Positions 1 to 64,000 of a stretch of 64,000 nt of DNA are shown here, piece after piece (position 1 is the stretch's first letter; each line of letters opens with the position of its first letter). Under the pieces are notes generated by a model. That model was not told the origin of the DNA. It did not search any database and saw nothing but the letters and a program-made list of their open reading frames with translations. Made by a program: the position numbers and the translations under genes. Source of the stretch: Burkholderia sp. WP9 (GTDB taxonomy: Bacteria > Pseudomonadota > Gammaproteobacteria > Burkholderiales > Burkholderiaceae); NCBI RefSeq assembly GCF_900104795.1, contig NZ_FNTG01000001.1, positions 4,650,001 through 4,714,000 on the forward strand, in the 5' to 3' direction.

Positions 1-56
1 CCAGTGTCGATATCCGAGAAATCGATGTTATCCAGATCGGAGCGTTTGATGACCAT
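1..56 (-). CDS. higA: HigA-type antitoxin, N-terminal fragment
   Basis: Partial gene running off the left edge. The minus strand reads MVIKRSDLDNIDFSDIDTG from an ATG at 56-54, only 16 bases after the stop of the HigB-like toxin gene. Toxin-first order with a close downstream antitoxin is typical of higBA. Only about 18 residues are visible, before any helix-turn-helix, so the antitoxin call rests on position rather than on a domain seen here. In the family, HigA neutralises HigB and represses the shared promoter. Confidence 0.6.
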   Translation of the reverse strand, partial: MVIKRSDLDNIDFSDIDT

Positions 57-72
57 GCCGGTCTCCCAATAG

Positions 73-354
73 TCAGTGATAGTCGACAATCTCGACATTG
101 AGCGCCTCCCCGTCGACGAAATGAAAACAGATGCGCCATTGCGCATTGATCCGGATACTCCATTGCCCGCTGCGCTGGCCTTGCAGCGCTTCCAGCCGGT
201 TGCCCGGCGGCGCGTGCAGGTCGCGGACGGACTCTGCGGCGTCGATCATGAGCAGCTTGCGGTAGGCGAGCGTTTGCATGTGAAGCGGCAGTGAGTACAC
301 GAACTTGCCCTGAAAAATTCTCGCCGTAGCTTTGTCGCCGAATGTCGTGATCAT
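73..354 (-). CDS. higB: HigB-like type II toxin (RelE/ParE superfamily)
   Basis: A 93-residue protein of the size and fold pattern of the HigB/PF05015 plasmid maintenance killer family. It has an N-terminal helix pair, a central LEALQGQRSGQWSIRINAQW stretch, and the closing WRICFHF...VEIVDYH beta strands. HigB toxins are ribosome-dependent mRNA endonucleases. The start at 354 (MITTF) has no clear Shine-Dalgarno but follows an AT-rich promoter region with an inverted repeat. The antitoxin gene begins 16 bases downstream. Family identity is fairly secure; activity is inferred. Confidence 0.85.
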   Translation of the reverse strand: MITTFGDKATARIFQGKFVYSLPLHMQTLAYRKLLMIDAAESVRDLHAPPGNRLEALQGQRSGQWSIRINAQWRICFHFVDGEALNVEIVDYH

Positions 355-376
355 GGGATGATATAACGCGATGCGT

Positions 377-406
377 TAAACGTAAACCGTTAAGTGAATA
401 CGTTTA
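377..406. promoter_or_regulatory. Inverted repeat upstream of higBA, candidate operator
   Basis: TAAACGTA (377-384) and TACGTTTA (399-406) are perfect 8-base inverted arms separated by 14 bases. They lie about 25-50 bases upstream of the higB start, in an AT-rich patch that also has a TATA-like stretch. Type II antitoxins of the HigA class bind palindromes at their own promoter, so this is the natural autoregulation site. The assignment is inference from position and symmetry. Confidence 0.5.
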
Positions 407-494
407 CTTTCACCCCGCCGGCGCGAGCCGGCCAGTCGTCCGGATGGCCAACGTTGCAGCCACGCGCCTCCTTGCCGGCGAGCGCAAGGTGAAA

Positions 495-523
495 AAAAAG
501 CCGGCAACACGTGCCGGCTTTTC
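495..523 (-). terminator. Intrinsic terminator after pepN
   Basis: AAAGCCGGCA / TGCCGGCTTT hairpin (arms about 497-506 and 512-521, loop ACACG). On the minus strand it is followed by a run of T, corresponding to the A-run at 492-499. It lies about 30 bases beyond the pepN stop codon. Confidence 0.8.
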
Positions 524-550
524 GAAGCGACAACAGCGCTCAGGCGCGCA

Positions 551-3247
551 TCATGCCAACGCTTTCTCCACGATCTCGCGCACGTCGCGCGATTTCACCT
601 GCGCGGCCACTTTCTCCAGTGCCGCACGCATGCCGTCGCGCAGCGTCGGCGTGAAGCGGCGCCACAATTCCAGCGAGCGGGCGAGGCGGGCGGCCACTTG
701 CGGATTGATGGCGTCGAGCGCGATCACCTGATCGGCCCAGAACGCATAGCCCGAACCGTCTTCGGCATGGAACTGCGCCGGGTTCGCCGCGCAGAAGCTG
801 AAAATCAGCGAGCGCGCGCGATTCGGGTTCTTCAGGTTGAAGGCCGGGTGGGCCATCAGCTTGCGCACGATGTCGATCACCGGACGTTGCGCGCTGCCGC
901 GCTGCGTGGCCTGCAACGCGAACCACTTGTCGATCACGAGCGGTTCCTTTTCGAAGCGCCGATAGAAGTCGTCCAGCGCCTGCTGCGCCTCGGCGCTGCC
1001 GCCATTGGCCGCCGACGCATTGAGCAACGCGGACAATGCCGCCGCACGGTCGGTCATGTTGTTCGCCGAGTCGTACTGCGCGGACGCGAGACGCACGGCT
1101 TCGGCCGGATCGTCGAGTTCAGCGAGATACGAGAGCGCGAGGTTCTTCAACGCGCGATGACCGGACGCTTCCGGCGTGGCCTCGTATGCGCCCGGCGTGC
1201 GATGCTGCTCGTACACCTTGAGCCAGTCGCTCTTGAGCGCATTGGCGAGACGCTTGCGCACGAATTGCCGCGCGGCATGCACAGCGGCCGGATTCGATTC
1301 GGCCATCTGTTCGGCCAGATACGCTTCCGAAGGCAGCATCAATGCCAGTTCGCGGAACGACGGCGAGAGCGTTTCGTCGGTCAGCACGCGTGCGAACGCG
1401 GCGACCACGGAATCGTCGAGTTGCAGCGGCACGCCCGTGGCGGCGCGTCCGGCGAGTGTGAGCAGTTCGCGCGTGGCGAGCCGCTGGCCGGCTTCCCAAC
1501 GGTTGAACGGATCGCTGTCGTGCGCCAGCAGGAACGCCAGCTGTTCCGCCGAATAGTCGTATTCGACGATCACCGGTGCAGAGAAATTGCGCAGCAGCGA
1601 GGGCAGCGGCTCTTGCGCCACGTTGACGAACGTGAAGGTCTGTTCGGTCTGCGTGAATTCGAGCACGCGCGTGGTCGCGTGGCCGGCCTGCGCTTCGCCT
1701 TCCAGTTGCAGCGGCAGGTCGCGGCCGTCCTTGCCGATCAAACCGATCGCGAACGGAATCAGCAGCGGACCCTTTTGCGTTTCGCGCGCGGCCGGCGCAC
1801 CTTCGCCGTAGCCTTGCGTGAGCGTCACGCTGTAACGTTTCTGCGCGGCGTCGTACTGCGTGCGCACGGACACGCGCGGTGTGCCGGCCTGGCTATACCA
1901 GCGCTCGAATTGCGCGAGATCGCGGCCGTTCGCGTCGGCGAGCGCGTGACGGAAATCGTCGCAGGTCACGGCCTGGCCATCATGGCGCTTGAAGTACAGA
2001 TCCATGCCCTTGCGGAAGCCGTCGCGGCCGAACAGGGTCTGATACATCCGCACGACTTCCGAGCCTTTCTCGTAGACGGTCATCGTGTAGAAGTTGTTGA
2101 TCTCGACGTAGCTTTCCGGGCGCACCGGGTGCGCCATCGGGCCCGCGTCTTCGGCGAACTGCATCTGACGCAGCACGCGCACGTCCTCGATGCGCTTGGT
2201 GGCGCGCGCGGCTTCGTCCGTTGCGCCGCCCGCCATGTCGGCCGAGAACTCCTGGTCGCGGAATACCGTGAGGCCTTCTTTCAGGCTCAACTGGAACCAG
2301 TCACGGCACGTCACGCGGTTGCCGGTCCAGTTGTGGAAATACTCGTGGCCGACCACGGCCTCGATGTTCGCGAAGTCGGTGTCGGTTGCCGTTTCGGGAT
2401 TCGCCAGCACGTACTTCGTGTTGAAGATGTTGAGCCCCTTGTTCTCCATCGCGCCCATGTTGAAGTCGCTCACCGCGACGATCATGAAGCGGTCCAGATC
2501 GAGTTCGAGCCCGAAGCGTTCCTCGTCCCAGCGGATCGAATGGATCAGCGAATCCATGGCGTGACGGGTCTTGTCCAGGTCGTGCGGCTCGACCCACACC
2601 TGCAGCAGCTTTTCCTTGCCCGAGCCGCTCTTCACGCGTTCTTCCAGCGCGACGAGCTTGCCGGCGACCAGCGCGAACAGGTAACTCGGCTTTCTGAACG
2701 GATCTTCCCAGCGCGCGAAGTGGCGGCCGTCCGGCAAATCGCCTTCTTCGAGCAGGTTGCCGTTCGACAGCAACACCGGATAATCGGCCTTGCTGGCGCG
2801 CAGCGTGACCGTGAAGGTCGCCATGACGTCCGGGCGGTCGAGGAAGTAAGTGATGCGGCGGAAGCCCTCGGCCTCGCACTGCGTGAAGAAGTTGCCGCCC
2901 GACACGTAGAGGCCCGACAGCGTGGTGTTCTCAGCCGGATTGCAAATGCTGGTGAGCGTGAGTTCGAATTGGTCCGGCACATTGTCGAGCAGCAGGCCGT
3001 GTTCGTGCGCGTGCGCATTGGTGAACGGCTGGCCGTCGATCGCGGCGCTGACGAACTCCAGCTGTTCGCCCATCAGTTCCAGATGCGCGGCGCGCGACGC
3101 CTCCGGATTGCGACGCACGCGCATCGTGTTCCGGACAACCGTGCGTTCGGGAACCAGATCGAACTCCAGTGCGACGGTGTCGATCAGGAAGGCGGGCGGC
3201 GCGTAGTCGGCGCGGCGAATCACATTGGGCGTTGCGGTATCGGCCAT
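551..3247 (-). CDS. pepN: Aminopeptidase N (M1 zinc metallopeptidase)
   Basis: An 898-residue cytosolic M1 aminopeptidase that removes N-terminal residues from peptides during protein turnover. Diagnostic motifs sit where they do in E. coli PepN: the substrate-binding GAMENKG near residue 263 and the zinc site HEYFHNW near residue 298, followed by the downstream LKEGLTVFRDQEF glutamate. The start chosen is MADTATPNV at 3247; the open frame runs 26 codons further upstream, but that extension is unlike the family N-terminus. It is transcribed alone towards higBA, with an intrinsic terminator just after the stop. Confidence 0.97.
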   Translation of the reverse strand: MADTATPNVIRRADYAPPAFLIDTVALEFDLVPERTVVRNTMRVRRNPEASRAAHLELMGEQLEFVSAAIDGQPFTNAHAHEHGLLLDNVPDQFELTLTSICNPAENTTLSGLYVSGGNFFTQCEAEGFRRITYFLDRPDVMATFTVTLRASKADYPVLLSNGNLLEEGDLPDGRHFARWEDPFRKPSYLFALVAGKLVALEERVKSGSGKEKLLQVWVEPHDLDKTRHAMDSLIHSIRWDEERFGLELDLDRFMIVAVSDFNMGAMENKGLNIFNTKYVLANPETATDTDFANIEAVVGHEYFHNWTGNRVTCRDWFQLSLKEGLTVFRDQEFSADMAGGATDEAARATKRIEDVRVLRQMQFAEDAGPMAHPVRPESYVEINNFYTMTVYEKGSEVVRMYQTLFGRDGFRKGMDLYFKRHDGQAVTCDDFRHALADANGRDLAQFERWYSQAGTPRVSVRTQYDAAQKRYSVTLTQGYGEGAPAARETQKGPLLIPFAIGLIGKDGRDLPLQLEGEAQAGHATTRVLEFTQTEQTFTFVNVAQEPLPSLLRNFSAPVIVEYDYSAEQLAFLLAHDSDPFNRWEAGQRLATRELLTLAGRAATGVPLQLDDSVVAAFARVLTDETLSPSFRELALMLPSEAYLAEQMAESNPAAVHAARQFVRKRLANALKSDWLKVYEQHRTPGAYEATPEASGHRALKNLALSYLAELDDPAEAVRLASAQYDSANNMTDRAAALSALLNASAANGGSAEAQQALDDFYRRFEKEPLVIDKWFALQATQRGSAQRPVIDIVRKLMAHPAFNLKNPNRARSLIFSFCAANPAQFHAEDGSGYAFWADQVIALDAINPQVAARLARSLELWRRFTPTLRDGMRAALEKVAAQVKSRDVREIVEKALA

Positions 3248-3474
3248 GGCGTTCTGTAGTGTTGGAACTCGAGTCGGCAGGCGCGCTTCTGGCGCGCGAG
3301 CCGGGCATGTCGAGCCATTGTACAAAGCCTCGGCAAATTGTGCGGAGCGAACTTTTTACCGAATTTACCGGTCAGCGTATTATCGGGCGCCCGCGTGATG
3401 AAAAAGCCTGCGCGCCTACGGGGCCGGTCATGACGGACAATACAGAGACATTGAGAAGCTTCACGAGGTAGACC

Positions 3475-4173
3475 ATGAAATTCGATCGATGGACCCGCCG
3501 CGCCACGCTGCTGCTAGCCGCGCTGACGGTGCTGCTTTCCGGCTGCACGACCTACGTGACCACTCAGGTCACGGCCTTCTCCGACTGGAGCGGCAACGAC
3601 GCCACCCGCACCTATGCATTCACACGGGCCGCGGACCAGCAGAACAATCTCGAACTGAGCACCTACGAGCGCTTTGTCGCGAATGAACTCGCCACGCATG
3701 CTTTCCGCCAGGTCGATAGCGGCCAGGCGCGTTATCTGGTCGGCCTGTCGTACGGTATCCGTTCGGATATGGTGACGGTCGCGGAGCCGGTGTATTACAA
3801 CCCCTGGCCCGCGCCGTATTGGGGGCGGCCATTCGATCCTTGGGGGCCGTGGGGACCGTTTCCCACTACGTATGTGAACCAGAGCTATCCGATCTTCACG
3901 CATCTGCTGGGCATACGGATCACCGAGCGGGCAACCGGCAAAGAGGTGTACAACGTGACGGCGCGCAATTCGGGAGGCGAGTCGTCGCTCGTGCGGGCCA
4001 TGCCGTATCTGGCGCGTAGCGCGCTGGCCGATTTTCCGCTCGGTAACGGCGCCGTCCACACGGTGAAGATTCCGCTCGACAAGAACGGCGGCGCATCGAA
4101 CGAAATCGCCGCTACCGGCGCCGCGCCCGCGGCCGCGCCGGCTCCGGCGTCTGGCGCGAAAGTCATTCAGTAG
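3475..4173 (+). CDS. DUF4136 domain lipoprotein
   Basis: A 232-residue predicted outer-membrane lipoprotein. The N-terminus has a basic region, a hydrophobic stretch and a lipobox LSGC with the acylated Cys at residue 24. The middle matches the DUF4136 pattern (tyrosine/proline/tryptophan-rich centre, then IRITERATGKEVYNVTA...ALADFP). The last 35 residues are an Ala/Pro-rich tail. A GAGG ribosome-binding site precedes the ATG. It is a single gene divergent from pepN, ending before a strong terminator. Function is unknown beyond the cell envelope. Confidence 0.9.
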   Translation: MKFDRWTRRATLLLAALTVLLSGCTTYVTTQVTAFSDWSGNDATRTYAFTRAADQQNNLELSTYERFVANELATHAFRQVDSGQARYLVGLSYGIRSDMVTVAEPVYYNPWPAPYWGRPFDPWGPWGPFPTTYVNQSYPIFTHLLGIRITERATGKEVYNVTARNSGGESSLVRAMPYLARSALADFPLGNGAVHTVKIPLDKNGGASNEIAATGAAPAAAPAPASGAKVIQ

Positions 4174-4223
4174 TTCATGCCGAGTGGCGGCGCGCGGCGG
4201 CGCGAAGGCCGGCAGTGAACAAG

Positions 4224-4261
4224 ACAAACGGCCCGGCAGGTCATCCTGCCGGGCCGTTTGT
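4224..4261. terminator. Strong symmetrical intrinsic terminator
   Basis: A perfect 17-base stem (4224-4240 with 4245-4261) with a TCAT loop. It carries A-rich and T-rich flanks, so it can work in both directions. It separates the DUF4136 lipoprotein gene from the convergent GDT1 gene. Confidence 0.9.
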
Positions 4262-4270
4262 TTGGCTGAT

Positions 4271-4305
4271 GCCAAGCCAAGCCAAGCCAAGCCAAGCCAA
4301 GCCAA
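4271..4305 (+). repeat. Seven tandem copies of the pentamer GCCAA
   Basis: GCCAA is repeated seven times without error between a terminator and the convergent GDT1-family gene. It is non-coding. Such short arrays change copy number by slippage; no role is evident here. Confidence 0.95.
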
Positions 4306-4404
4306 TTGCGAAGCGCGAAGCGCCCGCCAAGCGCCAGGAACTGCCAGCCGGCCGCACCACGAACACCGACCAGGCGCCGACTGAACGCCGACCTAAGCGC
4401 CGAC

Positions 4405-4977
4405 CTAAACGCCCACGCCGAACAGCGCCATCGTCCCGAGAATCACGAACATCACCGCCGCGATGCCGTGCACGAGTTTGGTCGGCAGCCGATGCGCGAA
4501 ACGGTCGCCGAGCAGGATCGCGGGCACGTTGGCGATCATCATGCCGAGCGTGGTGCCCGCCACCACGCCGAAGAAGTCGTGAAAACGCGCGGCGAGGGCC
4601 ACCGTGGCGATCTGCGTCTTGTCGCCCATTTCCGCGAGAAAGAACGTCACCACGGTCGCGCCGAACACGCCGAAGTGCGTGCGGCTGGTATTGGCCTCGT
4701 CGTCGTCGAGCTTGTCCGGAACGAGAATCCACAGCCCCATGCCGATAAACGATACGGCCAGTGCCCAGCGCATGATGGTCGGCGTGAGCAGAGAGCCGAG
4801 CCAGGCGCCGAGTGCGCCCGCGCAGGCATGATTGACGAGCGTGGCGACGAGCACGCCGAGAATGATCGGCAGCGGCTTGCGATAGCGTGCCGCGAGGACG
4901 AGCGAGAGCAATTGCGTCTTGTCGCCGATCTCGGCGAGCGCGACTGCTCCGGTCGAAATGAGAAAAGCGTGATCCAC
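4405..4977 (-). CDS. TMEM165/GDT1 (UPF0016) family Mn2+ exporter
   Basis: A 190-residue integral membrane protein with two homologous halves, each carrying the family signature: EIGDKTQ (residues 16-22) and EMGDKTQ (116-122). About six membrane helices are visible, with an acidic loop (DKLDDDE) between the halves. GDT1-family proteins export divalent cations, and bacterial members such as MneA export Mn2+. The start is a GTG at 4977 (VDHAFLIS); the frame stays open further upstream, but that stretch is the riboswitch. The manganese riboswitch directly upstream makes a manganese efflux role likely. Confidence 0.92.
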   Translation of the reverse strand: MDHAFLISTGAVALAEIGDKTQLLSLVLAARYRKPLPIILGVLVATLVNHACAGALGAWLGSLLTPTIMRWALAVSFIGMGLWILVPDKLDDDEANTSRTHFGVFGATVVTFFLAEMGDKTQIATVALAARFHDFFGVVAGTTLGMMIANVPAILLGDRFAHRLPTKLVHGIAAVMFVILGTMALFGVGV

Positions 4978-5057
4978 GTTATGTTGATTCCCCGGGCCGA
5001 GAGATGAACGAGCGACGACCCACGACACGCCGGGCCCTGTTGCGGCGGTGTGTGGAT

Positions 5058-5196
5058 CATCGGTCTCGCCAGGCCAGAGGCTGCGGCTGCCATGGCCGTG
5101 CAGGCCAAGTCTGTTGACAGGCGCCCCCGCGAACCACACGTGCGACGCACCCGATGACAGCGGTGCGCACGTGCCGCGAGGCGGCTACTCCCCAAT
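5058..5196 (-). promoter_or_regulatory. yybP-ykoY manganese riboswitch
   Basis: On the minus strand the leader of the GDT1 gene holds the conserved blocks of this class in order: GGGGAGTAGCC (5193-5183), then CCTGTCAACAGACTTGGCCT around 5120-5103, then GGCGAGACCGATG (5070-5058). The two paired L1/L3 metal-binding segments are flanked by complementary stems. A -10-like TATACT lies at 5211-5206, just upstream. Family knowledge: binding of Mn2+ switches on expression of manganese exporters. Confidence 0.9.
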
Positions 5197-5804
5197 GAGG
5201 GACGGAGTATAACAGGCATGGCGCCAGCCGATAATCGACTCCGTCAGCCGCGGACGCCATTGCATCTCCCAAATGGCGGGCTTGAGATAGGCCCGGCGTC
5301 GTCGACCGGTTATAAGGTCGGCAGTTGCCGACATGGAAACCTTCCAATCTGAAACATTGTTTAAGAAAGTTAGTTGAAAGTAATGATGTAATTCCGCGAA
5401 ATGCTTCTGCGCTCGTGTCGACCGCAATCCGTGTCGCGAGCGGCTTTTGCACCTGGCCGCGCAGCCGGAAATCGCGCCGCAGGCGCGCGCAACGGGTTTT
5501 TGGCGGGGCGTCGCTCGATAGATACGGATACAGATGGATACGTCTTTTGTGGCTGATTTATCCCAGAATATTCAGTATGATTCGGCGATCTTAGGGCGCC
5601 TGAGGCCATCCTCCAGACAAATCGGCGAGGGTGCCTAAATAAACGGGGCCATGTGCCGTTAAATCGCTGAACCCTATATAAGATCAGACGATTGGATCGA
5701 CCCCGGCTGGAGATTGCCGGTCCGCGCGGCGCGTACACGCTGTGACGGTGCCGTATTCCGTCAGGCGCTTCAGCCTCTCCTCGCTTCTACGCGCGAACAC
5801 CGAT
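5197..5804. promoter_or_regulatory. Intergenic region holding divergent promoters of GDT1 and the APE operon
   Basis: About 600 bases without a convincing gene. The left end carries the promoter of the manganese riboswitch. The right part, which is less GC-rich (5340-5400 and 5640-5690), should drive the aryl polyene operon; a TATATAAG stretch at 5675-5682 is the best -10-like element, but no good -35 was found. The open frame from GTG 5742 into apeC is a possible longer start of that protein. Confidence 0.4.
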
Positions 5805-6587
5805 ATGCCCGATCTGCACTGGACCGTTCCGGTCGCTCGCTGGTCTAGCTGGCCTGCTGCCGCATCTGCCGCACCCGATATCGGCTTCATCGAGCCGATC
5901 GTGCGGCGCCGTCTGAGCACTCTGTCCAGAGTGGCGCTGAAGGTGGCGCACGACTGTGTCGCCCAGAACGCTGCGCGGGTCGTTTTCGCGTCGCGCCACG
6001 GCGAACTGCGTCGCACCACGGATATCCTGCGTGCCATCAGCGCGGGCGAGCCGGTGTCGCCTACCGCGTTCAGCCTGTCGGTGCTCAATGCCATGACCGG
6101 CGTGTTCGGCATTGCGCGTGGTGACCGGTCGGCGGCGAGTGCGATTTCGGCCGGCGCGGAAACGCTCGGTTACGCGCTGCTGGAAGCGCACGCACAGTAC
6201 GCCACCCAGCCGGATTCGCCAATGCTGCTGGTCTATGCGGACGAACCGGCCGACCCGGCTTACGGCACGATCGAAGACGAAGTGCCGGGCGGCGCGATCG
6301 CGATCCTGCTCGATAGCGAAACGGTGACGGGCGAATTGGCGTGTGTCGTTTCCCGCGCTGATCTGCGGGAATCCCCGCCGGTGAGTCAAACCACCGCGGC
6401 CGAGGGCCGAGTGGCCGACCGGGAATCCGCGCCGGCGAGCGAACCTGTGGCAAGCGAGGCCAGCTCGCCGACCGTTTTCGCGACCCAGAGCCAGGCCGTG
6501 CAGCATTGTCTGGAAACCGGCCTACCCGCCGCGTGGCAAGGCGCCGGCGCCACGTGGCATTGGAGTTGGCATGATCGCGCGGCTTGA
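5805..6587 (+). CDS. apeC: APE chain length factor (inactive ketosynthase-like, ApeC type)
   Basis: A 260-residue protein matching the N-terminal half of beta-ketoacyl synthases (chain length factor family, PF13723). The segment equivalent to the ketosynthase TAC active site reads ISAGAET, so the catalytic Cys is absent, as expected for a chain length factor. In characterised APE systems ApeC pairs with the ketosynthase ApeO and sets polyene length. The start at ATG 5805 (MPDLHWTVPVARW) aligns with the family; GTG 5742 is an alternative. A Glu/Ala/Ser-rich segment at about residues 185-230 is unusual. It is the first gene of the long operon and overlaps the next gene by 17 bases. Confidence 0.85.
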   Translation: MPDLHWTVPVARWSSWPAAASAAPDIGFIEPIVRRRLSTLSRVALKVAHDCVAQNAARVVFASRHGELRRTTDILRAISAGEPVSPTAFSLSVLNAMTGVFGIARGDRSAASAISAGAETLGYALLEAHAQYATQPDSPMLLVYADEPADPAYGTIEDEVPGGAIAILLDSETVTGELACVVSRADLRESPPVSQTTAAEGRVADRESAPASEPVASEASSPTVFATQSQAVQHCLETGLPAAWQGAGATWHWSWHDRAA

Positions 6588-7365
6588 TTATTGCTGGCGA
6601 TTCTGCGCGACCGGCATGGCCTTCGTGGTGTTCGGCGTATGCGGCGTGCTGTTCTCGGTGGTGGTGTTTCCGCTTGCGTGGGTGTGGCCGCACCGTGCAT
6701 CGCGTCAGTTCGCGGTGACGAGCGTGATTCACTGGTTTTTCCGCGCGCTGGTCGCGGTGTTGCAGCGCATCGGCGTGATGGAACTCGAAGTGTCGGGCGT
6801 GCAGGCGTTGCGCGCGGAAAGGCCGGCGATCGTGGTCGCCAACCACCCGACTTATCTCGACGTGATGGTGCTCCTGTCGCTCACGCCGCATGCCTGCTGC
6901 GTGGTGAAAAACGCGCACTGGAGCAACCCGTGTTTCTGGGGCATCGTGCGTTCGGCGGAGTACGTCAGCAATGCCGACCCCGCGGAGCTCGTCGAGGCCG
7001 GCGCGAAGCAGCTGGCCGCAGGCTATACGATGATCATTTTTCCGGAAGGCACGCGTAGCCCCGGGCCGAACCGGCTGCACGCTTTTTCGCGCGGTTTCGC
7101 GCACATGGCGCTGAAAGTCGGCGCTCCCATCGTCCCGGTGCTGATGGATTGCGACCCGCCCGCATTCACCAAGCAGATGCGCTGGTACGACGTGCCGGCA
7201 CGCGCGTTCAGAATGCGCGTGAACGTGCTCGAGCCGCTCGGCGTCGATCAGCTCGCGGCCCATGACACTCCACCGGCTCTCGCGGCGCGCAGCGTGACGA
7301 GCGCCGTCGAAGCACACATTACTCAGCACCTGTTCGATTATGGATTCTTTAAAACTGGAAATTAA
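6571..7365 (+). CDS. Membrane lysophospholipid acyltransferase-family protein of the APE cluster
   Basis: A 264-residue PlsC-type acyltransferase with an N-terminal membrane segment (residues 12-40). The catalytic block NHPTYLD (HxxxxD, residues 91-97) and FPEGTRS (157-163) are both present. In APE clusters such an enzyme is thought to transfer the polyene or a fatty acyl chain to a glycerol or lipid carrier, anchoring the pigment in the outer membrane. It overlaps apeC at its start and the first ACP at its end by 26 bases, which implies translational coupling. Confidence 0.88.
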   Translation: MIARLDYCWRFCATGMAFVVFGVCGVLFSVVVFPLAWVWPHRASRQFAVTSVIHWFFRALVAVLQRIGVMELEVSGVQALRAERPAIVVANHPTYLDVMVLLSLTPHACCVVKNAHWSNPCFWGIVRSAEYVSNADPAELVEAGAKQLAAGYTMIIFPEGTRSPGPNRLHAFSRGFAHMALKVGAPIVPVLMDCDPPAFTKQMRWYDVPARAFRMRVNVLEPLGVDQLAAHDTPPALAARSVTSAVEAHITQHLFDYGFFKTGN

Positions 7366-7639
7366 ACAGCTTCTGATCGAAGCGCTCGATCTGGAAGACC
7401 TGAGCCCGGCCGATATCGACGACGACGCACCGTTGTTCGATACCGACGGCATCGGTCTCGATTCGATCGACGCGCTCGAAATCGGCATCGTGCTGCGCAA
7501 ACAATACCAACTGACCATCGCAGCGAACGACGAACGCACGCGCGAACACTTCCGCTCGATCAGCACGCTGGCCGCGCTGGTGGCGAGCCAACGCGAAGCG
7601 ACGCACGCTGTGAACGAAACAACCAGAAAGGGGGAGTAA
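7340..7639 (+). CDS. apeE: Acyl carrier protein 1 of the APE cluster
   Basis: A 99-residue acidic ACP with the phosphopantetheine attachment motif GLDSIDALE, Ser at residue 42. In aryl polyene synthesis two dedicated ACPs (ApeE, ApeF) carry the growing chain and associate with the thioesterase ApeK. The ATG lies within the end of the acyltransferase gene. A basic 20-residue tail after the helical bundle is a small peculiarity. The ApeE versus ApeF assignment follows gene order only. Confidence 0.9.
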   Translation: MDSLKLEIKQLLIEALDLEDLSPADIDDDAPLFDTDGIGLDSIDALEIGIVLRKQYQLTIAANDERTREHFRSISTLAALVASQREATHAVNETTRKGE

Positions 7640-7642
7640 ATC

Positions 7643-7894
7643 GTGTCCGAGGCAGAGATTCTGGAGCGCATCCGCGCTATCTTCAAAGAGAACTTCGCGA
7701 TCGAGCCCGAGCGTGTCACGCCCGAAGCGCATCTGTTCGAGGACCTCGATCTCGACAGCATCGACGCTGTCGACCTCGCGATCAAACTGCAGGAAATGAC
7801 CGGACGCCGCATCAAGCCGGAAGAGTTCAAGTCGGTGCGCACCGTCGGCGACGTGATCGGCGCGGTCGAGTCCCTGCTCGCGGCACAAGGCTGA
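7643..7894 (+). CDS. apeF: Acyl carrier protein 2 of the APE cluster
   Basis: An 83-residue ACP with motif DLDSIDAVDL, modified Ser at residue 39. The start is GTG 7643, preceded by a GGGGAG ribosome-binding site that overlaps the end of the first ACP gene. Its stop overlaps the start of the next gene (TGATG). Having two different ACPs side by side is a hallmark of APE and related flexirubin-type clusters. Confidence 0.92.
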   Translation: MSEAEILERIRAIFKENFAIEPERVTPEAHLFEDLDLDSIDAVDLAIKLQEMTGRRIKPEEFKSVRTVGDVIGAVESLLAAQG

Positions 7895-8556
7895 TGTCCG
7901 TCGCGCGCTCGCGAACGCAAGCGGCGGCGCGGCGGGCCGACGAAGCCTCGCCCGGCGCCGGGCGCCACTTCGGCAAAACCGTCGTGCAGGTGCTGTTGAA
8001 GCTCGCGTACCCCGCGCTGATCCTGTGCGCGTGGCGCTGGGACACGCCGCGCTACGTCGGCTGCATGCTGTTTGCGATTCTCTGGCTGCAGCGCTGGGCC
8101 GGTAGCGGCCCGGTCGCGACTTCGCTGCGGCGGCTCTCCACGATCGACTGGAGCGTGGTCGGTCTGCTGAGCTGTGCGTCGGCGGCGATCGTGCTGACCA
8201 ATAGCGAATTGCTGTTGCGTCTGTATCCGTCGCTCGTCAATCTGGGCCTGTTGATCGCGTTTGGCGCGACGCTCGTGCGCGGGCCGTCCATGATCGAAAA
8301 ATTCGCGCGCCTCGGCAATCCGGATCTGCCGCCGGGGGCGGTGCGCCATACGCGGCGCGTGACGCAGGTGTGGTGTGCGTTCTTCGTGCTGAACGGCGTG
8401 TTTTCCGCTTATACCGCGTTGTATTGGAGCCGTGCCAACTGGTCGCTGTATAACGGCGCGATTGCGTATGGGTTGATCGGCGTGCTGCTGGTGGCCGAGG
8501 TGATCTGGCGTTACCTGGTCGTGCTGCCGCGTGCCACGCGTTCGGAGGCGGCATGA
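7894..8556 (+). CDS. COG4648-family membrane protein of the APE cluster
   Basis: A 220-residue protein with about five to six membrane helices spread from residue 30 to 210, a basic N-terminal arm and a short loop containing GNPDLPPGAVRHTRRVTQVW. This membrane protein family recurs in aryl polyene clusters next to the ACP and ligase genes, but its role is not established. Plausible roles are a membrane anchor for the synthase or a part in transfer to the envelope. The ATG overlaps the ACP2 stop and the TGA overlaps the ligase start, so it is tightly coupled. Confidence 0.8.
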   Translation: MSVARSRTQAAARRADEASPGAGRHFGKTVVQVLLKLAYPALILCAWRWDTPRYVGCMLFAILWLQRWAGSGPVATSLRRLSTIDWSVVGLLSCASAAIVLTNSELLLRLYPSLVNLGLLIAFGATLVRGPSMIEKFARLGNPDLPPGAVRHTRRVTQVWCAFFVLNGVFSAYTALYWSRANWSLYNGAIAYGLIGVLLVAEVIWRYLVVLPRATRSEAA

Positions 8557-10532
8557 TCGCGTTGCATGATCTGTTGTCGGCGGTTCATGAGAGCGCCGCG
8601 TTGCAGGAGCCCGTATGCCGCGATGGCGCCAAGGTGCTCGACCGCGCGGCGTTTCGCGCGCGCGTCGCCGTGTTGATCGCGCTCGTGCAAACGCAGGGCG
8701 CGCAACGCTACGCACTCTGTATCGACGATCCGTTCGATTTCGCCTGCGCGCTTTTCGCGCTGCTCGCGTGCGGCAAGGAGCCGGTGATTCCGGCCAACTC
8801 GACGCCAGGCTATCTCGCCGATCTCGCCGATGCGTACGACGTGGTGCTGACGGATGCGGATTTGCCGCTGTTCGAGCTTTCGGCCGGAGCCAACCTCGGT
8901 GTCAACGCCGAAGCTGAAGTCGACACCGACCTCGATACGTTGGCCCGCGTCAATGCAGCCGCGGCGGAGCACGCCGGAGTCGCCACTGACACCGGCATTG
9001 GAAGCGACGAGGCCGCCTCAGAGCACGCCGGAGCCACCATTGGTATTGGAAGCGCCCAGGCAGCCTCAACGCAAGCCGGAGCCGCCACCGGCACCGGAAA
9101 CGCCCGAACAGCCTTCGACCCCACCGCAGCCACCACCGCCACCGGCACTGCAAACGCCCAGGCAGCCTCGGCGCACACGTCTCGCGCCGCTCACACAATC
9201 GACCCGCAAGCCCCGCTCACGCTCTACACCTCCGGCAGCAGCGGCCGCCCCAAGCCGATCCGCAAGACGCTCGCGCAATTCAACGCCGAAGTGCACACAC
9301 TGGAACAGCAGTGGGGCACGTTAATCGGTGACGCGACGATGCTCGCGAGCGTGCCGCATCACCACATTTACGGTTTGCTGTTTCGCGTGTTGTGGCCGCT
9401 TGCCGCCGGCCGCGCGTTCGACCGTGCGATCAGCATCGAGCCGTTGCATCTGCAAACGCAGATCGAGCAATGCGGCGCGGCGGTGATCGTCTCGACACCG
9501 GCGCAATTGTCTCGCTGGCCCGCCTTGCCTGGCTTCGCGGACTTGACGCCGGCGCCGCGCGCGATCTTTTCATCGGGCGGCCCGCTGGCGTTTGAAGCCG
9601 CGCAGGAATATGCCGCGGCTTATGGCGCCGCGCCGCGCGAAGTCTACGGCAGCACGGAAACCGGTGGCATAGCGTGGCGGCGCCAGGATCAGACAGATGC
9701 CTGGCAACCGCTATCCGGCATCGCAGTGCGCCGCGACGAAGACGGTGCGCTGAACGTCCGCTCACCGCATCTCGATCACGCCGGCTGGCATCGTACCGAC
9801 GACAGGATCGCCTTCGACGCCGATGGCCGTTTCCGTCTGCAAGGCCGGCTCGACCGCGTGCTCAAGCTCGACGGCAAGCGCGTGTCGTTGCCGGAACTGG
9901 AAGCGCGCCTCGCGCTGCATCCGTATGTGGCGCAAGCGGCGATCGTGCCGCTCGCCGGCGCCTCGCGCGAGCGCGTCGGCGCCGTCGTGGCGCTGACGGA
10001 AGCGGGCGGTGCGGCGCTGCGCGACGAAGGCCGCGTGGCGCTCGCCAAGATCCTGCGCCGGCATCTCGCCGAATACTTCGACGTGGTGGTGCTGCCGCGC
10101 CACTGGCGTTTTCGGGTCACGCTGCCGTTCGACGCGCGCGGCAAACTGCCGGTGGCCGCCGTGGCGGCCGCCTTCGAGCCGCGTAGCGAAGGCGTGGAAG
10201 TGCTGGCCGAAGCGCGCAGCGGCGACACACTGCATTACGAGTTGCGCGTGCCGCCCACGCTCGCGCATTTCGCCGGCCACTTTCCCGGCCTGCCGATTCT
10301 GCCTGGCGTCGTTCAGGTCGACTGGGCCGTGCGCCTCGCCGCCGACCACTTGCCGGCCGTGCGCGCGGTGGCATCGATCGACCGTCTGAAGTTCATGGCG
10401 CCGGTTTCTCCAGGCGCGGTGCTCGCGCTCACGCTCGCTCACGACGCGGCCCGCCGGCGCCTGCAGTTTGCATACCGCGCGAACGGTCGCGAATGCGCGT
10501 CCGGTGTAATCGTCTACGGGGCGCCGGCGTGA
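8553..10532 (+). CDS. apeH: Aryl acid ligase fused to a hot-dog dehydratase (ApeH-ApeI)
   Basis: A 659-residue two-domain protein. Residues 1 to about 545 form an AMP-dependent ligase: LYTSGSSGRPKP near 224, YGSTETGG near 368, the HRTDD motif, then RLDRVLKLDGKR; the end has RGKLPV. Residues from about 555 match an ApeI/FabZ-like dehydratase (HFAGHFPGLPILPGV carries the catalytic His). In APE pathways ApeH loads the aryl starter onto an ACP, and ApeI pairs with ApeP to dehydrate 3-hydroxyacyl-ACP. The two are separate in the described systems I recall. A repetitive Ala/Gly/Thr segment of about 100 residues interrupts the ligase before its P-loop. Confidence 0.88.
   Translation: MIALHDLLSAVHESAALQEPVCRDGAKVLDRAAFRARVAVLIALVQTQGAQRYALCIDDPFDFACALFALLACGKEPVIPANSTPGYLADLADAYDVVLTDADLPLFELSAGANLGVNAEAEVDTDLDTLARVNAAAAEHAGVATDTGIGSDEAASEHAGATIGIGSAQAASTQAGAATGTGNARTAFDPTAATTATGTANAQAASAHTSRAAHTIDPQAPLTLYTSGSSGRPKPIRKTLAQFNAEVHTLEQQWGTLIGDATMLASVPHHHIYGLLFRVLWPLAAGRAFDRAISIEPLHLQTQIEQCGAAVIVSTPAQLSRWPALPGFADLTPAPRAIFSSGGPLAFEAAQEYAAAYGAAPREVYGSTETGGIAWRRQDQTDAWQPLSGIAVRRDEDGALNVRSPHLDHAGWHRTDDRIAFDADGRFRLQGRLDRVLKLDGKRVSLPELEARLALHPYVAQAAIVPLAGASRERVGAVVALTEAGGAALRDEGRVALAKILRRHLAEYFDVVVLPRHWRFRVTLPFDARGKLPVAAVAAAFEPRSEGVEVLAEARSGDTLHYELRVPPTLAHFAGHFPGLPILPGVVQVDWAVRLAADHLPAVRAVASIDRLKFMAPVSPGAVLALTLAHDAARRRLQFAYRANGRECASGVIVYGAPA
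8886..9212 (+). repeat. Repetitive Ala/Gly/Thr-coding insertion inside the ligase
   Basis: About 330 bases encoding degenerate repeats of roughly 16 codons, with units such as EHAGATIGIGSAQAAS and TQAGAATGTGNA. They are inserted in frame between the N-terminal part of the adenylation domain and its LYTSGSSG loop. Repeats are visible at DNA level (GCCGGAGCC, GGAAGCG/GGAAACG and CAGGCAGCCTC recur). Ligases of this family normally reach the P-loop near residue 110 rather than 224, so this is extra sequence. Confidence 0.8.
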
Positions 10533-12256
10533 TGACCTTCTCCCCATGCATCGTCATTCCGATCTACAACCATAAGGACGCGATCGGCGCGACCGTCGCT
10601 CATCTCGCGGTTCACGGCCTGCCGTTTTTCGTCGTCGACGACGGCAGCGACGAGGCCACCCAGCAAGTGCTCGCCGCGCTCGCGCAGCAATACGCAGGGC
10701 GGTTCACGCTGCTGCGGCTGCCGGTCAACGGCGGCAAGGGCGCGGCGGTGATGGCGGGGCTGCGCGCCGCGCGCGAGGTCGGCTACACGCACGCGCTGCA
10801 GATCGACGCCGACGGCCAGCACGACGCCACGGACGTGCCCCGTTTCATTGAAGCGGCGCGCGCCGAACCGGGCGCGGTGATTCTCGGCCGGCCAATCTAT
10901 GACGAGAGCGTGCCGAAAGCGCGTCTCTACGGCCGTTATCTCACGCATGTGTGGGTGTGGATCGAAACGCTTTCGCTGGCCATCCGCGATTCGATGTGCG
11001 GCTTTCGGCTCTATCCGCTGACGCTGGCCTGCAATCTGATCGACAGCGTGCGACTGCCCACGCGCATGGACTTCGACATCGAGATCCTCGTGCGTCTGTA
11101 CTGGCGACGCGCCGCGTTCCGTTCGATTCCGACGCGCGTCACCTACGCGAGCGACGGCGTCTCGCATTTCGACGTGCTGTGGGACAACGTGCGCATCAGC
11201 CGCAGCCATACGCGGCTCGTGTGCGGCATGCTGTGGCGTCTGCCGGTGCTGCTCGCGCACAAGCTGATGCCGCGTCGCGCGGCACTTGCGGATGGGCAGT
11301 GCAAAGAAAATGACCAGGACTGGTGGCGTATCGCCGAACGCGGCAGCCATCTGGGCATGTCGTTGCTCGCGCTCAGCTGCAAGCTCTTCGGCCGACGTTT
11401 CACCGCGCTCTGGCTGCACCCGATCGTCGCGTATTTTCTGCTGACGGGCCGCGCCGCGCGCGAGGCCTCCAGCAACTACTTCAGGCATCTCGGCAAGACC
11501 GCGCCGCAGGGCGACACGCCGCGTCCCGGCTGGTTGTCCGCGTACCGCCATATGCTGGCGTTCGCGCAATCGGGCTTCGACAAGCTCGCCGCGTGGTCGG
11601 GCCGCGTCAACAATGCAGACGTCAAGTTCGAAGATCCTTCGGCGTTCGAAGCATTGGTGAAGAGCGGCAAGGGCGCGCTCGTGATCGGCGCGCATCTCGG
11701 CAATCTGGAGATGACCCGCGCGCTCGCCGCGCAGGGCGCATATGCGAAGGTCACGGCGGTCGTCTATACGGAGCACGCGCGCCGTTTCAATAGCGTGCTG
11801 GCCTCGGCCAATAGCGAGTTCGCGAAACATCTGCTCGAAGTCAGCGACTTCGGGCCCGAGACCGCGATGATGATGCAGGAGCGCGTCGACGCCGGCGAAT
11901 TGCTGGTGATCGTCGGCGACCGCGTGCCCGCGCACGAAGCGGGCCGCACGACGGAGGCGCAATTTCTCGGCTCGACCGCGCCGTTCGCGCAAGGGCCCTA
12001 TGTGCTCGCGCATGCGTTGGGTTGCCCGGTCTATCTGTTCTTCTGTCTGAAAGAGCACGACGGTTACCGCCTGTATTTCGAACCGTTCGCCGAGCGCATC
12101 GAGTTGCCGCGCCGCGAACGCGCGCAGCATCTCGCCGCGTGGGCGCAGCGCTATGCCGTGCGGCTCGAACATTATTGCCGCAAGGCACCTTATCAATGGT
12201 TCAACTTCTTCGATTTCTGGGCCAGCCCCAAGCGAGGCGCAAATGGCCGAACATGA
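10532..12256 (+). CDS. Glycosyltransferase family 2 fused to a LpxL-like acyltransferase
   Basis: A 574-residue two-domain enzyme. Residues 5-240 are a GT-A glycosyltransferase (VIPIYNHKD, VVDDGSDEAT and the metal-binding QIDADGQHD). Residues about 270-565 resemble Kdo2-lipid A acyltransferases, with GAHLGNLEMTRAL as the HxxxxD/E active site and GDRVP further on. Such bifunctional proteins occur in APE clusters and probably glycosylate and acylate the pigment carrier. The ATG overlaps the ligase stop (TGATG); the longer frame upstream lies in the ligase. The 3' end overlaps the ammonia lyase by 14 bases. Confidence 0.9.
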   Translation: MTFSPCIVIPIYNHKDAIGATVAHLAVHGLPFFVVDDGSDEATQQVLAALAQQYAGRFTLLRLPVNGGKGAAVMAGLRAAREVGYTHALQIDADGQHDATDVPRFIEAARAEPGAVILGRPIYDESVPKARLYGRYLTHVWVWIETLSLAIRDSMCGFRLYPLTLACNLIDSVRLPTRMDFDIEILVRLYWRRAAFRSIPTRVTYASDGVSHFDVLWDNVRISRSHTRLVCGMLWRLPVLLAHKLMPRRAALADGQCKENDQDWWRIAERGSHLGMSLLALSCKLFGRRFTALWLHPIVAYFLLTGRAAREASSNYFRHLGKTAPQGDTPRPGWLSAYRHMLAFAQSGFDKLAAWSGRVNNADVKFEDPSAFEALVKSGKGALVIGAHLGNLEMTRALAAQGAYAKVTAVVYTEHARRFNSVLASANSEFAKHLLEVSDFGPETAMMMQERVDAGELLVIVGDRVPAHEAGRTTEAQFLGSTAPFAQGPYVLAHALGCPVYLFFCLKEHDGYRLYFEPFAERIELPRRERAQHLAAWAQRYAVRLEHYCRKAPYQWFNFFDFWASPKRGANGRT

Positions 12257-13838
12257 TCTGATCGATGTGCCGAATGCGGGCGCCAACGTGAACAAGGCGG
12301 CGGTCGTCATAGGCGGTCGCAAGCTGACGATCGAAGAGGTCGTCGCGATCGCGCAGCATCGCACGCCGGTTGCGTTGAGCGCCGATCCGGCGTGGCGCGC
12401 GCGTATCCAGCGCGGCGCGGATTTTCTGCGCCGGCATCTGGCCGCGGGCGCGACCGTATACGGCGTCAACACTGGTTACGGCGACGCCTGCGTGGTCGAC
12501 GTGCCGATGGAGCTGGTCGAAGCGTTGCCGCTGCAACTCACGCGTTATCACGGCTGCGGGATGGGCCAGTATCTCGACGACGCGCAAACGCTCGCGGTGA
12601 TCGCCGCGCGGCTCAACTCGCTTGCTTATGGTTTTTCCGGCGTGCGTCCGGTGTTGCTCGAACGTCTGGCCGATCTGGTCAATCATCGTGTGTTGCCGCG
12701 CATTCCGTCGGAAGGCTCGGTCGGCGCGAGCGGCGATCTCACGCCGCTCTCGTATGTGGCCGCCGCGCTCGCGGGCGAACGCGACGTGATGTTCGAAGGG
12801 CAGTTGCGCAATGTGCGCGAGGTGTGGGCCGAGCTTGGTCAAACGCCGCTCACGCTCGCGCCGAAAGAAGGGCTCGCGCTGATGAACGGCACCGCCGTGA
12901 TGACCGGTCTCGCCTGTCTCGCGTTTGCGCGCGCCGATCATCTCACGCGGCTGACCGCGCGGCTGACGGCGCTGTGCACGGTCGCACTCGACGGCCGTGC
13001 CGCGCATTTCGACGCGATGCTCTTCGAAGTGAAGCCGCACGCCGGCCAGGCCGAAGCGGCGGCATGGATTCGGGACGACCTGTCCGGGCGCGACGACACG
13101 CCGGGTCACCGTCTGCAGGACCGCTATTCGATTCGCTGCGCGCCGCATGTGATCGGCGTGGCGCGCGACGCGCTCTCGTGGGTGCGCCGCGATGTCGAGA
13201 ACGAACTGAACAGCGCGAACGACAACCCGCTGATCGACCCGGACAATGAACGCGTGCTGCACGGCGGCAACTTCTACGGCGGCCATATCGCCTTCGCGAT
13301 GGATTCGCTGAAGGTTGCGCTCGCCAATCTCGCCGATCTGATGGACCGGCAACTCGCGCTCCTCGTCGACGTCAATTTCAATAACGGCTTGCCGCGCAAT
13401 CTGTCGGGCGCCACGTCCGCGCGCGCCCCGATCAATCACGGGTTCAAGGCGGTGCAGATTTCGTCATCCGCATGGACCGCTGAAGCGTTGAAAAACACCA
13501 TGCCCGCGAGCGTGTTCTCGCGCTCCACCGAGGCGCACAACCAGGACAAGGTCAGCATGGGCACGATTGCCGCGCGCGATTGTTTGCGCGTGCTGGAGTT
13601 GACCGAGCAGGTCGCCGCCGCGCATACGCTCGCAACGGTGCAAGCCGCCCGGTTGCGCTTGAAGATCGACAGCGGAACGCCGGTTCCCTCGCCGCTGCGA
13701 ACGTTTATGGACAGCGTGAGCGCGCAGTCGCCATTCGTCGACGAAGACCGCGCACTGGAACACGAGCTGCGCGCGCTGACCGCGCGCATTGCCGCGTGCG
13801 ATCTGCTGCAGGACTATCGCGGAGGATCGAACGCATGA
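12243..13838 (+). CDS. Aromatic amino acid ammonia lyase (HAL/TAL/PAL family) of the APE cluster
   Basis: A 531-residue lyase with the self-cyclising Ala-Ser-Gly triad at residues 162-164 (SVGASGDLTPLSY), which forms the MIO cofactor. Catalytic YGVNTGYGD lies near residue 75 and QDRYSIRCAPHV near residue 297. It eliminates ammonia from an aromatic amino acid. In this setting it should supply a cinnamate-type aryl starter for the ligase. The substrate pocket reads TRYHGCGMG, in which the usual selectivity pair aligns as Tyr-His, unlike Ser-His of histidine lyases. Substrate (tyrosine, phenylalanine or histidine) cannot be settled by reading. Confidence 0.9.
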   Translation: MAEHDLIDVPNAGANVNKAAVVIGGRKLTIEEVVAIAQHRTPVALSADPAWRARIQRGADFLRRHLAAGATVYGVNTGYGDACVVDVPMELVEALPLQLTRYHGCGMGQYLDDAQTLAVIAARLNSLAYGFSGVRPVLLERLADLVNHRVLPRIPSEGSVGASGDLTPLSYVAAALAGERDVMFEGQLRNVREVWAELGQTPLTLAPKEGLALMNGTAVMTGLACLAFARADHLTRLTARLTALCTVALDGRAAHFDAMLFEVKPHAGQAEAAAWIRDDLSGRDDTPGHRLQDRYSIRCAPHVIGVARDALSWVRRDVENELNSANDNPLIDPDNERVLHGGNFYGGHIAFAMDSLKVALANLADLMDRQLALLVDVNFNNGLPRNLSGATSARAPINHGFKAVQISSSAWTAEALKNTMPASVFSRSTEAHNQDKVSMGTIAARDCLRVLELTEQVAAAHTLATVQAARLRLKIDSGTPVPSPLRTFMDSVSAQSPFVDEDRALEHELRALTARIAACDLLQDYRGGSNA

Positions 13839-14266
13839 GCGTTTCCCGCAAAGTGCTGAGTGCGAGCGCGACGGTGGAAGTGCCGTTCCATGACGTCGAC
13901 GCGATGAACGTGTGCTGGCACGGGCATTATCTGAAGTACTTCGAAATCGGCCGCGCGGCGCTTCTGCGCGCGTTCGATTACGACTATCGCGAGATGCAGG
14001 CTTCGGGCTACCTGTGGCCGATCGTGGAAGCGCATCTGAAGTACGTGCGGCCGGCCACCTACGGGCAGCAGATCGAAGTGCGCACGCAACTGCTCGAACA
14101 CGAAAACCGCCTGAAAATAGGCTATGAAATCGTCGATTGCGTGTCCGGCACGCGGTTGACCAAGGGCTACACGATCCAGGTCGCGGTCGACGCCGCCACG
14201 CAGGAGTTGCAGTTCGTCTCGCCGCCGGTCGTATTCGAGAAACTGGAGCGCGTATGGGGACGATGA
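13835..14266 (+). CDS. apeK: Hot-dog acyl thioesterase (ApeK type)
   Basis: A 143-residue 4-hydroxybenzoyl-CoA/YbgC-type thioesterase: FHDVDAMNVCWHGHYLKYFE is the active-site segment with the conserved Asp, and KYVRPATYG is the second family block. In reconstituted APE synthesis ApeK binds the carrier proteins. The ATG at 13835 overlaps the lyase stop as ATGA; the longer open frame upstream is a shadow of the lyase gene. The stop in turn overlaps the LolA-like gene. Confidence 0.92.
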   Translation: MSVSRKVLSASATVEVPFHDVDAMNVCWHGHYLKYFEIGRAALLRAFDYDYREMQASGYLWPIVEAHLKYVRPATYGQQIEVRTQLLEHENRLKIGYEIVDCVSGTRLTKGYTIQVAVDAATQELQFVSPPVVFEKLERVWGR

Positions 14267-14955
14267 AATTGCGCGCCGTGCTCGTCGGAGCATTGAGCGC
14301 ATTGAGCGTGACGGGCGTCCTCAGCATGTTCGCTGTGACCGCATGGACGCAGCCCGCCTTGGCGGCATCGACGACCCAGGCCGCGCCTGCCGCGGGCAAC
14401 CCCGCACTCGTTTCGCAGATCGCCGCGCACCTCGCGCAAGCCAAGGGCGTGCGCGCGCAATTCACGCAGACGCAAACGCTCGCCGCGATGAAGCAGCCGC
14501 TCGTGAGCACCGGCTCGCTGCTATTTTTCCGCGAGCGCGGCGTGATCTGGCAGATCGACAAGCCCTACAAAGCCACCTATGTCATCACCGATGCCGGCGT
14601 CGCCGAAGTCGCTGCCAACGGCCAGCGCGTCACGACTCACAGCGCACAGGGCACGCGCGGCGTCGCGCAAGTCTCGAAGATGATGCGCGCCATGCTCGGC
14701 GGCGATCTGTCGGCGCTCTACTCGCAATTCGACGTAGAGGCTCAAGGCAGCGCCGCGCAGTGGCGCATGCAACTGACGCCGAACCAGCCGCAGATCGCCC
14801 AGTCGATCAAAGGTCTGGCGATGAGCGGCGGCGACTATCTGCAGAGCTTGCGCATCACGCTGGCGAACGGCGACATCACCCAGCTCGACTTCACGAAGAG
14901 CGCGGCCGTGAGCGACCTCACCGCGGCTGAACGCGGCTTGCTCGGGGCGCCGTAA
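14263..14955 (+). CDS. LolA-like periplasmic carrier protein of the APE cluster
   Basis: A 230-residue exported protein with a signal peptide (MKLRAVLVGALSALSV... to about residue 35, ending near ALAAS) and a LolA-like fold pattern (VRAQFTQTQTLA, GSLLFFRERGVIWQIDKPY). LolA relatives in APE clusters are believed to carry the lipid-like product across the periplasm together with the MMPL exporter. The start at 14263 gives the ATGA overlap seen throughout the operon; ATG 14254 (MGTMKL) is an alternative. The stop and next start overlap (TAATG). Confidence 0.88.
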   Translation: MKLRAVLVGALSALSVTGVLSMFAVTAWTQPALAASTTQAAPAAGNPALVSQIAAHLAQAKGVRAQFTQTQTLAAMKQPLVSTGSLLFFRERGVIWQIDKPYKATYVITDAGVAEVAANGQRVTTHSAQGTRGVAQVSKMMRAMLGGDLSALYSQFDVEAQGSAAQWRMQLTPNQPQIAQSIKGLAMSGGDYLQSLRITLANGDITQLDFTKSAAVSDLTAAERGLLGAP

Positions 14956-17363
14956 TGGACATGCTGCAACAGCGGTCCACGAAACAGGCGTGGGGCATGC
15001 GCGCCGCGTGGCTGCTGCTCGCGCTCGTCGCGGCGCTGTATTGCGGTTGGCGGTTCGCCGGACCGTCGCCGCTGCAAACCAATCTGCTTGCGCTATTGCC
15101 CGCGACCGAGGCCGATCCCGTCGCGGAAAAGGCGGTCGATACGCTCGCGAGCGCGCTCGGCGACCGCACCGTTTTTCTCGTCACCAGCAACAACGACGCG
15201 CACGCGAAAGCCGCGGCGAAACAACTGGGCGCGGCGTTGCAAAAGAGCGGCGCGTTCGGTTCGGTGACGGCGGAGTTGCCGCCGTTCGATCTGTCGCAGA
15301 TCGCGGCGCTGTATATGCCGTATCGATTCGGCTTGCTGGCGCCGACGGACCGCGCGGCATTGGCCGGTGGCGCGGCGGGCGCCACATTGCGCGACACGCT
15401 CGCCCAGCGCATCTATAGCCCGCTGCGCGGCGGACTGACCACACCGCTCGCCGACGATCCGTTCGGCTGGCTCGAACACTGGCTCGGTGGCCTGCCGCTC
15501 GCCACCTCGAATCTCGAACTCGAAGACAACATGCTGGTCGCGCATCAGGGCGCCGCCACCAGCGTGCTGATCGTCGCGACGCTGCCCGGTTCCGCCTACG
15601 AGACGAAGACGCAGCATGCCGTGCTCGCAGCGGTGGCCCAAGGCGAAAGCGCGTTGAAGCCGTCGTTCCCCGACGTCTCGGTAGCGCGGACCGGCGCCGT
15701 GTTTTACGCGGAAGCGGCGCGCAGTGCATCGGAACATGAAGTGCATCTGATCGGCATTGCTTCGCTGTGCGGCGTCGCACTCCTGATGATGTGGGTGTTC
15801 CGCTCGCCACGTCTGCTGCTGCTCGGCTTCGTCTCGACCGCGCTCGGCATTGTCTGCGCGCTGGCGGTGACGATGCTGGTGTTCGGCAAGCTGCATCTGT
15901 TGACGCTCGTGTTCGGCGCGAGCCTGATCGGCGAGGCCGTCGATTATTCGATCCAGTACTTCGTGGTGTATCTCGGCGCGCAACGCGATTGGGACGCGCG
16001 GCGCGGCGCGCGCGCCGTGCGTCCCGCGTTGAGCGTGGCGCTCGCGACAAGCCTGCTCGGCTACGCGATCCTCGCCTGGGTGCCGTTTCCCGCGCTCAAG
16101 CAGATTGCCTGTTTCGCGATGGCGGGCATCACGACGGCCTTCGCGTCCGTGCTGTGGTTGCTGCCCGCGCTGCTCACGCGCGCGCCCAAACGCAGCCCCA
16201 AGCGCGTGTTCGCGGGCGCGGCGCGTGTGCTGACGGTGTGGCATCGCACGATCGGCGGCAAGCGGGCGTGGTTCGTGGCGGCGCTGCTGCTGTTGCTGGC
16301 GATTCCCGGCTGGCTGCGTCTAACCAGCGACGACGATATCCATCTGCTGATCCAGCGTGACCCGGCGCTCGTCGCGCAGGAAGACAAGGTGCGCGCGGCG
16401 GTCGGCGTGGATAACAGCGCGCAGTTTTTCGTGGTGCGCGGCGAGACGCCGGAGCTCGTGCTCCAGCGCGCCGAAGCGTTGGGCACGAAACTGGATGCGC
16501 TGAACGGCACGGCGAACAAGGTCGGCCGCTATCAGTCGGTCGCGCAATTCGTGCCGTCCGCGAAACGGCAGAATGAAGACCGCGCGTTGCTCGCGCAACA
16601 CGTGTTCGACGAGCGCGCCGCATTGCGCGCCACACTCCTGCAAGCAGGCTTCAAGGACGAAGTCGCCGACGCGTGGCTCGCTGCGTATGCGAAACCGCAA
16701 GCTCCGCTGACGGTCGATACGTGGCTCGCGGCACCGTGGTCACAACCGTATAAACACCTTTGGCTCGGCGAAGTCGACTCGTCGACGAAAGCCTATGCCG
16801 CGGTCGTCATTCCGCAAGGCGTGACGCCGCAGAACGAACCCGCGCTGATCGCGACGGCGCAGAGCTTGCCCGGCGTCGTGTTCGTCGACAAGGCCGCCAG
16901 CGTGTCGAAACTGTTCGGCGCGTATCGCGTGGATAGCGGTTGGTGGCTCGGCGGCGCGCTAGCTCTCGTGCTCGTTCTGTTGATGCTGCGCTACCGCGTG
17001 CGCGGCGGCATCGCCGTGACTTTGCCGGTGCTGCTTGCCGTGGGCGTCACGCTCGCCGTATTCGGCTATGCGCGCGTACCGCTCAATCTGTTCAACTGGC
17101 TCGCGCTGATGCTCGTGCTCGGCGTGGGTGCAAACTATGCGGTGTTCCTGCGCGAAGGCTGCCAGCGCGCGGACGCCGATCTCGGCGCGGTGTGGACGGG
17201 GGTGTTGTTGTCCGCGGCCACCACGCTGTTGTCGTTCGGCATGCTCGGCATGAGCGCGATGCCCGCGCTGAAGAGTTTCGGCGCGACGCTCGCGCTCGGC
17301 ATCGCGGTCTCGGTGCTGCTCGCGCCGATAGGCATGCCATCGGAATCAAGGAGGGCCGCATGA
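14955..17363 (+). CDS. MMPL/RND-type exporter of the APE cluster
   Basis: An 802-residue inner-membrane transporter of the MMPL (RND superfamily) type. It has an N-terminal helix (residues 15-32), a large periplasmic domain, a helix bundle at about 255-400, a second periplasmic domain, and a closing bundle from about 655. Conserved intramembrane GEAVDYSIQYF and GVGANYAVFLREG correspond to the RND proton-relay helices. It is thought to move the aryl polyene lipid out of the inner membrane. It starts within the LolA-like stop and ends overlapping the ketosynthase ATG. Confidence 0.93.
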   Translation: MDMLQQRSTKQAWGMRAAWLLLALVAALYCGWRFAGPSPLQTNLLALLPATEADPVAEKAVDTLASALGDRTVFLVTSNNDAHAKAAAKQLGAALQKSGAFGSVTAELPPFDLSQIAALYMPYRFGLLAPTDRAALAGGAAGATLRDTLAQRIYSPLRGGLTTPLADDPFGWLEHWLGGLPLATSNLELEDNMLVAHQGAATSVLIVATLPGSAYETKTQHAVLAAVAQGESALKPSFPDVSVARTGAVFYAEAARSASEHEVHLIGIASLCGVALLMMWVFRSPRLLLLGFVSTALGIVCALAVTMLVFGKLHLLTLVFGASLIGEAVDYSIQYFVVYLGAQRDWDARRGARAVRPALSVALATSLLGYAILAWVPFPALKQIACFAMAGITTAFASVLWLLPALLTRAPKRSPKRVFAGAARVLTVWHRTIGGKRAWFVAALLLLLAIPGWLRLTSDDDIHLLIQRDPALVAQEDKVRAAVGVDNSAQFFVVRGETPELVLQRAEALGTKLDALNGTANKVGRYQSVAQFVPSAKRQNEDRALLAQHVFDERAALRATLLQAGFKDEVADAWLAAYAKPQAPLTVDTWLAAPWSQPYKHLWLGEVDSSTKAYAAVVIPQGVTPQNEPALIATAQSLPGVVFVDKAASVSKLFGAYRVDSGWWLGGALALVLVLLMLRYRVRGGIAVTLPVLLAVGVTLAVFGYARVPLNLFNWLALMLVLGVGANYAVFLREGCQRADADLGAVWTGVLLSAATTLLSFGMLGMSAMPALKSFGATLALGIAVSVLLAPIGMPSESRRAA

Positions 17364-18541
17364 AGGCGCCATCAGTTTATTTGCACGCGCTCGGCATGAT
17401 CAACGCGCTCGGCGGCGACCTCGACAGCATCGTGCCGGCGCTCGCCGCCGGTCATTCGCCGGGTATGGCGAATGCGCATACGGGAATCGGCGAGGCGTTC
17501 GTCGGCAGCGTGTTCACGCCGCTGGAGATGGCGCCGCGCGCCGAACTCGCCCGCTACGACTGCCGCAATAACCGCCTGCTGCTCGCCGCGCTGGCGCAGA
17601 TCGCACCGGCCATCGACGCGGCCCGCGAGGGCTACGGCGCGCACCGCGTCGGCGTGGTGCTCGGCACCAGCACGTCGGGCATCGAAGCGGCCGAGGCCGC
17701 GTTCGTCTATCAGGCGCAGGCAGGCGATCTGCCGGCCAACTTCAACTACCGGCAAATGGAGATCGGCACGGCCGCGCCATTCGCCGCCGCCGCGCTCGGC
17801 CTGCGAGGTCCGGCGTTCACCATTTCGACCGCGTGCACGTCGAGCGCGAAGGCGTTTGCGTCGGCGCGCCGGCTGTTGCAATTGCACCTGTGCGACGCCG
17901 TCGTGGTGGGCGGAGTCGATTCGCTGTGCGAGTTGACGGTGCAGGGTTTCGCCTCGCTTGAATCGACCAGCGCCACGCGCACCAATCCGATGAGCCGCAA
18001 TCGTTGCGGGATCAATGTCGGCGAAGGCGCGGCGGTGTTCCTCATGAGCCGCGACGAAGCGGCAGTGCGGCTCGCGGGCGTGGGCGAATCGAGCGACGCG
18101 CATCACATTTCCTCGCCCGACCCGCAGGGCGTGGGCGGCGAGATCGCGCTACGCGCGGCGCTTGCCGAGGCGGGCGTCGAGGCGTCGGCGATCGGCTATG
18201 TGAATCTGCATGCCACTGCCACGCGCAAGAACGACGAGATGGAAGCCAACCTGATGTCGCGTGTTTTTCCAGGCGGCGTAGCGACGAGCGGCACCAAGCC
18301 GTTGACCGGCCACCAGCTCGGCGCCGCGGGCGCCACCGAACTCGGCTTCGCGTGGCTGACGCTGGCGCGTGACACCGTGGCGTTGCCGCGGCATCTGTGG
18401 GATGGCGAAGCCGATCCGTTATTACCGCTGCTGGATCTGGTCGAGAGCGAACGTTTCCTGCCGCGAAGCGGCGCGCAATACGTGATGAGCAATTCATTTG
18501 CTTTCGGCGGCAGCAACGTCAGCCTCGTTCTTGCCCGATGA
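17360..18541 (+). CDS. apeO: Beta-ketoacyl-ACP synthase, ApeO type
   Basis: A 393-residue ketosynthase with an intact catalytic triad: Cys159 in TACTSSAKA, His284 in NLHATAT and His318 in TGHQLGAAG. In APE systems ApeO elongates the polyene as a heterodimer with the chain length factor ApeC, the first gene of this operon. The start at ATG 17360 overlaps the exporter stop; a longer frame upstream is antisense-free but lies entirely inside the exporter gene. The O versus R naming follows the gene order KS-DH-KR-KS of known clusters. Confidence 0.9.
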   Translation: MKAPSVYLHALGMINALGGDLDSIVPALAAGHSPGMANAHTGIGEAFVGSVFTPLEMAPRAELARYDCRNNRLLLAALAQIAPAIDAAREGYGAHRVGVVLGTSTSGIEAAEAAFVYQAQAGDLPANFNYRQMEIGTAAPFAAAALGLRGPAFTISTACTSSAKAFASARRLLQLHLCDAVVVGGVDSLCELTVQGFASLESTSATRTNPMSRNRCGINVGEGAAVFLMSRDEAAVRLAGVGESSDAHHISSPDPQGVGGEIALRAALAEAGVEASAIGYVNLHATATRKNDEMEANLMSRVFPGGVATSGTKPLTGHQLGAAGATELGFAWLTLARDTVALPRHLWDGEADPLLPLLDLVESERFLPRSGAQYVMSNSFAFGGSNVSLVLAR

Positions 18542-19047
18542 GTTGCCCGATGAGTCACGCGATGAATCCGCCGCCCACCGTTGACGAACTGCTCCAGCAG
18601 CCGATCGAAGCGATCATCCCGCATCGCGGCACCATGTTGCTGATCGACGCCGTGGACACGTTCAGCGCAGAAACGCTGAGCGCGCGCGCCACGGTCCGCG
18701 CCGACGCGTGGTATGCCGATGCCGACGGCGCGATGCCCGCGTGGATCGGCATCGAACTGATGGCGCAGGCGATCGCCGCGCACGTCGCATTGCTGGCCAT
18801 GCGCGGCGGCGGCCGAGCGCGTCCCGGTGTGCTGCTCGGCTCGCGCAGCTATAAGGCATTGCAACCGTCGTTCGCGGCCGGCGCGCACCTGTCGATCCAC
18901 GTCACGGAACTGCTGCGCAGCGAAGAAGGCCACGGCGCATACGAATGCACGATCCGCCACGGCGACATGGATTGCGCCGAAGCGGTCATCAAGGTTTTTC
19001 AACCGCCCGATTTTCAGTCATTCATTGAAGGGAGTTTCAGTTCATGA
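18538..19047 (+). CDS. apeP: Hot-dog 3-hydroxyacyl-ACP dehydratase, ApeP type
   Basis: A 169-residue single hot-dog domain with IPHRGTMLLIDAV, which holds the family His, and MPAWIGIELMAQAIAAHVAL, the long central helix with the acidic residue. ApeP forms a mixed dimer with ApeI, which here is fused to the ligase. Three in-frame ATGs (18538, 18550, 18562) are available; 18538 is preferred because it overlaps the ketosynthase stop as ATGA. The 3' end overlaps the ketoreductase start. Confidence 0.88.
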   Translation: MSCPMSHAMNPPPTVDELLQQPIEAIIPHRGTMLLIDAVDTFSAETLSARATVRADAWYADADGAMPAWIGIELMAQAIAAHVALLAMRGGGRARPGVLLGSRSYKALQPSFAAGAHLSIHVTELLRSEEGHGAYECTIRHGDMDCAEAVIKVFQPPDFQSFIEGSFSS

Positions 19048-19769
19048 GCCGGCGTGTTCTCGTTACCGGCGCAAGCCGCGGCATTGGCCGCGCGATTGCG
19101 TACAAGTTGGCCGCCGACGGCTTCGCGGTCTCCGTGCATTGCCGCACGGGACGCACCGAAGCCGACGCGGTTGCGACGGGCATCGCCGCGCAGGGCGGCA
19201 CGGCGCGCGTGCTGCAATTCGATGTGCGCGAGCGCGCCGTATGCCGCGAAGTGCTCGAAGCGGACGTCGCGGCACATGGCCCTTACTACGGCATCGTGTG
19301 CAGCGCGGGCGTGACCCGCGACGCCGCGTTCCCCGCGCTCACCGAGGAAGACTGGGACATCGTGATCGAAACCGGTCTCGATTCGTTCTACAACGTCGTC
19401 CATCCGTTGACCATGCCGATGGTGCGGGCCCGCAAGGGCGGCCGCATCGTCACGATCGCTTCGGTGTCCGGCGTGATGGGCAATCGCGGCCAGGTCAACT
19501 ACAGCGCGGCGAAAGCCGGCTTGATCGGCGCGACCAAGGCGCTCGCCGTCGAACTGGCGTCGCGCAGCATCACCGTCAATTGCGTCGCGCCGGGTCTGAT
19601 CGAAACCGGCATGCTCGACGACATGCCCCTCGAACAGGCGTTGAAGACGGTGCCGATGAACCGCGTCGGCCAGCCTGCCGAGGTGGCGTCCGTGGTCAGC
19701 TTCCTGATGTCGGATGCGGCCTCGTATGTCACGCGTCAGGTGATCGGCGTCAACGGCGGGATGATCTGA
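19044..19769 (+). CDS. apeQ: 3-ketoacyl-ACP reductase, FabG-like (ApeQ type)
   Basis: A 241-residue short-chain dehydrogenase with the NADPH motif TGASRGIG (residues 8-15), the catalytic YSAAK (Tyr153, Lys157) and the serine in ASVSGVMG. It reduces the 3-keto group after each elongation; lack of enoyl reduction leaves conjugated double bonds. It overlaps the dehydratase gene by 4 bases and shares TGATG with the next ketosynthase. Confidence 0.92.
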   Translation: MSRRVLVTGASRGIGRAIAYKLAADGFAVSVHCRTGRTEADAVATGIAAQGGTARVLQFDVRERAVCREVLEADVAAHGPYYGIVCSAGVTRDAAFPALTEEDWDIVIETGLDSFYNVVHPLTMPMVRARKGGRIVTIASVSGVMGNRGQVNYSAAKAGLIGATKALAVELASRSITVNCVAPGLIETGMLDDMPLEQALKTVPMNRVGQPAEVASVVSFLMSDAASYVTRQVIGVNGGMI

Positions 19770-20995
19770 TGAAGCGCGTCGTCATTACCGGCATGGGCGG
19801 CGTCACGGCGTTGGGCGATAGCTGGGACGTCATCGAAACGCGTTTGAGGAGCGGCGTGAACGCCGTGCGGCGCATGCCCGAGTGGGATTACTTCGAGTCG
19901 CTGCATACGCGCCTCGCGTGCCCGCTGCCGGACTTTACGACGCCCGCGCACTATCCGCGCAAGAAGACCCGCTCGATGGGCCCGGTCTCGATGTACTCGG
20001 TGCGCGCGAGCGAACTGGCGCTCGCCGACGCCGGCCTCGCCGACAATGCGCTCATCAGTGACGGCCGCATGGGTGTCGCCTATGGTTCGTCGTCGGGCTC
20101 GGTGCAGCCGATCCGCGCGTTCGGCACGATGCTCGAAACCGGCTCGATGGGCGACGTCACGTCGAACAGCTACGTGCAGATGATGCCGCACACCACCGCG
20201 GTCAATGTCAGCCTGTTCTGGGATCTGAAGGGGCGAATCATTCCGACCTCGTGCGCGTGCGCGTCGGGCAGCCAGGCCATCGGCTACGCGTATGAAGCGA
20301 TCCAGACCGGCAAGCAGACGCTGATGCTGGCGGGCGGCGCGGAGGAACTGTCGGGCCCGGCGGTCGCCGTGTTCGACACGCTATACGCCACCAGCACGCG
20401 CAACGACGAGCCGCATCTCACGCCGCGTCCGTTCGACGCCGCGCGCGACGGCCTCGTGGTCGGCGAAGGCGCGGCCACACTGGTGCTCGAAGAATACGAG
20501 CATGCGGTGGCGCGTGGGGCGCGCATTCACGCGGAGATTGTCGGCTTCGGCTGCAACTCGGACGGCGCGCATATGACGCAGCCCACCGCCGAAACCATGG
20601 CGCTCGCGATGCAACTCGCGCTCAAGGACGCCCAACTGCCGCCGGGAGCGATCGCGTACGTGAATGCGCATGGCACCTCGACGGATCGCGGCGATATCGC
20701 CGAAAGCCATGCGACCGCGCAAACCTTCGGCGCGCGCATGCCGATCAGTTCGCTCAAGAGCTATGTCGGCCACACGCTCGGCGCGTGCGGCGCGCTCGAA
20801 GCGTGGTGGACCATCGAGATGATGAAGCGCAACTGGTATGCGCCGACCTTGAATCTGACGAACGTCGATCCGGCTTGCGCACCGCTGGATTACATCGTCG
20901 GCACGGGTCGGGAGATCGATGCCGAGCATGTGATGAGCAACAATTTCGCGTTCGGCGGTATCAACACGTCGCTGATTTTCAGGCGCGCTCGATGA
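19769..20995 (+). CDS. apeR: Beta-ketoacyl-ACP synthase II-like (ApeR type)
   Basis: A 408-residue FabF-like ketosynthase. The catalytic triad is Cys164 (in CACASGSQAIG), His301 (NAHGTSTDRGD) and His335 (GHTLGACGALE). It directly follows the ketoreductase, the position of apeR in known APE clusters. The frame is open far upstream through the dehydratase and reductase genes, but MKRVVITGMGGV at 19769 is the clear protein start. Overlap at both ends implies coupled translation. Confidence 0.9.
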   Translation: MKRVVITGMGGVTALGDSWDVIETRLRSGVNAVRRMPEWDYFESLHTRLACPLPDFTTPAHYPRKKTRSMGPVSMYSVRASELALADAGLADNALISDGRMGVAYGSSSGSVQPIRAFGTMLETGSMGDVTSNSYVQMMPHTTAVNVSLFWDLKGRIIPTSCACASGSQAIGYAYEAIQTGKQTLMLAGGAEELSGPAVAVFDTLYATSTRNDEPHLTPRPFDAARDGLVVGEGAATLVLEEYEHAVARGARIHAEIVGFGCNSDGAHMTQPTAETMALAMQLALKDAQLPPGAIAYVNAHGTSTDRGDIAESHATAQTFGARMPISSLKSYVGHTLGACGALEAWWTIEMMKRNWYAPTLNLTNVDPACAPLDYIVGTGREIDAEHVMSNNFAFGGINTSLIFRRAR

Positions 20996-22233
20996 GCGTG
21001 GCGCTGCAACGCGTGGTCGTGACCGGCATGGGGATCGTGTCGTGTCTCGGCAATACGCTCGACGAGGTGTCCGCTGCGCTGCGCGCGGGTCGCTCGCGTA
21101 TCGAGCGGATCGACGCCTGGCGTGAACGTGGTTTTGCCTCGCAGGTGGCGGGCGTGGCGTCGGTTGCGCGCGAGCCCCTGTTCGAGCGCAAGCTCGAACG
21201 CTTCATGGGCGACACCGCGCGGTTCGCCTGCCATGCCGCGCGCAAAGCGATCAGCGACGCCGGGCTCGATGCCGCGGCATTGCGCTCGCCGCGCGCCGGC
21301 GCGGTGATTGGTTCGGGCGTCGGCACGATGTCCAGTTACGACGCGGCCGTGGCGATCGCGCAAGCTCGCGGCGTCGACAAGGTGCCGCCGTACACGGTGC
21401 CGCATGTTATGAGCAGCACCGCGTCGGCCAATGTCGCGCAGGTGTTCGGGCTCGAAGGGGTCAGCTATTCGCCGTCGTCGGCGTGCACAACGTCGGCGCT
21501 CGCGATCGGCCAGGCGATGCAACTGATTCAGACCGGCCGCCAGCAGATCGTGCTGGCCGGCGGCAGCGAGTCGCTGCACGACAACACGACGTTGATGTTC
21601 GACGCAATGGGCGCGCTGTCGCGCCGCTTCAACGACACGCCCCAGCGCGCGTCACGTCCTTATGACACGGAGCGCGACGGTTTCGTGATCGCCTCGGGCG
21701 GCGGCGTGCTGGTGCTCGAAGCGCTCGATCACGCACTAGCACGCGGCGCGCGCATCTACGCGGAACTCACCGGATTCGGCGACTGCACGGATAGCGCCGG
21801 CATGGTCGCGCCGCGCGCGGCGGGGATCGCCCGCGCCATGCGCGGCGCGCTGAACGAAGCGGGCAAGCGGCCCGACTACGTCAACATGCACGCACCGTCT
21901 ACTCCGCTTGGCGACCTCGAGGAACTGCGCGCGTTGAACGAGGTGTTCGGCGCGGCGTTCGAGCGTGGCGTGCCGGCGTTTTCGTCGACGAAGGGCATGA
22001 CCGGGCATCCGCTCGGCGCGAGCGGCGCCCACGAGGCGATCTACACGCTGCTGATGATGCGCGATGGCTTTATCGCGGGCTCGGCGGGAATCGACACGCC
22101 GGAGGCGGCAGTCGCCGACATGCCGCTCGTGCGTGCGACGCGCGAAGCGCGCATCGGCACGGCGATGTCGGTTTCATTCGGGTTCGGCGGCAGTTGCGCG
22201 AGCCTGATGTTCGAAGCATGGCAGGGCGGCTGA
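20992..22233 (+). CDS. Third beta-ketoacyl-ACP synthase of the cluster
   Basis: A 413-residue FabB/FabF-like ketosynthase in addition to the ApeO and ApeR types. The triad is complete: Cys165 (SSACTTSALAIG), His300 and His339 (GMTGHPLGASGA). The usual HGTST loop is changed to HAPST. It could make the first condensation on the aryl starter, or supply a fatty chain. It overlaps the previous gene by ATGA and is the last enzyme of the coupled run before the two small exported proteins. Confidence 0.85.
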   Translation: MSVALQRVVVTGMGIVSCLGNTLDEVSAALRAGRSRIERIDAWRERGFASQVAGVASVAREPLFERKLERFMGDTARFACHAARKAISDAGLDAAALRSPRAGAVIGSGVGTMSSYDAAVAIAQARGVDKVPPYTVPHVMSSTASANVAQVFGLEGVSYSPSSACTTSALAIGQAMQLIQTGRQQIVLAGGSESLHDNTTLMFDAMGALSRRFNDTPQRASRPYDTERDGFVIASGGGVLVLEALDHALARGARIYAELTGFGDCTDSAGMVAPRAAGIARAMRGALNEAGKRPDYVNMHAPSTPLGDLEELRALNEVFGAAFERGVPAFSSTKGMTGHPLGASGAHEAIYTLLMMRDGFIAGSAGIDTPEAAVADMPLVRATREARIGTAMSVSFGFGGSCASLMFEAWQGG

Positions 22234-22269
22234 GACGGCCGCGACTTTAAAAAAACGAGGGCAAGAAAA

Positions 22270-22692
22270 ATGAAAAGAACAGCTGTATTGGGTGCGCTGG
22301 CAGTGGTGATGTTGACGCAGGCGGGATGCGCCACGCAAGTGAAGTCGCTGCCGCTCGCGGCGGCCGGCGGCGAATCGCGCGGCAACGTGCCGGTGTATTT
22401 CGGCCAGCAGCCTCACCCGGCGGTCAGGACGCAATTGGGCGACGTGTCGTACTCGGTGCGGATCGCGCGCAAGGTCGCCGGTCCCGACGACGCCTGCCAT
22501 GAAGCGCTAGCCGAAGCCGTGCGGAAGCTGCGCGCGGCGGCAAACGAACGCCACGCCAATGCCGTGATCGACGTGTCGACACGCTTCCATAGCAGCGAGA
22601 GCAATTCGTCGACCGACTTCACCTGCGGGGTCAGTCCCAGCGCGGCTGCGATTGCGGTGAAGGGGCAACTCGTCGTGCTGGAAGCGAACTGA
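22270..22692 (+). CDS. Small putative lipoprotein at the end of the APE operon
   Basis: A 140-residue exported protein. The N-terminus ends in LTQAGC, a lipobox with Cys20, although Gln at -3 is uncommon. Two further Cys (in DDACHEAL and DFTCGVS) could form a disulfide. It resembles its downstream neighbour over most of its length (VYFGQQPHPAV versus LYFAGQHHPAV, then ACxxAL, NAVIDVS versus NAVINIK, FTCG versus YTCG). Function unknown; such proteins are sometimes mislabelled as excinuclease subunits. It lies 36 bases after the last ketosynthase and is probably cotranscribed. Confidence 0.8.
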   Translation: MKRTAVLGALAVVMLTQAGCATQVKSLPLAAAGGESRGNVPVYFGQQPHPAVRTQLGDVSYSVRIARKVAGPDDACHEALAEAVRKLRAAANERHANAVIDVSTRFHSSESNSSTDFTCGVSPSAAAIAVKGQLVVLEAN

Positions 22693-22754
22693 GTCGAATC
22701 CGGATAGAACGCAATAGAACTCACCAGAGCAACAACAACGACCAAGGAGTCTGA

Positions 22755-23198
22755 ATGAAACGCCATGTGCTGTTTGCCGCATTGTTCGCATCGTTTACCA
22801 CGCTGAGCACCGCGCCGGCTTTTGCTCGCGACACGGTCAACTACTATCCGCTCGATCAGGCCTTGCAAAGCGAACCCGGCAAAGTGAGCGACGACATCGC
22901 GCTGTATTTCGCGGGTCAGCACCATCCGGCCGTCTCGAAGACGATGGGCGAGTTCGCCACCAACAAGAAGACCAATGCGTTCGGCAAGAGCGACTTGCAA
23001 GCGTGCCAGCACGTTTTCCTCTCGGCGGTGATCGAATTGCAGGAACGCGCGCGCAAGGAAGGCGGCAACGCGGTGATCAACATCAAGAGCAATTACAAGA
23101 ACGAATTGCGTGAGAGCGCGACCGAGTACACCTGCGGCGCGGGCGCGGTGATCGCCGGCGTGGCGTTGACGGGTGAGGTGGTGACGTTGCGCAAGTAA
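22755..23198 (+). CDS. Small periplasmic protein, paralogue of the preceding lipoprotein
   Basis: A 147-residue protein with a cleavable signal peptide (cut near AFARD, residue 24) instead of a lipobox. The mature part shares the pattern LYFAGQHHPAV, QACQHVFLSAV, GGNAVINIKSNYKNE and YTCGAGAVI with the preceding protein, including the two conserved Cys. The ribosome-binding site AAGGAG is good. A lipid-anchored and a soluble copy side by side suggest a duplicated envelope helper for pigment delivery, but no function is known. Confidence 0.82.
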   Translation: MKRHVLFAALFASFTTLSTAPAFARDTVNYYPLDQALQSEPGKVSDDIALYFAGQHHPAVSKTMGEFATNKKTNAFGKSDLQACQHVFLSAVIELQERARKEGGNAVINIKSNYKNELRESATEYTCGAGAVIAGVALTGEVVTLRK

Positions 23199-23341
23199 GC
23201 GCGGATCCGTGCGCATCAGCACGAACTCGTGCGAGAGGTAGCGAGAAAAAGCGGGAAGGCGGCGCAGTTGCTGCCGCTCCGCGCTGTTTTAAAGCACCGG
23301 GCTCGTGCCTTGCTGCATGACTGCCGGGTGCGTTGTAAGGC

Positions 23342-24070
23342 TTAGCCGGCTTTGATCGCCGCGACATTGACCAGCGTTTCACGACGCTTGCCGGGTTGCG
23401 GACGATACAGGCCGAGCCGTTCGAGTAGACCGAAGTCTTTCGCGCGGCTCCACCAGAGATAGGGCAGCGAGACGTTACGCTCGCTAAAGTTGAAGCCGCC
23501 GCTGCGGATCATGTCGAGGTAACCGTCAGCGCTTTTTTGCACCTGCATGGGATGACGGAACAGTAGCCGGATCACCCACGATTTGATGTACGCATCCGTG
23601 GATTCGGCGAACAGCAGAATGCCGCCGGGTTTGAGCACACGGCGGAACTCGGCGAGCGCGCGCTCCTGCTCGACGAGATGATGGAAAGTCTGATGGCAGA
23701 ACACGATATCGGCGCTCGCGTCGGGCAACGGCAGCTTCGCGCAGTCGCCATGCAGCAGTTCGATATTGGCCAGTTTGTCGCGGCAGGCGCGGGCCGCGAG
23801 CGCGGCGAGCGTCAGCGAAGGCTCGTGGAAGTCGATGCCCACGATGCGGCGCGGCGCGAACGCGTCGGCGAGCAGACGGAAGGACAGACCCTGGCCGCAA
23901 CCGGCGTCGACGATTACCGGCGCCTCGGGCGAGGGCGTGTCGATGAGACGTTTGAGGTCGTTGATCGCGACCCGCAGTACATGGTGTTCCCAGGTGTAGG
24001 TACGCAGGAACCAGATCCCGAAAGCCGTTTCCGGCACGTAAGGGACACGGGATGATTCAGATGGCGACAC
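23342..24070 (-). CDS. Class I SAM-dependent methyltransferase
   Basis: A 242-residue Rossmann methyltransferase. Motif I is VDAGCGQGLS (residues about 54-63), followed by the acidic end of strand two (GIDFHEP) and the post-motif PDASADIVFCHQTFHHL. The start is a GTG at 24070 with a GGGGAG ribosome-binding site. It points against the main APE operon and is divergent from the flavoprotein, with about 110 bases between them. Methyltransferases that modify the aryl head group occur in APE clusters, so that role is a reasonable inference but unproven. Confidence 0.85.
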   Translation of the reverse strand: MSPSESSRVPYVPETAFGIWFLRTYTWEHHVLRVAINDLKRLIDTPSPEAPVIVDAGCGQGLSFRLLADAFAPRRIVGIDFHEPSLTLAALAARACRDKLANIELLHGDCAKLPLPDASADIVFCHQTFHHLVEQERALAEFRRVLKPGGILLFAESTDAYIKSWVIRLLFRHPMQVQKSADGYLDMIRSGGFNFSERNVSLPYLWWSRAKDFGLLERLGLYRPQPGKRRETLVNVAAIKAG

Positions 24071-24178
24071 GCTGGGCTCCCCGGCGAAATAGTGTTTTTG
24101 TTGTCAGAGTGTAATTGCAACGAGATGTAAGGATGCAGCGAATCGCTGCTCCGGGCAAGCCAAACGATTGAGGCAAAT

Positions 24179-25423
24179 TTGAGTACACATTCGTCAAAGC
24201 GTACGACGGTCGATGTCGTGATCATCGGTGCCGGACCGGCAGGCGCGGTCGCGGCGGCGTTGCTGCGCAAGGCCGGGCGCTCCGTGCTGGTGCTGGAGCG
24301 CCAGCACTTTCCGCGCTTCTCCATTGGCGAGAGCCTGCTGCCGCAAAGCATGGCTTACCTCGAAGAGGCCGGCATGCTGCAGGCCGTGGTCGAAGCCGGC
24401 TTCCAGTACAAGAACGGCGCGCATTTCGTGTATCGCGATCAGTCGTCGGCGTTCGACTTCCGCGACAAGCACTCGCCGGGCTGGGGCACCACCTATCAGG
24501 TCGAACGCGCGGTGTTCGATGACATTCTGATTCGCTGCGCGGCAGAGCAGGGCGCCGACGTGCGCTTTGGGCATACGGTGCGCGCGGTTCATACCGGCGC
24601 CACGCCGTTGGTCGATGTGGTCGATGAAGCGGATCACGCGTATCAGGTCGAAGCGCGTTTCGTGTTCGACGCGAGCGGCTTCGGCCGCGTGTTGCCGCGT
24701 TTGCTGAACCTCGAAGCGCCGACGCGCATGCCGACGCGCGCCGCGATTTTCACGCATGTGCAGGACGGCATTCCGGCCGGCGTGACCGACCGCAACAAGA
24801 TCTGCGTGGCGACGCATCCGGAGCGTCGCGACGTGTGGTTCTGGATGATTCCTTTGGCGGGCGGACGTTCGTCGGTGGGTTGTGTTGCCGAGGCGAGTTT
24901 TCTCGACCTGCCGGATGCCGAACGCGACGCGAAACTGCGTGAACTCATCCAGCAGGAGCCGACGCTAAACCGCCTGATCGGCAACGCGCCGTTTTTGATG
25001 CCGGTGCGTCACATCGGCGGCTATGCGGCGAACGTGGAGCGTTTGCACGGGCCGGGCTACGCGTTGCTCGGCAACGCGGGCGAGTTTCTCGATCCGGTGT
25101 TTTCGTCCGGTGTGACGATCGCGCTGCGCTCGGCGCATCTTGCTGTGCAGACCTTGAACCGGCAACTGGACGGCGAACAGATCGACTGGTCGGCTGCTTA
25201 TGACGTGCCGTTGCGCAAGGGCATCGATACGTTCCGCGCTTTCGTCGAGCGCTGGTACACGGGCTCGCTGCAGGACATCATTTTCTATCCGGAGCAGACG
25301 CCGTCGATTCGCCGCATGATCAGCGCGGTACTGGCGGGTTACGCGTGGGACGAATCGAATCCGTATGTCGCCGATCCGGTGCGGCGGCTGAATGCGCTGC
25401 ATGAGGTGTGCATGCAGCGTTGA
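24179..25423 (+). CDS. FAD-dependent oxidoreductase, halogenase-like
   Basis: A 414-residue flavoprotein of the geranylgeranyl reductase/tryptophan halogenase superfamily. The FAD site IIGAGPAGA is near residues 15-23 and the second block is GESLLPQSM. WFWMIP at residues 220-225 satisfies the WxWxIP motif of flavin halogenases; LGNAGEFLDPVFSSG is the C-terminal FAD motif. Brominated aryl polyenes (xanthomonadins) are known, so ring halogenation or hydroxylation of the pigment is plausible. The start is TTG 24179, with no other in-frame start before the FAD motif. It ends at a bidirectional terminator. Confidence 0.85.
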   Translation: MSTHSSKRTTVDVVIIGAGPAGAVAAALLRKAGRSVLVLERQHFPRFSIGESLLPQSMAYLEEAGMLQAVVEAGFQYKNGAHFVYRDQSSAFDFRDKHSPGWGTTYQVERAVFDDILIRCAAEQGADVRFGHTVRAVHTGATPLVDVVDEADHAYQVEARFVFDASGFGRVLPRLLNLEAPTRMPTRAAIFTHVQDGIPAGVTDRNKICVATHPERRDVWFWMIPLAGGRSSVGCVAEASFLDLPDAERDAKLRELIQQEPTLNRLIGNAPFLMPVRHIGGYAANVERLHGPGYALLGNAGEFLDPVFSSGVTIALRSAHLAVQTLNRQLDGEQIDWSAAYDVPLRKGIDTFRAFVERWYTGSLQDIIFYPEQTPSIRRMISAVLAGYAWDESNPYVADPVRRLNALHEVCMQR

Positions 25424-25466
25424 TTGGCCTGCGCGATCCGGCGCGGGTTCACGGCGGGCATGAATG

Positions 25467-25500
25467 AAAACGGCGCTTCGTTATCGAAGCGCCGTTTGTT
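25467..25500. terminator. Bidirectional intrinsic terminator
   Basis: AAACGGCGCTTCG / CGAAGCGCCGTTT stem (25468-25480 with 25485-25497), loop TTAT, A-rich before and T-rich after. It lies between the convergent flavoprotein gene and guaD and marks the end of the APE region. Confidence 0.9.
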
Positions 25501-25525
25501 TATTCAACCGCGTGAATCACGTAGC

Positions 25526-26881
25526 TCAAGCCGCGATTTTCGCCGCGCCGGATGCATGTTGCCGAACATCGTCGCGGCGATGCACGCGCTTGCCGGCCGC
25601 ATACGTTTCGTAGATCGCGCGATCGTCGCCGAGCAGCGCGAACGCGAACAGCAGTTCCTCCAGCGATTCGGTGCGCGCGGTGCGGCGCGCGAGCAACGGC
25701 GTCGCGCGCGGATCGAGCACGACGAAGTCCGCTTCCGACTTCGGCTTTAGCGTGCCGACCTTGTCCGCGAGGTCGAGCGCTTCGGCCGCGCCTGCGGTGG
25801 CCAGATAGAACATGCGCGTGGCCGTCAGATGATGGCCGGTCAGACGCGCGACCTTGTGCGCTTCGTTCATGGTCTGCAACATCGAAAACGAGGTGCCGCC
25901 GCCTACGTCCGTCGCCAGCGCGATCGGCATGCCGGCTTTATCGGCCTTGTCGAAGTCGAACAGGCCGCTGCCGAGGAACAGATTTGAAGTCGGGCAGTGC
26001 GAGGCGACCGTGCCGGTTTGCGCCATCCGCTTGCGGTCTTCTTCGTCGAGGTGGATGCAATGGCCGTACACGGCACGGCGGCGCAGCAGCCCGTAGTGAT
26101 CGTAGATGTCCAGATAGCTGCGGTGGCCCGGGAACAGATCGGCGACCCATTTCACCTCGTCGTGATTTTCCGCGACATGGCTCTGGATGAAGACGTCCGG
26201 ATGCTTGCCCGCCAGCACGCCGCATGCTTCCAGTTGCGCTTCGGTGGAAGTCGGCGCGAAACGCGGCGTGAGCGCGTACATCTGGCGGCCGCGATTGTGC
26301 CAGCGGCCGATCAGCTCGGCGCTGTCGTCATAGCCCGACTGCGCGGTGTCGCGCAGGAACTCGGGGCAGTTGCGGTCCATCAGCACCTTGCCCGCCACCA
26401 TGCGCAGATTGCGTGCTTCGCTCTCGGTGAAGAGCGCGTCGGCCGATTCCTTATGGACCGTGCAATACACGAGCGCGGTGGTCGTGCCGCACGCCAGCAG
26501 TTCTTCGACGAAAAAGCTCGCCGTGTCGCGCGCATAGGTCGGGTCGGTAAAGCGGCGCTCGGTCGGGAACGTGTACGTCTCCAGCCACGGCAGCAAACCC
26601 GGCGCGGGTGAGGCGATCATGTCCGTCTGCGGATAGTGAATGTGCGTGTCGATAAAGCCCGGCACGATCAGCTTGTCGCGCATCTCCACGACCGGGGTGC
26701 CGGGCGCGAGTTGCGGCGCGAGCGCAGCATAGGCGCCCGCGGCGACGACATGGCCGTCTTCGACGATCAGCAGGCCGTCCTCGTTGAAGACCGCCGCGTT
26801 GGGCGATTGCGCGGGATCGCCGTTGAAGGTCAGCAGTTGCGCGCGGAATGCCGATTGGCCTGCTTTAGCCGATTGAGTCAT
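25526..26881 (-). CDS. guaD: Guanine deaminase
   Basis: A 451-residue amidohydrolase converting guanine to xanthine. It has the metal-binding PGFIDTHIHYPQ, the QSHVAEN block with its zinc-binding His, YGHCIHLDEEDRKRM, and ATDVGGGTSFSML with the catalytic Asp. The start at MTQSAKAGQ (26881) is preferred; an upstream GTG in the same frame would add 22 residues unlike the family. It is the last gene of a purine operon on this strand, 105 bases after the adenine deaminase-like gene. Confidence 0.95.
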   Translation of the reverse strand: MTQSAKAGQSAFRAQLLTFNGDPAQSPNAAVFNEDGLLIVEDGHVVAAGAYAALAPQLAPGTPVVEMRDKLIVPGFIDTHIHYPQTDMIASPAPGLLPWLETYTFPTERRFTDPTYARDTASFFVEELLACGTTTALVYCTVHKESADALFTESEARNLRMVAGKVLMDRNCPEFLRDTAQSGYDDSAELIGRWHNRGRQMYALTPRFAPTSTEAQLEACGVLAGKHPDVFIQSHVAENHDEVKWVADLFPGHRSYLDIYDHYGLLRRRAVYGHCIHLDEEDRKRMAQTGTVASHCPTSNLFLGSGLFDFDKADKAGMPIALATDVGGGTSFSMLQTMNEAHKVARLTGHHLTATRMFYLATAGAAEALDLADKVGTLKPKSEADFVVLDPRATPLLARRTARTESLEELLFAFALLGDDRAIYETYAAGKRVHRRDDVRQHASGAAKIAA

Positions 26882-26986
26882 GGAAAAACCGTCTCCGAAT
26901 GTGAAAAGCTGAACAGCGCGGACGACGGTTCGATCGAGAGTGCTCACATGAACCCTTGCCGCCGCCGGCTGCGATACATCGGCCCG

Positions 26987-28045
<1,059 letters not shown>

Positions 28046-28123
28046 TCAGGAGTTCGTTGGAATGGTTTCGCGCCGGATGCACTAGCTCGATGGCGATGCG
28101 GCCGTGTTTCGCGCCGCCGGGCA

Positions 28124-29140
28124 TCACACCGTCTGCGCGGCGTGATGCGTGCCCGCGTTCGCCTCGACGGCTTGCAACACCTGCGCCGCCGCCGAGATCG
28201 CGATGATCTCCGGCGACTTGTCGACGATGCCGTCCACGCCGAGCGGGCACTTCATCCGCGCGATCAGCGACGGATCGAGACCGCGCGCGGCCAGCCGGTG
28301 TTCGAACTGCTTGCGCTTGCTGTGCGAGCCGATCATGCCGAAGAACGCGAAGTCGCCACGCCGCAAAATGCGTTCGGCCAACTCGAGATCGAGCGCATGG
28401 TTGTGCGTCATCACGATGAAGTACGTGTTCGGCGCGGCCTGGTCGATCGCTTCGTCGGGCGCGTCGTTCGGGTCGATCTTCACGTTCGGCGCGTGCAGCG
28501 ATTCAGCGGGCGGAAATTGCGCGTCGCGCTCGTCCACCCAGCGGACCGCGCAAGGCAGCGTGGCCAGCACGCGGACCAGCGCGGCTCCCACATGCCCGGC
28601 GCCGAACAGCACGACCGCGAAGTCGCCTGGCGCGATGGTTTCGGTGAGCAGCGCGCCGCTGTCGTCGAAACCGGCGCCGTCCCACAGCAGGCAGTCAGCG
28701 GCGTCGACGCCCGGCTCGGGGTCGGACAGCATCACCGCATCCGGTGCGGGGCCGAATGATACGCTACGCACCGTCGAAAGGCCCGCGGCCACACGTTTCG
28801 CGAGCGACGTGATCCAGCCGAGGTCGCCGACATCGAGCCGCTCGAAAGCGACGATCACCGCGCCCCCGCAGCATTGGCCGAGGCTTGGGCCGAGCGCGAA
28901 GCGTTCCAGCCGGCGCATGTGCGGCGAACGCATGCCGTCGCGCAGCACCTGGCGCGCGGTCTCGATGGCTTTCCATTCGAGATGCCCGCCGCCGATCGTG
29001 TGTTTCGCCGAATCGCGCGTGACGATCATCTTGGTGCCGGCTTCGCGGGGCGCCGAACCTTCGACGCGCGCGACCGTCACCAGCACGGCGGCGTCGCCGT
29101 GCGCGAGCAGTTGTTGCAGGTCAGGTAGCCAGGCTTGCAT
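28124..29140 (-). CDS. xdhC: XdhC, molybdenum cofactor insertion chaperone of xanthine dehydrogenase
   Basis: A 338-residue XdhC/CoxI-family protein with an N-terminal domain (VEGSAPREAGTKM, then QCCGGAV) and a C-terminal Rossmann domain (VLFGAGHVGAALVRVL). It binds the molybdenum cofactor, promotes its sulfuration and delivers it to XdhB. It lies 96 bases after xdhB, the usual position in xdhABC operons. Confidence 0.95.
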   Translation of the reverse strand: MQAWLPDLQQLLAHGDAAVLVTVARVEGSAPREAGTKMIVTRDSAKHTIGGGHLEWKAIETARQVLRDGMRSPHMRRLERFALGPSLGQCCGGAVIVAFERLDVGDLGWITSLAKRVAAGLSTVRSVSFGPAPDAVMLSDPEPGVDAADCLLWDGAGFDDSGALLTETIAPGDFAVVLFGAGHVGAALVRVLATLPCAVRWVDERDAQFPPAESLHAPNVKIDPNDAPDEAIDQAAPNTYFIVMTHNHALDLELAERILRRGDFAFFGMIGSHSKRKQFEHRLAARGLDPSLIARMKCPLGVDGIVDKSPEIIAISAAAQVLQAVEANAGTHHAAQTV

Positions 29141-29236
29141 CCGGCGTTCTCCATACAGGGCCGCGCGGGGTGTCCGTGCGGCCGGTTGACTGTGGGCCGA
29201 CGCGTTCGTGTCGCGTCAGACCTTGGGGTTATCGTT

Positions 29237-31657
29237 TCACGCGGTCGTGTCGGTCGTGTCGGTCGTCGCGGGTTCCGTTGCCGATTGAGGCGCGAGCGGC
29301 GGCTGCAATGCATCCAGTGCGTCGAGAATCGCTTCGGGCGTGGCCGGCGCGCGCAACGGCGGCGCGTCGCGCGCGTCCGGCACCGCGGCCGCGATCGCGT
29401 CGCGAATCGCGAGGAACACGGAGAACGGCAACAGCAACGGCGGCTCGCCAACCGCCTTCGAACGGAACACGGTCGGCTCGGCGTTGCGGTTCTGATAGAG
29501 CTGAACGTGGAATGCAGCGGGCGTGTCGCTCACCGCGGGAATCTTGTATGTGGACGGCGCGTGCGTCATCAGGCGGCCGTCGCGGTTCCACCAGAGTTCT
29601 TCGGTGGTGAGCCAGCCCATGCCCTGAATGAAGCCGCCTTCCACCTGGCCGATATCGATCGCGGGATTGATCGACTGGCCGGCGTCGTGCAGCACGTCCG
29701 CGCGCACCAGTTTCCATTCGCCAGTCAACGTGTCGATCACGACTTCCGACACCGCCGCGCCGTAGGCGAAGTAGTAGAACGGGTGACCGGTCAGCGTTTT
29801 TGCATCCCAATGCACTTTCGGCGTGGTGTAGAAACCGTCCGACCACAACTGCACGCGCGCCAGATATGCCGCGCCGACCAGTTGTTCGAACGGCATCGCG
29901 CCGCCGTTCACCGACACCTGGCCATTGGCGAATTGCACGTCGCCGGCGCAGCCGCCGAGCTGTTTGGACGCGAGTTCGGCGAGCCTTGCGCGGATCGTTT
30001 TCGCCGCGGCTTCGGCGGCTTTGCCGTTCAGGTCGCTGCCGGTGGAGGCCGCGGTCGCGGAGGTGTTCGCGATCTTGGAAGTATCGGTTGCGGTGACCCG
30101 CACGCGGGAGAGCGGCAAGCCGAGCTCATTGGCCACCACTTGCGCGACTTTGGTGTTAAGCCCTTGGCCCATCTCCGTGCCGCCGTGATTGACGAGTACC
30201 GAGCCGTCTTTGTACACATGCACCAGCGCGCCGGCCTGATTCAGAAACGGCACGTTGAACGAAATGCCGAACTTCACCGGCGAAAACGCGAGGCCGCGCT
30301 TGAGCACCGGACTGCCTGCGTTGAATGCCGCGATCGCTTTGCGGCGCGCGCGATAGTCGCTGGTGCCGAGGAGTTCGTCGGTCAGCGGCGCGATGATGTT
30401 GTCTTCGACGCGCTGCCCATACGGCGTCGTATCGCGCTCGCCGATGCCGTAGTAGTTGGCGAGGCGCACGTCGAGCGGATCGCAGTGCAACTGGCGCGCG
30501 ATGCTGTCGAGCATCACTTCCATCACGAGTGCGCCTTGCGGGCCGCCAAAGCCGCGGAACGCGGTGTTCGATTGCGTGTTGGTCTTGCAGCACAGCGCGA
30601 CGATGTCGACATCGGACAGATAGTACGCGTTGTCGAAGTGGCACACTGCGCGCGTGGCGACCGCACCCGACAGGTCGGCGGAATAGCCCGCGCGCAACGC
30701 GATTTCCACGCGCGCGCCGAGAATGCGGCCGCTCTCGTCGAAGCCCGCTTCGTAGGTATAGACCGCGTCGTGGCGCTTGCCGGTGATCATGAAATCGTCG
30801 TCGCGGTCGGCGCGCAGTTTGACCGGACGGCGCAGCCGTTTCGCCGCGAGCGAGGCAACGCAGGCGAACAGCGCCGATTGCGATTCCTTGCCGCCGAAGC
30901 CGCCGCCCATGCGCCGGCATTCGCACACCACGTTATGCGCCGGCCAGTCGAGCATATGCGCGACCACCTGCTGCATTTCGCTCGGATGCTGGGTCGAGCT
31001 GTAGACGAGCATGCCGTCCATTTCCTTCGGCACCGCGTACGCGATCTGACCTTCCAGATAGAACTGTTCCTGGCCACCGACTTCGAACGTGCCGCTGATC
31101 CGGTTCGGTGCGGCGGCGATCTTTGCATCCGGTTCGCCGCGCTTCAGATGCAGGGGCGGGAGCACGAACTGCTTGGCGGCCTTTGCCTCGGCGGGCGTGA
31201 GGATGGCTTCGAGCGGCTCGTAGCGGATCACGTCGTCGCTCTTTGCGAGTGCGGCGGCGCGGCGTGCGAGTTCGTGACTTTCGGCGATCACGGCGAAGAC
31301 CGGCTGGCCGAGATACAGCACTTCATCGACCGCGAGAATCGGGTCGTCGTGCAGCACCGGGCCGCAATTGTTCTCGCCGGGAATGTCTTCGGCGGTCAGC
31401 ACGGCAATCACGCCCGGCGCTTGTCTGACGGCGTCCAGATCCATCGACACGATTCGCGCGTGCGCGTGTCGCGACAGGCCGAGCGCCGCGTGCAGCGTGC
31501 CTTGAAGTTCGGGCACGTCGTCCGTGTAGGTGGCTTCGCCGCTCACATGCAGCGCAGCCGATTCATGCGGCAGCGACACGCCGATCGATGCGTCGCTTTC
31601 ATGAGCGGCGGCAGCGTGCCCTGCGGCGGGGTCGACGAAAGCATCGGTCCGGTTCAT
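29237..31657 (-). CDS. xdhB: Xanthine dehydrogenase, molybdopterin-binding subunit
   Basis: An 806-residue large subunit carrying the molybdenum site. Visible motifs are GGQEQFYLEGQ, RRMGGGFGGKE (cofactor contact), AFRGFGGPQG with the substrate-binding Arg, and the GGTEMGQGLNTK cofactor loop. The catalytic Glu should lie near the end in AVGEPPLLL. It oxidises hypoxanthine to xanthine to urate together with XdhA. The ATG at 31657 overlaps the xdhA stop (TGATG). The C-terminus has a short Thr/Asp tail. Confidence 0.96.
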   Translation of the reverse strand: MNRTDAFVDPAAGHAAAAHESDASIGVSLPHESAALHVSGEATYTDDVPELQGTLHAALGLSRHAHARIVSMDLDAVRQAPGVIAVLTAEDIPGENNCGPVLHDDPILAVDEVLYLGQPVFAVIAESHELARRAAALAKSDDVIRYEPLEAILTPAEAKAAKQFVLPPLHLKRGEPDAKIAAAPNRISGTFEVGGQEQFYLEGQIAYAVPKEMDGMLVYSSTQHPSEMQQVVAHMLDWPAHNVVCECRRMGGGFGGKESQSALFACVASLAAKRLRRPVKLRADRDDDFMITGKRHDAVYTYEAGFDESGRILGARVEIALRAGYSADLSGAVATRAVCHFDNAYYLSDVDIVALCCKTNTQSNTAFRGFGGPQGALVMEVMLDSIARQLHCDPLDVRLANYYGIGERDTTPYGQRVEDNIIAPLTDELLGTSDYRARRKAIAAFNAGSPVLKRGLAFSPVKFGISFNVPFLNQAGALVHVYKDGSVLVNHGGTEMGQGLNTKVAQVVANELGLPLSRVRVTATDTSKIANTSATAASTGSDLNGKAAEAAAKTIRARLAELASKQLGGCAGDVQFANGQVSVNGGAMPFEQLVGAAYLARVQLWSDGFYTTPKVHWDAKTLTGHPFYYFAYGAAVSEVVIDTLTGEWKLVRADVLHDAGQSINPAIDIGQVEGGFIQGMGWLTTEELWWNRDGRLMTHAPSTYKIPAVSDTPAAFHVQLYQNRNAEPTVFRSKAVGEPPLLLPFSVFLAIRDAIAAAVPDARDAPPLRAPATPEAILDALDALQPPLAPQSATEPATTDTTDTTA

Positions 31658-33204
31658 CACGACGGCTCCTTCGCAACGGCGGCGTCCGGCGCGCCGGCTT
31701 CGAACGCGAACGCATTCACGTCGAAGAGGGCGAGGGGCGCGTCATCGCGCGTTTCGAGGTGGAAGCGCCACAACAGATTGCGCGCCACTTTCAGCCGGTA
31801 GGCGCTCGAAGCGCGCATGTCGGTGAGCGGCTGGTAATCGGCGACGAGCGCATTCATGGCTTGCCGCGCGGTGCTTTCGTCCCATGTTGCGCCATTCAAG
31901 GCCGCTTCGGTTTGCGCGGCCCGCTGCGGCGTGGCGGCCATGCCGCCGAACGCGATGCGAGCTTCCTCAATGCTCCCGTTTGCGCCGACGTGCAGCGCGA
32001 ACGCCGCGCACACGGCCGAGATGTCCTGATCGTAGCGCTTCGACACCTTATAGGTGCGAAAGCGCAGATTGCCCACCGGCCGCGGCACGCGCAGCGCCGC
32101 GACGAACTCGCCGGCGGCGAGCGCGGTTTTCTGATAGCCAAGGTAGAACGCATCGAGCGGGAGCGTGCGGGATTGCGGACCGTGGCGCAGCACGACTTCC
32201 GCGCCGAGCGCGAGCAGCGCCGGCATCGAATCGCCGATCGGCGAGCCGTTCGCGACGTTGCCGCCGAGCGTGCCGGCATTGCGGATCGGCAGCGACGCGA
32301 AGCGCGTCCACAGTTCGGCGAGTTCGGGGTAGTCGACGGCGAGTGCCGCGTACGCGTCTTCGAGTGTGACGGCGGCGCCGATGGTCAGCGTCTGCGCGTC
32401 GCGCTCGATCGTCTTCAATTCGGCGACGTTGCCGATATACAGAATGTCGCCGAGATCGCGGAATTGCTTGGTGACCCACAGGCCGACGTCCGTGCTGCCG
32501 GCAAGCAGTCGTGCATGCGGATGGTCGGCGCGCAGTTTGGCGAAGGCATCCAACGAGATCGGCGCATAAAAGGCGGGTGAGCCGAACTCGACGCCGCGCG
32601 TGTCGGGTGCATGGTATTCGAAGGTGTCGCGCCGTTGCAGTGCGCGCAGCTTGTCCGCGACGGCCTGGCGGTCGAGCGTCACGCGCGGATATTGCGGGTA
32701 GTCGAACATCTTCTGCGAGGCGTCGACAATCGGCCGGTAGCCAGTGCAGCGACACAGATTGCCGGAAAGCGCGGCGTTGATTTCATCGCGGGTGGGCAGG
32801 CCGGCGGCGGCCGGCTGGTTTTCGTACAGCGCCCACATCGACATGACGAAGCCGGGCGTGCAGAAGCCGCATTGCGAACCGTGGCAGTCGACCATGGCTT
32901 GCTGCACGGGATGCAGCGCGCCGTCGGCGGCGCGCAGGTCTTCGACCGTGAACAGCGCGCGGCCGTCGAGCGTGGGCAGGAACTGGATGCAGGCGTTGAC
33001 CGCTTTCAGCGCGAGGCCGCCGTGCGCGTCCAGTTCACCGACGACGACCGTGCAGGCGCCGCAGTCGCCTTCCGCACAGCCTTCCTTGGTGCCGGTGCAA
33101 TGCAGATCCTCGCGCAGATGCTGAAGCACGGTGCGCGACGCAGGGACGTCCGCAACCTCACGGACGGACCCCTGGTGATAAAAGCGGATGGTTTGCGTTG
33201 TCAT
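31657..33204 (-). CDS. xdhA: Xanthine dehydrogenase, iron-sulfur/FAD subunit
   Basis: A 515-residue subunit. The N-terminal plant-type [2Fe-2S] domain has GCAEGDCGACTVV; the second cluster domain has GSQCGFCTPGF and GNLCRCTGY. The FAD domain begins near residue 190 (LLAGSTDVGLWVTK, NAGTLGGNVANGSPIGD). It passes electrons from the molybdenum site to NAD+. The start at MTTQTIRFYH (33204) is preferred over 28 extra upstream codons. It is the first gene of a five-gene purine operon. The 290 bases upstream hold its promoter, which I could not pin down. Confidence 0.96.
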   Translation of the reverse strand: MTTQTIRFYHQGSVREVADVPASRTVLQHLREDLHCTGTKEGCAEGDCGACTVVVGELDAHGGLALKAVNACIQFLPTLDGRALFTVEDLRAADGALHPVQQAMVDCHGSQCGFCTPGFVMSMWALYENQPAAAGLPTRDEINAALSGNLCRCTGYRPIVDASQKMFDYPQYPRVTLDRQAVADKLRALQRRDTFEYHAPDTRGVEFGSPAFYAPISLDAFAKLRADHPHARLLAGSTDVGLWVTKQFRDLGDILYIGNVAELKTIERDAQTLTIGAAVTLEDAYAALAVDYPELAELWTRFASLPIRNAGTLGGNVANGSPIGDSMPALLALGAEVVLRHGPQSRTLPLDAFYLGYQKTALAAGEFVAALRVPRPVGNLRFRTYKVSKRYDQDISAVCAAFALHVGANGSIEEARIAFGGMAATPQRAAQTEAALNGATWDESTARQAMNALVADYQPLTDMRASSAYRLKVARNLLWRFHLETRDDAPLALFDVNAFAFEAGAPDAAVAKEPS

Positions 33205-33492
33205 GGCGAATCCGAAAGACAGTGCGGACCGGGCGCGCGTTACGCATGGGGTCGCGCCGAAGCCGGCCTCGCGCACGTAGATCGCCATCCAGGTTCGACG
33301 ATAGCATTACCTTGTCCCAAAAATATTTCCGATGTCGCATGAAGCTTATTCGGAAGCGGTCATGAGATAAGTACGATTCGCGTTAAGGCCGGAAGTTGCG
33401 TAGGGTGGGGCGCGGGCGGAAAGTCACGCGGGGCGGGGGACGGCGAGGTAAAACGGACGCCGCCCAGCCGCCGGATGCGGGGATCGTGGACG

Positions 33493-33542
33493 AAAAAACG
33501 CCGGATTTCGCGCTGCCGTGGGTGGCGGCACGAAATCCGGCG
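33493..33542 (-). terminator. Intrinsic terminator of dsbB
   Basis: On the minus strand an 18-base stem with two non-Watson-Crick positions (outer arms 33541-33531 and 33510-33500, GCCGGATTTCG with its complement) is followed by GTTTTTTCG. It lies about 55 bases beyond the dsbB stop. Confidence 0.85.
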
Positions 33543-33595
33543 CTAATCCGTGCAGTGCGGCAAAGGCGGCAAAGGCCGCGATGGCACCAGCCCGA

Positions 33596-34153
<558 letters not shown>

Positions 34154-34207
34154 CTAGCGCGAACCCCCGCCCTGCCGCTTATCCTGCTTTTACGACGTAT
34201 TTCCCAA

Positions 34208-35587
34208 TCAGCGAATCGCGTTCAGCACCGCTTCGGCGCCGCGGCCGATCGCCAGCAGCGCGTCGTCGGCGTGCGGCGCGCCGGCCAGCATCAGGCCCAC
34301 GGGTGCGTCGCCGCGCAGGTGGCACGGCAGCGACAGCGCGCAGGTGTCGAGGAAATTGAACACGCTCGGATTGCGCAGAATCAGCGCGTTGGTGCGACCA
34401 AACGCGTCATCGTCCTCGACCAGATCGGCGACGCGCGGCGGCACCACCGGCACCGTCGGCGCCACCACCGCATCGAAACGCTGCCACAACGTGCGCGCGG
34501 CTTCGGCGAGCATCGCCTCGCGTTCGGCGAGCAGATCCAGATAGTCGGCGGCGCTGGCCGGCTGACCTTTCAGAATGCGCACCAGCACGCGCGGGTCGTA
34601 TTGGTCACGATGCTTTTCCAGCAGCGGACGATGCCACGCATACGCCTCGATCGGCGAGAACCCGAAGCGGTTGATCTCGGGCAAACGGTCGAGCGGTGCG
34701 AAACGCACCTCGCTGACAATCGCGCCGGCCGCTTCCAGATGTTTGAGCGCCGTGTCGACCGCCGCGGCGACCGCCGGCTCCACGCCGTCGGTCACGAAAT
34801 TCGTCAGTACGCCAAGTCGCACGCCTTCGAGCGGGCGGGCGGCCGGAATGCGCGGCTCGAGCCCGGCCAGCATGCGGTCCACCAGCGCGCAGCACGCCAC
34901 CGACACGCCGATCGGCCCGAACGAATCGAGCGTCGATGAAAGCGGCACGCCGCCTTGTTTGGGGATGCGGTCGGCGGTCGGTTTGAAGCCGGTCAGGCCG
35001 CACAGCGCCGCCGGAATGCGGATCGAGCCGCCGGTATCGGTGCCGAGCGCGATCGCCGCCATGCCGTCCGCGACGGAAGCCGCCGCGCCCGACGACGAAC
35101 CGCCCGAAATCCGCTCATCGCCCTTCACGCCGCGCTGGTACGGGGACAGCGGATTGCCGTAGTGCGGGTTCAGGCCCAGTCCGGAAAACGCGAACTCGCT
35201 CATGTTGGTGCGGCCAACGAGCACGGCGCCGGCCCGCTTCAGGCGCGCGACCGCGACGGCGTCCGCCCTGGCGGCGGGGGCGTCGGCGAGCACCACGGAA
35301 CCGGCGCGAGTCGGCTGGCCTTCGATATCGAACAGGTCCTTGACCGACACCGGAATCCCGGCGAGCGGCGACAGCACCGTGCCGGCGGCGCGCAGCCGGT
35401 CGTGCGCGTCGGCGGCGGCGCGGGCGCTGTCCGCGTCGACATGCATGAAGACGGCTGCGCCCTGGCCGGCCGGATCGGCGATCCGCTCGAGCGCCGTCTC
35501 GACGAGCGCGCGACTGGTGGTGCGTCCGGCGCCGAGGTCGGCGGCAAGCTGGGCAAGCGGCGGAAAGGGCGTGAATTCAGTAGCCAT
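34208..35587 (-). CDS. Amidase (amidase signature family)
   Basis: A 459-residue amidase signature enzyme. The catalytic Ser-cisSer-Lys triad is visible: Lys in VSVKDLFD, the Gly/Ser-rich GGSSSGAAASVADG, and the nucleophile in GTDTGGSIRIPA. The start at MATEFTPF (35587) fits the family; the upstream frame overlaps the GntR gene. Substrate is unknown. It sits in a unit with a GntR regulator, an MFS anion symporter and a DUF2848 protein, which suggests uptake and breakdown of one particular amide or carbamate compound. Confidence 0.92.
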   Translation of the reverse strand: MATEFTPFPPLAQLAADLGAGRTTSRALVETALERIADPAGQGAAVFMHVDADSARAAADAHDRLRAAGTVLSPLAGIPVSVKDLFDIEGQPTRAGSVVLADAPAARADAVAVARLKRAGAVLVGRTNMSEFAFSGLGLNPHYGNPLSPYQRGVKGDERISGGSSSGAAASVADGMAAIALGTDTGGSIRIPAALCGLTGFKPTADRIPKQGGVPLSSTLDSFGPIGVSVACCALVDRMLAGLEPRIPAARPLEGVRLGVLTNFVTDGVEPAVAAAVDTALKHLEAAGAIVSEVRFAPLDRLPEINRFGFSPIEAYAWHRPLLEKHRDQYDPRVLVRILKGQPASAADYLDLLAEREAMLAEAARTLWQRFDAVVAPTVPVVPPRVADLVEDDDAFGRTNALILRNPSVFNFLDTCALSLPCHLRGDAPVGLMLAGAPHADDALLAIGRGAEAVLNAIR

Positions 35588-35648
35588 GATGTCGATGGAA
35601 ATCCGGTTGAAGCGCGCGAAGCCGGTGGGTGGGCTCACACGCGGTGGC

Positions 35649-36329
35649 TTAAATGCGATTGAAGAGGGTCGCGCGGAACGCTTCGATATGTTTTTGCACC
35701 GATTGACGCGCGCCTTCGGCATCGCGTTCACGCAGCAGGCGAAACAGTTCGAGATGTTCCTCGTGCACGTCTTCCAGATGATGCGGCTCGGACAGCGAAA
35801 TGAACCAGAAGCGCAGCGAGCGCTCGTGCAACCCGCGCAGGATGTCGGCCAGCACGGGATTGCGCGAGGCGGCCGAGATCGCCAGATGAAACTCGCGGTC
35901 GATATCCATCATGCCTTCGATATCGTGCGCGGCCACGCACACGGCCGAGCGGTCCAGCAGCGCCTGCATCGTGTCGTAATCGTGCTGTTGCGCGTGGCGC
36001 GCGGCCAGCTCGACGCAGTAGCTTTCGTTGACGAGGCGCACGTCGATGATCGCCAGCACGTCGTCGAGCGAAACCGGGCGGACCATGATGCCCTTGCGCG
36101 GCATGATGGTCAGCATGCCTTCGTGCACCAGCCGGTGCAGCGCCTGATGAACCGGTGTCCTGCCGATGCCGGTTAGCGCCATCAGTTCCGCCTCGTTGAG
36201 CACCTCGCTCGGCCGCAGGCGCATGGTAATGATCTCGCGCTTGACGAACGCATACGCCTGCTCGGCGAGACTCGCGGCGGCGGTCGCTCGGGTGGGTCTG
36301 GAAGGGCGGGCGGTCTGCAAAAGCGTCAT
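35649..36329 (-). CDS. GntR-family regulator (FCD/FadR-like)
   Basis: A 226-residue regulator with an N-terminal winged helix (AYAFVKREIITMRLRPSEVLNEAELMALTGIGRTPVHQAL, residues about 27-66). The C-terminal FCD domain has metal-binding His/Asp in DIDREFHLAI and HEEHLELF. It probably senses the substrate of the neighbouring transporter. The start at MTLLQTARP (36329) is preferred; the frame is open far upstream as a shadow of the MFS gene. About 240 bases without a gene separate it from the MFS gene. Confidence 0.92.
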   Translation of the reverse strand: MTLLQTARPSRPTRATAAASLAEQAYAFVKREIITMRLRPSEVLNEAELMALTGIGRTPVHQALHRLVHEGMLTIMPRKGIMVRPVSLDDVLAIIDVRLVNESYCVELAARHAQQHDYDTMQALLDRSAVCVAAHDIEGMMDIDREFHLAISAASRNPVLADILRGLHERSLRFWFISLSEPHHLEDVHEEHLELFRLLRERDAEGARQSVQKHIEAFRATLFNRI

Positions 36330-36571
36330 GTGAAGAGGAAGCGGGCGATGTCGTCCGCATTGTAGAGCAAGGTTTTGCGCGCGCGACGCGCGCCGGATGC
36401 GCAGCGCGGCTGGTGGGCGATCAGCCTGCGCTTTCCAGACGCGGCGCACATGAATCGCAGTCCCGCGCCTGCGTTCTGCGCTTGCGTGCGTTTTGCACGC
36501 CGCCCGTGCTGTTTCGCGCGACCCCCGTATTCTCTGCGGCCACCGCGCCAGATCGCGTTCATCACCGCCTG

Positions 36572-37921
36572 TCAGGCGCGGCTCGGCGAAACCGCCGCCG
36601 CATGCTGCACCTTGACGCGCGGCATCATCAACGTGACCAGCCCGCCGACGATCAGCGCCCCCGCGATCAGCACGAGCCCGAACGTCACGCTGTGCGTCGC
36701 GTCCTTGACGATGCCGAGCACATACGGGCTCACATAGCCGGCGAGGTTCGCGATCGAGTTGATCACGGCAATGCCGGCGACGGCGGCCGTGCCTTGCAGG
36801 AACGTCGTCGACATCGACCAGAAAATGCCGAAGCCCGCGAGGATGCCGATATACGCGATCGACAAACCCGTCACGGCAAGCGGAATCGAGTTGGTCACCG
36901 AGGCGCTGCCGAGCAGCCCCGCCGCGCCGATGAAGCAGCACACCGCGTAGTGCCAGCGCCGCTCGCCCGTGATGTCCGAGGAGCGCCCGATCAGGATCAT
37001 GCCGATGCCCGCCGCCAGATACGGAATCGCGGTCACAAAACCGTTGGTGACGAGGTTCGTCACGCCGAGATCCTTGACGATCTGCGGCAGCCAGAACGAG
37101 AAGCCCGCATTGCCGGTGACGAGGCAGAAATAGATCAGCGTGAGCAGCCAGAAACGGCCCGAGCGCAACGCGACCGCCAGGCTGTGTTGCGCGCCGGCCG
37201 CCGCGGCCGCGCTGTTTTCCCGCGCCAGACGGCCGAGAATCACGCGCTTTTCGTCGTCGCTGAGCCACGCTGCTTCGGCGGGCGTGTTGCGCAGCACGGC
37301 GAGCGCCCAGAAGCCGGCGAGAATCGACGGAATGCCTTCGATCAGGAACATCCACTGCCAGCCGCGCAAACCGTGCGCTTCATGCAGCGCCGACATCAGA
37401 AAACCCGACAACGGCGCGCCGATAATGCCTGCCACCGGAATCGCCGCCATGAACACGGCGACCATGCGGGCGCGCCGGTCGGACGGAAACCAGAAAGTCA
37501 GGTAGAGCACCACGCCCGGCACCAGACCAGCTTCGGCGACGCCGAGGAAAAAGCGCAGCACGTAGAACATCGTTTCCGAGTGCACGAACATCATCAGACA
37601 CGACAGCAGACCCCACAGCATCGTGATGCGGGCGATCGTGGCGCGCGCGCCGAACTTCTTCAGCAGCAGATTGCTCGGCACCTCGAACACGAAGTAGCCG
37701 AAGAAAAAGATCCCCGCGCCGAGTCCGTACGCCGCGTTCGACAGGCCGAGGTCGCCGGTGAACTGCAGCTTCGCGTAACCGATGTTGACGCGGTCCAGAT
37801 ACGACAGCACGTAGACGAGAAACAGGAACGGCATGATGCGCCACGTGATCTTGCGCAGGGCGGCGGCTTCGAGCCACGCGTCGGAAGACGCGTCGGCGGC
37901 GGATAGCGAAGGGGAGCTCAT
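36572..37921 (-). CDS. MFS transporter, anion:cation symporter type
   Basis: A 449-residue MFS protein with 12 predicted helices and the ACS-family signature early on (RIMPFLFLVYVLSYLDRVNIGYAKL), followed by FEVPSNLLLKKFGAR. Members import organic acids such as tartrate, glucarate or phthalate with protons. It begins 7 bases after the DUF2848 stop, so the two are cotranscribed. The substrate is presumably what the amidase or DUF2848 protein handles. Confidence 0.93.
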   Translation of the reverse strand: MSSPSLSAADASSDAWLEAAALRKITWRIMPFLFLVYVLSYLDRVNIGYAKLQFTGDLGLSNAAYGLGAGIFFFGYFVFEVPSNLLLKKFGARATIARITMLWGLLSCLMMFVHSETMFYVLRFFLGVAEAGLVPGVVLYLTFWFPSDRRARMVAVFMAAIPVAGIIGAPLSGFLMSALHEAHGLRGWQWMFLIEGIPSILAGFWALAVLRNTPAEAAWLSDDEKRVILGRLARENSAAAAAGAQHSLAVALRSGRFWLLTLIYFCLVTGNAGFSFWLPQIVKDLGVTNLVTNGFVTAIPYLAAGIGMILIGRSSDITGERRWHYAVCCFIGAAGLLGSASVTNSIPLAVTGLSIAYIGILAGFGIFWSMSTTFLQGTAAVAGIAVINSIANLAGYVSPYVLGIVKDATHSVTFGLVLIAGALIVGGLVTLMMPRVKVQHAAAVSPSRA

Positions 37922-37928
37922 GGGTGCC

Positions 37929-38615
37929 TCATTCGACGATAGGGAGCGCGCGCACGCGATAGGCGTGGCGCAGCGTGCGGTTCAGAACGGGATCGTGCAA
38001 TTCGAGTTCGAGCGCGTCGCCGTCGGCCATGCCGACGATGCCGCCCTGTACCGCCAGCGTGCCGCAGAACATCGCCGCGCCGGGCGCGAGTGGCGCGCGC
38101 GTGAGCAGATCGGCGGCCGGCAGCAGCGATGACACGCTGCCTTTCTGATAGACGCGCCGCTCGCCGTTGGTCACGGCATAAGCACGCAATTCCAGTTGAT
38201 CCCAGTGGGCGGATACATCGTCGAAACGCCAGGCGTCGCGCGCGACCGGTTTCGGGCAAACCTGTTTGGAGACGGTGACGCCGTAGGCCTCGACTTCGCG
38301 GTCGGTGTGGTCCGAACCGACGGTGACGAGCACGCCCGTCTTCGCATGCACCAGCACGCATTCGGCTTCGCCGCTCGACTTCATGCCGACCACGTCGATC
38401 TGCTCGGCCTGCGTCAGCAGTTCGGCGCCGAGGCGATAGAAGCACGGTGTGGTGGAGGGCCGCTTCACGCCGAGTTCGGCCAGTTCGGCAATGTGATGCT
38501 CGATCGCGGCCTGATCGCGCCCGGCCCAGCCGGCGATGGTTAGACGATTGACCTCGGCGGACTCCGCGCGGCTGTCGCCAGCACGTTCTGCCACGTTGAA
38601 AGACACCTGCTGCAT
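37929..38615 (-). CDS. DUF2848 family protein
   Basis: A 228-residue soluble protein matching DUF2848. It opens with an LTIAGWAGRDQAAIEHHIAEL block, then PCFYRLG, SGEAECVLV, GSDHTDREVEAYGV and GAAMFCGTL. The SDHTDRE acidic/His cluster looks like a metal or active site. No reaction is established for the family as far as I know. It is first in an operon with the MFS transporter, followed by the GntR regulator and amidase. A short perfect palindrome lies just upstream of its start. Confidence 0.85.
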   Translation of the reverse strand: MQQVSFNVAERAGDSRAESAEVNRLTIAGWAGRDQAAIEHHIAELAELGVKRPSTTPCFYRLGAELLTQAEQIDVVGMKSSGEAECVLVHAKTGVLVTVGSDHTDREVEAYGVTVSKQVCPKPVARDAWRFDDVSAHWDQLELRAYAVTNGERRVYQKGSVSSLLPAADLLTRAPLAPGAAMFCGTLAVQGGIVGMADGDALELELHDPVLNRTLRHAYRVRALPIVE

Positions 38616-38651
38616 GACTCGACTCCACTGAAAATATGCGTCAAATATTAT

Positions 38652-38665
38652 TGTGATATTTCACA
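38652..38665. promoter_or_regulatory. Palindrome TGTGA-N4-TCACA, candidate GntR operator
   Basis: A perfect inverted repeat TGTGA (38652-38656) TATT TCACA (38661-38665) in an AT-rich patch 37-50 bases upstream of the DUF2848 start codon. The size and AT-rich centre suit a FadR-type GntR dimer. A CRP site would need a six-base spacer. The assignment to the nearby GntR regulator is inferred. Confidence 0.5.
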
Positions 38666-38844
38666 GGAGTCCAGCGTGTCAAAAACATTCCGCAGCGCGC
38701 GTCGGCGAGGTGCCGACACGATGCCGCTGCTGCGGGCGTCCCGTCGGCAATCCAGCGCCGTTTGGCCGTTCGGGCGATTCGGCGCCTCGCGTTCCTTTGT
38801 TACACTGCGCCTTTGCAACTTTACTTTTTGTAAGGAACGCGCTC

Positions 38845-40602
38845 ATGCATCATGGCATCGGCTTCATTCAGGACCTGGCGGTCGTGATGGCGCTCGCCGG
38901 CGTCGTCACCGTGCTGTTCCATCGCCTGAAACAGCCGGTGGTGCTGGGCTACATTGCCGCCGGCGTGATCATTGGGCCGTACACGCCGCCGTTCCAGCTG
39001 ATCCACGACGAGCAGACCATCCAGACGCTCGGCGAACTCGGCGTGGTGTTCCTGATGTTTTCGCTCGGCCTCGAGTTCAGTCTGCGCAAGCTCTTCAAGG
39101 TCGGCGCCACTGCAATCGTCGCGGCGCTCTCCGAGATCGTGCTGATGTTGTGGCTCGGTTACGAAATCGGCAGCGCGTTCGGCTGGAGTTCGATGGATTC
39201 GCTGTTCCTCGGCGCGATCCTCGCCATCTCGTCGACCACGATCATCGTCAAGGCGCTCTCCGAACTGGGCCTGAAGCGCGAGAGCTTCGCGCAACTGGTG
39301 TTCGGCATTCTGATCGTCGAAGACATTCTCGCCATCGCGATGCTGGTCCTGCTCTCGGGCATTGCGCAGACCGGGCAGTTAAGCGCGGGCGTCGCCGTGG
39401 TTACGCTCGGCAAGCTGCTGCTGTTCATGACGGTGTCGCTGGTGGTCGGCATTCTGGTGGTGCCGCGCGCCCTGAACTACGTGGCGCGCGCGAAGAGCGA
39501 CGAGATGCTGCTCGTCTCCGTGCTCGGCTTCTGCTTCGGCTTCTGTCTGCTGGTCGTGAAGCTCGACTACAGCATCGCGCTCGGCGCGTTCCTGATCGGC
39601 GCGATCATGGCCGAATCGCGCCATCTGCATCGGATCGAGCATCTGATCGCGCCGCTGCGCGACGCCTTTTCGGCGATCTTCTTCGTGACGATCGGTTTGA
39701 TGCTGAACCCGGCCGTGCTGGTCGACTACGCATGGCCGATCGCGGTGATCACGCTGGCGGTGATCGTCGGCAAGATCGTGTCGTGCGGGCTCGGCACCTT
39801 TCTCGCAGGCAAGGACGGGCGCACGGCGATGCGGGTCGGCATGACCGTCTCGCAGATCGGCGAGTTCTCGTTCATCATCGCGTCGCTCGGTTTGACGCTG
39901 AAGGTGACGAGCGCGTTTCTGTATCCGATCGCGGTGGCGGTGTCCGCGTTGACCACGCTGTTTACGCCATACCTGATCCGCGCGGCCGACCCGCTGACCC
40001 AGCGCCTCGGTCACGCCATGCCGCGCACGCTCGCGAACGTGTTCGGCATGTACGGGCAATGGCTCGGCAGCCTGAGCACGACGAGCGGCGAGCCGACGCT
40101 GTTCAGCATGACGCGGCGGATCATTCTGCAGATCGCCGTCAATCTGGCGCTCGTCGCCGCGATTTTTCTGGGCGTGTCGTATAGCGCGCCTTATACCAGT
40201 TCGCTGCTCGCGCACTGGCTCAGTTCCGAACCGATGCAGCGCGTCGTGCTATGGAGCGCCGCACTGGTCGTGTCGATGCCGTTCCTGGTCGCCGTGTATC
40301 GCAAGACCAAGTCGCTGGCCTTGCTACTCGCCGAGGTCAGCGTGCAACCGGCTACAGCGGGGCGCTTCACGAGCGCGATCCGTTACGCGATCTCCGATCT
40401 GGTGCCGGTGGTCTCGATGGTCGGCGTGTTTCTGCTGGTCGCGGCGCTTTCAGGCGGCATTTTGCCGCCGACAGGCCTGCTTGCCGCGGTGCTCATCTGC
40501 GCCGCGTTGCTGCTCGCGCTGCTGTGGCGCTGGTGCGTGAAGATCCACGCGGCGATGCAAATCGCCTTGCGCGAGACTTTCAACGAACAGCCGGATCCTT
40601 AA
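38845..40602 (+). CDS. CPA2-family cation:proton antiporter (KefB/YbaL-like)
   Basis: A 585-residue membrane protein. Residues 5-385 form a Na+/H+ exchanger domain with the CPA2 pattern (KQPVVLGYIAAGVIIGP, FSLGLEFSLRKL, ILIVEDILAIAMLVL with the conserved Glu-Asp pair, TVSQIGEFSFIIA). The C-terminal 150 residues add about three more helices instead of the TrkA-N nucleotide-binding domain of KefB/KefC. The start MHHGIGFIQDLAVV at 38845 follows AAGGA; the frame is open well upstream. The exported ion (K+ or Na+) cannot be told. Confidence 0.92.
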   Translation: MHHGIGFIQDLAVVMALAGVVTVLFHRLKQPVVLGYIAAGVIIGPYTPPFQLIHDEQTIQTLGELGVVFLMFSLGLEFSLRKLFKVGATAIVAALSEIVLMLWLGYEIGSAFGWSSMDSLFLGAILAISSTTIIVKALSELGLKRESFAQLVFGILIVEDILAIAMLVLLSGIAQTGQLSAGVAVVTLGKLLLFMTVSLVVGILVVPRALNYVARAKSDEMLLVSVLGFCFGFCLLVVKLDYSIALGAFLIGAIMAESRHLHRIEHLIAPLRDAFSAIFFVTIGLMLNPAVLVDYAWPIAVITLAVIVGKIVSCGLGTFLAGKDGRTAMRVGMTVSQIGEFSFIIASLGLTLKVTSAFLYPIAVAVSALTTLFTPYLIRAADPLTQRLGHAMPRTLANVFGMYGQWLGSLSTTSGEPTLFSMTRRIILQIAVNLALVAAIFLGVSYSAPYTSSLLAHWLSSEPMQRVVLWSAALVVSMPFLVAVYRKTKSLALLLAEVSVQPATAGRFTSAIRYAISDLVPVVSMVGVFLLVAALSGGILPPTGLLAAVLICAALLLALLWRWCVKIHAAMQIALRETFNEQPDP

Positions 40603-40758
40603 AAGTCAGACAGACTTTCGCCGCGGCCCTTTAACGGGAATCGTTGCGGCGCGTCGCAACAATGTGAGCAATTGTGTGCGGGTTTGCGGGGCTTGCTTCG
40701 CTAGCGGATAATCAGGGCATATTCATTCGTTCGCGTGGAAGGCGCCTGTCTGACTGTC

Positions 40759-42249
40759 ATGAGCGAAAACAAACCTGAAAACGCCGGCAAGCCCGGCGAT
40801 CTGACGCGGCCTTCGGCGTCGCCAGCGCCGTCCGGCACGCCGACAACTGGCTTGACGCCGGAAGAACCGGCGGCCTCGCTGCCTCTCTCGCACGAAGATG
40901 CCATCCAGTCTCCGATCAAGGACGCAGTGACGTCGCCGACCCATGCCGGCACCGCGTCTGCTACCACGCCGGCGGCGGAGCAGGCAGCCGTGCGATCGTC
41001 GACCGACGATCCCGACAGCGCGTCGGCCGTCACGCCTACTGATCCGCACGCGGCGCGGCAACGCGACGCAGCCGAAGCACGCAGTTCGGCCGCCGCATCC
41101 ACCGCGCAGCAGGAAGCCGAGGTTCATGAAAAGGAAGCCCGGCGCGCCGGAACATTCGCCGCGAAACCTGCTCCGAAACCCGCGCCGACCTTCGCGAGCA
41201 GCGAAGCTGTCGACGGCGAGCTGATTACCTCGGTGGAAGACGCCACCGTTATCGAAGAGGTCCCGCGCCCCGCCGAGCAGAAGGCCGGCTCGCCGCCGCC
41301 CGGTTTCGGCGCGGCGCCTGACTTCACCGCGTCCAATCCACCGCCGCCCAATGCATTGCCGCCGTCGCCGCCGCGCTATCTGAAGCACAACGATTCGGCG
41401 TGGACCGTGTTCGGGCGCATCGTCGCGGCGCGCGCGCGGCAATTGTTCGATCGCGCGGGCCAACGGATCACGCAGCGCACGCTGCGCATCGGCGTGTCGG
41501 CGCGCATCTTCCATCCGGAGCCGGGTGCGAAGGGATTGCGCGGAAAAACCTTGCAGTATCTCGAGGAATCGATTGCGCATTGGGTCATGTCGCGCGACGT
41601 GCTGGTGTTCATGATTCCGACGGTCGGTCATCAAGGCATGCTGCATCCGAGCAATATCCGTTTGCGTGATTACGCGAAGCATCTCGACGGCCTGCTGTTG
41701 CAAGGCGGCGCCGACGTCTCGCCGCAGTCTTACGCGGAACAGGCAATCAGCCACGAGTGGCCTGGCGACCGCGTGCGCGACATGTACGAACTCGAACTGC
41801 TGCACGAGTTCATCGAGTCGGGCAAGCCGGTGCTCGGCGTGTGCCGGGGCTGTCAACTGATCAACGTGGCGTTTGGCGGCACCTTGTATCAGGACATCGC
41901 CACCGATGTGCCGACCGCCGGCGCCCACGTCAACGAGGACTACGATCAGCATCGGCACGGAATTCACTTCCCCGACGGCTCGACGCTCGCGAATATGTTT
42001 CCTGGCCAACGCGATGCGATCGTCAACTCGATTCACCATCAGGCGGTGAAGACACTCGGCCGCGATCTCAATATCGAAGCCGTGTCGGCGTCGGACGGCA
42101 TCATCGAGGCCGTGCGCTACCGGCGTGCGCCGTTCGTGATGGGCGTGCAATGGCATCCGGAGTTTCATCGTGCGGGCGGCGCGGAGTTGCTCGACTGCAC
42201 GCCGTTGCTCGATACCTTCCTGCGAGTGGCGCGCGAAACGCGTTTTTAA
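40759..42249 (+). CDS. PuuD-like class I glutamine amidotransferase/gamma-glutamyl hydrolase with long N-terminal extension
   Basis: A 496-residue protein. From about residue 243 (LRIGVSARI) it is a peptidase C26/PuuD-type domain: LLLQGGADVSPQSY, the nucleophile GVCRGCQLIN (Cys362), HHQAVKTLG and the catalytic His in GVQWHPEF. Such enzymes cleave gamma-glutamyl-GABA or similar amides. The first 240 residues are Pro/Ala/Ser/Thr-rich, lack secondary structure pattern and are not part of the family, whose members are about 250 residues. ATG 40759 (MSENKPEN) is taken as start; 40735 is possible. Confidence 0.88.
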   Translation: MSENKPENAGKPGDLTRPSASPAPSGTPTTGLTPEEPAASLPLSHEDAIQSPIKDAVTSPTHAGTASATTPAAEQAAVRSSTDDPDSASAVTPTDPHAARQRDAAEARSSAAASTAQQEAEVHEKEARRAGTFAAKPAPKPAPTFASSEAVDGELITSVEDATVIEEVPRPAEQKAGSPPPGFGAAPDFTASNPPPPNALPPSPPRYLKHNDSAWTVFGRIVAARARQLFDRAGQRITQRTLRIGVSARIFHPEPGAKGLRGKTLQYLEESIAHWVMSRDVLVFMIPTVGHQGMLHPSNIRLRDYAKHLDGLLLQGGADVSPQSYAEQAISHEWPGDRVRDMYELELLHEFIESGKPVLGVCRGCQLINVAFGGTLYQDIATDVPTAGAHVNEDYDQHRHGIHFPDGSTLANMFPGQRDAIVNSIHHQAVKTLGRDLNIEAVSASDGIIEAVRYRRAPFVMGVQWHPEFHRAGGAELLDCTPLLDTFLRVARETRF

Positions 42250-42796
42250 GGCGGCTCGCTCCATATCGAGTCCGCGCCTTGGGCGCGCGGTTCAAAGGTT
42301 AAGTTGCAGAGGCTGATTCGTTCGAGGCGCACTACCGTTTTTTTGCGATGGTGCGCCTTGCGAATTTCGTGGTGCCGTTCTCATGGTGCGTCATTGATCG
42401 ACGACTGGCGTGTCGCCTCGCGTTGTGCGTTGGGCGTCGCGTGGTCCGTCGAGATCAACGGCATGTTTTGAATTGCGGGTGTCTCGTTGCCGAGACAGAT
42501 AATCAGGAGTGCGTGTTTCTCATGGCCGGCACTCTATCCTCCTGTTTCGAGTCCGTTCGCTGCTGGATTTGCACCAACCAGGCATAAGTTCAGGCTTGTC
42601 CAAGCGAGGCTGAACCTTCCTTTTTCGGCTTATCCGAATTTGTTTGTTTCGAGATTGCTGAAGCGATTTGGCTAAATTCTTCGGCAGCCATTTATCTCGA
42701 TTTAAAGTCGGTCCGCGCGACATTTGAATGCTTCGTTTACGGGCCAATCCGCGCGATAATCTGCGGCTGATTTGGATTCGCATGGAGCATGCACGT
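42250..42796. other. Long intergenic region, no convincing gene
   Basis: About 550 bases less GC-rich than the genes around it. An inverted repeat AGGCGCAC (42325-42332) / GTGCGCCT (42351-42358) with a run of seven T in its loop could mark the end of the PuuD-like transcript. A short frame at 42348-42587 would give a Cys-rich 79-residue protein without family features and is not accepted. The right part must hold the promoter of the DUF2968 gene. Confidence 0.5.
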
Positions 42797-43513
42797 ATGA
42801 AGTACCCCTTAATTGTACGGCGCGCCATGCTGCTCGCGACTTCGTGTGCGCTGTTGCAGCAGGGCGGTCTCGTACTGGCAGCGCAAGGCGGCGAGGCCGC
42901 GCCGATGGCCGGCACGAGGCCCGCCATTAACACCCTGACGCCGCAGCCCGCGGCCGACGCGCTGCGCAACACGGCGTCAGCCTCACCGGCTGCGGCTAGC
43001 GATGCGCAAGGCAATGTCGCCGAGCTCATGCAGATGATTCACGACGCAAAGCTAAGCGAACTGCGCACCACGTATAACGGCAGTTACGGCGCCAGTCTGT
43101 TTTTCTATCCGCAGGAAATGACGTACTACGTCGCGTTGTTCCAGGACAAACATTTCTGGCGCGTGCTCAAGTCCGAAGACGCCGCGCGCGCGGAAGCGGT
43201 CTATGCGGGCTTCGCCCAGCAGACCACGCAACTCGCCGATGTCGAGATTCGTCGCACGCAGTTGCAGGCGCAGAAGGCGTATATCGAAGACATCATTGCG
43301 TTATCGGAAGATCGCGCCAAGCGTCTGCAAGCCGATCTCGACGTGGCTCGCACGCAGCAAGCCAAGGTCAACGACTATCAGCGTCAGACGCAAGGCGAAG
43401 CGGCCGCGCTGCACGCGGAGAAGGAAAGGGCGCAGGCGCAGTTGCGCCAGGTGCAAGGCGAAGTGATGCAATTGCAGCGCCAAACCGAGATGGGATTGCC
43501 GATTCAGAAGTAG
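42797..43513 (+). CDS. DUF2968 family exported protein
   Basis: A 238-residue predicted periplasmic protein. It has a signal peptide (MKYPLIVRRAMLLATSCALL..., cleavage near LAAQ, residue 30), a linker, then the DUF2968 core starting at VAELMQMIHDAKLSELRTTYNGSYGASLFFY. From about residue 140 it is a long coiled coil (RRTQLQAQKAYIEDI...EKERAQAQLRQVQGEV). Function is unknown; a structural envelope role is likely. ATG 42797 is chosen because it begins the signal peptide; the upstream 23 codons would spoil it. A terminator follows. Confidence 0.88.
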   Translation: MKYPLIVRRAMLLATSCALLQQGGLVLAAQGGEAAPMAGTRPAINTLTPQPAADALRNTASASPAAASDAQGNVAELMQMIHDAKLSELRTTYNGSYGASLFFYPQEMTYYVALFQDKHFWRVLKSEDAARAEAVYAGFAQQTTQLADVEIRRTQLQAQKAYIEDIIALSEDRAKRLQADLDVARTQQAKVNDYQRQTQGEAAALHAEKERAQAQLRQVQGEVMQLQRQTEMGLPIQK

Positions 43514-43530
43514 ACGCATGAACGTAAGTC

Positions 43531-43566
43531 AGCCCGGCCATTCGCGAAATGGCCGGGCTTTTTTGT
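43531..43566 (+). terminator. Intrinsic terminator after the DUF2968 gene
   Basis: AGCCCGGCCATT / AATGGCCGGGCT stem (43531-43542 with 43548-43559), loop CGCGA, followed by a run of T. Confidence 0.92.
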
Positions 43567-43593
43567 TTCAAGCTGCTGCGATTCGTGTCGTGC

Positions 43594-44739
43594 CTATTTC
43601 GCGAATTGGTCGGGAACCTCGGTCACACGCCGCTGCGACAGGCGGGTTATCCACTCCGTTTCACCGGTGCCGGACGCATTGGTCGCTGAGCCGGCGTGCG
43701 GCGGCGCCATCTCGCGCGGATGCGTCGCTGCGGACATGATCACGCCCGCGTATTCGTCGACGCCGAGTCGAGTCGGTGCTGGAGGTGAATAAGCGCCCGC
43801 AGCGGATGGCTTTGGCGGCAAACTTGCCGCCAGCCTTGGGACTGCGATGCGCGGCAGGTTAGCGGCAACTGCTGCCGCGTGTCGCGCTGGGTTGGCGGTG
43901 ACAAACCGTGCGCTGTGCTGGCGGTTTTGTTCCTGCAGTGTGACGACCTTCTCGCGAAGGCGGTTGTGACGAGGTGATCCCGCTTTATCCGCGGAGATAC
44001 GCGCCTGAGCGGAAGGCAGTGCCCGAGTCTGAACCTGGGCCGAAGCCGTTGTAGACACCGTTGCCGCCGAAAGGCTGGACGCGAATGTTGGCTGTACGCG
44101 TGAGCGCTCTGGCGCAGACGCCGCAAGTGCGGCAGGCGCGGCAGGCGCGCGCAACGCACCGGTATCGACCGCGCGACCAGTAACCGTGGCGGGCGTCTGA
44201 AGGTCTGCTGACTGCGAGTCCCGATGACCCGATGCCCTGTCGGCGACAGGAGGGGCCATTTGACGATGCGCCAGATGATCGAACCCGACCCACGCCAGCA
44301 CCGCAGCGCCGCCGATCACGCAGGCGCCGCCCGCTAAAGCGCCCCAATGGTTGCCATACCCACGCGCCCTCGTTCCATACGCGGGCCGGACAATGGACTC
44401 AATGACGGGCGTTGCATCGGCCGCGTGCATGGCTGTCTCGGGCGATGCGTCAAAGCTCGGTGCCTGTGCCGCTATCGCGGCAGACCCAGGCTCATGCGCA
44501 GGTGCGATCACGCGTTGTTCACCCAGCGGCGACCATCGGCAAAGCGAACGAATGGCCTGATCGCTCAGGCAGAACGTGCGCAGCATGGCCGCGTAGAGCG
44601 CCTTGAGTTCAGCCCGCAGACTGTAGCCCGGCGGAAGCAGCGCCCAGTCCCGGCCGAACGGCGCTGGCACATGAACCAGCGGGCGAACGCGCGGTAGCGC
44701 CAGATAGCCTTCGATCGGGGTGAACGGAATGGTGGACAT
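43594..44739 (-). CDS. Hypothetical single-span membrane protein with disordered tail
   Basis: A 381-residue protein I do not recognise. The first 80 residues are compact (PLVHVPAPFGRDWALLPPGYSLRAELKALYAAML...). One membrane helix lies near residues 133-152 (GALAGGACVIGGAAVLAWVG), and the remaining 220 residues are Ala/Ser/Pro/Arg-rich with little order. The start is ATG 44739 with an AGGAAAG ribosome-binding site. It stands alone between a terminator and a 300-base gap (44740-45045) in which I see no gene. It could be an envelope or regulatory anchor protein, but nothing in it shows a function. Confidence 0.65.
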   Translation of the reverse strand: MSTIPFTPIEGYLALPRVRPLVHVPAPFGRDWALLPPGYSLRAELKALYAAMLRTFCLSDQAIRSLCRWSPLGEQRVIAPAHEPGSAAIAAQAPSFDASPETAMHAADATPVIESIVRPAYGTRARGYGNHWGALAGGACVIGGAAVLAWVGFDHLAHRQMAPPVADRASGHRDSQSADLQTPATVTGRAVDTGALRAPAAPAALAASAPERSRVQPTFASSLSAATVSTTASAQVQTRALPSAQARISADKAGSPRHNRLREKVVTLQEQNRQHSARFVTANPARHAAAVAANLPRIAVPRLAASLPPKPSAAGAYSPPAPTRLGVDEYAGVIMSAATHPREMAPPHAGSATNASGTGETEWITRLSQRRVTEVPDQFAK

Positions 44740-45045
44740 CGATCTTTCCTGCGCCTCGTAAGGGGAGCGCCGATCGGCGATCCCGTGGTCTGCGGGGACT
44801 CGGGCCTCGGTGCGATGCGCGTGAACGCCATCCCTACACGGCACGGCGTGCGTCGACGCGAGGCGCCGGCGCCGTGCTCGCGACGAGCAAACGGGGCACA
44901 GGGACGTGTCGCTATGAAGCCATCGGAGTGCGGAGGATGATGCCAGGAAGCAGCCGACCTGGCGATCGGACGGTTCCGAAATGAGGTGCCGGTACGTCCA
45001 TGATCGGGAAAACCTGGGATAACGAACAAGTGCGCCGCAGCGCCT

Positions 45046-45582
45046 CTACCGGTCGAGTCTGCGGTCGAGTCTGTATACGTAGCGCAACGCGGTAATGTCC
45101 ACGCCGCCCATATGATCCGGTTCGGCGCCGGCAAATTGCCAGCCTTGCCGCTCGTAGAAACCGATCGCCGGCGTATTTCCCTGGAGCACGTACAGATAGA
45201 GTTGCGCCTCGCCTTGCGCGCGAGCCCAGTCTTCGGCGGCTCGCATCAGCAGCTTGCCGACTCCGATACCCTGGTAGGCCGGCCGCGCGTGCAGGTTATC
45301 GAGCAGCACGCCCCAACTGGACTCCGGTTGACGTTCAACGCACACAAACCCGGCCGCCTCGCCCGCGAGTTCGGCGATCAGCACGATGCGCCGTTCGCCG
45401 CCGGGCGCGCTGAGACGAGCCTCCCAGTACGCGGCGCGCTCCTGCGTGACTTCGCCGTCGAGAAAGGCTTCGGGCAGCAGGCCGCGATAAGTGGCCTGCC
45501 AACTGCTGCTGTGGATCGAAGCAATGAGCGCGGCATCCGCGAGCGTCGCGGGGCGCAGTGAAAGAGCGGGGGTGGTTCGCAT
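45046..45582 (-). CDS. GNAT-family N-acetyltransferase
   Basis: A 178-residue acetyltransferase. The acetyl-CoA motif A reads LHARPAYQGIGVGKLLMRAAEDWA (residues about 96-119), motif B is LYVLQGNTPAIGFYERQGW, and motif D (GEAAGFVCVER) precedes them. Members acetylate small molecules or protein N-termini; the substrate is not predictable. It is divergent from the MFS citrate-type symporter across an intergenic region with nested inverted repeats. Confidence 0.9.
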   Translation of the reverse strand: MRTTPALSLRPATLADAALIASIHSSSWQATYRGLLPEAFLDGEVTQERAAYWEARLSAPGGERRIVLIAELAGEAAGFVCVERQPESSWGVLLDNLHARPAYQGIGVGKLLMRAAEDWARAQGEAQLYLYVLQGNTPAIGFYERQGWQFAGAEPDHMGGVDITALRYVYRLDRRLDR

Positions 45583-45615
45583 CGGTAGTGCTCAACGGAA
45601 ATGCCTGACTGCAAA

Positions 45616-45694
45616 AATGTTACCGCGACCACAGGTGACACCATGTGTAATGAAACTGTATGCATTACGCGACAGCTTTATCAACGGTAACATT
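45616..45694. promoter_or_regulatory. Nested inverted repeats in the GNAT/MFS intergenic region
   Basis: A perfect outer pair AATGTTACCG (45616-45625) / CGGTAACATT (45685-45694) encloses an inner pair GTAATG (45647-45652) / CATTAC (45663-45668). It lies in the AT-rich divergent promoter region between the GNAT gene and the symporter gene. The symmetry suggests binding of a dimeric regulator at two spaced half-sites, possibly with looping; no regulator gene is adjacent. Confidence 0.45.
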
Positions 45695-45886
45695 ACGTGG
45701 AGCGAGCGCTGCATGATTCACAACGTTTACCCGGATACCATGGGAATGCGTTCCGCATGAAAATTCAGCGCCCCCGGCGCGTTCTTTCTATCCGTGCGCG
45801 GCATCCGCTTGCCGAGCGCAGTGGATCGTTTCAACTGCCTGGCCGCCACTGTCTCTTTCGTGGCAGCAGGCTCATCAGAGAATGTC

Positions 45887-47188
45887 ATGTCTACTGCGTC
45901 ACACGCTACTTCCTCATCGGAAGAATCCAAAGTCAAGACAGTATTCCGCGTGGTCAGCGGTAACTTTCTTGAGATGTACGATTTCATGGTCTATGGCTAT
46001 TACGCTTCGGCGATCGCCAAGACCTATTTCCCGAGCGGCAACGAATTCGCCTCGTTGATGCTGTCGCTGTCGGTGTTCGGCGCGGGCTTCCTGATGCGGC
46101 CGCTCGGTGCGATCGTCCTCGGCGCCTACATCGACCATCACGGCCGGCGCAAAGGCCTGATCCTCACGCTCGGCCTGATGGCGCTCGGCACGCTCACGGT
46201 GGCGTCGATTCCAGGTTACGCGACGATCGGCGTGCTGGCGCCGGTGCTCGTTCTGTTAGGCCGACTGTTGCAAGGCTTTTCCGCCGGGGTCGAACTTGGC
46301 GGCGTGTCCGTGTATCTGTCGGAGATCGCCACCAAGGGCAACAAGGGCTTCTATTGCGCGTGGCAGTCGGGCAGCCAGCAGGTTGCCGTGGTGTTCGCCG
46401 CGCTGATTGGCGTGTTCCTGAACAAGATGCTGCCGGCCGACCAGATGAGCGCCTGGGGATGGCGCGTGCCGTTCCTGATCGGCTGCCTGATCGTGCCGTT
46501 CCTGTTCCTGATCCGCCGTTCGCTGCAGGAAACCGAGGAATTCAAGGCGCGCAAGCATCACCCGAAGATGGGCGAGATCATGAAGACGATGGCCGCGAAC
46601 TGGGGCATCGTGCTGGGCGGCATGGGCATGGTGATCATGACCACCGTGTCGTTCTACATGATCACGGCGTACACGCCGACTTTCGGCAAGGAAGTGCTGA
46701 AACTGTCCTCGATCGACACGCTGATCGTCACGGTCTGTATCGGTCTGTCGAATCTGATCTGGCTGCCGCTCGCGGGTGCGCTGTCGGACCGTATCGGCCG
46801 CCGTCCGGTGCTGCTGGCCTTCACGATTCTGACCATCATTACCGCGTATCCGGCGCTGCAATGGCTGGTGGCGGATCCTTCGTTCGCGCGTTTGCTGGCG
46901 GTCGAATTGTGGCTGTCGTTCCTGTACGGCAGCTACAACGGCGCGATGGTCGTGGCGCTGACCGAAGTCATGCCGGTCGAAGTGCGGACGGCCGGTTTCT
47001 CGCTCGCCTACAGCCTCGCCACGACGATCGGCGGCTTCACGCCGGCTATCTCGACGCTGCTGATTCACACCACCGGCAACAAGGCTGCGCCGGGACTGTT
47101 CCTGGGTCTGGCGGCGATTTGCGGGTTGATTGCGACGCTGGTGCTGTACCGCACGCCGGAATCGCGCGATCAGTATCGGACGGCCTGA
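45887..47188 (+). CDS. MFS citrate-proton symporter-like transporter
   Basis: A 433-residue metabolite:H+ symporter of the MFS (CitA/TcuC-like). It opens with [27 protein letters not shown], then the loop 2-3 motif [13 protein letters not shown], and [19 protein letters not shown], typical of citrate and tricarballylate carriers; [14 protein letters not shown] is the second-half repeat. It imports citrate or a similar tricarboxylate with protons. ATG 45887 ([11 protein letters not shown]) is preferred over upstream codons that would add a misplaced hydrophobic stretch. It is followed by a strong terminator. Confidence 0.9.
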
Positions 47189-47215
47189 GCTTCGGCGGTC
47201 ACCGTTCGTTGGTCA

Positions 47216-47256
47216 AACAAAAACCCCGCGTTCTCACGAACGCGGGGTTTTGTTTT
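47216..47256. terminator. Bidirectional intrinsic terminator
   Basis: AAACCCCGCGTTC / GAACGCGGGGTTT stem (47221-47233 with 47238-47250), loop TCAC, with A-rich and T-rich flanks. It serves both the symporter gene and the convergent TPR gene. Confidence 0.93.
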
Positions 47257-47296
47257 TGGCCCGGCAGCAACGTCGCGTTCACCGCGCGGCGTCCCG

Positions 47297-49159
47297 TTAC
47301 TGCTTGCGCAATTCGTTCGCCACGGTTTCGACAACTTCGCTCCACGCACCAGGTTGCGGCTGACGCACCAGTGTCGCGCCGGGATACCAGGGGCTGCGCG
47401 CCTCGCCGGCGAACCAGCGCCAGTCTGCCGCGAACGGCAGCATCAACCAGAGCGGCTTGCGCAGCGCACCGGCCAGATGCGCGATAGAGGTATCGATCGA
47501 CACCACCGCGTCGAGCCGTTCGATGATCGCAGCGGTGTCCGCGAAGTCGCCGATGCGCTTGTCGAAGCGATGAATCGACGCCGCGCGCGGATGCGCGTCG
47601 AGTGCCATGCGCTCGTCGGCGCTCAACTCCGGTTGCAGCACGATCCAGTCGATGCCTTCGAGCGCGAACAGCGGATCGAGCGCGGCGAGCGGCATCGAAC
47701 GTGTTTCATTCTGCTGGATGCGGCCCGACCATACGATGCCGATCTTGCGTTTTGCCTGACCGCCGAGCGAGCCGCGCCATTTGCGGCTGTAGGCGGGCGG
47801 CACGCTGAGGTAAGGCGTGCGTGCGGGAATAGTGTCGTAGGTGGTGCCGAGTGCGAGCGGCAGGCTCAGCAGCGGACATTGCAGATCAGCGGCGGGTCGT
47901 GGCGTGCCCTGAGCGATCAGCGTCACGCGCCAGGCTTGCGCGGCAGGCGCCAGCAACGGCAGCAGTTGCGGTTGCACTTCGAGTATGACGCGCGCCGCGC
48001 GCTGCGTGGCGAGCGGGACGAAGCGCACGAATTGCAGCGTGTCGCCGAACCCCTGCTCGGCATGGACCAGCAACGTATGCTGCGCGATCGGCTCGCCGTG
48101 CCAGCGCGGCAGCGTCTGGATCTCCGGCTGCGCCATGGTTTGCAGACGCCACTCGTATTCCGGCAGTCCGCGCGCGAAATCGCGCATCGCGAGCCATGCG
48201 AGCGCGCGGTTCATGTGCGCGGAGGCGAGGTCGGGGCGCAGGCGCAGCGCCTGATCGAAAGCGCGCACGGCGGGACCATGCGCGCCCAGCGCCTGGTGCG
48301 CGGTGCCGAGACTCAGCCACGCTAGCGCGAATTGCGGATCGAGACCGACCGCGCGCTCGAGATAGGGCAGCGCCTGCGCATGGCGTCCCAATGCCGCGAG
48401 CGCATTACCCATGCCGAAAATGGCCGGCGGCAGGTTCGGCTGCAAGGTCAGCGCCGCGCGGAACGATTCGACCGCTTCCGCATGGCGGCCGGTGGCGTCG
48501 AACGTATTGGCGAGGTTGAAGTGCGCGGCGACGAAGCGCGGCTCGGCCGTCAGCGCCGTCTGGAAACACGGGATCGCCTCTGCCGCGCGTCCGAGCGCGT
48601 TCAGCGACATGCCCATGTTGTTGAGCGCGCCGGCGTGGCCAGGACGCAGCTCCAGCGTGCGCCTGAACGCGGCGATAGCTTCCGTGTGACGCCCGAGCGC
48701 GTGCAGCGCGTTGCCGAGGTTGTTGTGCGACGAGGCGTCGTTCGGTTGCAGGCGCAACGATTTTTCGAACGCGTCGGCGGCGTCTTCGTGACGGCCCGCC
48801 GCGGCGTAGGCGTTGCCCAGGTTGTAGTGCGCCATGGGGAACGACGGCGCGAGCGTCAGCGCGTTGCGGAACTGTTCGATCGCGTCGTCGATCTGGCCGA
48901 GCGCCTTCAGCGCGTTGCCGAGGTTCAACTGCAGCGCGGCGTCTTCCGGGCGCAGGTTCACGGCGCGCCGGACGAGTTCGGCGGCTTCGGCGTGCTGACC
49001 CTGCTGGTGGCGTAGAACGCCCAGCAGGTGCAACGCATCGACGTGCGCGGGGTTGCCGTCGAGCGTCGCGCGGTAGCCGCGTTCGGCGTCTTCGAGGCGG
49101 CCGTCACGATGCGCCGCGAAAGCGCGGTCAAATACAGGTTGCATGACGGGGGATGGCAT
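47297..49159 (-). CDS. TPR protein with C-terminal glycosyltransferase-like domain
   Basis: A 620-residue protein. About ten tandem 34-residue TPR units fill residues 1-360 (repeated LNLGNALKALGQ..., HYNLGNAYAAAGR..., NNLGNALHALGR...). The C-terminal 260 residues resemble GT-9/ADP-heptose:LPS or O-GlcNAc-transferase-like folds (VHAEQGFGDTLQFVRFVP, KIGIVWSGRIQQNETRSM, VVSIDTSIAHLAGALRKPLWLMLP). It may glycosylate a protein or flagellin, but the acceptor is unknown. Start codons are uncertain: ATG 49159 is used, ATG 49144 is possible, and no strong ribosome-binding site is seen. Confidence 0.85.
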   Translation of the reverse strand: MPSPVMQPVFDRAFAAHRDGRLEDAERGYRATLDGNPAHVDALHLLGVLRHQQGQHAEAAELVRRAVNLRPEDAALQLNLGNALKALGQIDDAIEQFRNALTLAPSFPMAHYNLGNAYAAAGRHEDAADAFEKSLRLQPNDASSHNNLGNALHALGRHTEAIAAFRRTLELRPGHAGALNNMGMSLNALGRAAEAIPCFQTALTAEPRFVAAHFNLANTFDATGRHAEAVESFRAALTLQPNLPPAIFGMGNALAALGRHAQALPYLERAVGLDPQFALAWLSLGTAHQALGAHGPAVRAFDQALRLRPDLASAHMNRALAWLAMRDFARGLPEYEWRLQTMAQPEIQTLPRWHGEPIAQHTLLVHAEQGFGDTLQFVRFVPLATQRAARVILEVQPQLLPLLAPAAQAWRVTLIAQGTPRPAADLQCPLLSLPLALGTTYDTIPARTPYLSVPPAYSRKWRGSLGGQAKRKIGIVWSGRIQQNETRSMPLAALDPLFALEGIDWIVLQPELSADERMALDAHPRAASIHRFDKRIGDFADTAAIIERLDAVVSIDTSIAHLAGALRKPLWLMLPFAADWRWFAGEARSPWYPGATLVRQPQPGAWSEVVETVANELRKQ

Positions 49160-49211
49160 TCGGGTGAGGCAGAGGCCGCATTTTCCCACACTCGCCAGAG
49201 CGCGCTCCGAT

Positions 49212-49255
49212 TTGACCGGTTGTCCCGGTATCTATAATGTGTGAACACGTGTTCA
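49212..49255 (+). promoter_or_regulatory. Promoter and ArsR/SmtB-type operator of the metal efflux operon
   Basis: TTGACC (49212-49217) and TATAAT (49233-49238) form a promoter with a short 15-base spacer. Overlapping its downstream edge is a perfect palindrome TGAACACGTGTTCA (49242-49255). This matches the TGAA...TTCA imperfect-to-perfect palindromes bound by zinc or cadmium-sensing SmtB/CzrA regulators. The ArsR gene starts 27 bases later. Derepression by metal is the expected mode. Confidence 0.75.
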
Positions 49256-49281
49256 TATGTGCTTCCGAGCCGCCTTCCATC

Positions 49282-49641
49282 ATGGCTTCTTCCCTCGCTG
49301 CATCCACTTCGCTTACCGCCATCGACGATCGCCCGGCCGATACCATCGTGCCGCTGGCCGACCTGTTTCGCCTGCTCGGCGACCCCACGCGGTTGCGCAT
49401 CGTGCTGGCGTGTCTCGACGAGCGGCGCGCCGTCGGGGCGATCGCCGAGGCGCTGGGTTTGTCGTCGTCGCTGGTGAGCCATCATTTGCGGTTGCTGCGT
49501 GCGGCGCGAATCGTGCGTGCGCAGCGGCAGGGTAAGCAGGTCTTCTACCTCGCCGCCGATCGCCATATCAGCGCGATGCTGGCCGGGATGCTCACACACG
49601 TGGCCGAACCGGCCGGCAATGATTCTCTGGATCAGTCATGA
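49282..49641 (+). CDS. ArsR/SmtB-family metal-sensing repressor
   Basis: A 119-residue winged-helix repressor. LADLFRLLGDPTRLRIVLACL and EALGLSSSLVSHHLRLLRAARIVRAQRQGKQVFYLAADRHI give the HTH and wing. The C-terminal helix contains His in DRHISAMLAGMLTHV, consistent with the alpha-5 zinc site (Asp/His pairs) of SmtB/CzrA. ATG 49282 (MASSLAAST) is preferred; upstream ATG 49237 lies within the operator and would add 15 residues. Its TGA overlaps the ATG of the CDF transporter gene, so regulator and pump are made together. Confidence 0.92.
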   Translation: MASSLAASTSLTAIDDRPADTIVPLADLFRLLGDPTRLRIVLACLDERRAVGAIAEALGLSSSLVSHHLRLLRAARIVRAQRQGKQVFYLAADRHISAMLAGMLTHVAEPAGNDSLDQS

Positions 49642-50762
49642 AGAAACCCGAAACCCCGAACGGAACTGCGGCGGATCAAGAGGACGCGCACGCGTCCACG
49701 CCGCTTGACCACGGCAACCACGATAGCCACGGCAACCACGGCAACCACGGCAACCACGGCAACCACGGCAACCACGGCAACCACGGCAACCACGGCAACC
49801 ACGGCAACCACGGCAACCACGGTCCCGCCAGCCATTCCCACAGTCACGGCCACGCCGGCCACCACCACGCTCACGCTCCGGTTGCCGGTCACGGCCGCGC
49901 GTTCGCCCTGGCGGTCGTGCTCAACATCGCGATCGTGGTGGCCCAGACGGTCTATGGCGTGCTCGCCCATTCCACCGCGCTGCTCGCCGACGCCGGCCAC
50001 AACCTCTCCGATGTCCTCGGCCTGCTGCTCGCGTGGGGCGCCGCCTGGCTCGCTACGCGCAGGCCGTCGGCGCGCTACACGTTCGGTTACGGCAGCTCGT
50101 CGATCCTGGCCTCGCTCGTCAACGCCGGGCTGCTGCTGTTCGCGTGCGGCGTGATCGTCGCGGAAGCCATCGGGCGTCTGATCAATCCGGCGCCGGTGGC
50201 GGGGCTCGCCGTGTTCGTCGTGGCGATGGGCGGCGTGGTCATCAACGGAATATCCGCGTGGCTTTTCATGCGCGGGCAGCAGGATGACCTGAACATCCGC
50301 GGCGCGTTCCTGCACATGGCGGCGGATGCCGGTATCTCGGCGGCGGTCGCCGTGAGCGGCCTCGTGATTCTCTATACCAACTGGACGTGGCTCGACCCGG
50401 TGATGAGCCTGCTCGTGGTGGCGGTCGTGGTGGCCGGCACCTGGAGCCTGCTGCGCGATTCGGTGCGCCTCGCGCTCGACGCCGTGCCGCCCGGCGTCGA
50501 TCTGCAAGGCATCCGCGACTATCTGGCGGGGCAGCCGGGCGTCGTCGACGTTCACGATCTGCACGTGTGGGCGCTGTCCACGACCGGCAACGCGCTCAGC
50601 GCGCACTTGGTGATGCCGGCGGGCCATCCGGGCGACGAATCGCTCGACGGCATCGTTCTCACGCTACGCGAACGTTTTTCGATGCACCATGCGACGCTGC
50701 AAGTGGATCTTGGTACGACGCAGCATCGCTGCGCGATGGATCATGCGCCGCACGCGCATTGA
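49638..50762 (+). CDS. CDF-family zinc/cadmium exporter with His-rich repeat
   Basis: A 374-residue cation diffusion facilitator. Residues 24-80 are extremely His-rich: ten tandem Gly-Asn-His units and then SHSHSHGHAGHHHAH. The CDF core follows with six helices: HSTALLADAGHNLSDVLGLLL carries the HxxxD site of helix 2, and FLHMAADAGISAAV the matching site of helix 5. The cytosolic C-terminal domain begins near LRDSVRLALDAVPPGVD. It exports Zn2+, Cd2+ or Co2+ in exchange for protons. The ATGA overlap with the ArsR gene and the ArsR operator set its regulation. Confidence 0.95.
   Translation: MKKPETPNGTAADQEDAHASTPLDHGNHDSHGNHGNHGNHGNHGNHGNHGNHGNHGNHGNHGPASHSHSHGHAGHHHAHAPVAGHGRAFALAVVLNIAIVVAQTVYGVLAHSTALLADAGHNLSDVLGLLLAWGAAWLATRRPSARYTFGYGSSSILASLVNAGLLLFACGVIVAEAIGRLINPAPVAGLAVFVVAMGGVVINGISAWLFMRGQQDDLNIRGAFLHMAADAGISAAVAVSGLVILYTNWTWLDPVMSLLVVAVVVAGTWSLLRDSVRLALDAVPPGVDLQGIRDYLAGQPGVVDVHDLHVWALSTTGNALSAHLVMPAGHPGDESLDGIVLTLRERFSMHHATLQVDLGTTQHRCAMDHAPHAH
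49731..49820 (+). repeat. Ten perfect tandem copies of a 9-base unit (GGCAACCAC)
   Basis: Ten error-free copies of GGCAACCAC in frame within the CDF gene, each encoding Gly-Asn-His. A degenerate copy (GGCAACCACGATAGCCAC) precedes them. The unit is a multiple of three, so copy number can change without breaking the gene. Confidence 0.98.
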
Positions 50763-50949
50763 GGCTGACAGGAACGCGTTGCGAGGTCACGGCACGGGCA
50801 GAGCGCTGAAAGCAAGAAGCAGCCACGCCGAGCCCATGCTCGCTGCGCGCTTGATGCACTGCAACCGTCGTTGAGCAGGCGATCGTCGCGCCCCTAGCGG
50901 ACTTCCTGGCGGCGTACACTAGAACGCATTGTTGTCTCCGGAGTTCCGC

Positions 50950-52674
50950 ATGGACGCTGCCGCAAACGATGCGTCGCCGGTGCTGATCGTCGGGGCGGGT
51001 CCGACTGGACTCGCCGCAGCGATGAGTCTGGCGCGTGCCCACATCCCCGTGCGTGTGATCGACAAGGCCATGCAACCGAACCCGTATTCGCGGGCCATCG
51101 GCATTCAGGCGCGCACGCTCGAATTGCTCGAGCAGCATCGGCTGGTCGAGCCGTTTCTCGAGCTCGGCCATCGCGCGCGCATCGCCAATCTGTTTTCGAA
51201 CGGCATGCGTCTCGCGCAGCTCGATTTCGATCCGCTGCATACACGTTATCCGTATCTGCTGTTTCTCGATCAGTCCGTGACCGAGCGTCTGCTGACTGAG
51301 CATCTCGCCACATTCGGCGTGACGGTCGAGCGCGGCGTCGAACTGACGATGTTCGCGCAGGGCGCCGCCAGCCTTCAGGCGACATTGCGCCGCGCGGACG
51401 GTCACACGGAGACGATGCGCCCGTCGTACATGATCGCCGCCGACGGCGCGCATAGCGTGATCCGTCACCGGCTGGGTTTGAGTTTCGAGGGCAAGACCCT
51501 GGAGCAGACTTTCCTGCTCGCCGACCTGCACGCCGAAACCGATTGGCCCGAAGACGAGTTTCATATCTTCGCGTCAGGCGAAGGCCTGGTCGCGCTGTTT
51601 CCGATGGGCCACGGCCGGCATCGTCTGATCGCGGATCATGCGATCGAGCCAGCCGCCGTCGCCCCGACCGAGACGCCCGCGGTGTTGGGCGAGCCGCCGC
51701 TGAACAGCGTGCCGTCGCCGTCGCTCGCAGCATGCAAGGCGTTGATCGCCCGGCGCGTGCGCGAGCGGGTCGACGTGTCGGATCTGGCGTGGTCTTCGTA
51801 TTTCCATGTGAATAGCCGCATGGTGGATCGGCTGCGCGTCGGCCGCATCTTCCTCGCGGGCGACGCCGCGCACGTGCATAGCCCGGCCGGCGCGCAGGGC
51901 ATGAACACTGGCATTCAGGAAGCGTTCAACCTCGGCTGGAAACTCGCGCGCGTTTTGAAAGGCGCGGCGCCGGACCGCCTGCTCGATACCTATCACCTCG
52001 AACGTCACCCGATCGAACGTGACGTGCTGCGGCAAACCGGTTTCATCACGCAGATGGCAGAGGCCGATCACGGACCATTGAAGCTGCTGCGCGAACGGGT
52101 GATGCCGGTCCTTGCCGCGCTAGGTCCGCTGCGCGACGCCGCGCGCCTCACCATCAGCGAGTTGTCGATCCAGTACCGGCGCAGTCCGCTGACGCTCGAA
52201 CGTGTACTCGACGGCGGACCACGCGCCGGCGAGCGCGCACCGGACGCGCTGGTGCATGTGGTGGATGGACCACTGGGGCGTGCGCCCGGCGTGGGCTGCA
52301 TTTTCGATCTGCACGATCCGGCGTTCTTCTCGCTGTTCCTGCTGGTGCCGCCGTTGCCCGTCGACGAAAAACCGCTCGATCCCGCGGCGAAACATGCGCC
52401 GCCGCCCGACCCGGAACTGGAGCGCGTGGCGGCGGAAGTCGAGAGATTGCTGCCGGGCGGAGTGCGCATCTGGCGCATCACGGATACCACTGGCGACGGC
52501 GGCCCGTCGCTGTCCGAATCGTATGGCCGAACGCGGCCGTCGTTCTATCTGGTGCGGCCGGACGGCTACATCAGCGCGCGCGGGCGCACCGGTTCCGATC
52601 TGCACGGTTTGCTGCGGCATTGCGAAGCCTGGTTCGCGGTGAGCGGGGAAATACCGGAGCAGGCGGCCCTGTGA
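50950..52674 (+). CDS. FAD-dependent aromatic monooxygenase (PheA/TfdB/MhpA-like)
   Basis: A 574-residue class A flavoprotein hydroxylase. LIVGAGPTGLAAAMSLARA (residues 14-32) is the Rossmann FAD site, YMIAADGAHSVIRHRLGL the DG motif, and FLAGDAAHVHSPAGAQGMNTG the GD motif. The C-terminal thioredoxin-like domain of phenol hydroxylases occupies roughly residues 400-570. It probably hydroxylates an aromatic acid or phenol with NAD(P)H. ATG 50950 follows GGAG. It has no obvious partner genes, and the 190 bases upstream show no feature. Confidence 0.9.
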   Translation: MDAAANDASPVLIVGAGPTGLAAAMSLARAHIPVRVIDKAMQPNPYSRAIGIQARTLELLEQHRLVEPFLELGHRARIANLFSNGMRLAQLDFDPLHTRYPYLLFLDQSVTERLLTEHLATFGVTVERGVELTMFAQGAASLQATLRRADGHTETMRPSYMIAADGAHSVIRHRLGLSFEGKTLEQTFLLADLHAETDWPEDEFHIFASGEGLVALFPMGHGRHRLIADHAIEPAAVAPTETPAVLGEPPLNSVPSPSLAACKALIARRVRERVDVSDLAWSSYFHVNSRMVDRLRVGRIFLAGDAAHVHSPAGAQGMNTGIQEAFNLGWKLARVLKGAAPDRLLDTYHLERHPIERDVLRQTGFITQMAEADHGPLKLLRERVMPVLAALGPLRDAARLTISELSIQYRRSPLTLERVLDGGPRAGERAPDALVHVVDGPLGRAPGVGCIFDLHDPAFFSLFLLVPPLPVDEKPLDPAAKHAPPPDPELERVAAEVERLLPGGVRIWRITDTTGDGGPSLSESYGRTRPSFYLVRPDGYISARGRTGSDLHGLLRHCEAWFAVSGEIPEQAAL

Positions 52675-52760
52675 GCCGGGCCGCCTGAGTCGCGCGAGTC
52701 GCACGGACATTGAGCGCCGCGAGCGCGGCGCGGCTTACACCGTCGCGGGTGCGGCGCGGC

Positions 52761-53012
52761 TCACACCGTCGCGGGCGCGGCGGGCGTCAGTTGCGCGCGA
52801 TGTTTGACGAGCGCTTCCCTGACGATACCCGACATCGGGATACCGCTCGCATCCGGTTCATCGAGCTCCGCGAGTAGAGCGCGGCGCATGCGCGGCTCCC
52901 AGAAGCGGCGAATATGGTCGGCGATGCCGGCGAGCGCTTCCTCGCGGTCCGGCATCGAATCGAAAAAGTCGCCGATCCGGTTGGCCATGTCGATCAGGTT
53001 CTGATTGTCCAT
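52761..53012 (-). CDS. fdsD: Formate dehydrogenase delta subunit FdsD
   Basis: An 83-residue protein of the FdsD/FdhD-delta family (NLIDMANRIGDFF, then IADHIRRFWEPRMRRALL, the family core). It assists assembly or stability of the soluble NAD-dependent molybdenum formate dehydrogenase. ATG 53012 is preceded by a good GAGGA site; GTG 53024, overlapping the fdsA stop, is an alternative. It is the last gene of fdsGBAD here; no fdsC (cofactor sulfuration) gene follows directly. Confidence 0.93.
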   Translation of the reverse strand: MDNQNLIDMANRIGDFFDSMPDREEALAGIADHIRRFWEPRMRRALLAELDEPDASGIPMSGIVREALVKHRAQLTPAAPATV

Positions 53013-53020
53013 GGCCGTCC

Positions 53021-55969
53021 TCACTTGCCCGATGTCGCGTTGGCCAGCTCACGCTGCTTCAGCAGGTCGAGCTGTTCGGTGTTGAAGCGCGAGTAGTCTT
53101 TCTGCCATTGCGACGGCTGTTCGACCGGCATCACCTGCACCGCGGTCACCTTGTATTCCGGACAGTTGGTCGCCCAGTCCGAGCTATCGGTGGTGATCAC
53201 GTTCGCGCCCGATTCGGGGAAGTGGAACGTCGTATACACGACGCCCGGCTGCATGCGCTCGGTTATCTTCGCGCGCAGCACGGTTTGCCCCGCGCGCGAT
53301 TCGATGCCCACCCAGTCGCCGGTTTTGATGCCGCGCTCTTCCGCATCGTGCGGATGCAGTTCCAGTCGGTCCTCGTCGTGCCAGCGCGAGTTCTCGGTGC
53401 GGCGCGTCTGCGCGCCCACGTTGTACTGCGACAGGATGCGGCCCGTAGTGAGCAGCAGCGGGAATTTGCGCGTGACTTTCTCGGGCGTCGCGATGAACTT
53501 CGTAATCACGAACTTGCCCTTGCCGCGCACGAAGGTGTCGATGTGCATGGTCGGCGTACCGTCCGGCGCATTCTCGTTGCACGGCCACTGAATGCTGCCG
53601 AGTTCGTCGAGCTTTTTGTACGACACGCCGTGGAAAGTCGGCGTGAGACGCGCGATCTCGTCCATGATCTGCGACGGATGCGTGTAGTCCATTTCATAGC
53701 CGAGCGCGCGTGCGAGCATGACCGTGACTTCCCAGTCGGCGTAACCCGGCACCGGCGGCATGACCTTGCGCACGCGCGAGATGCGCCTCTCCGCGTTGGT
53801 GAACGTGCCATCCTTTTCGAGGAACGACGAACCGGGCAGCAGCACGTGCGCATACTTGGCGGTCTCGTTCAGGAAGATGTCCTGCACGACGATGCATTCC
53901 ATCGCCGTCAGCGCTGCGGATACGTGATGCGTATTCGGGTCCGACTGGACGATGTCTTCACCCTGGCAATACAGACCCTTGAAGCTGCCGTGCACGGCAG
54001 CGTCGAACATGTTCGGAATGCGCAGGCCGGGTTCCGGTTGCAGCGTGACGTTCCAGGCCTCTTCGAACAGCGTGCGCGTGACCGTGTCGCTGATATGGCG
54101 ATAGCCCGGCAGTTCGTGCGGGAACGAACCCATGTCGCAGGAACCCTGCACGTTGTTCTGGCCGCGCAGCGGGTTCACGCCCACACCTTCGCGGCCGATG
54201 TTGCCCGTTGCCATGGCGAGGTTGGCGATGCCCATCACCATCGTCGAGCCTTGCGCGTGTTCGGTGACACCCAAGCCGTAATAGATCGCGGCGTTGCCGC
54301 CGGTCGCATAGATGCGGGCGGCTTCGCGCACGGATTGGGCCGGTACGCCGGTCACCGCTTCGGTCGCTTCCGGCGCGTTTTCCGGCAGCGCGACGAAATC
54401 GCGCCATTGCTCGAACGCGCGCGTCTCACAACGCTCGGCAACGAATGCATCGTTGAGCAGGCCTTCGGTGACGATCACATGCGCCAGCGCATTCACGATG
54501 GCCACGTTGGTGCCGGGCCGCAATTGCAGATGATGCGACGCCTTCACGTGCGCCGTGTCAACGATATCGATGCGGCGCGGGTCCACCACGATCAGCTTCG
54601 CGCCTTCGCGCACACGGCGCTTCAGACGCGAGCCGAACACCGGATGGCCGTCGGTCGGATTCGCGCCGATCACCATGATCACGTCGGCTTTATCGACGGA
54701 GGCAAAAGTCTGCGTGCCCGCCGATTCACCGAGCGTGGCTTTCAGCCCGTAGCCAGTCGGCGAATGACACACCCGCGCGCAGGTGTCGACGTTGTTGTTG
54801 CCGAACGCGGCGCGCACGAGCTTTTGCACCAGATACGTTTCTTCGTTCGTGCAACGCGACGACGTAATGCCGCCGATCGAATCGCGGCCGTGCTTCGCCT
54901 GAATGCGGCGGAATTCCGACGCCGCATACGTAAGCGCTTCTTCCCAACTCACTTCGCGCCACGGATCGGTGATCTTCGCGCGGATCATCGGCTTGGTGAT
55001 GCGGTCCTTGTGCGTAGCGTAGCCCCACGCGAAACGGCCCTTCACGCAAGCGTGGCCTTCGTTGGCCTGGCCGTTCTTGTGCGGCACCATCCGCACGACC
55101 TGGTTGCCCTTCATCTCGGCCTTGAATGAGCAGCCGACGCCGCAATACGCGCACGTGGTGACGACCGAGTGTTCGGCCTGGCCCAGCATGATCACGGTCT
55201 TTTCCTGCAAGGTCGCGGTCGGGCACGCGGCCACGCACGCGCCGCACGACACGCATTCCGATTCCATGAACGGCACGTCTTCGCTGGCGGCCACGCGCGA
55301 CTCGAAACCGCGTCCGGCGATGGTCAGCGCGAAAGTGCCTTGCGTTTCTTCGCACGCGCGCACGCAGCGATTACAGACGATGCATTTCGACGGGTCGTAG
55401 GTGAAGTAGGGGTTCGACTCGTCTTTCTTGTCCTTCAAGTGATTCGCGCCGTCGAAGCCGTAGCGCACTTCGCGCAGGCCCGTGACGCCCGCCATGTCCT
55501 GCAGTTCGCAGTCGCCGTTGGCGGGGCAGGTGAGGCAGTCGAGCGGGTGATCGGAGATGTACAACTCCATCACGTTGCGGCGCAGCGACTGCAAACGATC
55601 GGTTTGCGTGCGGACCTTCATGCCGGCTTCGACCGGCGTCGTGCATGAAGCGGGATAACCGCGCTTGCCTTCGATTTCCACGAGACACAAACGGCACGAG
55701 CCGAACGGCTCCAGCGAATCCGTCGCGCAGAGCTTCGGCACGTTGACTCCCGCTTCGACGGCGGCGCGCATCACAGAGGTGCCGGCGGGAACGGTGACGG
55801 ACTGGCCGTCGATTTCCAGCGTGACGTCGATGTCGGCGTGCCGCTCGGGCGTGCCGAAATCGGTGTCGTCGAAGAACGAACGGGGCGCACGCTGCTGCAG
55901 GGCTTGCGATTTACACGCGCAGTTGCCTGAGCCGCAGCCGCCAGTGGGAGAGTTGAGCACGTCGGACAT
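53021..55969 (-). CDS. fdsA: NAD-dependent formate dehydrogenase alpha subunit FdsA
   Basis: A 982-residue catalytic subunit. N-terminal ferredoxin region: [2Fe-2S] (CATDSLEPFGSCRLC), then the His-ligated cluster (HPLDCLTCPANGDC) and two [4Fe-4S] sites (CIVCNRCVRAC and CVSCGACVAACP). The molybdopterin domain starts near residue 270 with TCAYCGVGCSF, and the molybdenum ligand is Cys in DTCARVCHSP. It oxidises formate to CO2 and passes electrons to FdsB. The Cys-rich N-terminus (GGCGSGNCACKS) is a peculiarity. Confidence 0.97.
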   Translation of the reverse strand: MSDVLNSPTGGCGSGNCACKSQALQQRAPRSFFDDTDFGTPERHADIDVTLEIDGQSVTVPAGTSVMRAAVEAGVNVPKLCATDSLEPFGSCRLCLVEIEGKRGYPASCTTPVEAGMKVRTQTDRLQSLRRNVMELYISDHPLDCLTCPANGDCELQDMAGVTGLREVRYGFDGANHLKDKKDESNPYFTYDPSKCIVCNRCVRACEETQGTFALTIAGRGFESRVAASEDVPFMESECVSCGACVAACPTATLQEKTVIMLGQAEHSVVTTCAYCGVGCSFKAEMKGNQVVRMVPHKNGQANEGHACVKGRFAWGYATHKDRITKPMIRAKITDPWREVSWEEALTYAASEFRRIQAKHGRDSIGGITSSRCTNEETYLVQKLVRAAFGNNNVDTCARVCHSPTGYGLKATLGESAGTQTFASVDKADVIMVIGANPTDGHPVFGSRLKRRVREGAKLIVVDPRRIDIVDTAHVKASHHLQLRPGTNVAIVNALAHVIVTEGLLNDAFVAERCETRAFEQWRDFVALPENAPEATEAVTGVPAQSVREAARIYATGGNAAIYYGLGVTEHAQGSTMVMGIANLAMATGNIGREGVGVNPLRGQNNVQGSCDMGSFPHELPGYRHISDTVTRTLFEEAWNVTLQPEPGLRIPNMFDAAVHGSFKGLYCQGEDIVQSDPNTHHVSAALTAMECIVVQDIFLNETAKYAHVLLPGSSFLEKDGTFTNAERRISRVRKVMPPVPGYADWEVTVMLARALGYEMDYTHPSQIMDEIARLTPTFHGVSYKKLDELGSIQWPCNENAPDGTPTMHIDTFVRGKGKFVITKFIATPEKVTRKFPLLLTTGRILSQYNVGAQTRRTENSRWHDEDRLELHPHDAEERGIKTGDWVGIESRAGQTVLRAKITERMQPGVVYTTFHFPESGANVITTDSSDWATNCPEYKVTAVQVMPVEQPSQWQKDYSRFNTEQLDLLKQRELANATSGK

Positions 55970-55984
55970 GGTTTGGCTCCTGGG

Positions 55985-57550
55985 TCAGGCCGCTTTCGGC
56001 GCGTGTTCAGACACGTTGGCGAGACCGAAGTCTTCGGGGAAATGATCGAGCGCGGACAGCACCGGGAACGGCGTCATGCCGCCCATCGCGCAGAGCGAAC
56101 CGGACACCATCGTGTCGCACAGATCGCGCAGCAACTGCACTTGCCGGGTGGACGTATCGCCGTTGCGAATCCGGCCTATGACTTCGACGCCGCGCGTCGA
56201 GCCGATCCGGCACGGTGTGCATTTGCCGCATGATTCGAGGGCGCAGAAGTGCATGGCGTACTGCGCGAGTTCGGCCAGATTCGACGTGTCGTCATGCACG
56301 ACGAGGCCGCCGTGGCCCACGACCGCGCCGACTGCCGCATACGCTTCGTAGTCCATGGGAATGTCCCACTGGCTTTCCGGCAGATACGTGCCGAGCGGGC
56401 CGCCCACCTGCACCGCGCGAGCGGGCCGGCCGCTCGCCGTGCCGCCGCCGAAGTCATAGAGCAATTCGCGCAGCGTCACGCCGAACGCGAGTTCGACGAG
56501 GCCGCCTTGCTTGACGTTGCCCGCGAGCTGGAACGGCAGCGTGCCGCGCGAACGGCCCATGCCGAAGTCTTTGTAGAACGCCGCGCCGCGCGCGAAGATG
56601 ATCGGCACCGTGGCGAGCGTGATCACGTTGTTGATCACGGTCGGTTGGCCGAAAAGGCCGACGAGCGCCGGCACTGGCGGCTTGGCGCGCACGATGCCGC
56701 GCTTGCCTTCGAGCGATTCGAGCAGCGCCGTTTCCTCGCCGCATACGTATGCGCCGGCGCCTTTCGCGACGAACAGCTCGAAGCGATGCGCCGTCGAGCC
56801 GAGCACGCTATCGCCGAGCCAGCCGGCGGCGCGTGCTTTGGCGATAGCGGCTTCGAGCGTCGCGATCGAATGCGGATACTCGCTGCGCACGTAAATATGG
56901 CCCACCGTCGCGCCCGTCACGACACCGGCGATGATCATCCCTTCGATCAGCACGTACGGATCGCTTTCCATCACGAGGCGATCGGAGAAGGTGCCGGAAT
57001 CGCCTTCGTCCGCATTGCAGACGATGTACTTCTGCGCCGCTTTCGCGCCGCGCACCGTGCGCCATTTGATGCCGGCCGGGAAGGCTGCACCGCCGCGGCC
57101 GCGCAGGCCGGATTCGATCAATGCTTCGCAGGCGGCGTCGCCGTCGGTCTGCAGCGCCTGGCGCAAGCCTTCGAGGCCGCCGTGGGCGACGTAGTCGTCG
57201 ATGGAAAGCGGGTCGGTGATGCCGATGCGCGCGAACGTCAGGCGCTGCTGCTTCTTCAGATACGGAATCTCGTCGACCACGCCGACTTGCTTTGCGTGCG
57301 CTCCGCCATCGAGCAAGCCTGCATCGAACAGCGCGGCGACGTCGCCTGCTTCGACGTTCGCGTAGCCGATGCGGCCTTCCGGTGTTTGAACTTCGACGAG
57401 CGGTTCGAGCCACAGCAGGCCGCGCGAACCGTTGCGAACCATTTCGACTTCGACGCCGCGGCGCGCGGCTTCGGCTTCGATCGCCTGAGCGAGCGCGTCG
57501 GCGCCGAGCGCCAGTGCCGACGAATCACGGGGAACGTAGATGCGCGTCAT
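55985..57550 (-). CDS. fdsB: Formate dehydrogenase beta subunit FdsB
   Basis: A 521-residue NuoF-like subunit. N-terminal thioredoxin-like part (residues 1-110), then the FMN/NAD domain (GLRGRGGAAFPAGIKW, VCNADEGDSGTFSDR, GAGAYVCGEETALLESLEG), and the [4Fe-4S] motif ESCGKCTPCRIG near residue 440. It reduces NAD+ with electrons from formate. ATG 57550 overlaps the fdsG stop as ATGA; the open frame upstream is not used. Confidence 0.97.
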   Translation of the reverse strand: MTRIYVPRDSSALALGADALAQAIEAEAARRGVEVEMVRNGSRGLLWLEPLVEVQTPEGRIGYANVEAGDVAALFDAGLLDGGAHAKQVGVVDEIPYLKKQQRLTFARIGITDPLSIDDYVAHGGLEGLRQALQTDGDAACEALIESGLRGRGGAAFPAGIKWRTVRGAKAAQKYIVCNADEGDSGTFSDRLVMESDPYVLIEGMIIAGVVTGATVGHIYVRSEYPHSIATLEAAIAKARAAGWLGDSVLGSTAHRFELFVAKGAGAYVCGEETALLESLEGKRGIVRAKPPVPALVGLFGQPTVINNVITLATVPIIFARGAAFYKDFGMGRSRGTLPFQLAGNVKQGGLVELAFGVTLRELLYDFGGGTASGRPARAVQVGGPLGTYLPESQWDIPMDYEAYAAVGAVVGHGGLVVHDDTSNLAELAQYAMHFCALESCGKCTPCRIGSTRGVEVIGRIRNGDTSTRQVQLLRDLCDTMVSGSLCAMGGMTPFPVLSALDHFPEDFGLANVSEHAPKAA

Positions 57551-58032
57551 GCCGTCACCTCCACGCACTTGTTGGCGGCCGCGAATATCGCGTCGAACTT
57601 TTGCGGCGTGACCTTGGCGTGCAAGGTGCCGTTGAGCATGAGTGCCGGCGACAGTGCGCATTGCCCGAGGCAATACACCGATTCCAGCTCCACCGTCGCG
57701 CCGTGCTCATGTTCGGCGTCGAAGCGGCAGCCGGTGTGCGATTCGATATGCCGGGCCAGCGCTTCGGTGCCCATGCTGCGGCAGGCTTCCGCGCGGCACA
57801 GTTGCACCGTGACCTGTGCGGCCGGCTGCGTGCGGAAATGGTGGTAGTAGGTGATGACGCCGTGCACTTCCGCGCGCGACAGGTTCATGGCGAGCGCGAG
57901 CGGCGCGACCGTAGCGGGCGGTACGTAACCGAGTTCGTCCTGAATCGCGTGCAAGACGGCTAGCAGCGATCTGCCCGGCTGCGCGTGACGCAGCACGAGC
58001 TGATCCGGCGCGATGGCGATGGAATCGTCCAA
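57547..58032 (-). CDS. fdsG: Formate dehydrogenase gamma subunit FdsG
   Basis: A 161-residue NuoE-like [2Fe-2S] subunit. The cluster ligands are CRAEAC...(about 40 residues)...CLGQCALSPAL, and the N-terminal helical part includes LLAVLHAIQDELGYVPP. The start is taken as TTG 58032 (LDDSIAIAP) because a strong GGAGGA site lies eight bases before it; ATG 58062 is in frame but has no ribosome-binding site. It is the first gene of the operon, divergent from fdsR. Confidence 0.93.
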   Translation of the reverse strand: MDDSIAIAPDQLVLRHAQPGRSLLAVLHAIQDELGYVPPATVAPLALAMNLSRAEVHGVITYYHHFRTQPAAQVTVQLCRAEACRSMGTEALARHIESHTGCRFDAEHEHGATVELESVYCLGQCALSPALMLNGTLHAKVTPQKFDAIFAAANKCVEVTA

Positions 58033-58050
58033 GTGGTGGCTCCTCCAAAG

Positions 58051-58169
58051 GCATATATGCACTTGTCATTCATAATGCGTGCACTTATGCTTCGTATATT
58101 CGATATGGGATAGCCGAACAATAGGCGGCTGATTCGGCTGGCGCAATAGGAAAGAGTTGAGCATATATG
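58051..58169. promoter_or_regulatory. fdsG/fdsR divergent promoter region with repeats
   Basis: GCATATATG occurs at both ends of the region (58051-58059, within the palindrome GCATATATGC, and 58161-58169, overlapping the fdsR start). TGCACTT is directly repeated at 58058-58064 and 58080-58086, 22 bases apart, which is two helical turns. These are good candidates for FdsR binding at a shared regulatory region. Promoter hexamers could not be fixed with confidence. Confidence 0.5.
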
Positions 58170-59246
58170 ATCAGAATCGAGTGCCAGGCGCAGTTGGTGG
58201 TGAAGGGCCCGGATGGCCGCGAGGCAAGCCTGTCGGACGTCGTGCCGTTGCTCGCGCTGGTGGATGAGTCCGGCAGCATCGCGCAGGCGGCGACGCTTAA
58301 GGGTTTGTCCTACCGTCATGCGTGGGGTTTGCTGCGCAGCATCGAGGAGCGTTTGGGCGGTCCGCTGATCGCCAAGGAGCGAGGCCGCGGCTCGGTGCTA
58401 TCCGAACTCGGGCAAGCCGTATTGCGTGCGCAGCGTCTGTGCGGCGAAAGGCTCGATGGCAACATGCAGGCGCTTGCCAGCGAAGTGGCGAGCGATCTGA
58501 ACCGCTGGCTCGCGCCGCCCGCCGACGACGTGCGCATCTTCGCGTCGCATGGTTATGCCGTGGCCGCACTCGTCACGGCGCTGGTCGCGAACGATCTTCC
58601 GGTCGACATCAAGTATCGCGACAGCGCGGATGCGGTGAGCGCGCTTGCGCGCGGCGAATGCGATCTGGCTGGCTTTCATGTGCCGCGCGGTGAGTTTCGC
58701 GCGGCATGCGCCGATGCGTACCGGCGCTGGCTCGATCCGCAGCGTCACGTGCTCGTGCATCTCACGCGACGCAAACAGGGGCTCTTTCTGAGCAAGGGCA
58801 ATCCGCGCGGAATCACGGGCCTGGGCGATCTGGCGCGCGACGACATTCGCTTCGTCAACCGGCAGCCCGGCTCCGGCACGCGCATGTTGCTGGATCTCGC
58901 ACTACGCAACGTCGGGGTGGATCCGGATCGGGTGAATGGTTATGCGTCGGCCGAACTCACGCATTCGGCGATTGCGGCGTTCGTTGCGAGCGGCATGGCG
59001 GATGTGGGCTTTGGTGTGGAGCCCGCAGCGCATCACTTCGGCCTCGACTTCATCCCGGTCGTCGACGAAGACTATTACTTTGCCTGCGACCGCGCGCGCC
59101 TCGAGCGTGCGCCGCTTGCGACCGTGATCGGTCTGCTGCGCGGCAGCGCGTTTCGTCATAGCGTCGATCAGCTCGAAGGCTATGACCCGCAAGACTGCGG
59201 CAGGGTGGTGGAACTGGAAGAGGGTCTCGGCGAAGCCGTGGCGTAA
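58167..59246 (+). CDS. fdsR: FdsR, ModE/LysR-like regulator with substrate-binding domain
   Basis: A 359-residue regulator. The N-terminal winged helix (residues 20-85: LLALVDESGSIAQAATLKGLSYRHAWGLLRSIEERLGGPLI) is of the ModE/LysR type. From about residue 118 it carries a periplasmic-binding-protein fold (FASHGYAVAALV, LARGECDLAGFHVP, INRQPGSGTRMLL-like VNRQPGSGTRML, ASGMADVGFGVEPAA) similar to molybdate or tungstate binders. Position divergent from fdsGBAD indicates that it controls the operon, sensing formate or molybdate. ATG 58167 lies in the shared control region. Confidence 0.9.
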   Translation: MIRIECQAQLVVKGPDGREASLSDVVPLLALVDESGSIAQAATLKGLSYRHAWGLLRSIEERLGGPLIAKERGRGSVLSELGQAVLRAQRLCGERLDGNMQALASEVASDLNRWLAPPADDVRIFASHGYAVAALVTALVANDLPVDIKYRDSADAVSALARGECDLAGFHVPRGEFRAACADAYRRWLDPQRHVLVHLTRRKQGLFLSKGNPRGITGLGDLARDDIRFVNRQPGSGTRMLLDLALRNVGVDPDRVNGYASAELTHSAIAAFVASGMADVGFGVEPAAHHFGLDFIPVVDEDYYFACDRARLERAPLATVIGLLRGSAFRHSVDQLEGYDPQDCGRVVELEEGLGEAVA

Positions 59247-59354
59247 GCCGCCGTAAACATCGGGCTGTGTTCGGCGCTGCGTATGGCGTCCGTTTGGGAT
59301 ACTCTTTAAGCTTCCGCTTCCGCCTTAACCGCGCGTTATGTCGCGCCGATCTCT

Positions 59355-59621
59355 ATGAACGTTATTTTTCACGCATGTGCTGCCGTGGCAACGGCTGGTG
59401 TGCTGCTCGCCACCGCTTCGGTTGCTGTTGCGCAGAATTCGCCGGGTGTTCCAGGCGGTATCCTGCAAGACCAGTTTCGTCTTGCCGAGCATCCGCAAAT
59501 GCCGTTTGCCGCGTCGGCTCCCTCGGACAAATATCAGAGCAGTAAAAAATCGGCGATGCGCAAGCGCGGCGATATGGGTGATCCGAATGGCTGCAATCTG
59601 CAGTGTCCCAAAGACGAATAA
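59355..59621 (+). CDS. Small secreted hypothetical protein
   Basis: An 88-residue protein with a clear signal peptide (MNVIFHACAAVATAGVLLAT..., cleavage near VAVAQN, residue 27). The mature part is about 60 residues and hydrophilic, with a basic patch (SSKKSAMRKRGDMGD) and two Cys near the C-terminus (CNLQC). No family is recognised. A short GC-rich hairpin with a weak T run at 59650-59673 could end its transcript. It is flanked by fdsR on the same strand, about 110 bases away. Confidence 0.7.
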   Translation: MNVIFHACAAVATAGVLLATASVAVAQNSPGVPGGILQDQFRLAEHPQMPFAASAPSDKYQSSKKSAMRKRGDMGDPNGCNLQCPKDE

Positions 59622-59755
59622 GCGGATACGCGAGTCCGTTGGTTGTGCAACGCCGGCGTTCTGCCGGCGTCTTTCGCTGGGTCTCCAGGTTCAGGTTTAG
59701 CCCGGCGTTGCGGTTGCCGTTGCCGTTGCCTTTGCCTTCACCCTGTGGCGGATGC

Positions 59756-60115
59756 TCAGGGTTTGGCCGTGTGCCACATGTCCTTGAAGCCGTCTCCCTT
59801 CATATCTCCCGCCTGCTTGTCCGCCGCGAAGCGATAGAGCGGGTGCCCTTTGTACGCCCATTGGTGTTTGCCGTCGGCGGCGGCAATTAGCGTCCACTCG
59901 CCGGACGGTTTGTCCGACGCGCTGGCCGTGGCTGCCGGCCAATTGTTCAGGCAGCCGCCAGTGCAGGTGCTCACGCCGGGCGTGGTGTCTTTGTCGAAGG
60001 TGTAGAGCGTCATGCCGTCCGCCGTGACGAAACGCCCGTCGACGACTTTTGGCACTTCGGCGAAAGCGCTTTGTTGCAGTGCGAGGAGGGCGAGGCAGAA
60101 AAGGGTTTTGCGCAT
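59756..60115 (-). CDS. COG4315 secreted repeat protein (Yx[FWY]xxD motif)
   Basis: A 119-residue exported protein. Signal peptide ends near AFAEV (residue 20). Two PF03640-type repeats are present: LYTFDKDTTPGVSTCTGGCLNNWPA and HQWAYKGHPLYRFAADKQAGDMKGDG. The repeats bear the YTFDKD and YRFAAD motifs and a TCTGGC cysteine pair. Function is unknown; relatives are common periplasmic proteins of proteobacteria. A stretch of TTGCCG-like hexamers (59710-59740) lies just beyond its stop, and a bidirectional terminator lies beyond its start. Confidence 0.9.
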   Translation of the reverse strand: MRKTLFCLALLALQQSAFAEVPKVVDGRFVTADGMTLYTFDKDTTPGVSTCTGGCLNNWPAATASASDKPSGEWTLIAAADGKHQWAYKGHPLYRFAADKQAGDMKGDGFKDMWHTAKP

Positions 60116-60282
60116 GATGTCGGCTCCTGATCTTGGTGTTGGTTTCGCGCGAAACGCGGCGTGCGCGCGCGTGAGGAATAAACGATCGAGCGGATGCGTT
60201 TATTCCAAACGTTTCTTCGCATGGGGAGCGGGAGCGGCAAGGGGTGGCGAACCAGTCGAGCAGGACGGACGCGGCGGGCAAC

Positions 60283-60317
60283 AAAAAACCCGCAAGCAGC
60301 AGGCCGCTTACGGGTTT
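60283..60317. terminator. Bidirectional intrinsic terminator at the island edge
   Basis: AAACCCGCAAGC / GCTTACGGGTTT stem with one G-T pair (about 60286-60296 with 60306-60317). A-run before, T-run after. It lies beyond the start of the COG4315 gene, so it must end a transcript coming from the right (minus strand) or mark a disrupted unit; no such gene remains, which supports a junction here. Confidence 0.7.
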
Positions 60318-60984
60318 TCGGTGAGACTTGAATGTACTGCCTGAAACGTGTTCTGGTTGCGGCGGCGGCAACCGAATTTCACCCGCTATGCCATGTCTGG
60401 TAAGGATTCTGCAGTTTAACTAGTGTTGGATACCACCGAAAATACCACCAAAAATGGTGTGCTACCCCATTTTTTTGCCAACGTGTTACGGCGCGTTCCA
60501 GAGTGTTCCGGCTGTGCTGAAGCCCTAGCTGCCGGCCGACAGGTGAAATCGGGCTGACTCACCGCCTGTGGATAACCATCACCGGAGACGGCTAATCCGC
60601 AGGGTCATTAAATACCCTCACCCTACATTTGAGGATACCCCTCACCTCAAAAGTGGGGAAACCCTCCCCCCAGAAACGAGGCATAGAGATTACATAAATA
60701 AAAAAACATAGATGAGGTAACAGATAGGCGCAGCTACGCTGCTTCGTCGGCTTCGCCGCCTATCTTCCTTCCCCAAAATTTCTAGAAATCAGCGATCAGG
60801 AAAAGCGCTGGCACACGTCGACATCGACATCGGAGAGGCTGGCGGCTTTCCTTCCCTGATAGCCTGCCTATTTGTTAGGCGCAAACGTCGCGCGGTGCAC
60901 TTCGCCATCGCTCATACTTCCAACTGTTCCAGCGAGTTGTGCGAATTGGTTGCACGCGCTGGCCTTTACTGGAGAAAGGGAAGT
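60318..60984. other. Probable mobile-element junction and AT-rich non-coding region
   Basis: About 670 bases without a convincing gene, and the change point between chromosome-like and element-like DNA. TACCACC is directly repeated at 60431-60437 and 60443-60449, followed by CACCA-AAAA-TGGTG, like integrase arm sites of P4-type islands. 60600-60720 is AT-rich, with CCTCACC-type repeats and a run of A. A hairpin AGATAGGCG (60722-60730) / CGCCTATCT (60757-60765) follows. No integrase gene or tRNA was found on either strand here. Confidence 0.5.
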
Positions 60985-61194
60985 ATGACCACCAAGATTC
61001 TGCGCCGCCGCGAAGTACAGCAAATCATCGGCCTTTCGTGCAGCTTCATTTACGCGTCAATGAACCGGGGCACATTCCCGGCCCCCGTTCGCTTGGGGCC
61101 TAAATCGGTGGGCTGGCGCAAAGAAGACGTTGATGCATGGCTGGCGGCGCGCGAGACGTGCCAGTACATGGGTACGAAGGCGGCAGTGCAGTGA
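60985..61194 (+). CDS. AlpA/Vis-family excisionase-regulator
   Basis: A 69-residue DNA-binding protein of the AlpA family: ILRRREVQQIIGLSCSFIYASMNRGTFPAPVRLGPKSVGWRKEDVDAWLAAR covers the helix-turn-helix and the typical closing WxxxDVDxWL. AlpA and P4 Vis activate or direct excision of integrated elements and repress the late promoter. ATG 60985 follows GGAGAAAGGGAAG; upstream codons in the same frame are not needed. It is the first gene of the element-like region. Confidence 0.92.
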   Translation: MTTKILRRREVQQIIGLSCSFIYASMNRGTFPAPVRLGPKSVGWRKEDVDAWLAARETCQYMGTKAAVQ

Positions 61195-61229
61195 TCGGCC
61201 CGGCAATGGCGGCGCGTGCAAAAAATGTG

Positions 61230-61259
61230 TTGATGACTAGCCGCCAGCGCCCGTATACT
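61230..61259 (+). promoter_or_regulatory. Sigma70-type promoter of the P4-like immunity leader
   Basis: TTGATG (61230-61235) and TATACT (61254-61259) separated by 18 bases. Transcription would start near 61266, about 35 bases before the leader hairpins and in a region with no clear gene start. Position corresponds to the constitutive early promoter of P4 (PLE). Confidence 0.7.
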
Positions 61260-61301
61260 TTCCACTCAGCCGAAACAACGGCTGACGAGATTGGCGTCTC
61301 G

Positions 61302-61344
61302 ATCAACGTAGGCGGACAAGCCGCCAGCAATGCGGCTATTTTTT
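61302..61344 (+). promoter_or_regulatory. Attenuator: antiterminator and intrinsic terminator sharing one strand
   Basis: GGCGG (61311-61315) can pair with CCGCC (61321-61325) across ACAAG. Alternatively AGCCGC (61319-61324) pairs with GCGGCT (61332-61337), followed by A and six T (61339-61344), an intrinsic terminator. Both use 61321-61324, so they exclude each other. The 5' arm of the first hairpin is part of AACGTAGGC (61305-61313), the site complementary to the downstream RNA loop. It corresponds in logic to seqA of P4. Confidence 0.65.
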
Positions 61345-61385
61345 CGTCCGTCGCGCCTTTGCACGTCTTCTATGGGCGGGCCTTG

Positions 61386-61430
61386 GCGGGGGAGCCTTCG
61401 GGCTCGCCGGTGCCTACGTTCCGGTACGCC
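61386..61430 (+). ncRNA. Candidate CI-like immunity RNA (seqB in a hairpin loop)
   Basis: Two adjacent hairpins: GAGCC-TTCG-GGCTC (61392-61405), a stable tetraloop, and CCGG-TGCCTACGTT-CCGG (61407-61424). The ten-base loop contains GCCTACGTT (61412-61420), the exact complement of AACGTAGGC at 61305-61313, and of the first eight bases at 61488-61495. In P4 the CI RNA shows its seqB this way to pair with seqA and seqC in the leader. RNA ends are guesses; only the hairpins are read from sequence. Confidence 0.55.
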
Positions 61431-61484
61431 AACCCCGTCATGCGCCCGCTCACCCCGATTGGCGTCGGAAAGCGGGCTTCCACT

Positions 61485-61498
61485 ATCAACGTAGGAGG
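61485..61498 (+). promoter_or_regulatory. seqC-like repeat overlapping a Shine-Dalgarno
   Basis: ATCAACGTAGGAGG repeats the seqA-like ATCAACGTAGGCGG (61302-61315) with one change. The change makes the ribosome-binding site AGGAGG, seven bases before ATG 61506. Pairing with the candidate CI-like RNA loop would cover part of it and block translation of the small gene that follows. Confidence 0.6.
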
Positions 61499-61505
61499 CC
61501 GCTAT

Positions 61506-61688
61506 ATGCGCCCTGTATCCGCTCGCACTGAGCAAACCCTTTCCCCTACTGAGCTGGCAAACCGCGCCTTGCGCGCCGCTGCGCTCGCCCCTACGGTCTT
61601 CGACGCGCTGGACATTTGCGCCGATGCGCTTCAAGCGCTCGCCGCGCTGGCCGTAGTCGTTCCGATGGAGGGTGCGCGCCATGTTTAA
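61506..61688 (+). CDS. Small element protein under seqC-like control (kil/eta position)
   Basis: A 60-residue protein (MRPVSARTEQTLSPTELANRALRAAALA...) starting seven bases after a perfect AGGAGG. It is largely helical and has no recognised domain. Its position, just after the CI-like RNA region, is that of P4 kil/eta. The same frame is open upstream to ATG 61206 and 61137; that longer reading contains GRALAGEPSGSPVPTFRYANP, which resembles phage Ash-family proteins, so a longer Ash-like product is an alternative. It overlaps the next gene by 8 bases. Confidence 0.55.
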   Translation: MRPVSARTEQTLSPTELANRALRAAALAPTVFDALDICADALQALAALAVVVPMEGARHV

Positions 61689-61938
61689 ACGCAATGAGAT
61701 CGCACTGAGCGCCGACGATGTTGCGGCAATGCTCGACCATGCGGCTGAGAGTTTCGGAAAGCTGGCGGCCCTGAATGCCGCTATTGCCGAGCTGGCTGCG
61801 CAGCCCAAATTAGCCCGCGACCTCGCGCGCACGGCACATGAGCTGGCGGAGGGGCTGGCGGAGGGCTTTGGCGACTTCAGGCGCGAATACGACGCCGCGC
61901 ATGCCGCCAGCAGTGAGCAAGGGGCGGCAGCGGTATGA
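61681..61938 (+). CDS. Small helical hypothetical protein of the element
   Basis: An 85-residue, almost wholly helical Ala/Glu-rich protein (MFKRNEIALSADDVAAMLDHAAESFGKLAAL...). ATG 61681 follows GGAGGG; GTG 61672 is an alternative. No family is recognised. It overlaps the preceding frame and, by ATGA, the next gene, so it belongs to one translationally coupled operon. Confidence 0.65.
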   Translation: MFKRNEIALSADDVAAMLDHAAESFGKLAALNAAIAELAAQPKLARDLARTAHELAEGLAEGFGDFRREYDAAHAASSEQGAAAV

Positions 61939-62684
61939 CGGACAAGAAAGAAACCAAGGGGACATGGCTCACCCCGGCGCTTATGGGTGAGATTGAGGCA
62001 CGGCGTGCAAGTCACATCGAAGTTGCGTTTCTGGCAGACGTTCTCGCCCTTCAAACGAAGGAGCGCGGCTGCTTTCGGCTAAACAAGGCATTTGGTGATC
62101 GGCACGGCGTTAGCACCAAGCGCGCGAGCGCCATCATTAGCGATCTGGCGGCGCGTGGATATATCGTGGTTGAGACGATCCGAAACGCTGCCGGGCAGGT
62201 AGAGGAACGTCAGATCTGGCTGGGGCCGAAATTCCCGTTGGATGGATCTGAACGTACCGCAGCCGGAGAGACTACCCGCAAGGGTATCCTCAAAAGTGAG
62301 GTGAGGGGCGCGCCGACAGTCGAAAGCGTCGGGAAAGACCATGCGCCCGCGGTCGACCAGACCGCAGAAAAATGTGGCTTGCATGAAGGAGGCGAGCAGC
62401 CGCAGGCGTCGACACAGGTGCCGCCGCAGCGCAAAGCCGAGCTGGCGCGCGTCACGAAGTCGACGGCATCGCCGCTCGCAGATCCCGCCGCCGCCTTTCA
62501 CGCTGCTATGGCTGGCCGCGCCGTCGACGAGCCGATAGCGGTTGATCCGCCGTCGCCAGTGCGCGCAGAAGATGAAGATTTGCCTTTTGGCGACGATCCG
62601 CTTGACGATTACACCAAGGCCCAGATCGCGTATCACTCAATGAACCGGGCAGCGCAATCGGCGCGATGGAGTGCCCATGGCTGA
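61935..62684 (+). CDS. Winged-helix protein of the element, possible replication initiator
   Basis: A 249-residue protein. Residues 20-95 form a winged helix (SHIEVAFLADVLALQTKERGCFRLNKAFGDRHGVSTKRASAIISDLAARGYIVVETIRN) of the type found in phage replication or regulatory proteins. The rest is Pro/Ala/Asp-rich and poorly ordered, with an acidic end (EDEDLPFGDDPLDDY). It starts in the previous stop. The following gene may be a partner, as in lambda O/P-like pairs. A motif from the upstream non-coding region recurs inside it (62289-62299). Replication function is inferred. Confidence 0.65.
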   Translation: MTDKKETKGTWLTPALMGEIEARRASHIEVAFLADVLALQTKERGCFRLNKAFGDRHGVSTKRASAIISDLAARGYIVVETIRNAAGQVEERQIWLGPKFPLDGSERTAAGETTRKGILKSEVRGAPTVESVGKDHAPAVDQTAEKCGLHEGGEQPQASTQVPPQRKAELARVTKSTASPLADPAAAFHAAMAGRAVDEPIAVDPPSPVRAEDEDLPFGDDPLDDYTKAQIAYHSMNRAAQSARWSAHG

Positions 62685-63171
62685 GAACAAATTCACTCCG
62701 CAGTCAGTCGGGCAATTCGTTTTTGGCGAGCTGCGTGCGATGTATGGCGCGGCAGCGCATCGCCGCTTCGAAGTCGGTGTGACGAACCAAGCTGGCGAGG
62801 ATCTGGGAGTGTTGGAGGCGATGGCGGTGTGGGGGCGGTGGCTGATGCGCCCTGACGTGACAAAGAATGTCGTGCGCGACGCCCTGCGCAAGTGCGTCGA
62901 CGTGAATCCGAAGTGGGCACCGACGCTGCCGGAATTCATGGCGCTGGTGCTGGCAGAGATCCGAAAACGGGCGGCGCGGCTGGAGCGTGAAGCGGCTGCG
63001 TGCTTCGAAGAGCGGCAGGAAGGTACGCCGGAAGCGCGTCAGGCTGAATTCGACGCCATGCGGGCGATCCTGAAAGCGGCGCAGGTTCCGAAGCGTCGAC
63101 CGGGCAGGCCGATAAAGGCGCAGCCATCCCAATCTAGCCTGCTGGCGGGCTTCGACGAGTCGACTAGGTAG
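62677..63171 (+). CDS. Hypothetical element protein, possible helicase-loader (P-like)
   Basis: A 164-residue mainly helical protein: FTPQSVGQFVFGELRAMYGAAAHRRFEVG, then LEAMAVWGRWLMRP, DALRKCVDVNPKWAPTLPEFMALVL and a basic tail (PKRRPGRPIKAQ). The WAPTLPEF segment is reminiscent of phage replication P-type or DnaC-loading proteins that read a short helix-turn around it, but the match is by eye. ATG 62677 overlaps the previous gene. After it about 150 bases (63172-63321) hold no clear gene. Confidence 0.6.
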   Translation: MAENKFTPQSVGQFVFGELRAMYGAAAHRRFEVGVTNQAGEDLGVLEAMAVWGRWLMRPDVTKNVVRDALRKCVDVNPKWAPTLPEFMALVLAEIRKRAARLEREAAACFEERQEGTPEARQAEFDAMRAILKAAQVPKRRPGRPIKAQPSQSSLLAGFDESTR

Positions 63172-63321
63172 CGGCATAGGAAGGATTTAGGCAGGACCGC
63201 CACAAGTCTTTTATAGGGTCGATCCCTTAGAAAGGCAATCATAAGGATTTAAGGCATACACGAAAGCAGGCTTCGAACAGAGGGGGCGACGCCGCTGCGC
63301 GCGGCGAGGCGGTACGGCGGT

Positions 63322-63462
63322 GTGGCTGGGCGCAGTTTGCAGAGGGGGAAAGCCGCTATCGACGTTCTGATCGACCGCGGCTCGATTGTGGGCGTCGACC
63401 AGGTGCGCGACGGACACATCGTGACCATCTATCGAATCAACCAGACTACACAGGGCGAGTAA
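63322..63462 (+). CDS. Small protein or C-terminal gene remnant
   Basis: A 46-residue reading from GTG 63322 ending at TAA 63460-63462, which overlaps the next ATG. It reads ...KAAIDVLIDRGSIVGVDQVRDGHIVTIYRIN..., a winged-helix-like tail. The frame is open back to 63253 without an ATG. It may be a genuine tiny gene or the last part of a larger lost gene; the tight TAATG junction favours translation. Confidence 0.4.
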   Translation: MAGRSLQRGKAAIDVLIDRGSIVGVDQVRDGHIVTIYRINQTTQGE

Positions 63463-63653
63463 TGCAAGAAATCGAACGACAAGAGGCAGTTACCCCATCG
63501 ACCATCACTGGCGGCGGCGTGCATTTTTCAGCGGCTGCAATGCGCGCGCTGGTGCGCTACGCAGGCCGGGCAGGCGTTGCCGAATCGGCGGCATGGCTGG
63601 CGCATCGCTGGCGGTGCTGGATCACGCAGGGAGCCGTGATGGTGAGCCGGTAA
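63462..63653 (+). pseudogene. Small ORF, possible frameshifted remnant (copy 1)
   Basis: A 63-residue frame beginning MQEIERQEAV, coupled to the previous stop. It contains VHFSAAAMRAL... then AESAAWLAHRW, after which the likely continuation (ASLAVLDHAGSRDGEPVSVEAVARAVA) lies in another frame (63593-63760). The joined reading resembles the C-terminal part of DUF3987/phage helicase-like proteins (a KAAxxAARLAxLLH pattern). Suggested decay by a single-base shift near 63600; could instead be two real overlapping small genes. Confidence 0.35.
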
Positions 63654-63760
63654 GCGTGGAGGCTGTGGCGCGAGCTGTGGCCGCTGTAGAGGGTGGCAAT
63701 CACGAACCCGCGGCGAAGGTGAGCGCGAATCTGATGGAACTGATTGCAGAGGCGGAGTAA
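63593..63760 (+). pseudogene. Small overlapping ORF, possible second half of copy 1
   Basis: A 55-residue reading from ATG 63593, not in frame with 63462-63653, ending TAA 63758-63760 that overlaps the next ATG. It reads MAGASLAVLDHAGSRDGEPVSVEAVARAV... and ends ANLMELIAEAE. The overlap of 61 bases with the preceding frame and the conserved pattern across the frame change suggest one broken gene. The TAATG junction also allows expression as a separate small protein. Confidence 0.35.
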
Positions 63761-63993
63761 TGCAAGCGATTAATCAAGCAGAGAGCGCGCAATCGGGCGC
63801 ATCACGCGACGCCGCGGCGATCAATCAGACGATCCGCCGTGTGGTCGGCGATCACACGGGGCTGGTGCATGAGTTCACGCGCCCGGCTGGCGTGACATGG
63901 GTGGAGTTTTCCGATAAGGCCGCAGGCTGGCGAAGTCGGCGGCGCGGTTCGCCATGCTGCTGCATATGGTCGAAGGTGGCGATGGTCCGGTAA
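63760..63993 (+). pseudogene. Small ORF, possible frameshifted remnant (copy 2) at the window edge
   Basis: A 77-residue frame starting MQAINQAESA. It reads VTWVEFSDKAAGW and then turns basic and Cys-rich, which is unlike a real protein. In the next frame the DNA (about 63930-63998) reads AKSAARFAMLLHMVEGGDGPVTD, the expected continuation of SDKAA in DUF3987-like proteins. So a one-base shift near 63925 probably broke it. It starts with the same 12-base junction (GAGTAATGCAAG) as copy 1. Confidence 0.35.
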
Positions 63994-64000
63994 CGGATAA

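Follow-up and report, generated by a model that had tools for sequence, protein, structure and literature searches.

Within the 64-kb window (the whole 64,000-nt stretch of Burkholderia sp. WP9 DNA analysed here), the forward strand carries, one after another, an AlpA-like gene, a promoter-like site, a leader with alternative hairpins, a C4 antisense RNA and a run of small genes. Every element that the original prediction had placed in 61230–61510 was found at its coordinates on read-back. The features are as follows.

60985–61194, + strand: AlpA-like excisionase/regulator gene, in the place of P4 ORF88 (PF05930, 59.4 bits, E 3.1e-16)
61137–61688, + strand: open frame of 183 aa, a possible eta-like reading (open reading frame list)
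61230–61259, + strand: sigma-70-like promoter, TTGATG (61230–61235), 18 nt, TATACT (61254–61259) (consensus score 9 of 12)
61266–61342, + strand: isrK-like leader with two hairpins, targets and terminator (RF01394, E 7.7e-10)
61291–61297, + strand: junction target on the upstream side, TTGGCGT (P1's a1 by position); it crosses the loop of a hairpin at 61286–61301
61305–61314, + strand: loop target on the upstream side, AACGTAGGCG (seqA; P1's b1 by position) (complementarity)
61311–61325, + strand: antiterminator hairpin GGCGG-ACAAG-CCGCC, arms 61311–61315 and 61321–61325 (folding, −9.5 kcal/mol)
61319–61344, + strand: t1-like intrinsic terminator AGCCGC-N7-GCGGCT, arms 61319–61324 and 61332–61337, then A and T6 at 61339–61344 (folding, −9.2 kcal/mol, and terminator scan)
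61311–61352, + strand: outer helix GGCGGAC (61311–61317) with GTCCGTC (61346–61352), spanning the U-tract (folding; MFE −24.1 for 61286–61352)
61368–61457, + strand: C4 antisense RNA (CI RNA) (RF01695)
61411–61420, + strand: loop segment TGCCTACGTT (seqB; P1's b′) (coordinate read-back)
61426–61432, + strand: junction segment ACGCCAA (P1's a′) (coordinate read-back)
61459–61465, + strand: junction target on the downstream side, TTGGCGT (P1's a2 by position) (complementarity)
61488–61498, + strand: downstream loop target AACGTAGG (61488–61495; seqC; by position P1's b2), which runs into the Shine–Dalgarno sequence AGGAGG
61506–61688, + strand: first gene after C4, 60 aa, unnamed, with a conserved start (14 homologues of 56–66 aa at E 0.01)
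61681–61938, + strand: second small gene, 85 aa, unnamed (four proteins at E 0.001, its own included)
61935–62684, + strand: putative replication initiation gene, a weak assignment (phrog_2880, E 0.0026; phrog_270, E 0.0046)

The small RNA at the centre of the locus matches the Rfam C4 model RF01695 (67.7 bits against a cut-off of 45; E 5.2e-11 for the whole 64-kb window) over model positions 1–87 of 87, which bears out its original assignment as a P4-type CI RNA. Its loop hairpin, CCGG-TGCCTACGTT-CCGG, starts at 61407 (+), and the loop is complementary both to seqA upstream and to seqC in the Shine–Dalgarno region downstream, as had been proposed. The junction segment was overlooked in the original prediction; it pairs with both copies of TTGGCGT, so that the loop and the junction of the RNA are each complementary to flanking targets. 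Both targets are bipartite, with the junction target first and the loop target second (15 nt from start to start upstream and 30 nt downstream). The + strand of the window contains exactly two copies of AACGTAGG, and the coding strand of a 20-kb stretch around the locus holds these two bipartite targets only. RF03163 (c4-a1b1, gathering threshold 46.7 bits) was absent from the matches up to E 1 in 61150–61560; PMC2864571 lists both c4 and c4-a1b1, and PMC12197685 refers to the c4 of P1/P7. The 5′ region of the C4 RNA contains GGG at 61374–61376, read from the sequence, and RNase P is described as processing the 5′ end of a C4-like RNA at a GG motif, which is GGW in most cases (PMC5320573).

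The leader aligns with the isrK model at 49.6 bits, 0.4 bits under the gathering threshold of 50, and this match, which covers the leader, supports on sequence grounds its reading as an island leader. The intrinsic terminator lies between seqA and the CI RNA, as in a P4-type locus, and the antiterminator overlaps both seqA and the terminator, a prediction that read-back, folding and pairing at related loci all corroborate. The terminator stem has six pairs and is followed by an A before T6, which we counted against a switch. In equilibrium folding of the leader from 61286, and hence of less than the full transcript, to the terminator, the free RNA adopted the antiterminator with a probability of 0.64–0.75 and the terminator with 0.19–0.32; blocking both upstream target segments raised the terminator to 1.0. 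The proposal that loop pairing would free the terminator holds as a prediction of folding. The outer helix had been overlooked and has counterparts in P4 and P1; it cannot decide termination, because it would form only after read-through.

The island has an AlpA-type gene upstream and an integrase, as P4-type islands do: downstream, beyond the window, lie an HK97-type capsid gene (PF05065), a DUF2971 gene and a tyrosine integrase (PF00589, PF13356), and the span from AlpA to integrase is about 9 kb. The capsid gene is a major capsid gene (L127:6662–7990). No second head gene was recognised among the ten island proteins scanned, nor an antirepressor among the proteins scanned. For alpha-type replication, and for the character of a satellite, the island offers only the weak replication-initiation matches, together with a capsid gene. 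The 60-aa protein had no Pfam or NCBIfam match; 12 of its 14 homologues were aligned, and those with an organism name come from Paraburkholderia (five) and Burkholderia (one). Overlapping the end of alpA, the 183-aa frame crosses the leader, the terminator and C4; it shares its reading phase with the gene at 61506, and the arrangement recalls P4 eta/kil. As a general feature we rejected such a frame, because not all of the related loci described below keep it open beyond seqA (it is open in 18 of the 42 dual-target loci of the genus that have an ATG, in 12 of 25 in the class and in 8 of 51 without a downstream target); here an eta-like reading is possible. Elsewhere in the window are a manganese riboswitch (4989–5205, − strand; RF00080, 53.1 bits) and an open frame at 49638–50762 that, by eye, begins with a long run of HGN repeats at its N terminus and continues as transporter-like sequence.

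C4 matches occur in 85 of 117 genomes of the genus and in 24 of 369 of the class, this genome being included in each count. We took 125 loci, part of the places found (9 of this genome, 88 from elsewhere in the genus and 28 from the class), and dropped three whose stretch was cut by a contig end (L104, L108 and L120), leaving 122. Split by the downstream target alone (score of at least 16, 24–42 nt after C4), 71 loci had this target at the expected place (46 genus, 25 class). A terminator within 110 nt 5′ of C4 was called in 44 of the 46 and 23 of the 25, against 0.08 and 0.07 in shuffles. The additional labels A and B use the terminator and were adjusted by hand: L091 was moved to B because its terminator seemed due to chance, and L022, L053, L101 and L122 were labelled A although they have no called terminator. 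Many loci have loops in common or come from one genome; the AUC tests below refer to distinct segments, and the terminator, antiterminator and folding counts refer to loci. Two further arrangements were seen: four C4 RNAs in tandem, with about 350–600 bases between successive starts, in a genome of 1.5 Mb (G377, contig C9, 1700–3092), and a dual-target C4 locus on a separate contig of 9,893 bases (L137, G000:C6), perhaps a free element.

Complementarity at the related loci is address-specific. In A loci, a locus's own loop was distinguished from swapped loops with AUCs of 0.974 upstream and 0.980 downstream (38 genus loops) and of 0.973 and 0.983 (24 class loops), and its own junction with 0.938 and 0.977 (9 genus segments) and 0.970 and 0.930 (22 class segments). 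Antiterminator arms change together (GGCGG/CCGCC in 29 loci, GGCGC/GCGCC in 6 and GAGCGC/GCGCTC in 1). Within this genome, the window loop scores 22.5 on its own leader and at most 14.5 on the other eight. Other loops of the genome are less exclusive: the L008 loop scores 26 on the L006 leader against 24.5 on its own, and the L004 loop is equally good on the L038 leader (17) and on its own (16.5).

The antiterminator was assessed in 64 loci (6 of 70 were left out, their best upstream duplex being too far from the terminator). Its pairing score was 13.6 against 8.9 in shuffles, although it beat shuffles at P 0.05 in just 58% of the 64. One of its arms overlaps the upstream target in 64 of 64 loci, and by at least 2 nt in 54, a count to which the search itself contributed in part, since arms were looked for solely between the target start and the terminator. 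The outer helix reached P ≤ 0.05 against shuffles in just 25% of the 64 loci; this test being weak, we argue for the helix from its co-varying arms (GCGGAC/GTCCGC, GCGGGC/GCCCGC, GCGCAC/GTGCGT and GCGAAC/GTTCGT).

Blocking the loop target raised the mean predicted terminator probability from 0.46 to 0.88 in 44 genus loci and from 0.54 to 0.99 in 20 class loci, whereas blocking a neighbouring stretch gave 0.55 and 0.61. The rise was at least 0.1 in 28 of the 44 and 13 of the 20 (control, 10 and 6); in one genus locus, L036, blocking lowered the terminator. Equilibrium folding thus supports a switch in about two thirds of loci. The terminator already stands at 0.8 or above in the free RNA of 16 of the 44 genus and 8 of the 20 class loci, and at 0.97 in P4; where it is dominant in this way, either the order of folding would decide or there would be little switch.

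Taken together, these results demonstrate a conserved set of sequence elements with address-specific complementarity and a predicted refolding, and we consider it very likely that the locus is the immunity leader, controlling the early operon, of an integrated P4/P1-like island. Transcription would start from 61230–61259, and the leader would first fold the antiterminator GGCGG/CCGCC, with which polymerase would read through and the C4 RNA and early genes would be made. The C4 RNA, probably processed by RNase P, would then pair in trans, its two segments on both bipartite targets. Upstream, it would sequester GGCG, so that the antiterminator would be blocked and AGCCGC/GCGGCT with T6 would stop transcription before C4; downstream, it would cover the Shine–Dalgarno sequence of the first early gene. 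The supply of C4 RNA would thereby limit itself, the early genes would be silent in the lysogen, and the cell would presumably be immune to elements that enter with an identical address. If so, islands that exclude each other should be predictable from the two-segment address.

The alternative with the strongest case, which we rate at not quite an even chance, is that the chief effect of C4 is on translation, with an indirect one on Rho, exerted at the downstream Shine–Dalgarno target, while the upstream target and terminator merely autoregulate its supply. The P1 record annotates a2/b2 as sites of icd/ant translation repression and a1/b1 as putative only, and the downstream complementarity is as strong as the upstream (AUC 0.98). 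In work by Briani and colleagues from 2000, deletion of the P4 terminator t1 reportedly still permitted lysogeny and raised CI RNA. This account is nevertheless compatible with the switch, whose share alone it shrinks, and it has to accommodate a terminator that is as regular as the downstream target: one accompanies the upstream target in 67 of 71 dual-target loci across genus and class, and also in P4 and P1. This regularity suggests that the seqA attenuator usually accompanies such C4 RNAs and is not a peculiarity of P4.

It is unlikely that the terminated leader RNA (about 61266–61344) serves instead as an IsrK-like small RNA that, carrying both target segments, would soak up C4. The isrK match of the window leader, together with the 60.8 bits of the P4 leader, would fit, as would the IsrK small RNA of Gifsy-1, which ends at a Rho-independent terminator and acts in trans, raising a long transcript about 8-fold and anrP translation 140-fold (PMC4825925). 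Such a sponge would oppose immunity unless the two RNAs differed in level, however, and co-expression of the downstream RNA with IsrK strengthened growth arrest, which its authors, considering a CI-like effect on the IsrK terminator and citing Briani et al. 2000, hold against a CI-like role there (PMC4825925). That the locus is a degenerate remnant, no longer expressed or functional, seems improbable: the island is short, and the ten proteins scanned include one recognised capsid gene and few others of phage type, but the switch and the two bipartite targets are all intact, and the 60-aa gene shows conservation.

Chance complementarity in GC-rich DNA we reject almost outright, on the C4 E value, the own-versus-swapped tests and the conservation of the terminator, even though single elements are indeed common. 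Stand-alone promoter-like and terminator-like sites number one each in 60600–61700, against 0.7 and 1.3 in shuffles, so that the predicted promoter, though present at its coordinates, is not by itself above shuffles; likewise, the target word AACGTAGGNGG alone has three other sites in the genome and is no commoner than a backward control (5 versus 15). These elements gain weight from their combination and from conservation in related loci. The + strand of the window holds two bipartite targets (junction and loop complements 5–45 nt apart), at 61289/61304 and 61457/61487, both beside C4, against 20 in 30 shuffles of the whole window, or about 0.67 per 64 kb. A TATA-like hexamer lies 90–150 nt 5′ of C4 in 26 of 49 A-labelled genus loci, the window included, against 3.0 expected.

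The other 51 of the 122 C4 loci, all from the genus, have no downstream target; among them are seven of the nine in this genome (L002, L004–L008 and L038). No terminator was called in 47 of the 51, and an upstream target was called in 45. Of the four with a terminator, L069, L072 and L093 resemble ordinary dual-type leaders and L091 resembles chance. In six of the seven units of this genome a single bipartite target lies around −50 to −59, and L004 has a weak 8-nt upstream duplex; in 15-kb stretches around the copies, on their own strand, no second target of the seven was over threshold, and for L004 no target at all. B loci in general distinguish their own loop and junction from swapped ones upstream (AUC 0.93), with no preference downstream (0.43 and 0.46). 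Their leaders mostly form a hairpin of about 10–11 bp without a U-tract, whose arms change yet stay complementary (CGCAC/GTGCG, CGTAC/GTACG and CACAC/GTGTG). The longest T-run 5′ of C4 is at most 3 in 46 of 48 B loci (60-nt windows) and at least 5 in 68 of 74 A loci (80-nt windows), a comparison that, resting on hand-adjusted labels that use the terminator, is partly definitional; the terminator count over the 51 loci is unaffected.

Directly 3′ of each of the seven units in this genome lies a gene for an unnamed protein of about 150 aa, and these are exactly the genome's seven matches. The protein occurs in 59 of 117 genus genomes, in up to 10 copies each, and has 532 homologues at E 0.001; among the 120 listed, those that carry a name are called 'hypothetical' or 'uncharacterized', apart from one called 'squalene cyclase' by one source. 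Two members were scanned for a named family, with none above cut-off in Pfam or NCBIfam. The frame is broken near its start in some copies (L002, L004 and L037). Five of the seven unit loci were checked and have ordinary chromosomal neighbours, such as transglycosylase, tryptophan dioxygenase and poly(A) polymerase, with one of ten neighbour proteins lacking a Pfam match. Of 30 genus loci compared at the transglycosylase site, two carry the ~150-aa protein, one of them in this genome; five of the stretches compared are short. Inverted repeats of about 300 bp (L133, 9879–10179 and 11338–11632) flank one terminator-less C4 unit, and several relatives without this unit still have such inverted repeats near the same gene.

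We take the terminator-less units as a derived variant, possibly a new one. More tentatively, and with our own judgement leaning somewhat against it, C4 may have moved in this genus from phage immunity to a many-copy chromosomal control unit, consisting of a one-target hairpin leader without a U-tract, C4 and the ~150-aa protein; the window switch would then be the ancestral form, from which the U-tract and the second target were lost. Since most copies keep their own address and lack a U-tract, pairing in such chromosomal units would have to act otherwise than by intrinsic termination or Shine–Dalgarno blocking, and processing, stability and Rho access are candidate modes of action. These units pose the question of what leader pairing does with neither a terminator nor a start site at stake.

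Among known systems, many C4 copies in one genome recall the Acinetobacter baumannii 'Group 1' small RNAs, 21 C4-like RNAs with variable loops that are expressed and apparently processed and have an upstream Region 1 stem–loop (PMC5320573). In the parts of that account drawn on here, Region 1 is not given as a target of the C4 loop and no attached protein family appears; two antisense small RNAs are named instead (PMC5320573). For C4 RNA in Burkholderia and Paraburkholderia, the literature matches listed hold only a one-line mention in Mycetohabitans (PMC12696581). The stripped-down chromosomal cousins in the same genome may be new, whereas the C4/P4-type switch design of the window has clear precedents in phages P1 and P4. 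IsrK of Salmonella Gifsy-1 (RF01394) likewise has leader hairpins, a target and a Rho-independent terminator, and its model aligns over 61266–61342, but the window falls just short of the curated cut-off and lacks a recognised antirepressor. The P1 record has a1 and b1 upstream and a2 and b2 downstream of c4, the layout of the window, and after b1 come a terminator-like ACCGCA/TGCGGT-ATTTTT and a helix CGGACA/TGTCCG, as in the window. C4 of P1/P7 controls icd/ant, an antirepressor, whereas the window has unnamed small genes followed by a replication-like gene.

In P4 the leader is built of the window's parts, arranged alike. P4 shares with the window the order AlpA, leader, C4, small genes and replication-like gene, its ORF88, a putative DNA-binding protein, being an alpA homologue (PMC10111431). 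In P4, RNA interactions at CI and at seqA soon bring the transcript to an end, and translation of the nested eta/kil frames prevents this termination (PMC10111431). In the P4 sequence, with seqA and seqC assigned by complementarity, the upstream target CACAGGCGAC is followed at once by GACGCG-CCA-CGCGTC-T7, the layout of the window; a helix GCGACA/TGTCGC runs across the U-tract as the outer helix does, and the downstream target CACAGGAGG lies on the Shine–Dalgarno sequence. Besides the isrK match of its leader, P4 scores 44.1 bits with RF03163, and the C4 model also matches. Briani and colleagues are said to have described antisense-dependent P4 terminators in 2000, the Rho-independent t1 needing CI RNA and seqA. 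With that work, with terminators just after the upstream target in P4 and P1 and with an Rfam isrK model that spans the terminator, the original suggestion that P4 lacks a described intrinsic-terminator switch built on seqA fails. The window has another address and other downstream genes than P4, and its switch, as predicted by equilibrium folding, is the sharper of the two (0.14 to 1.0, against 0.97 to 1.0 in P4).
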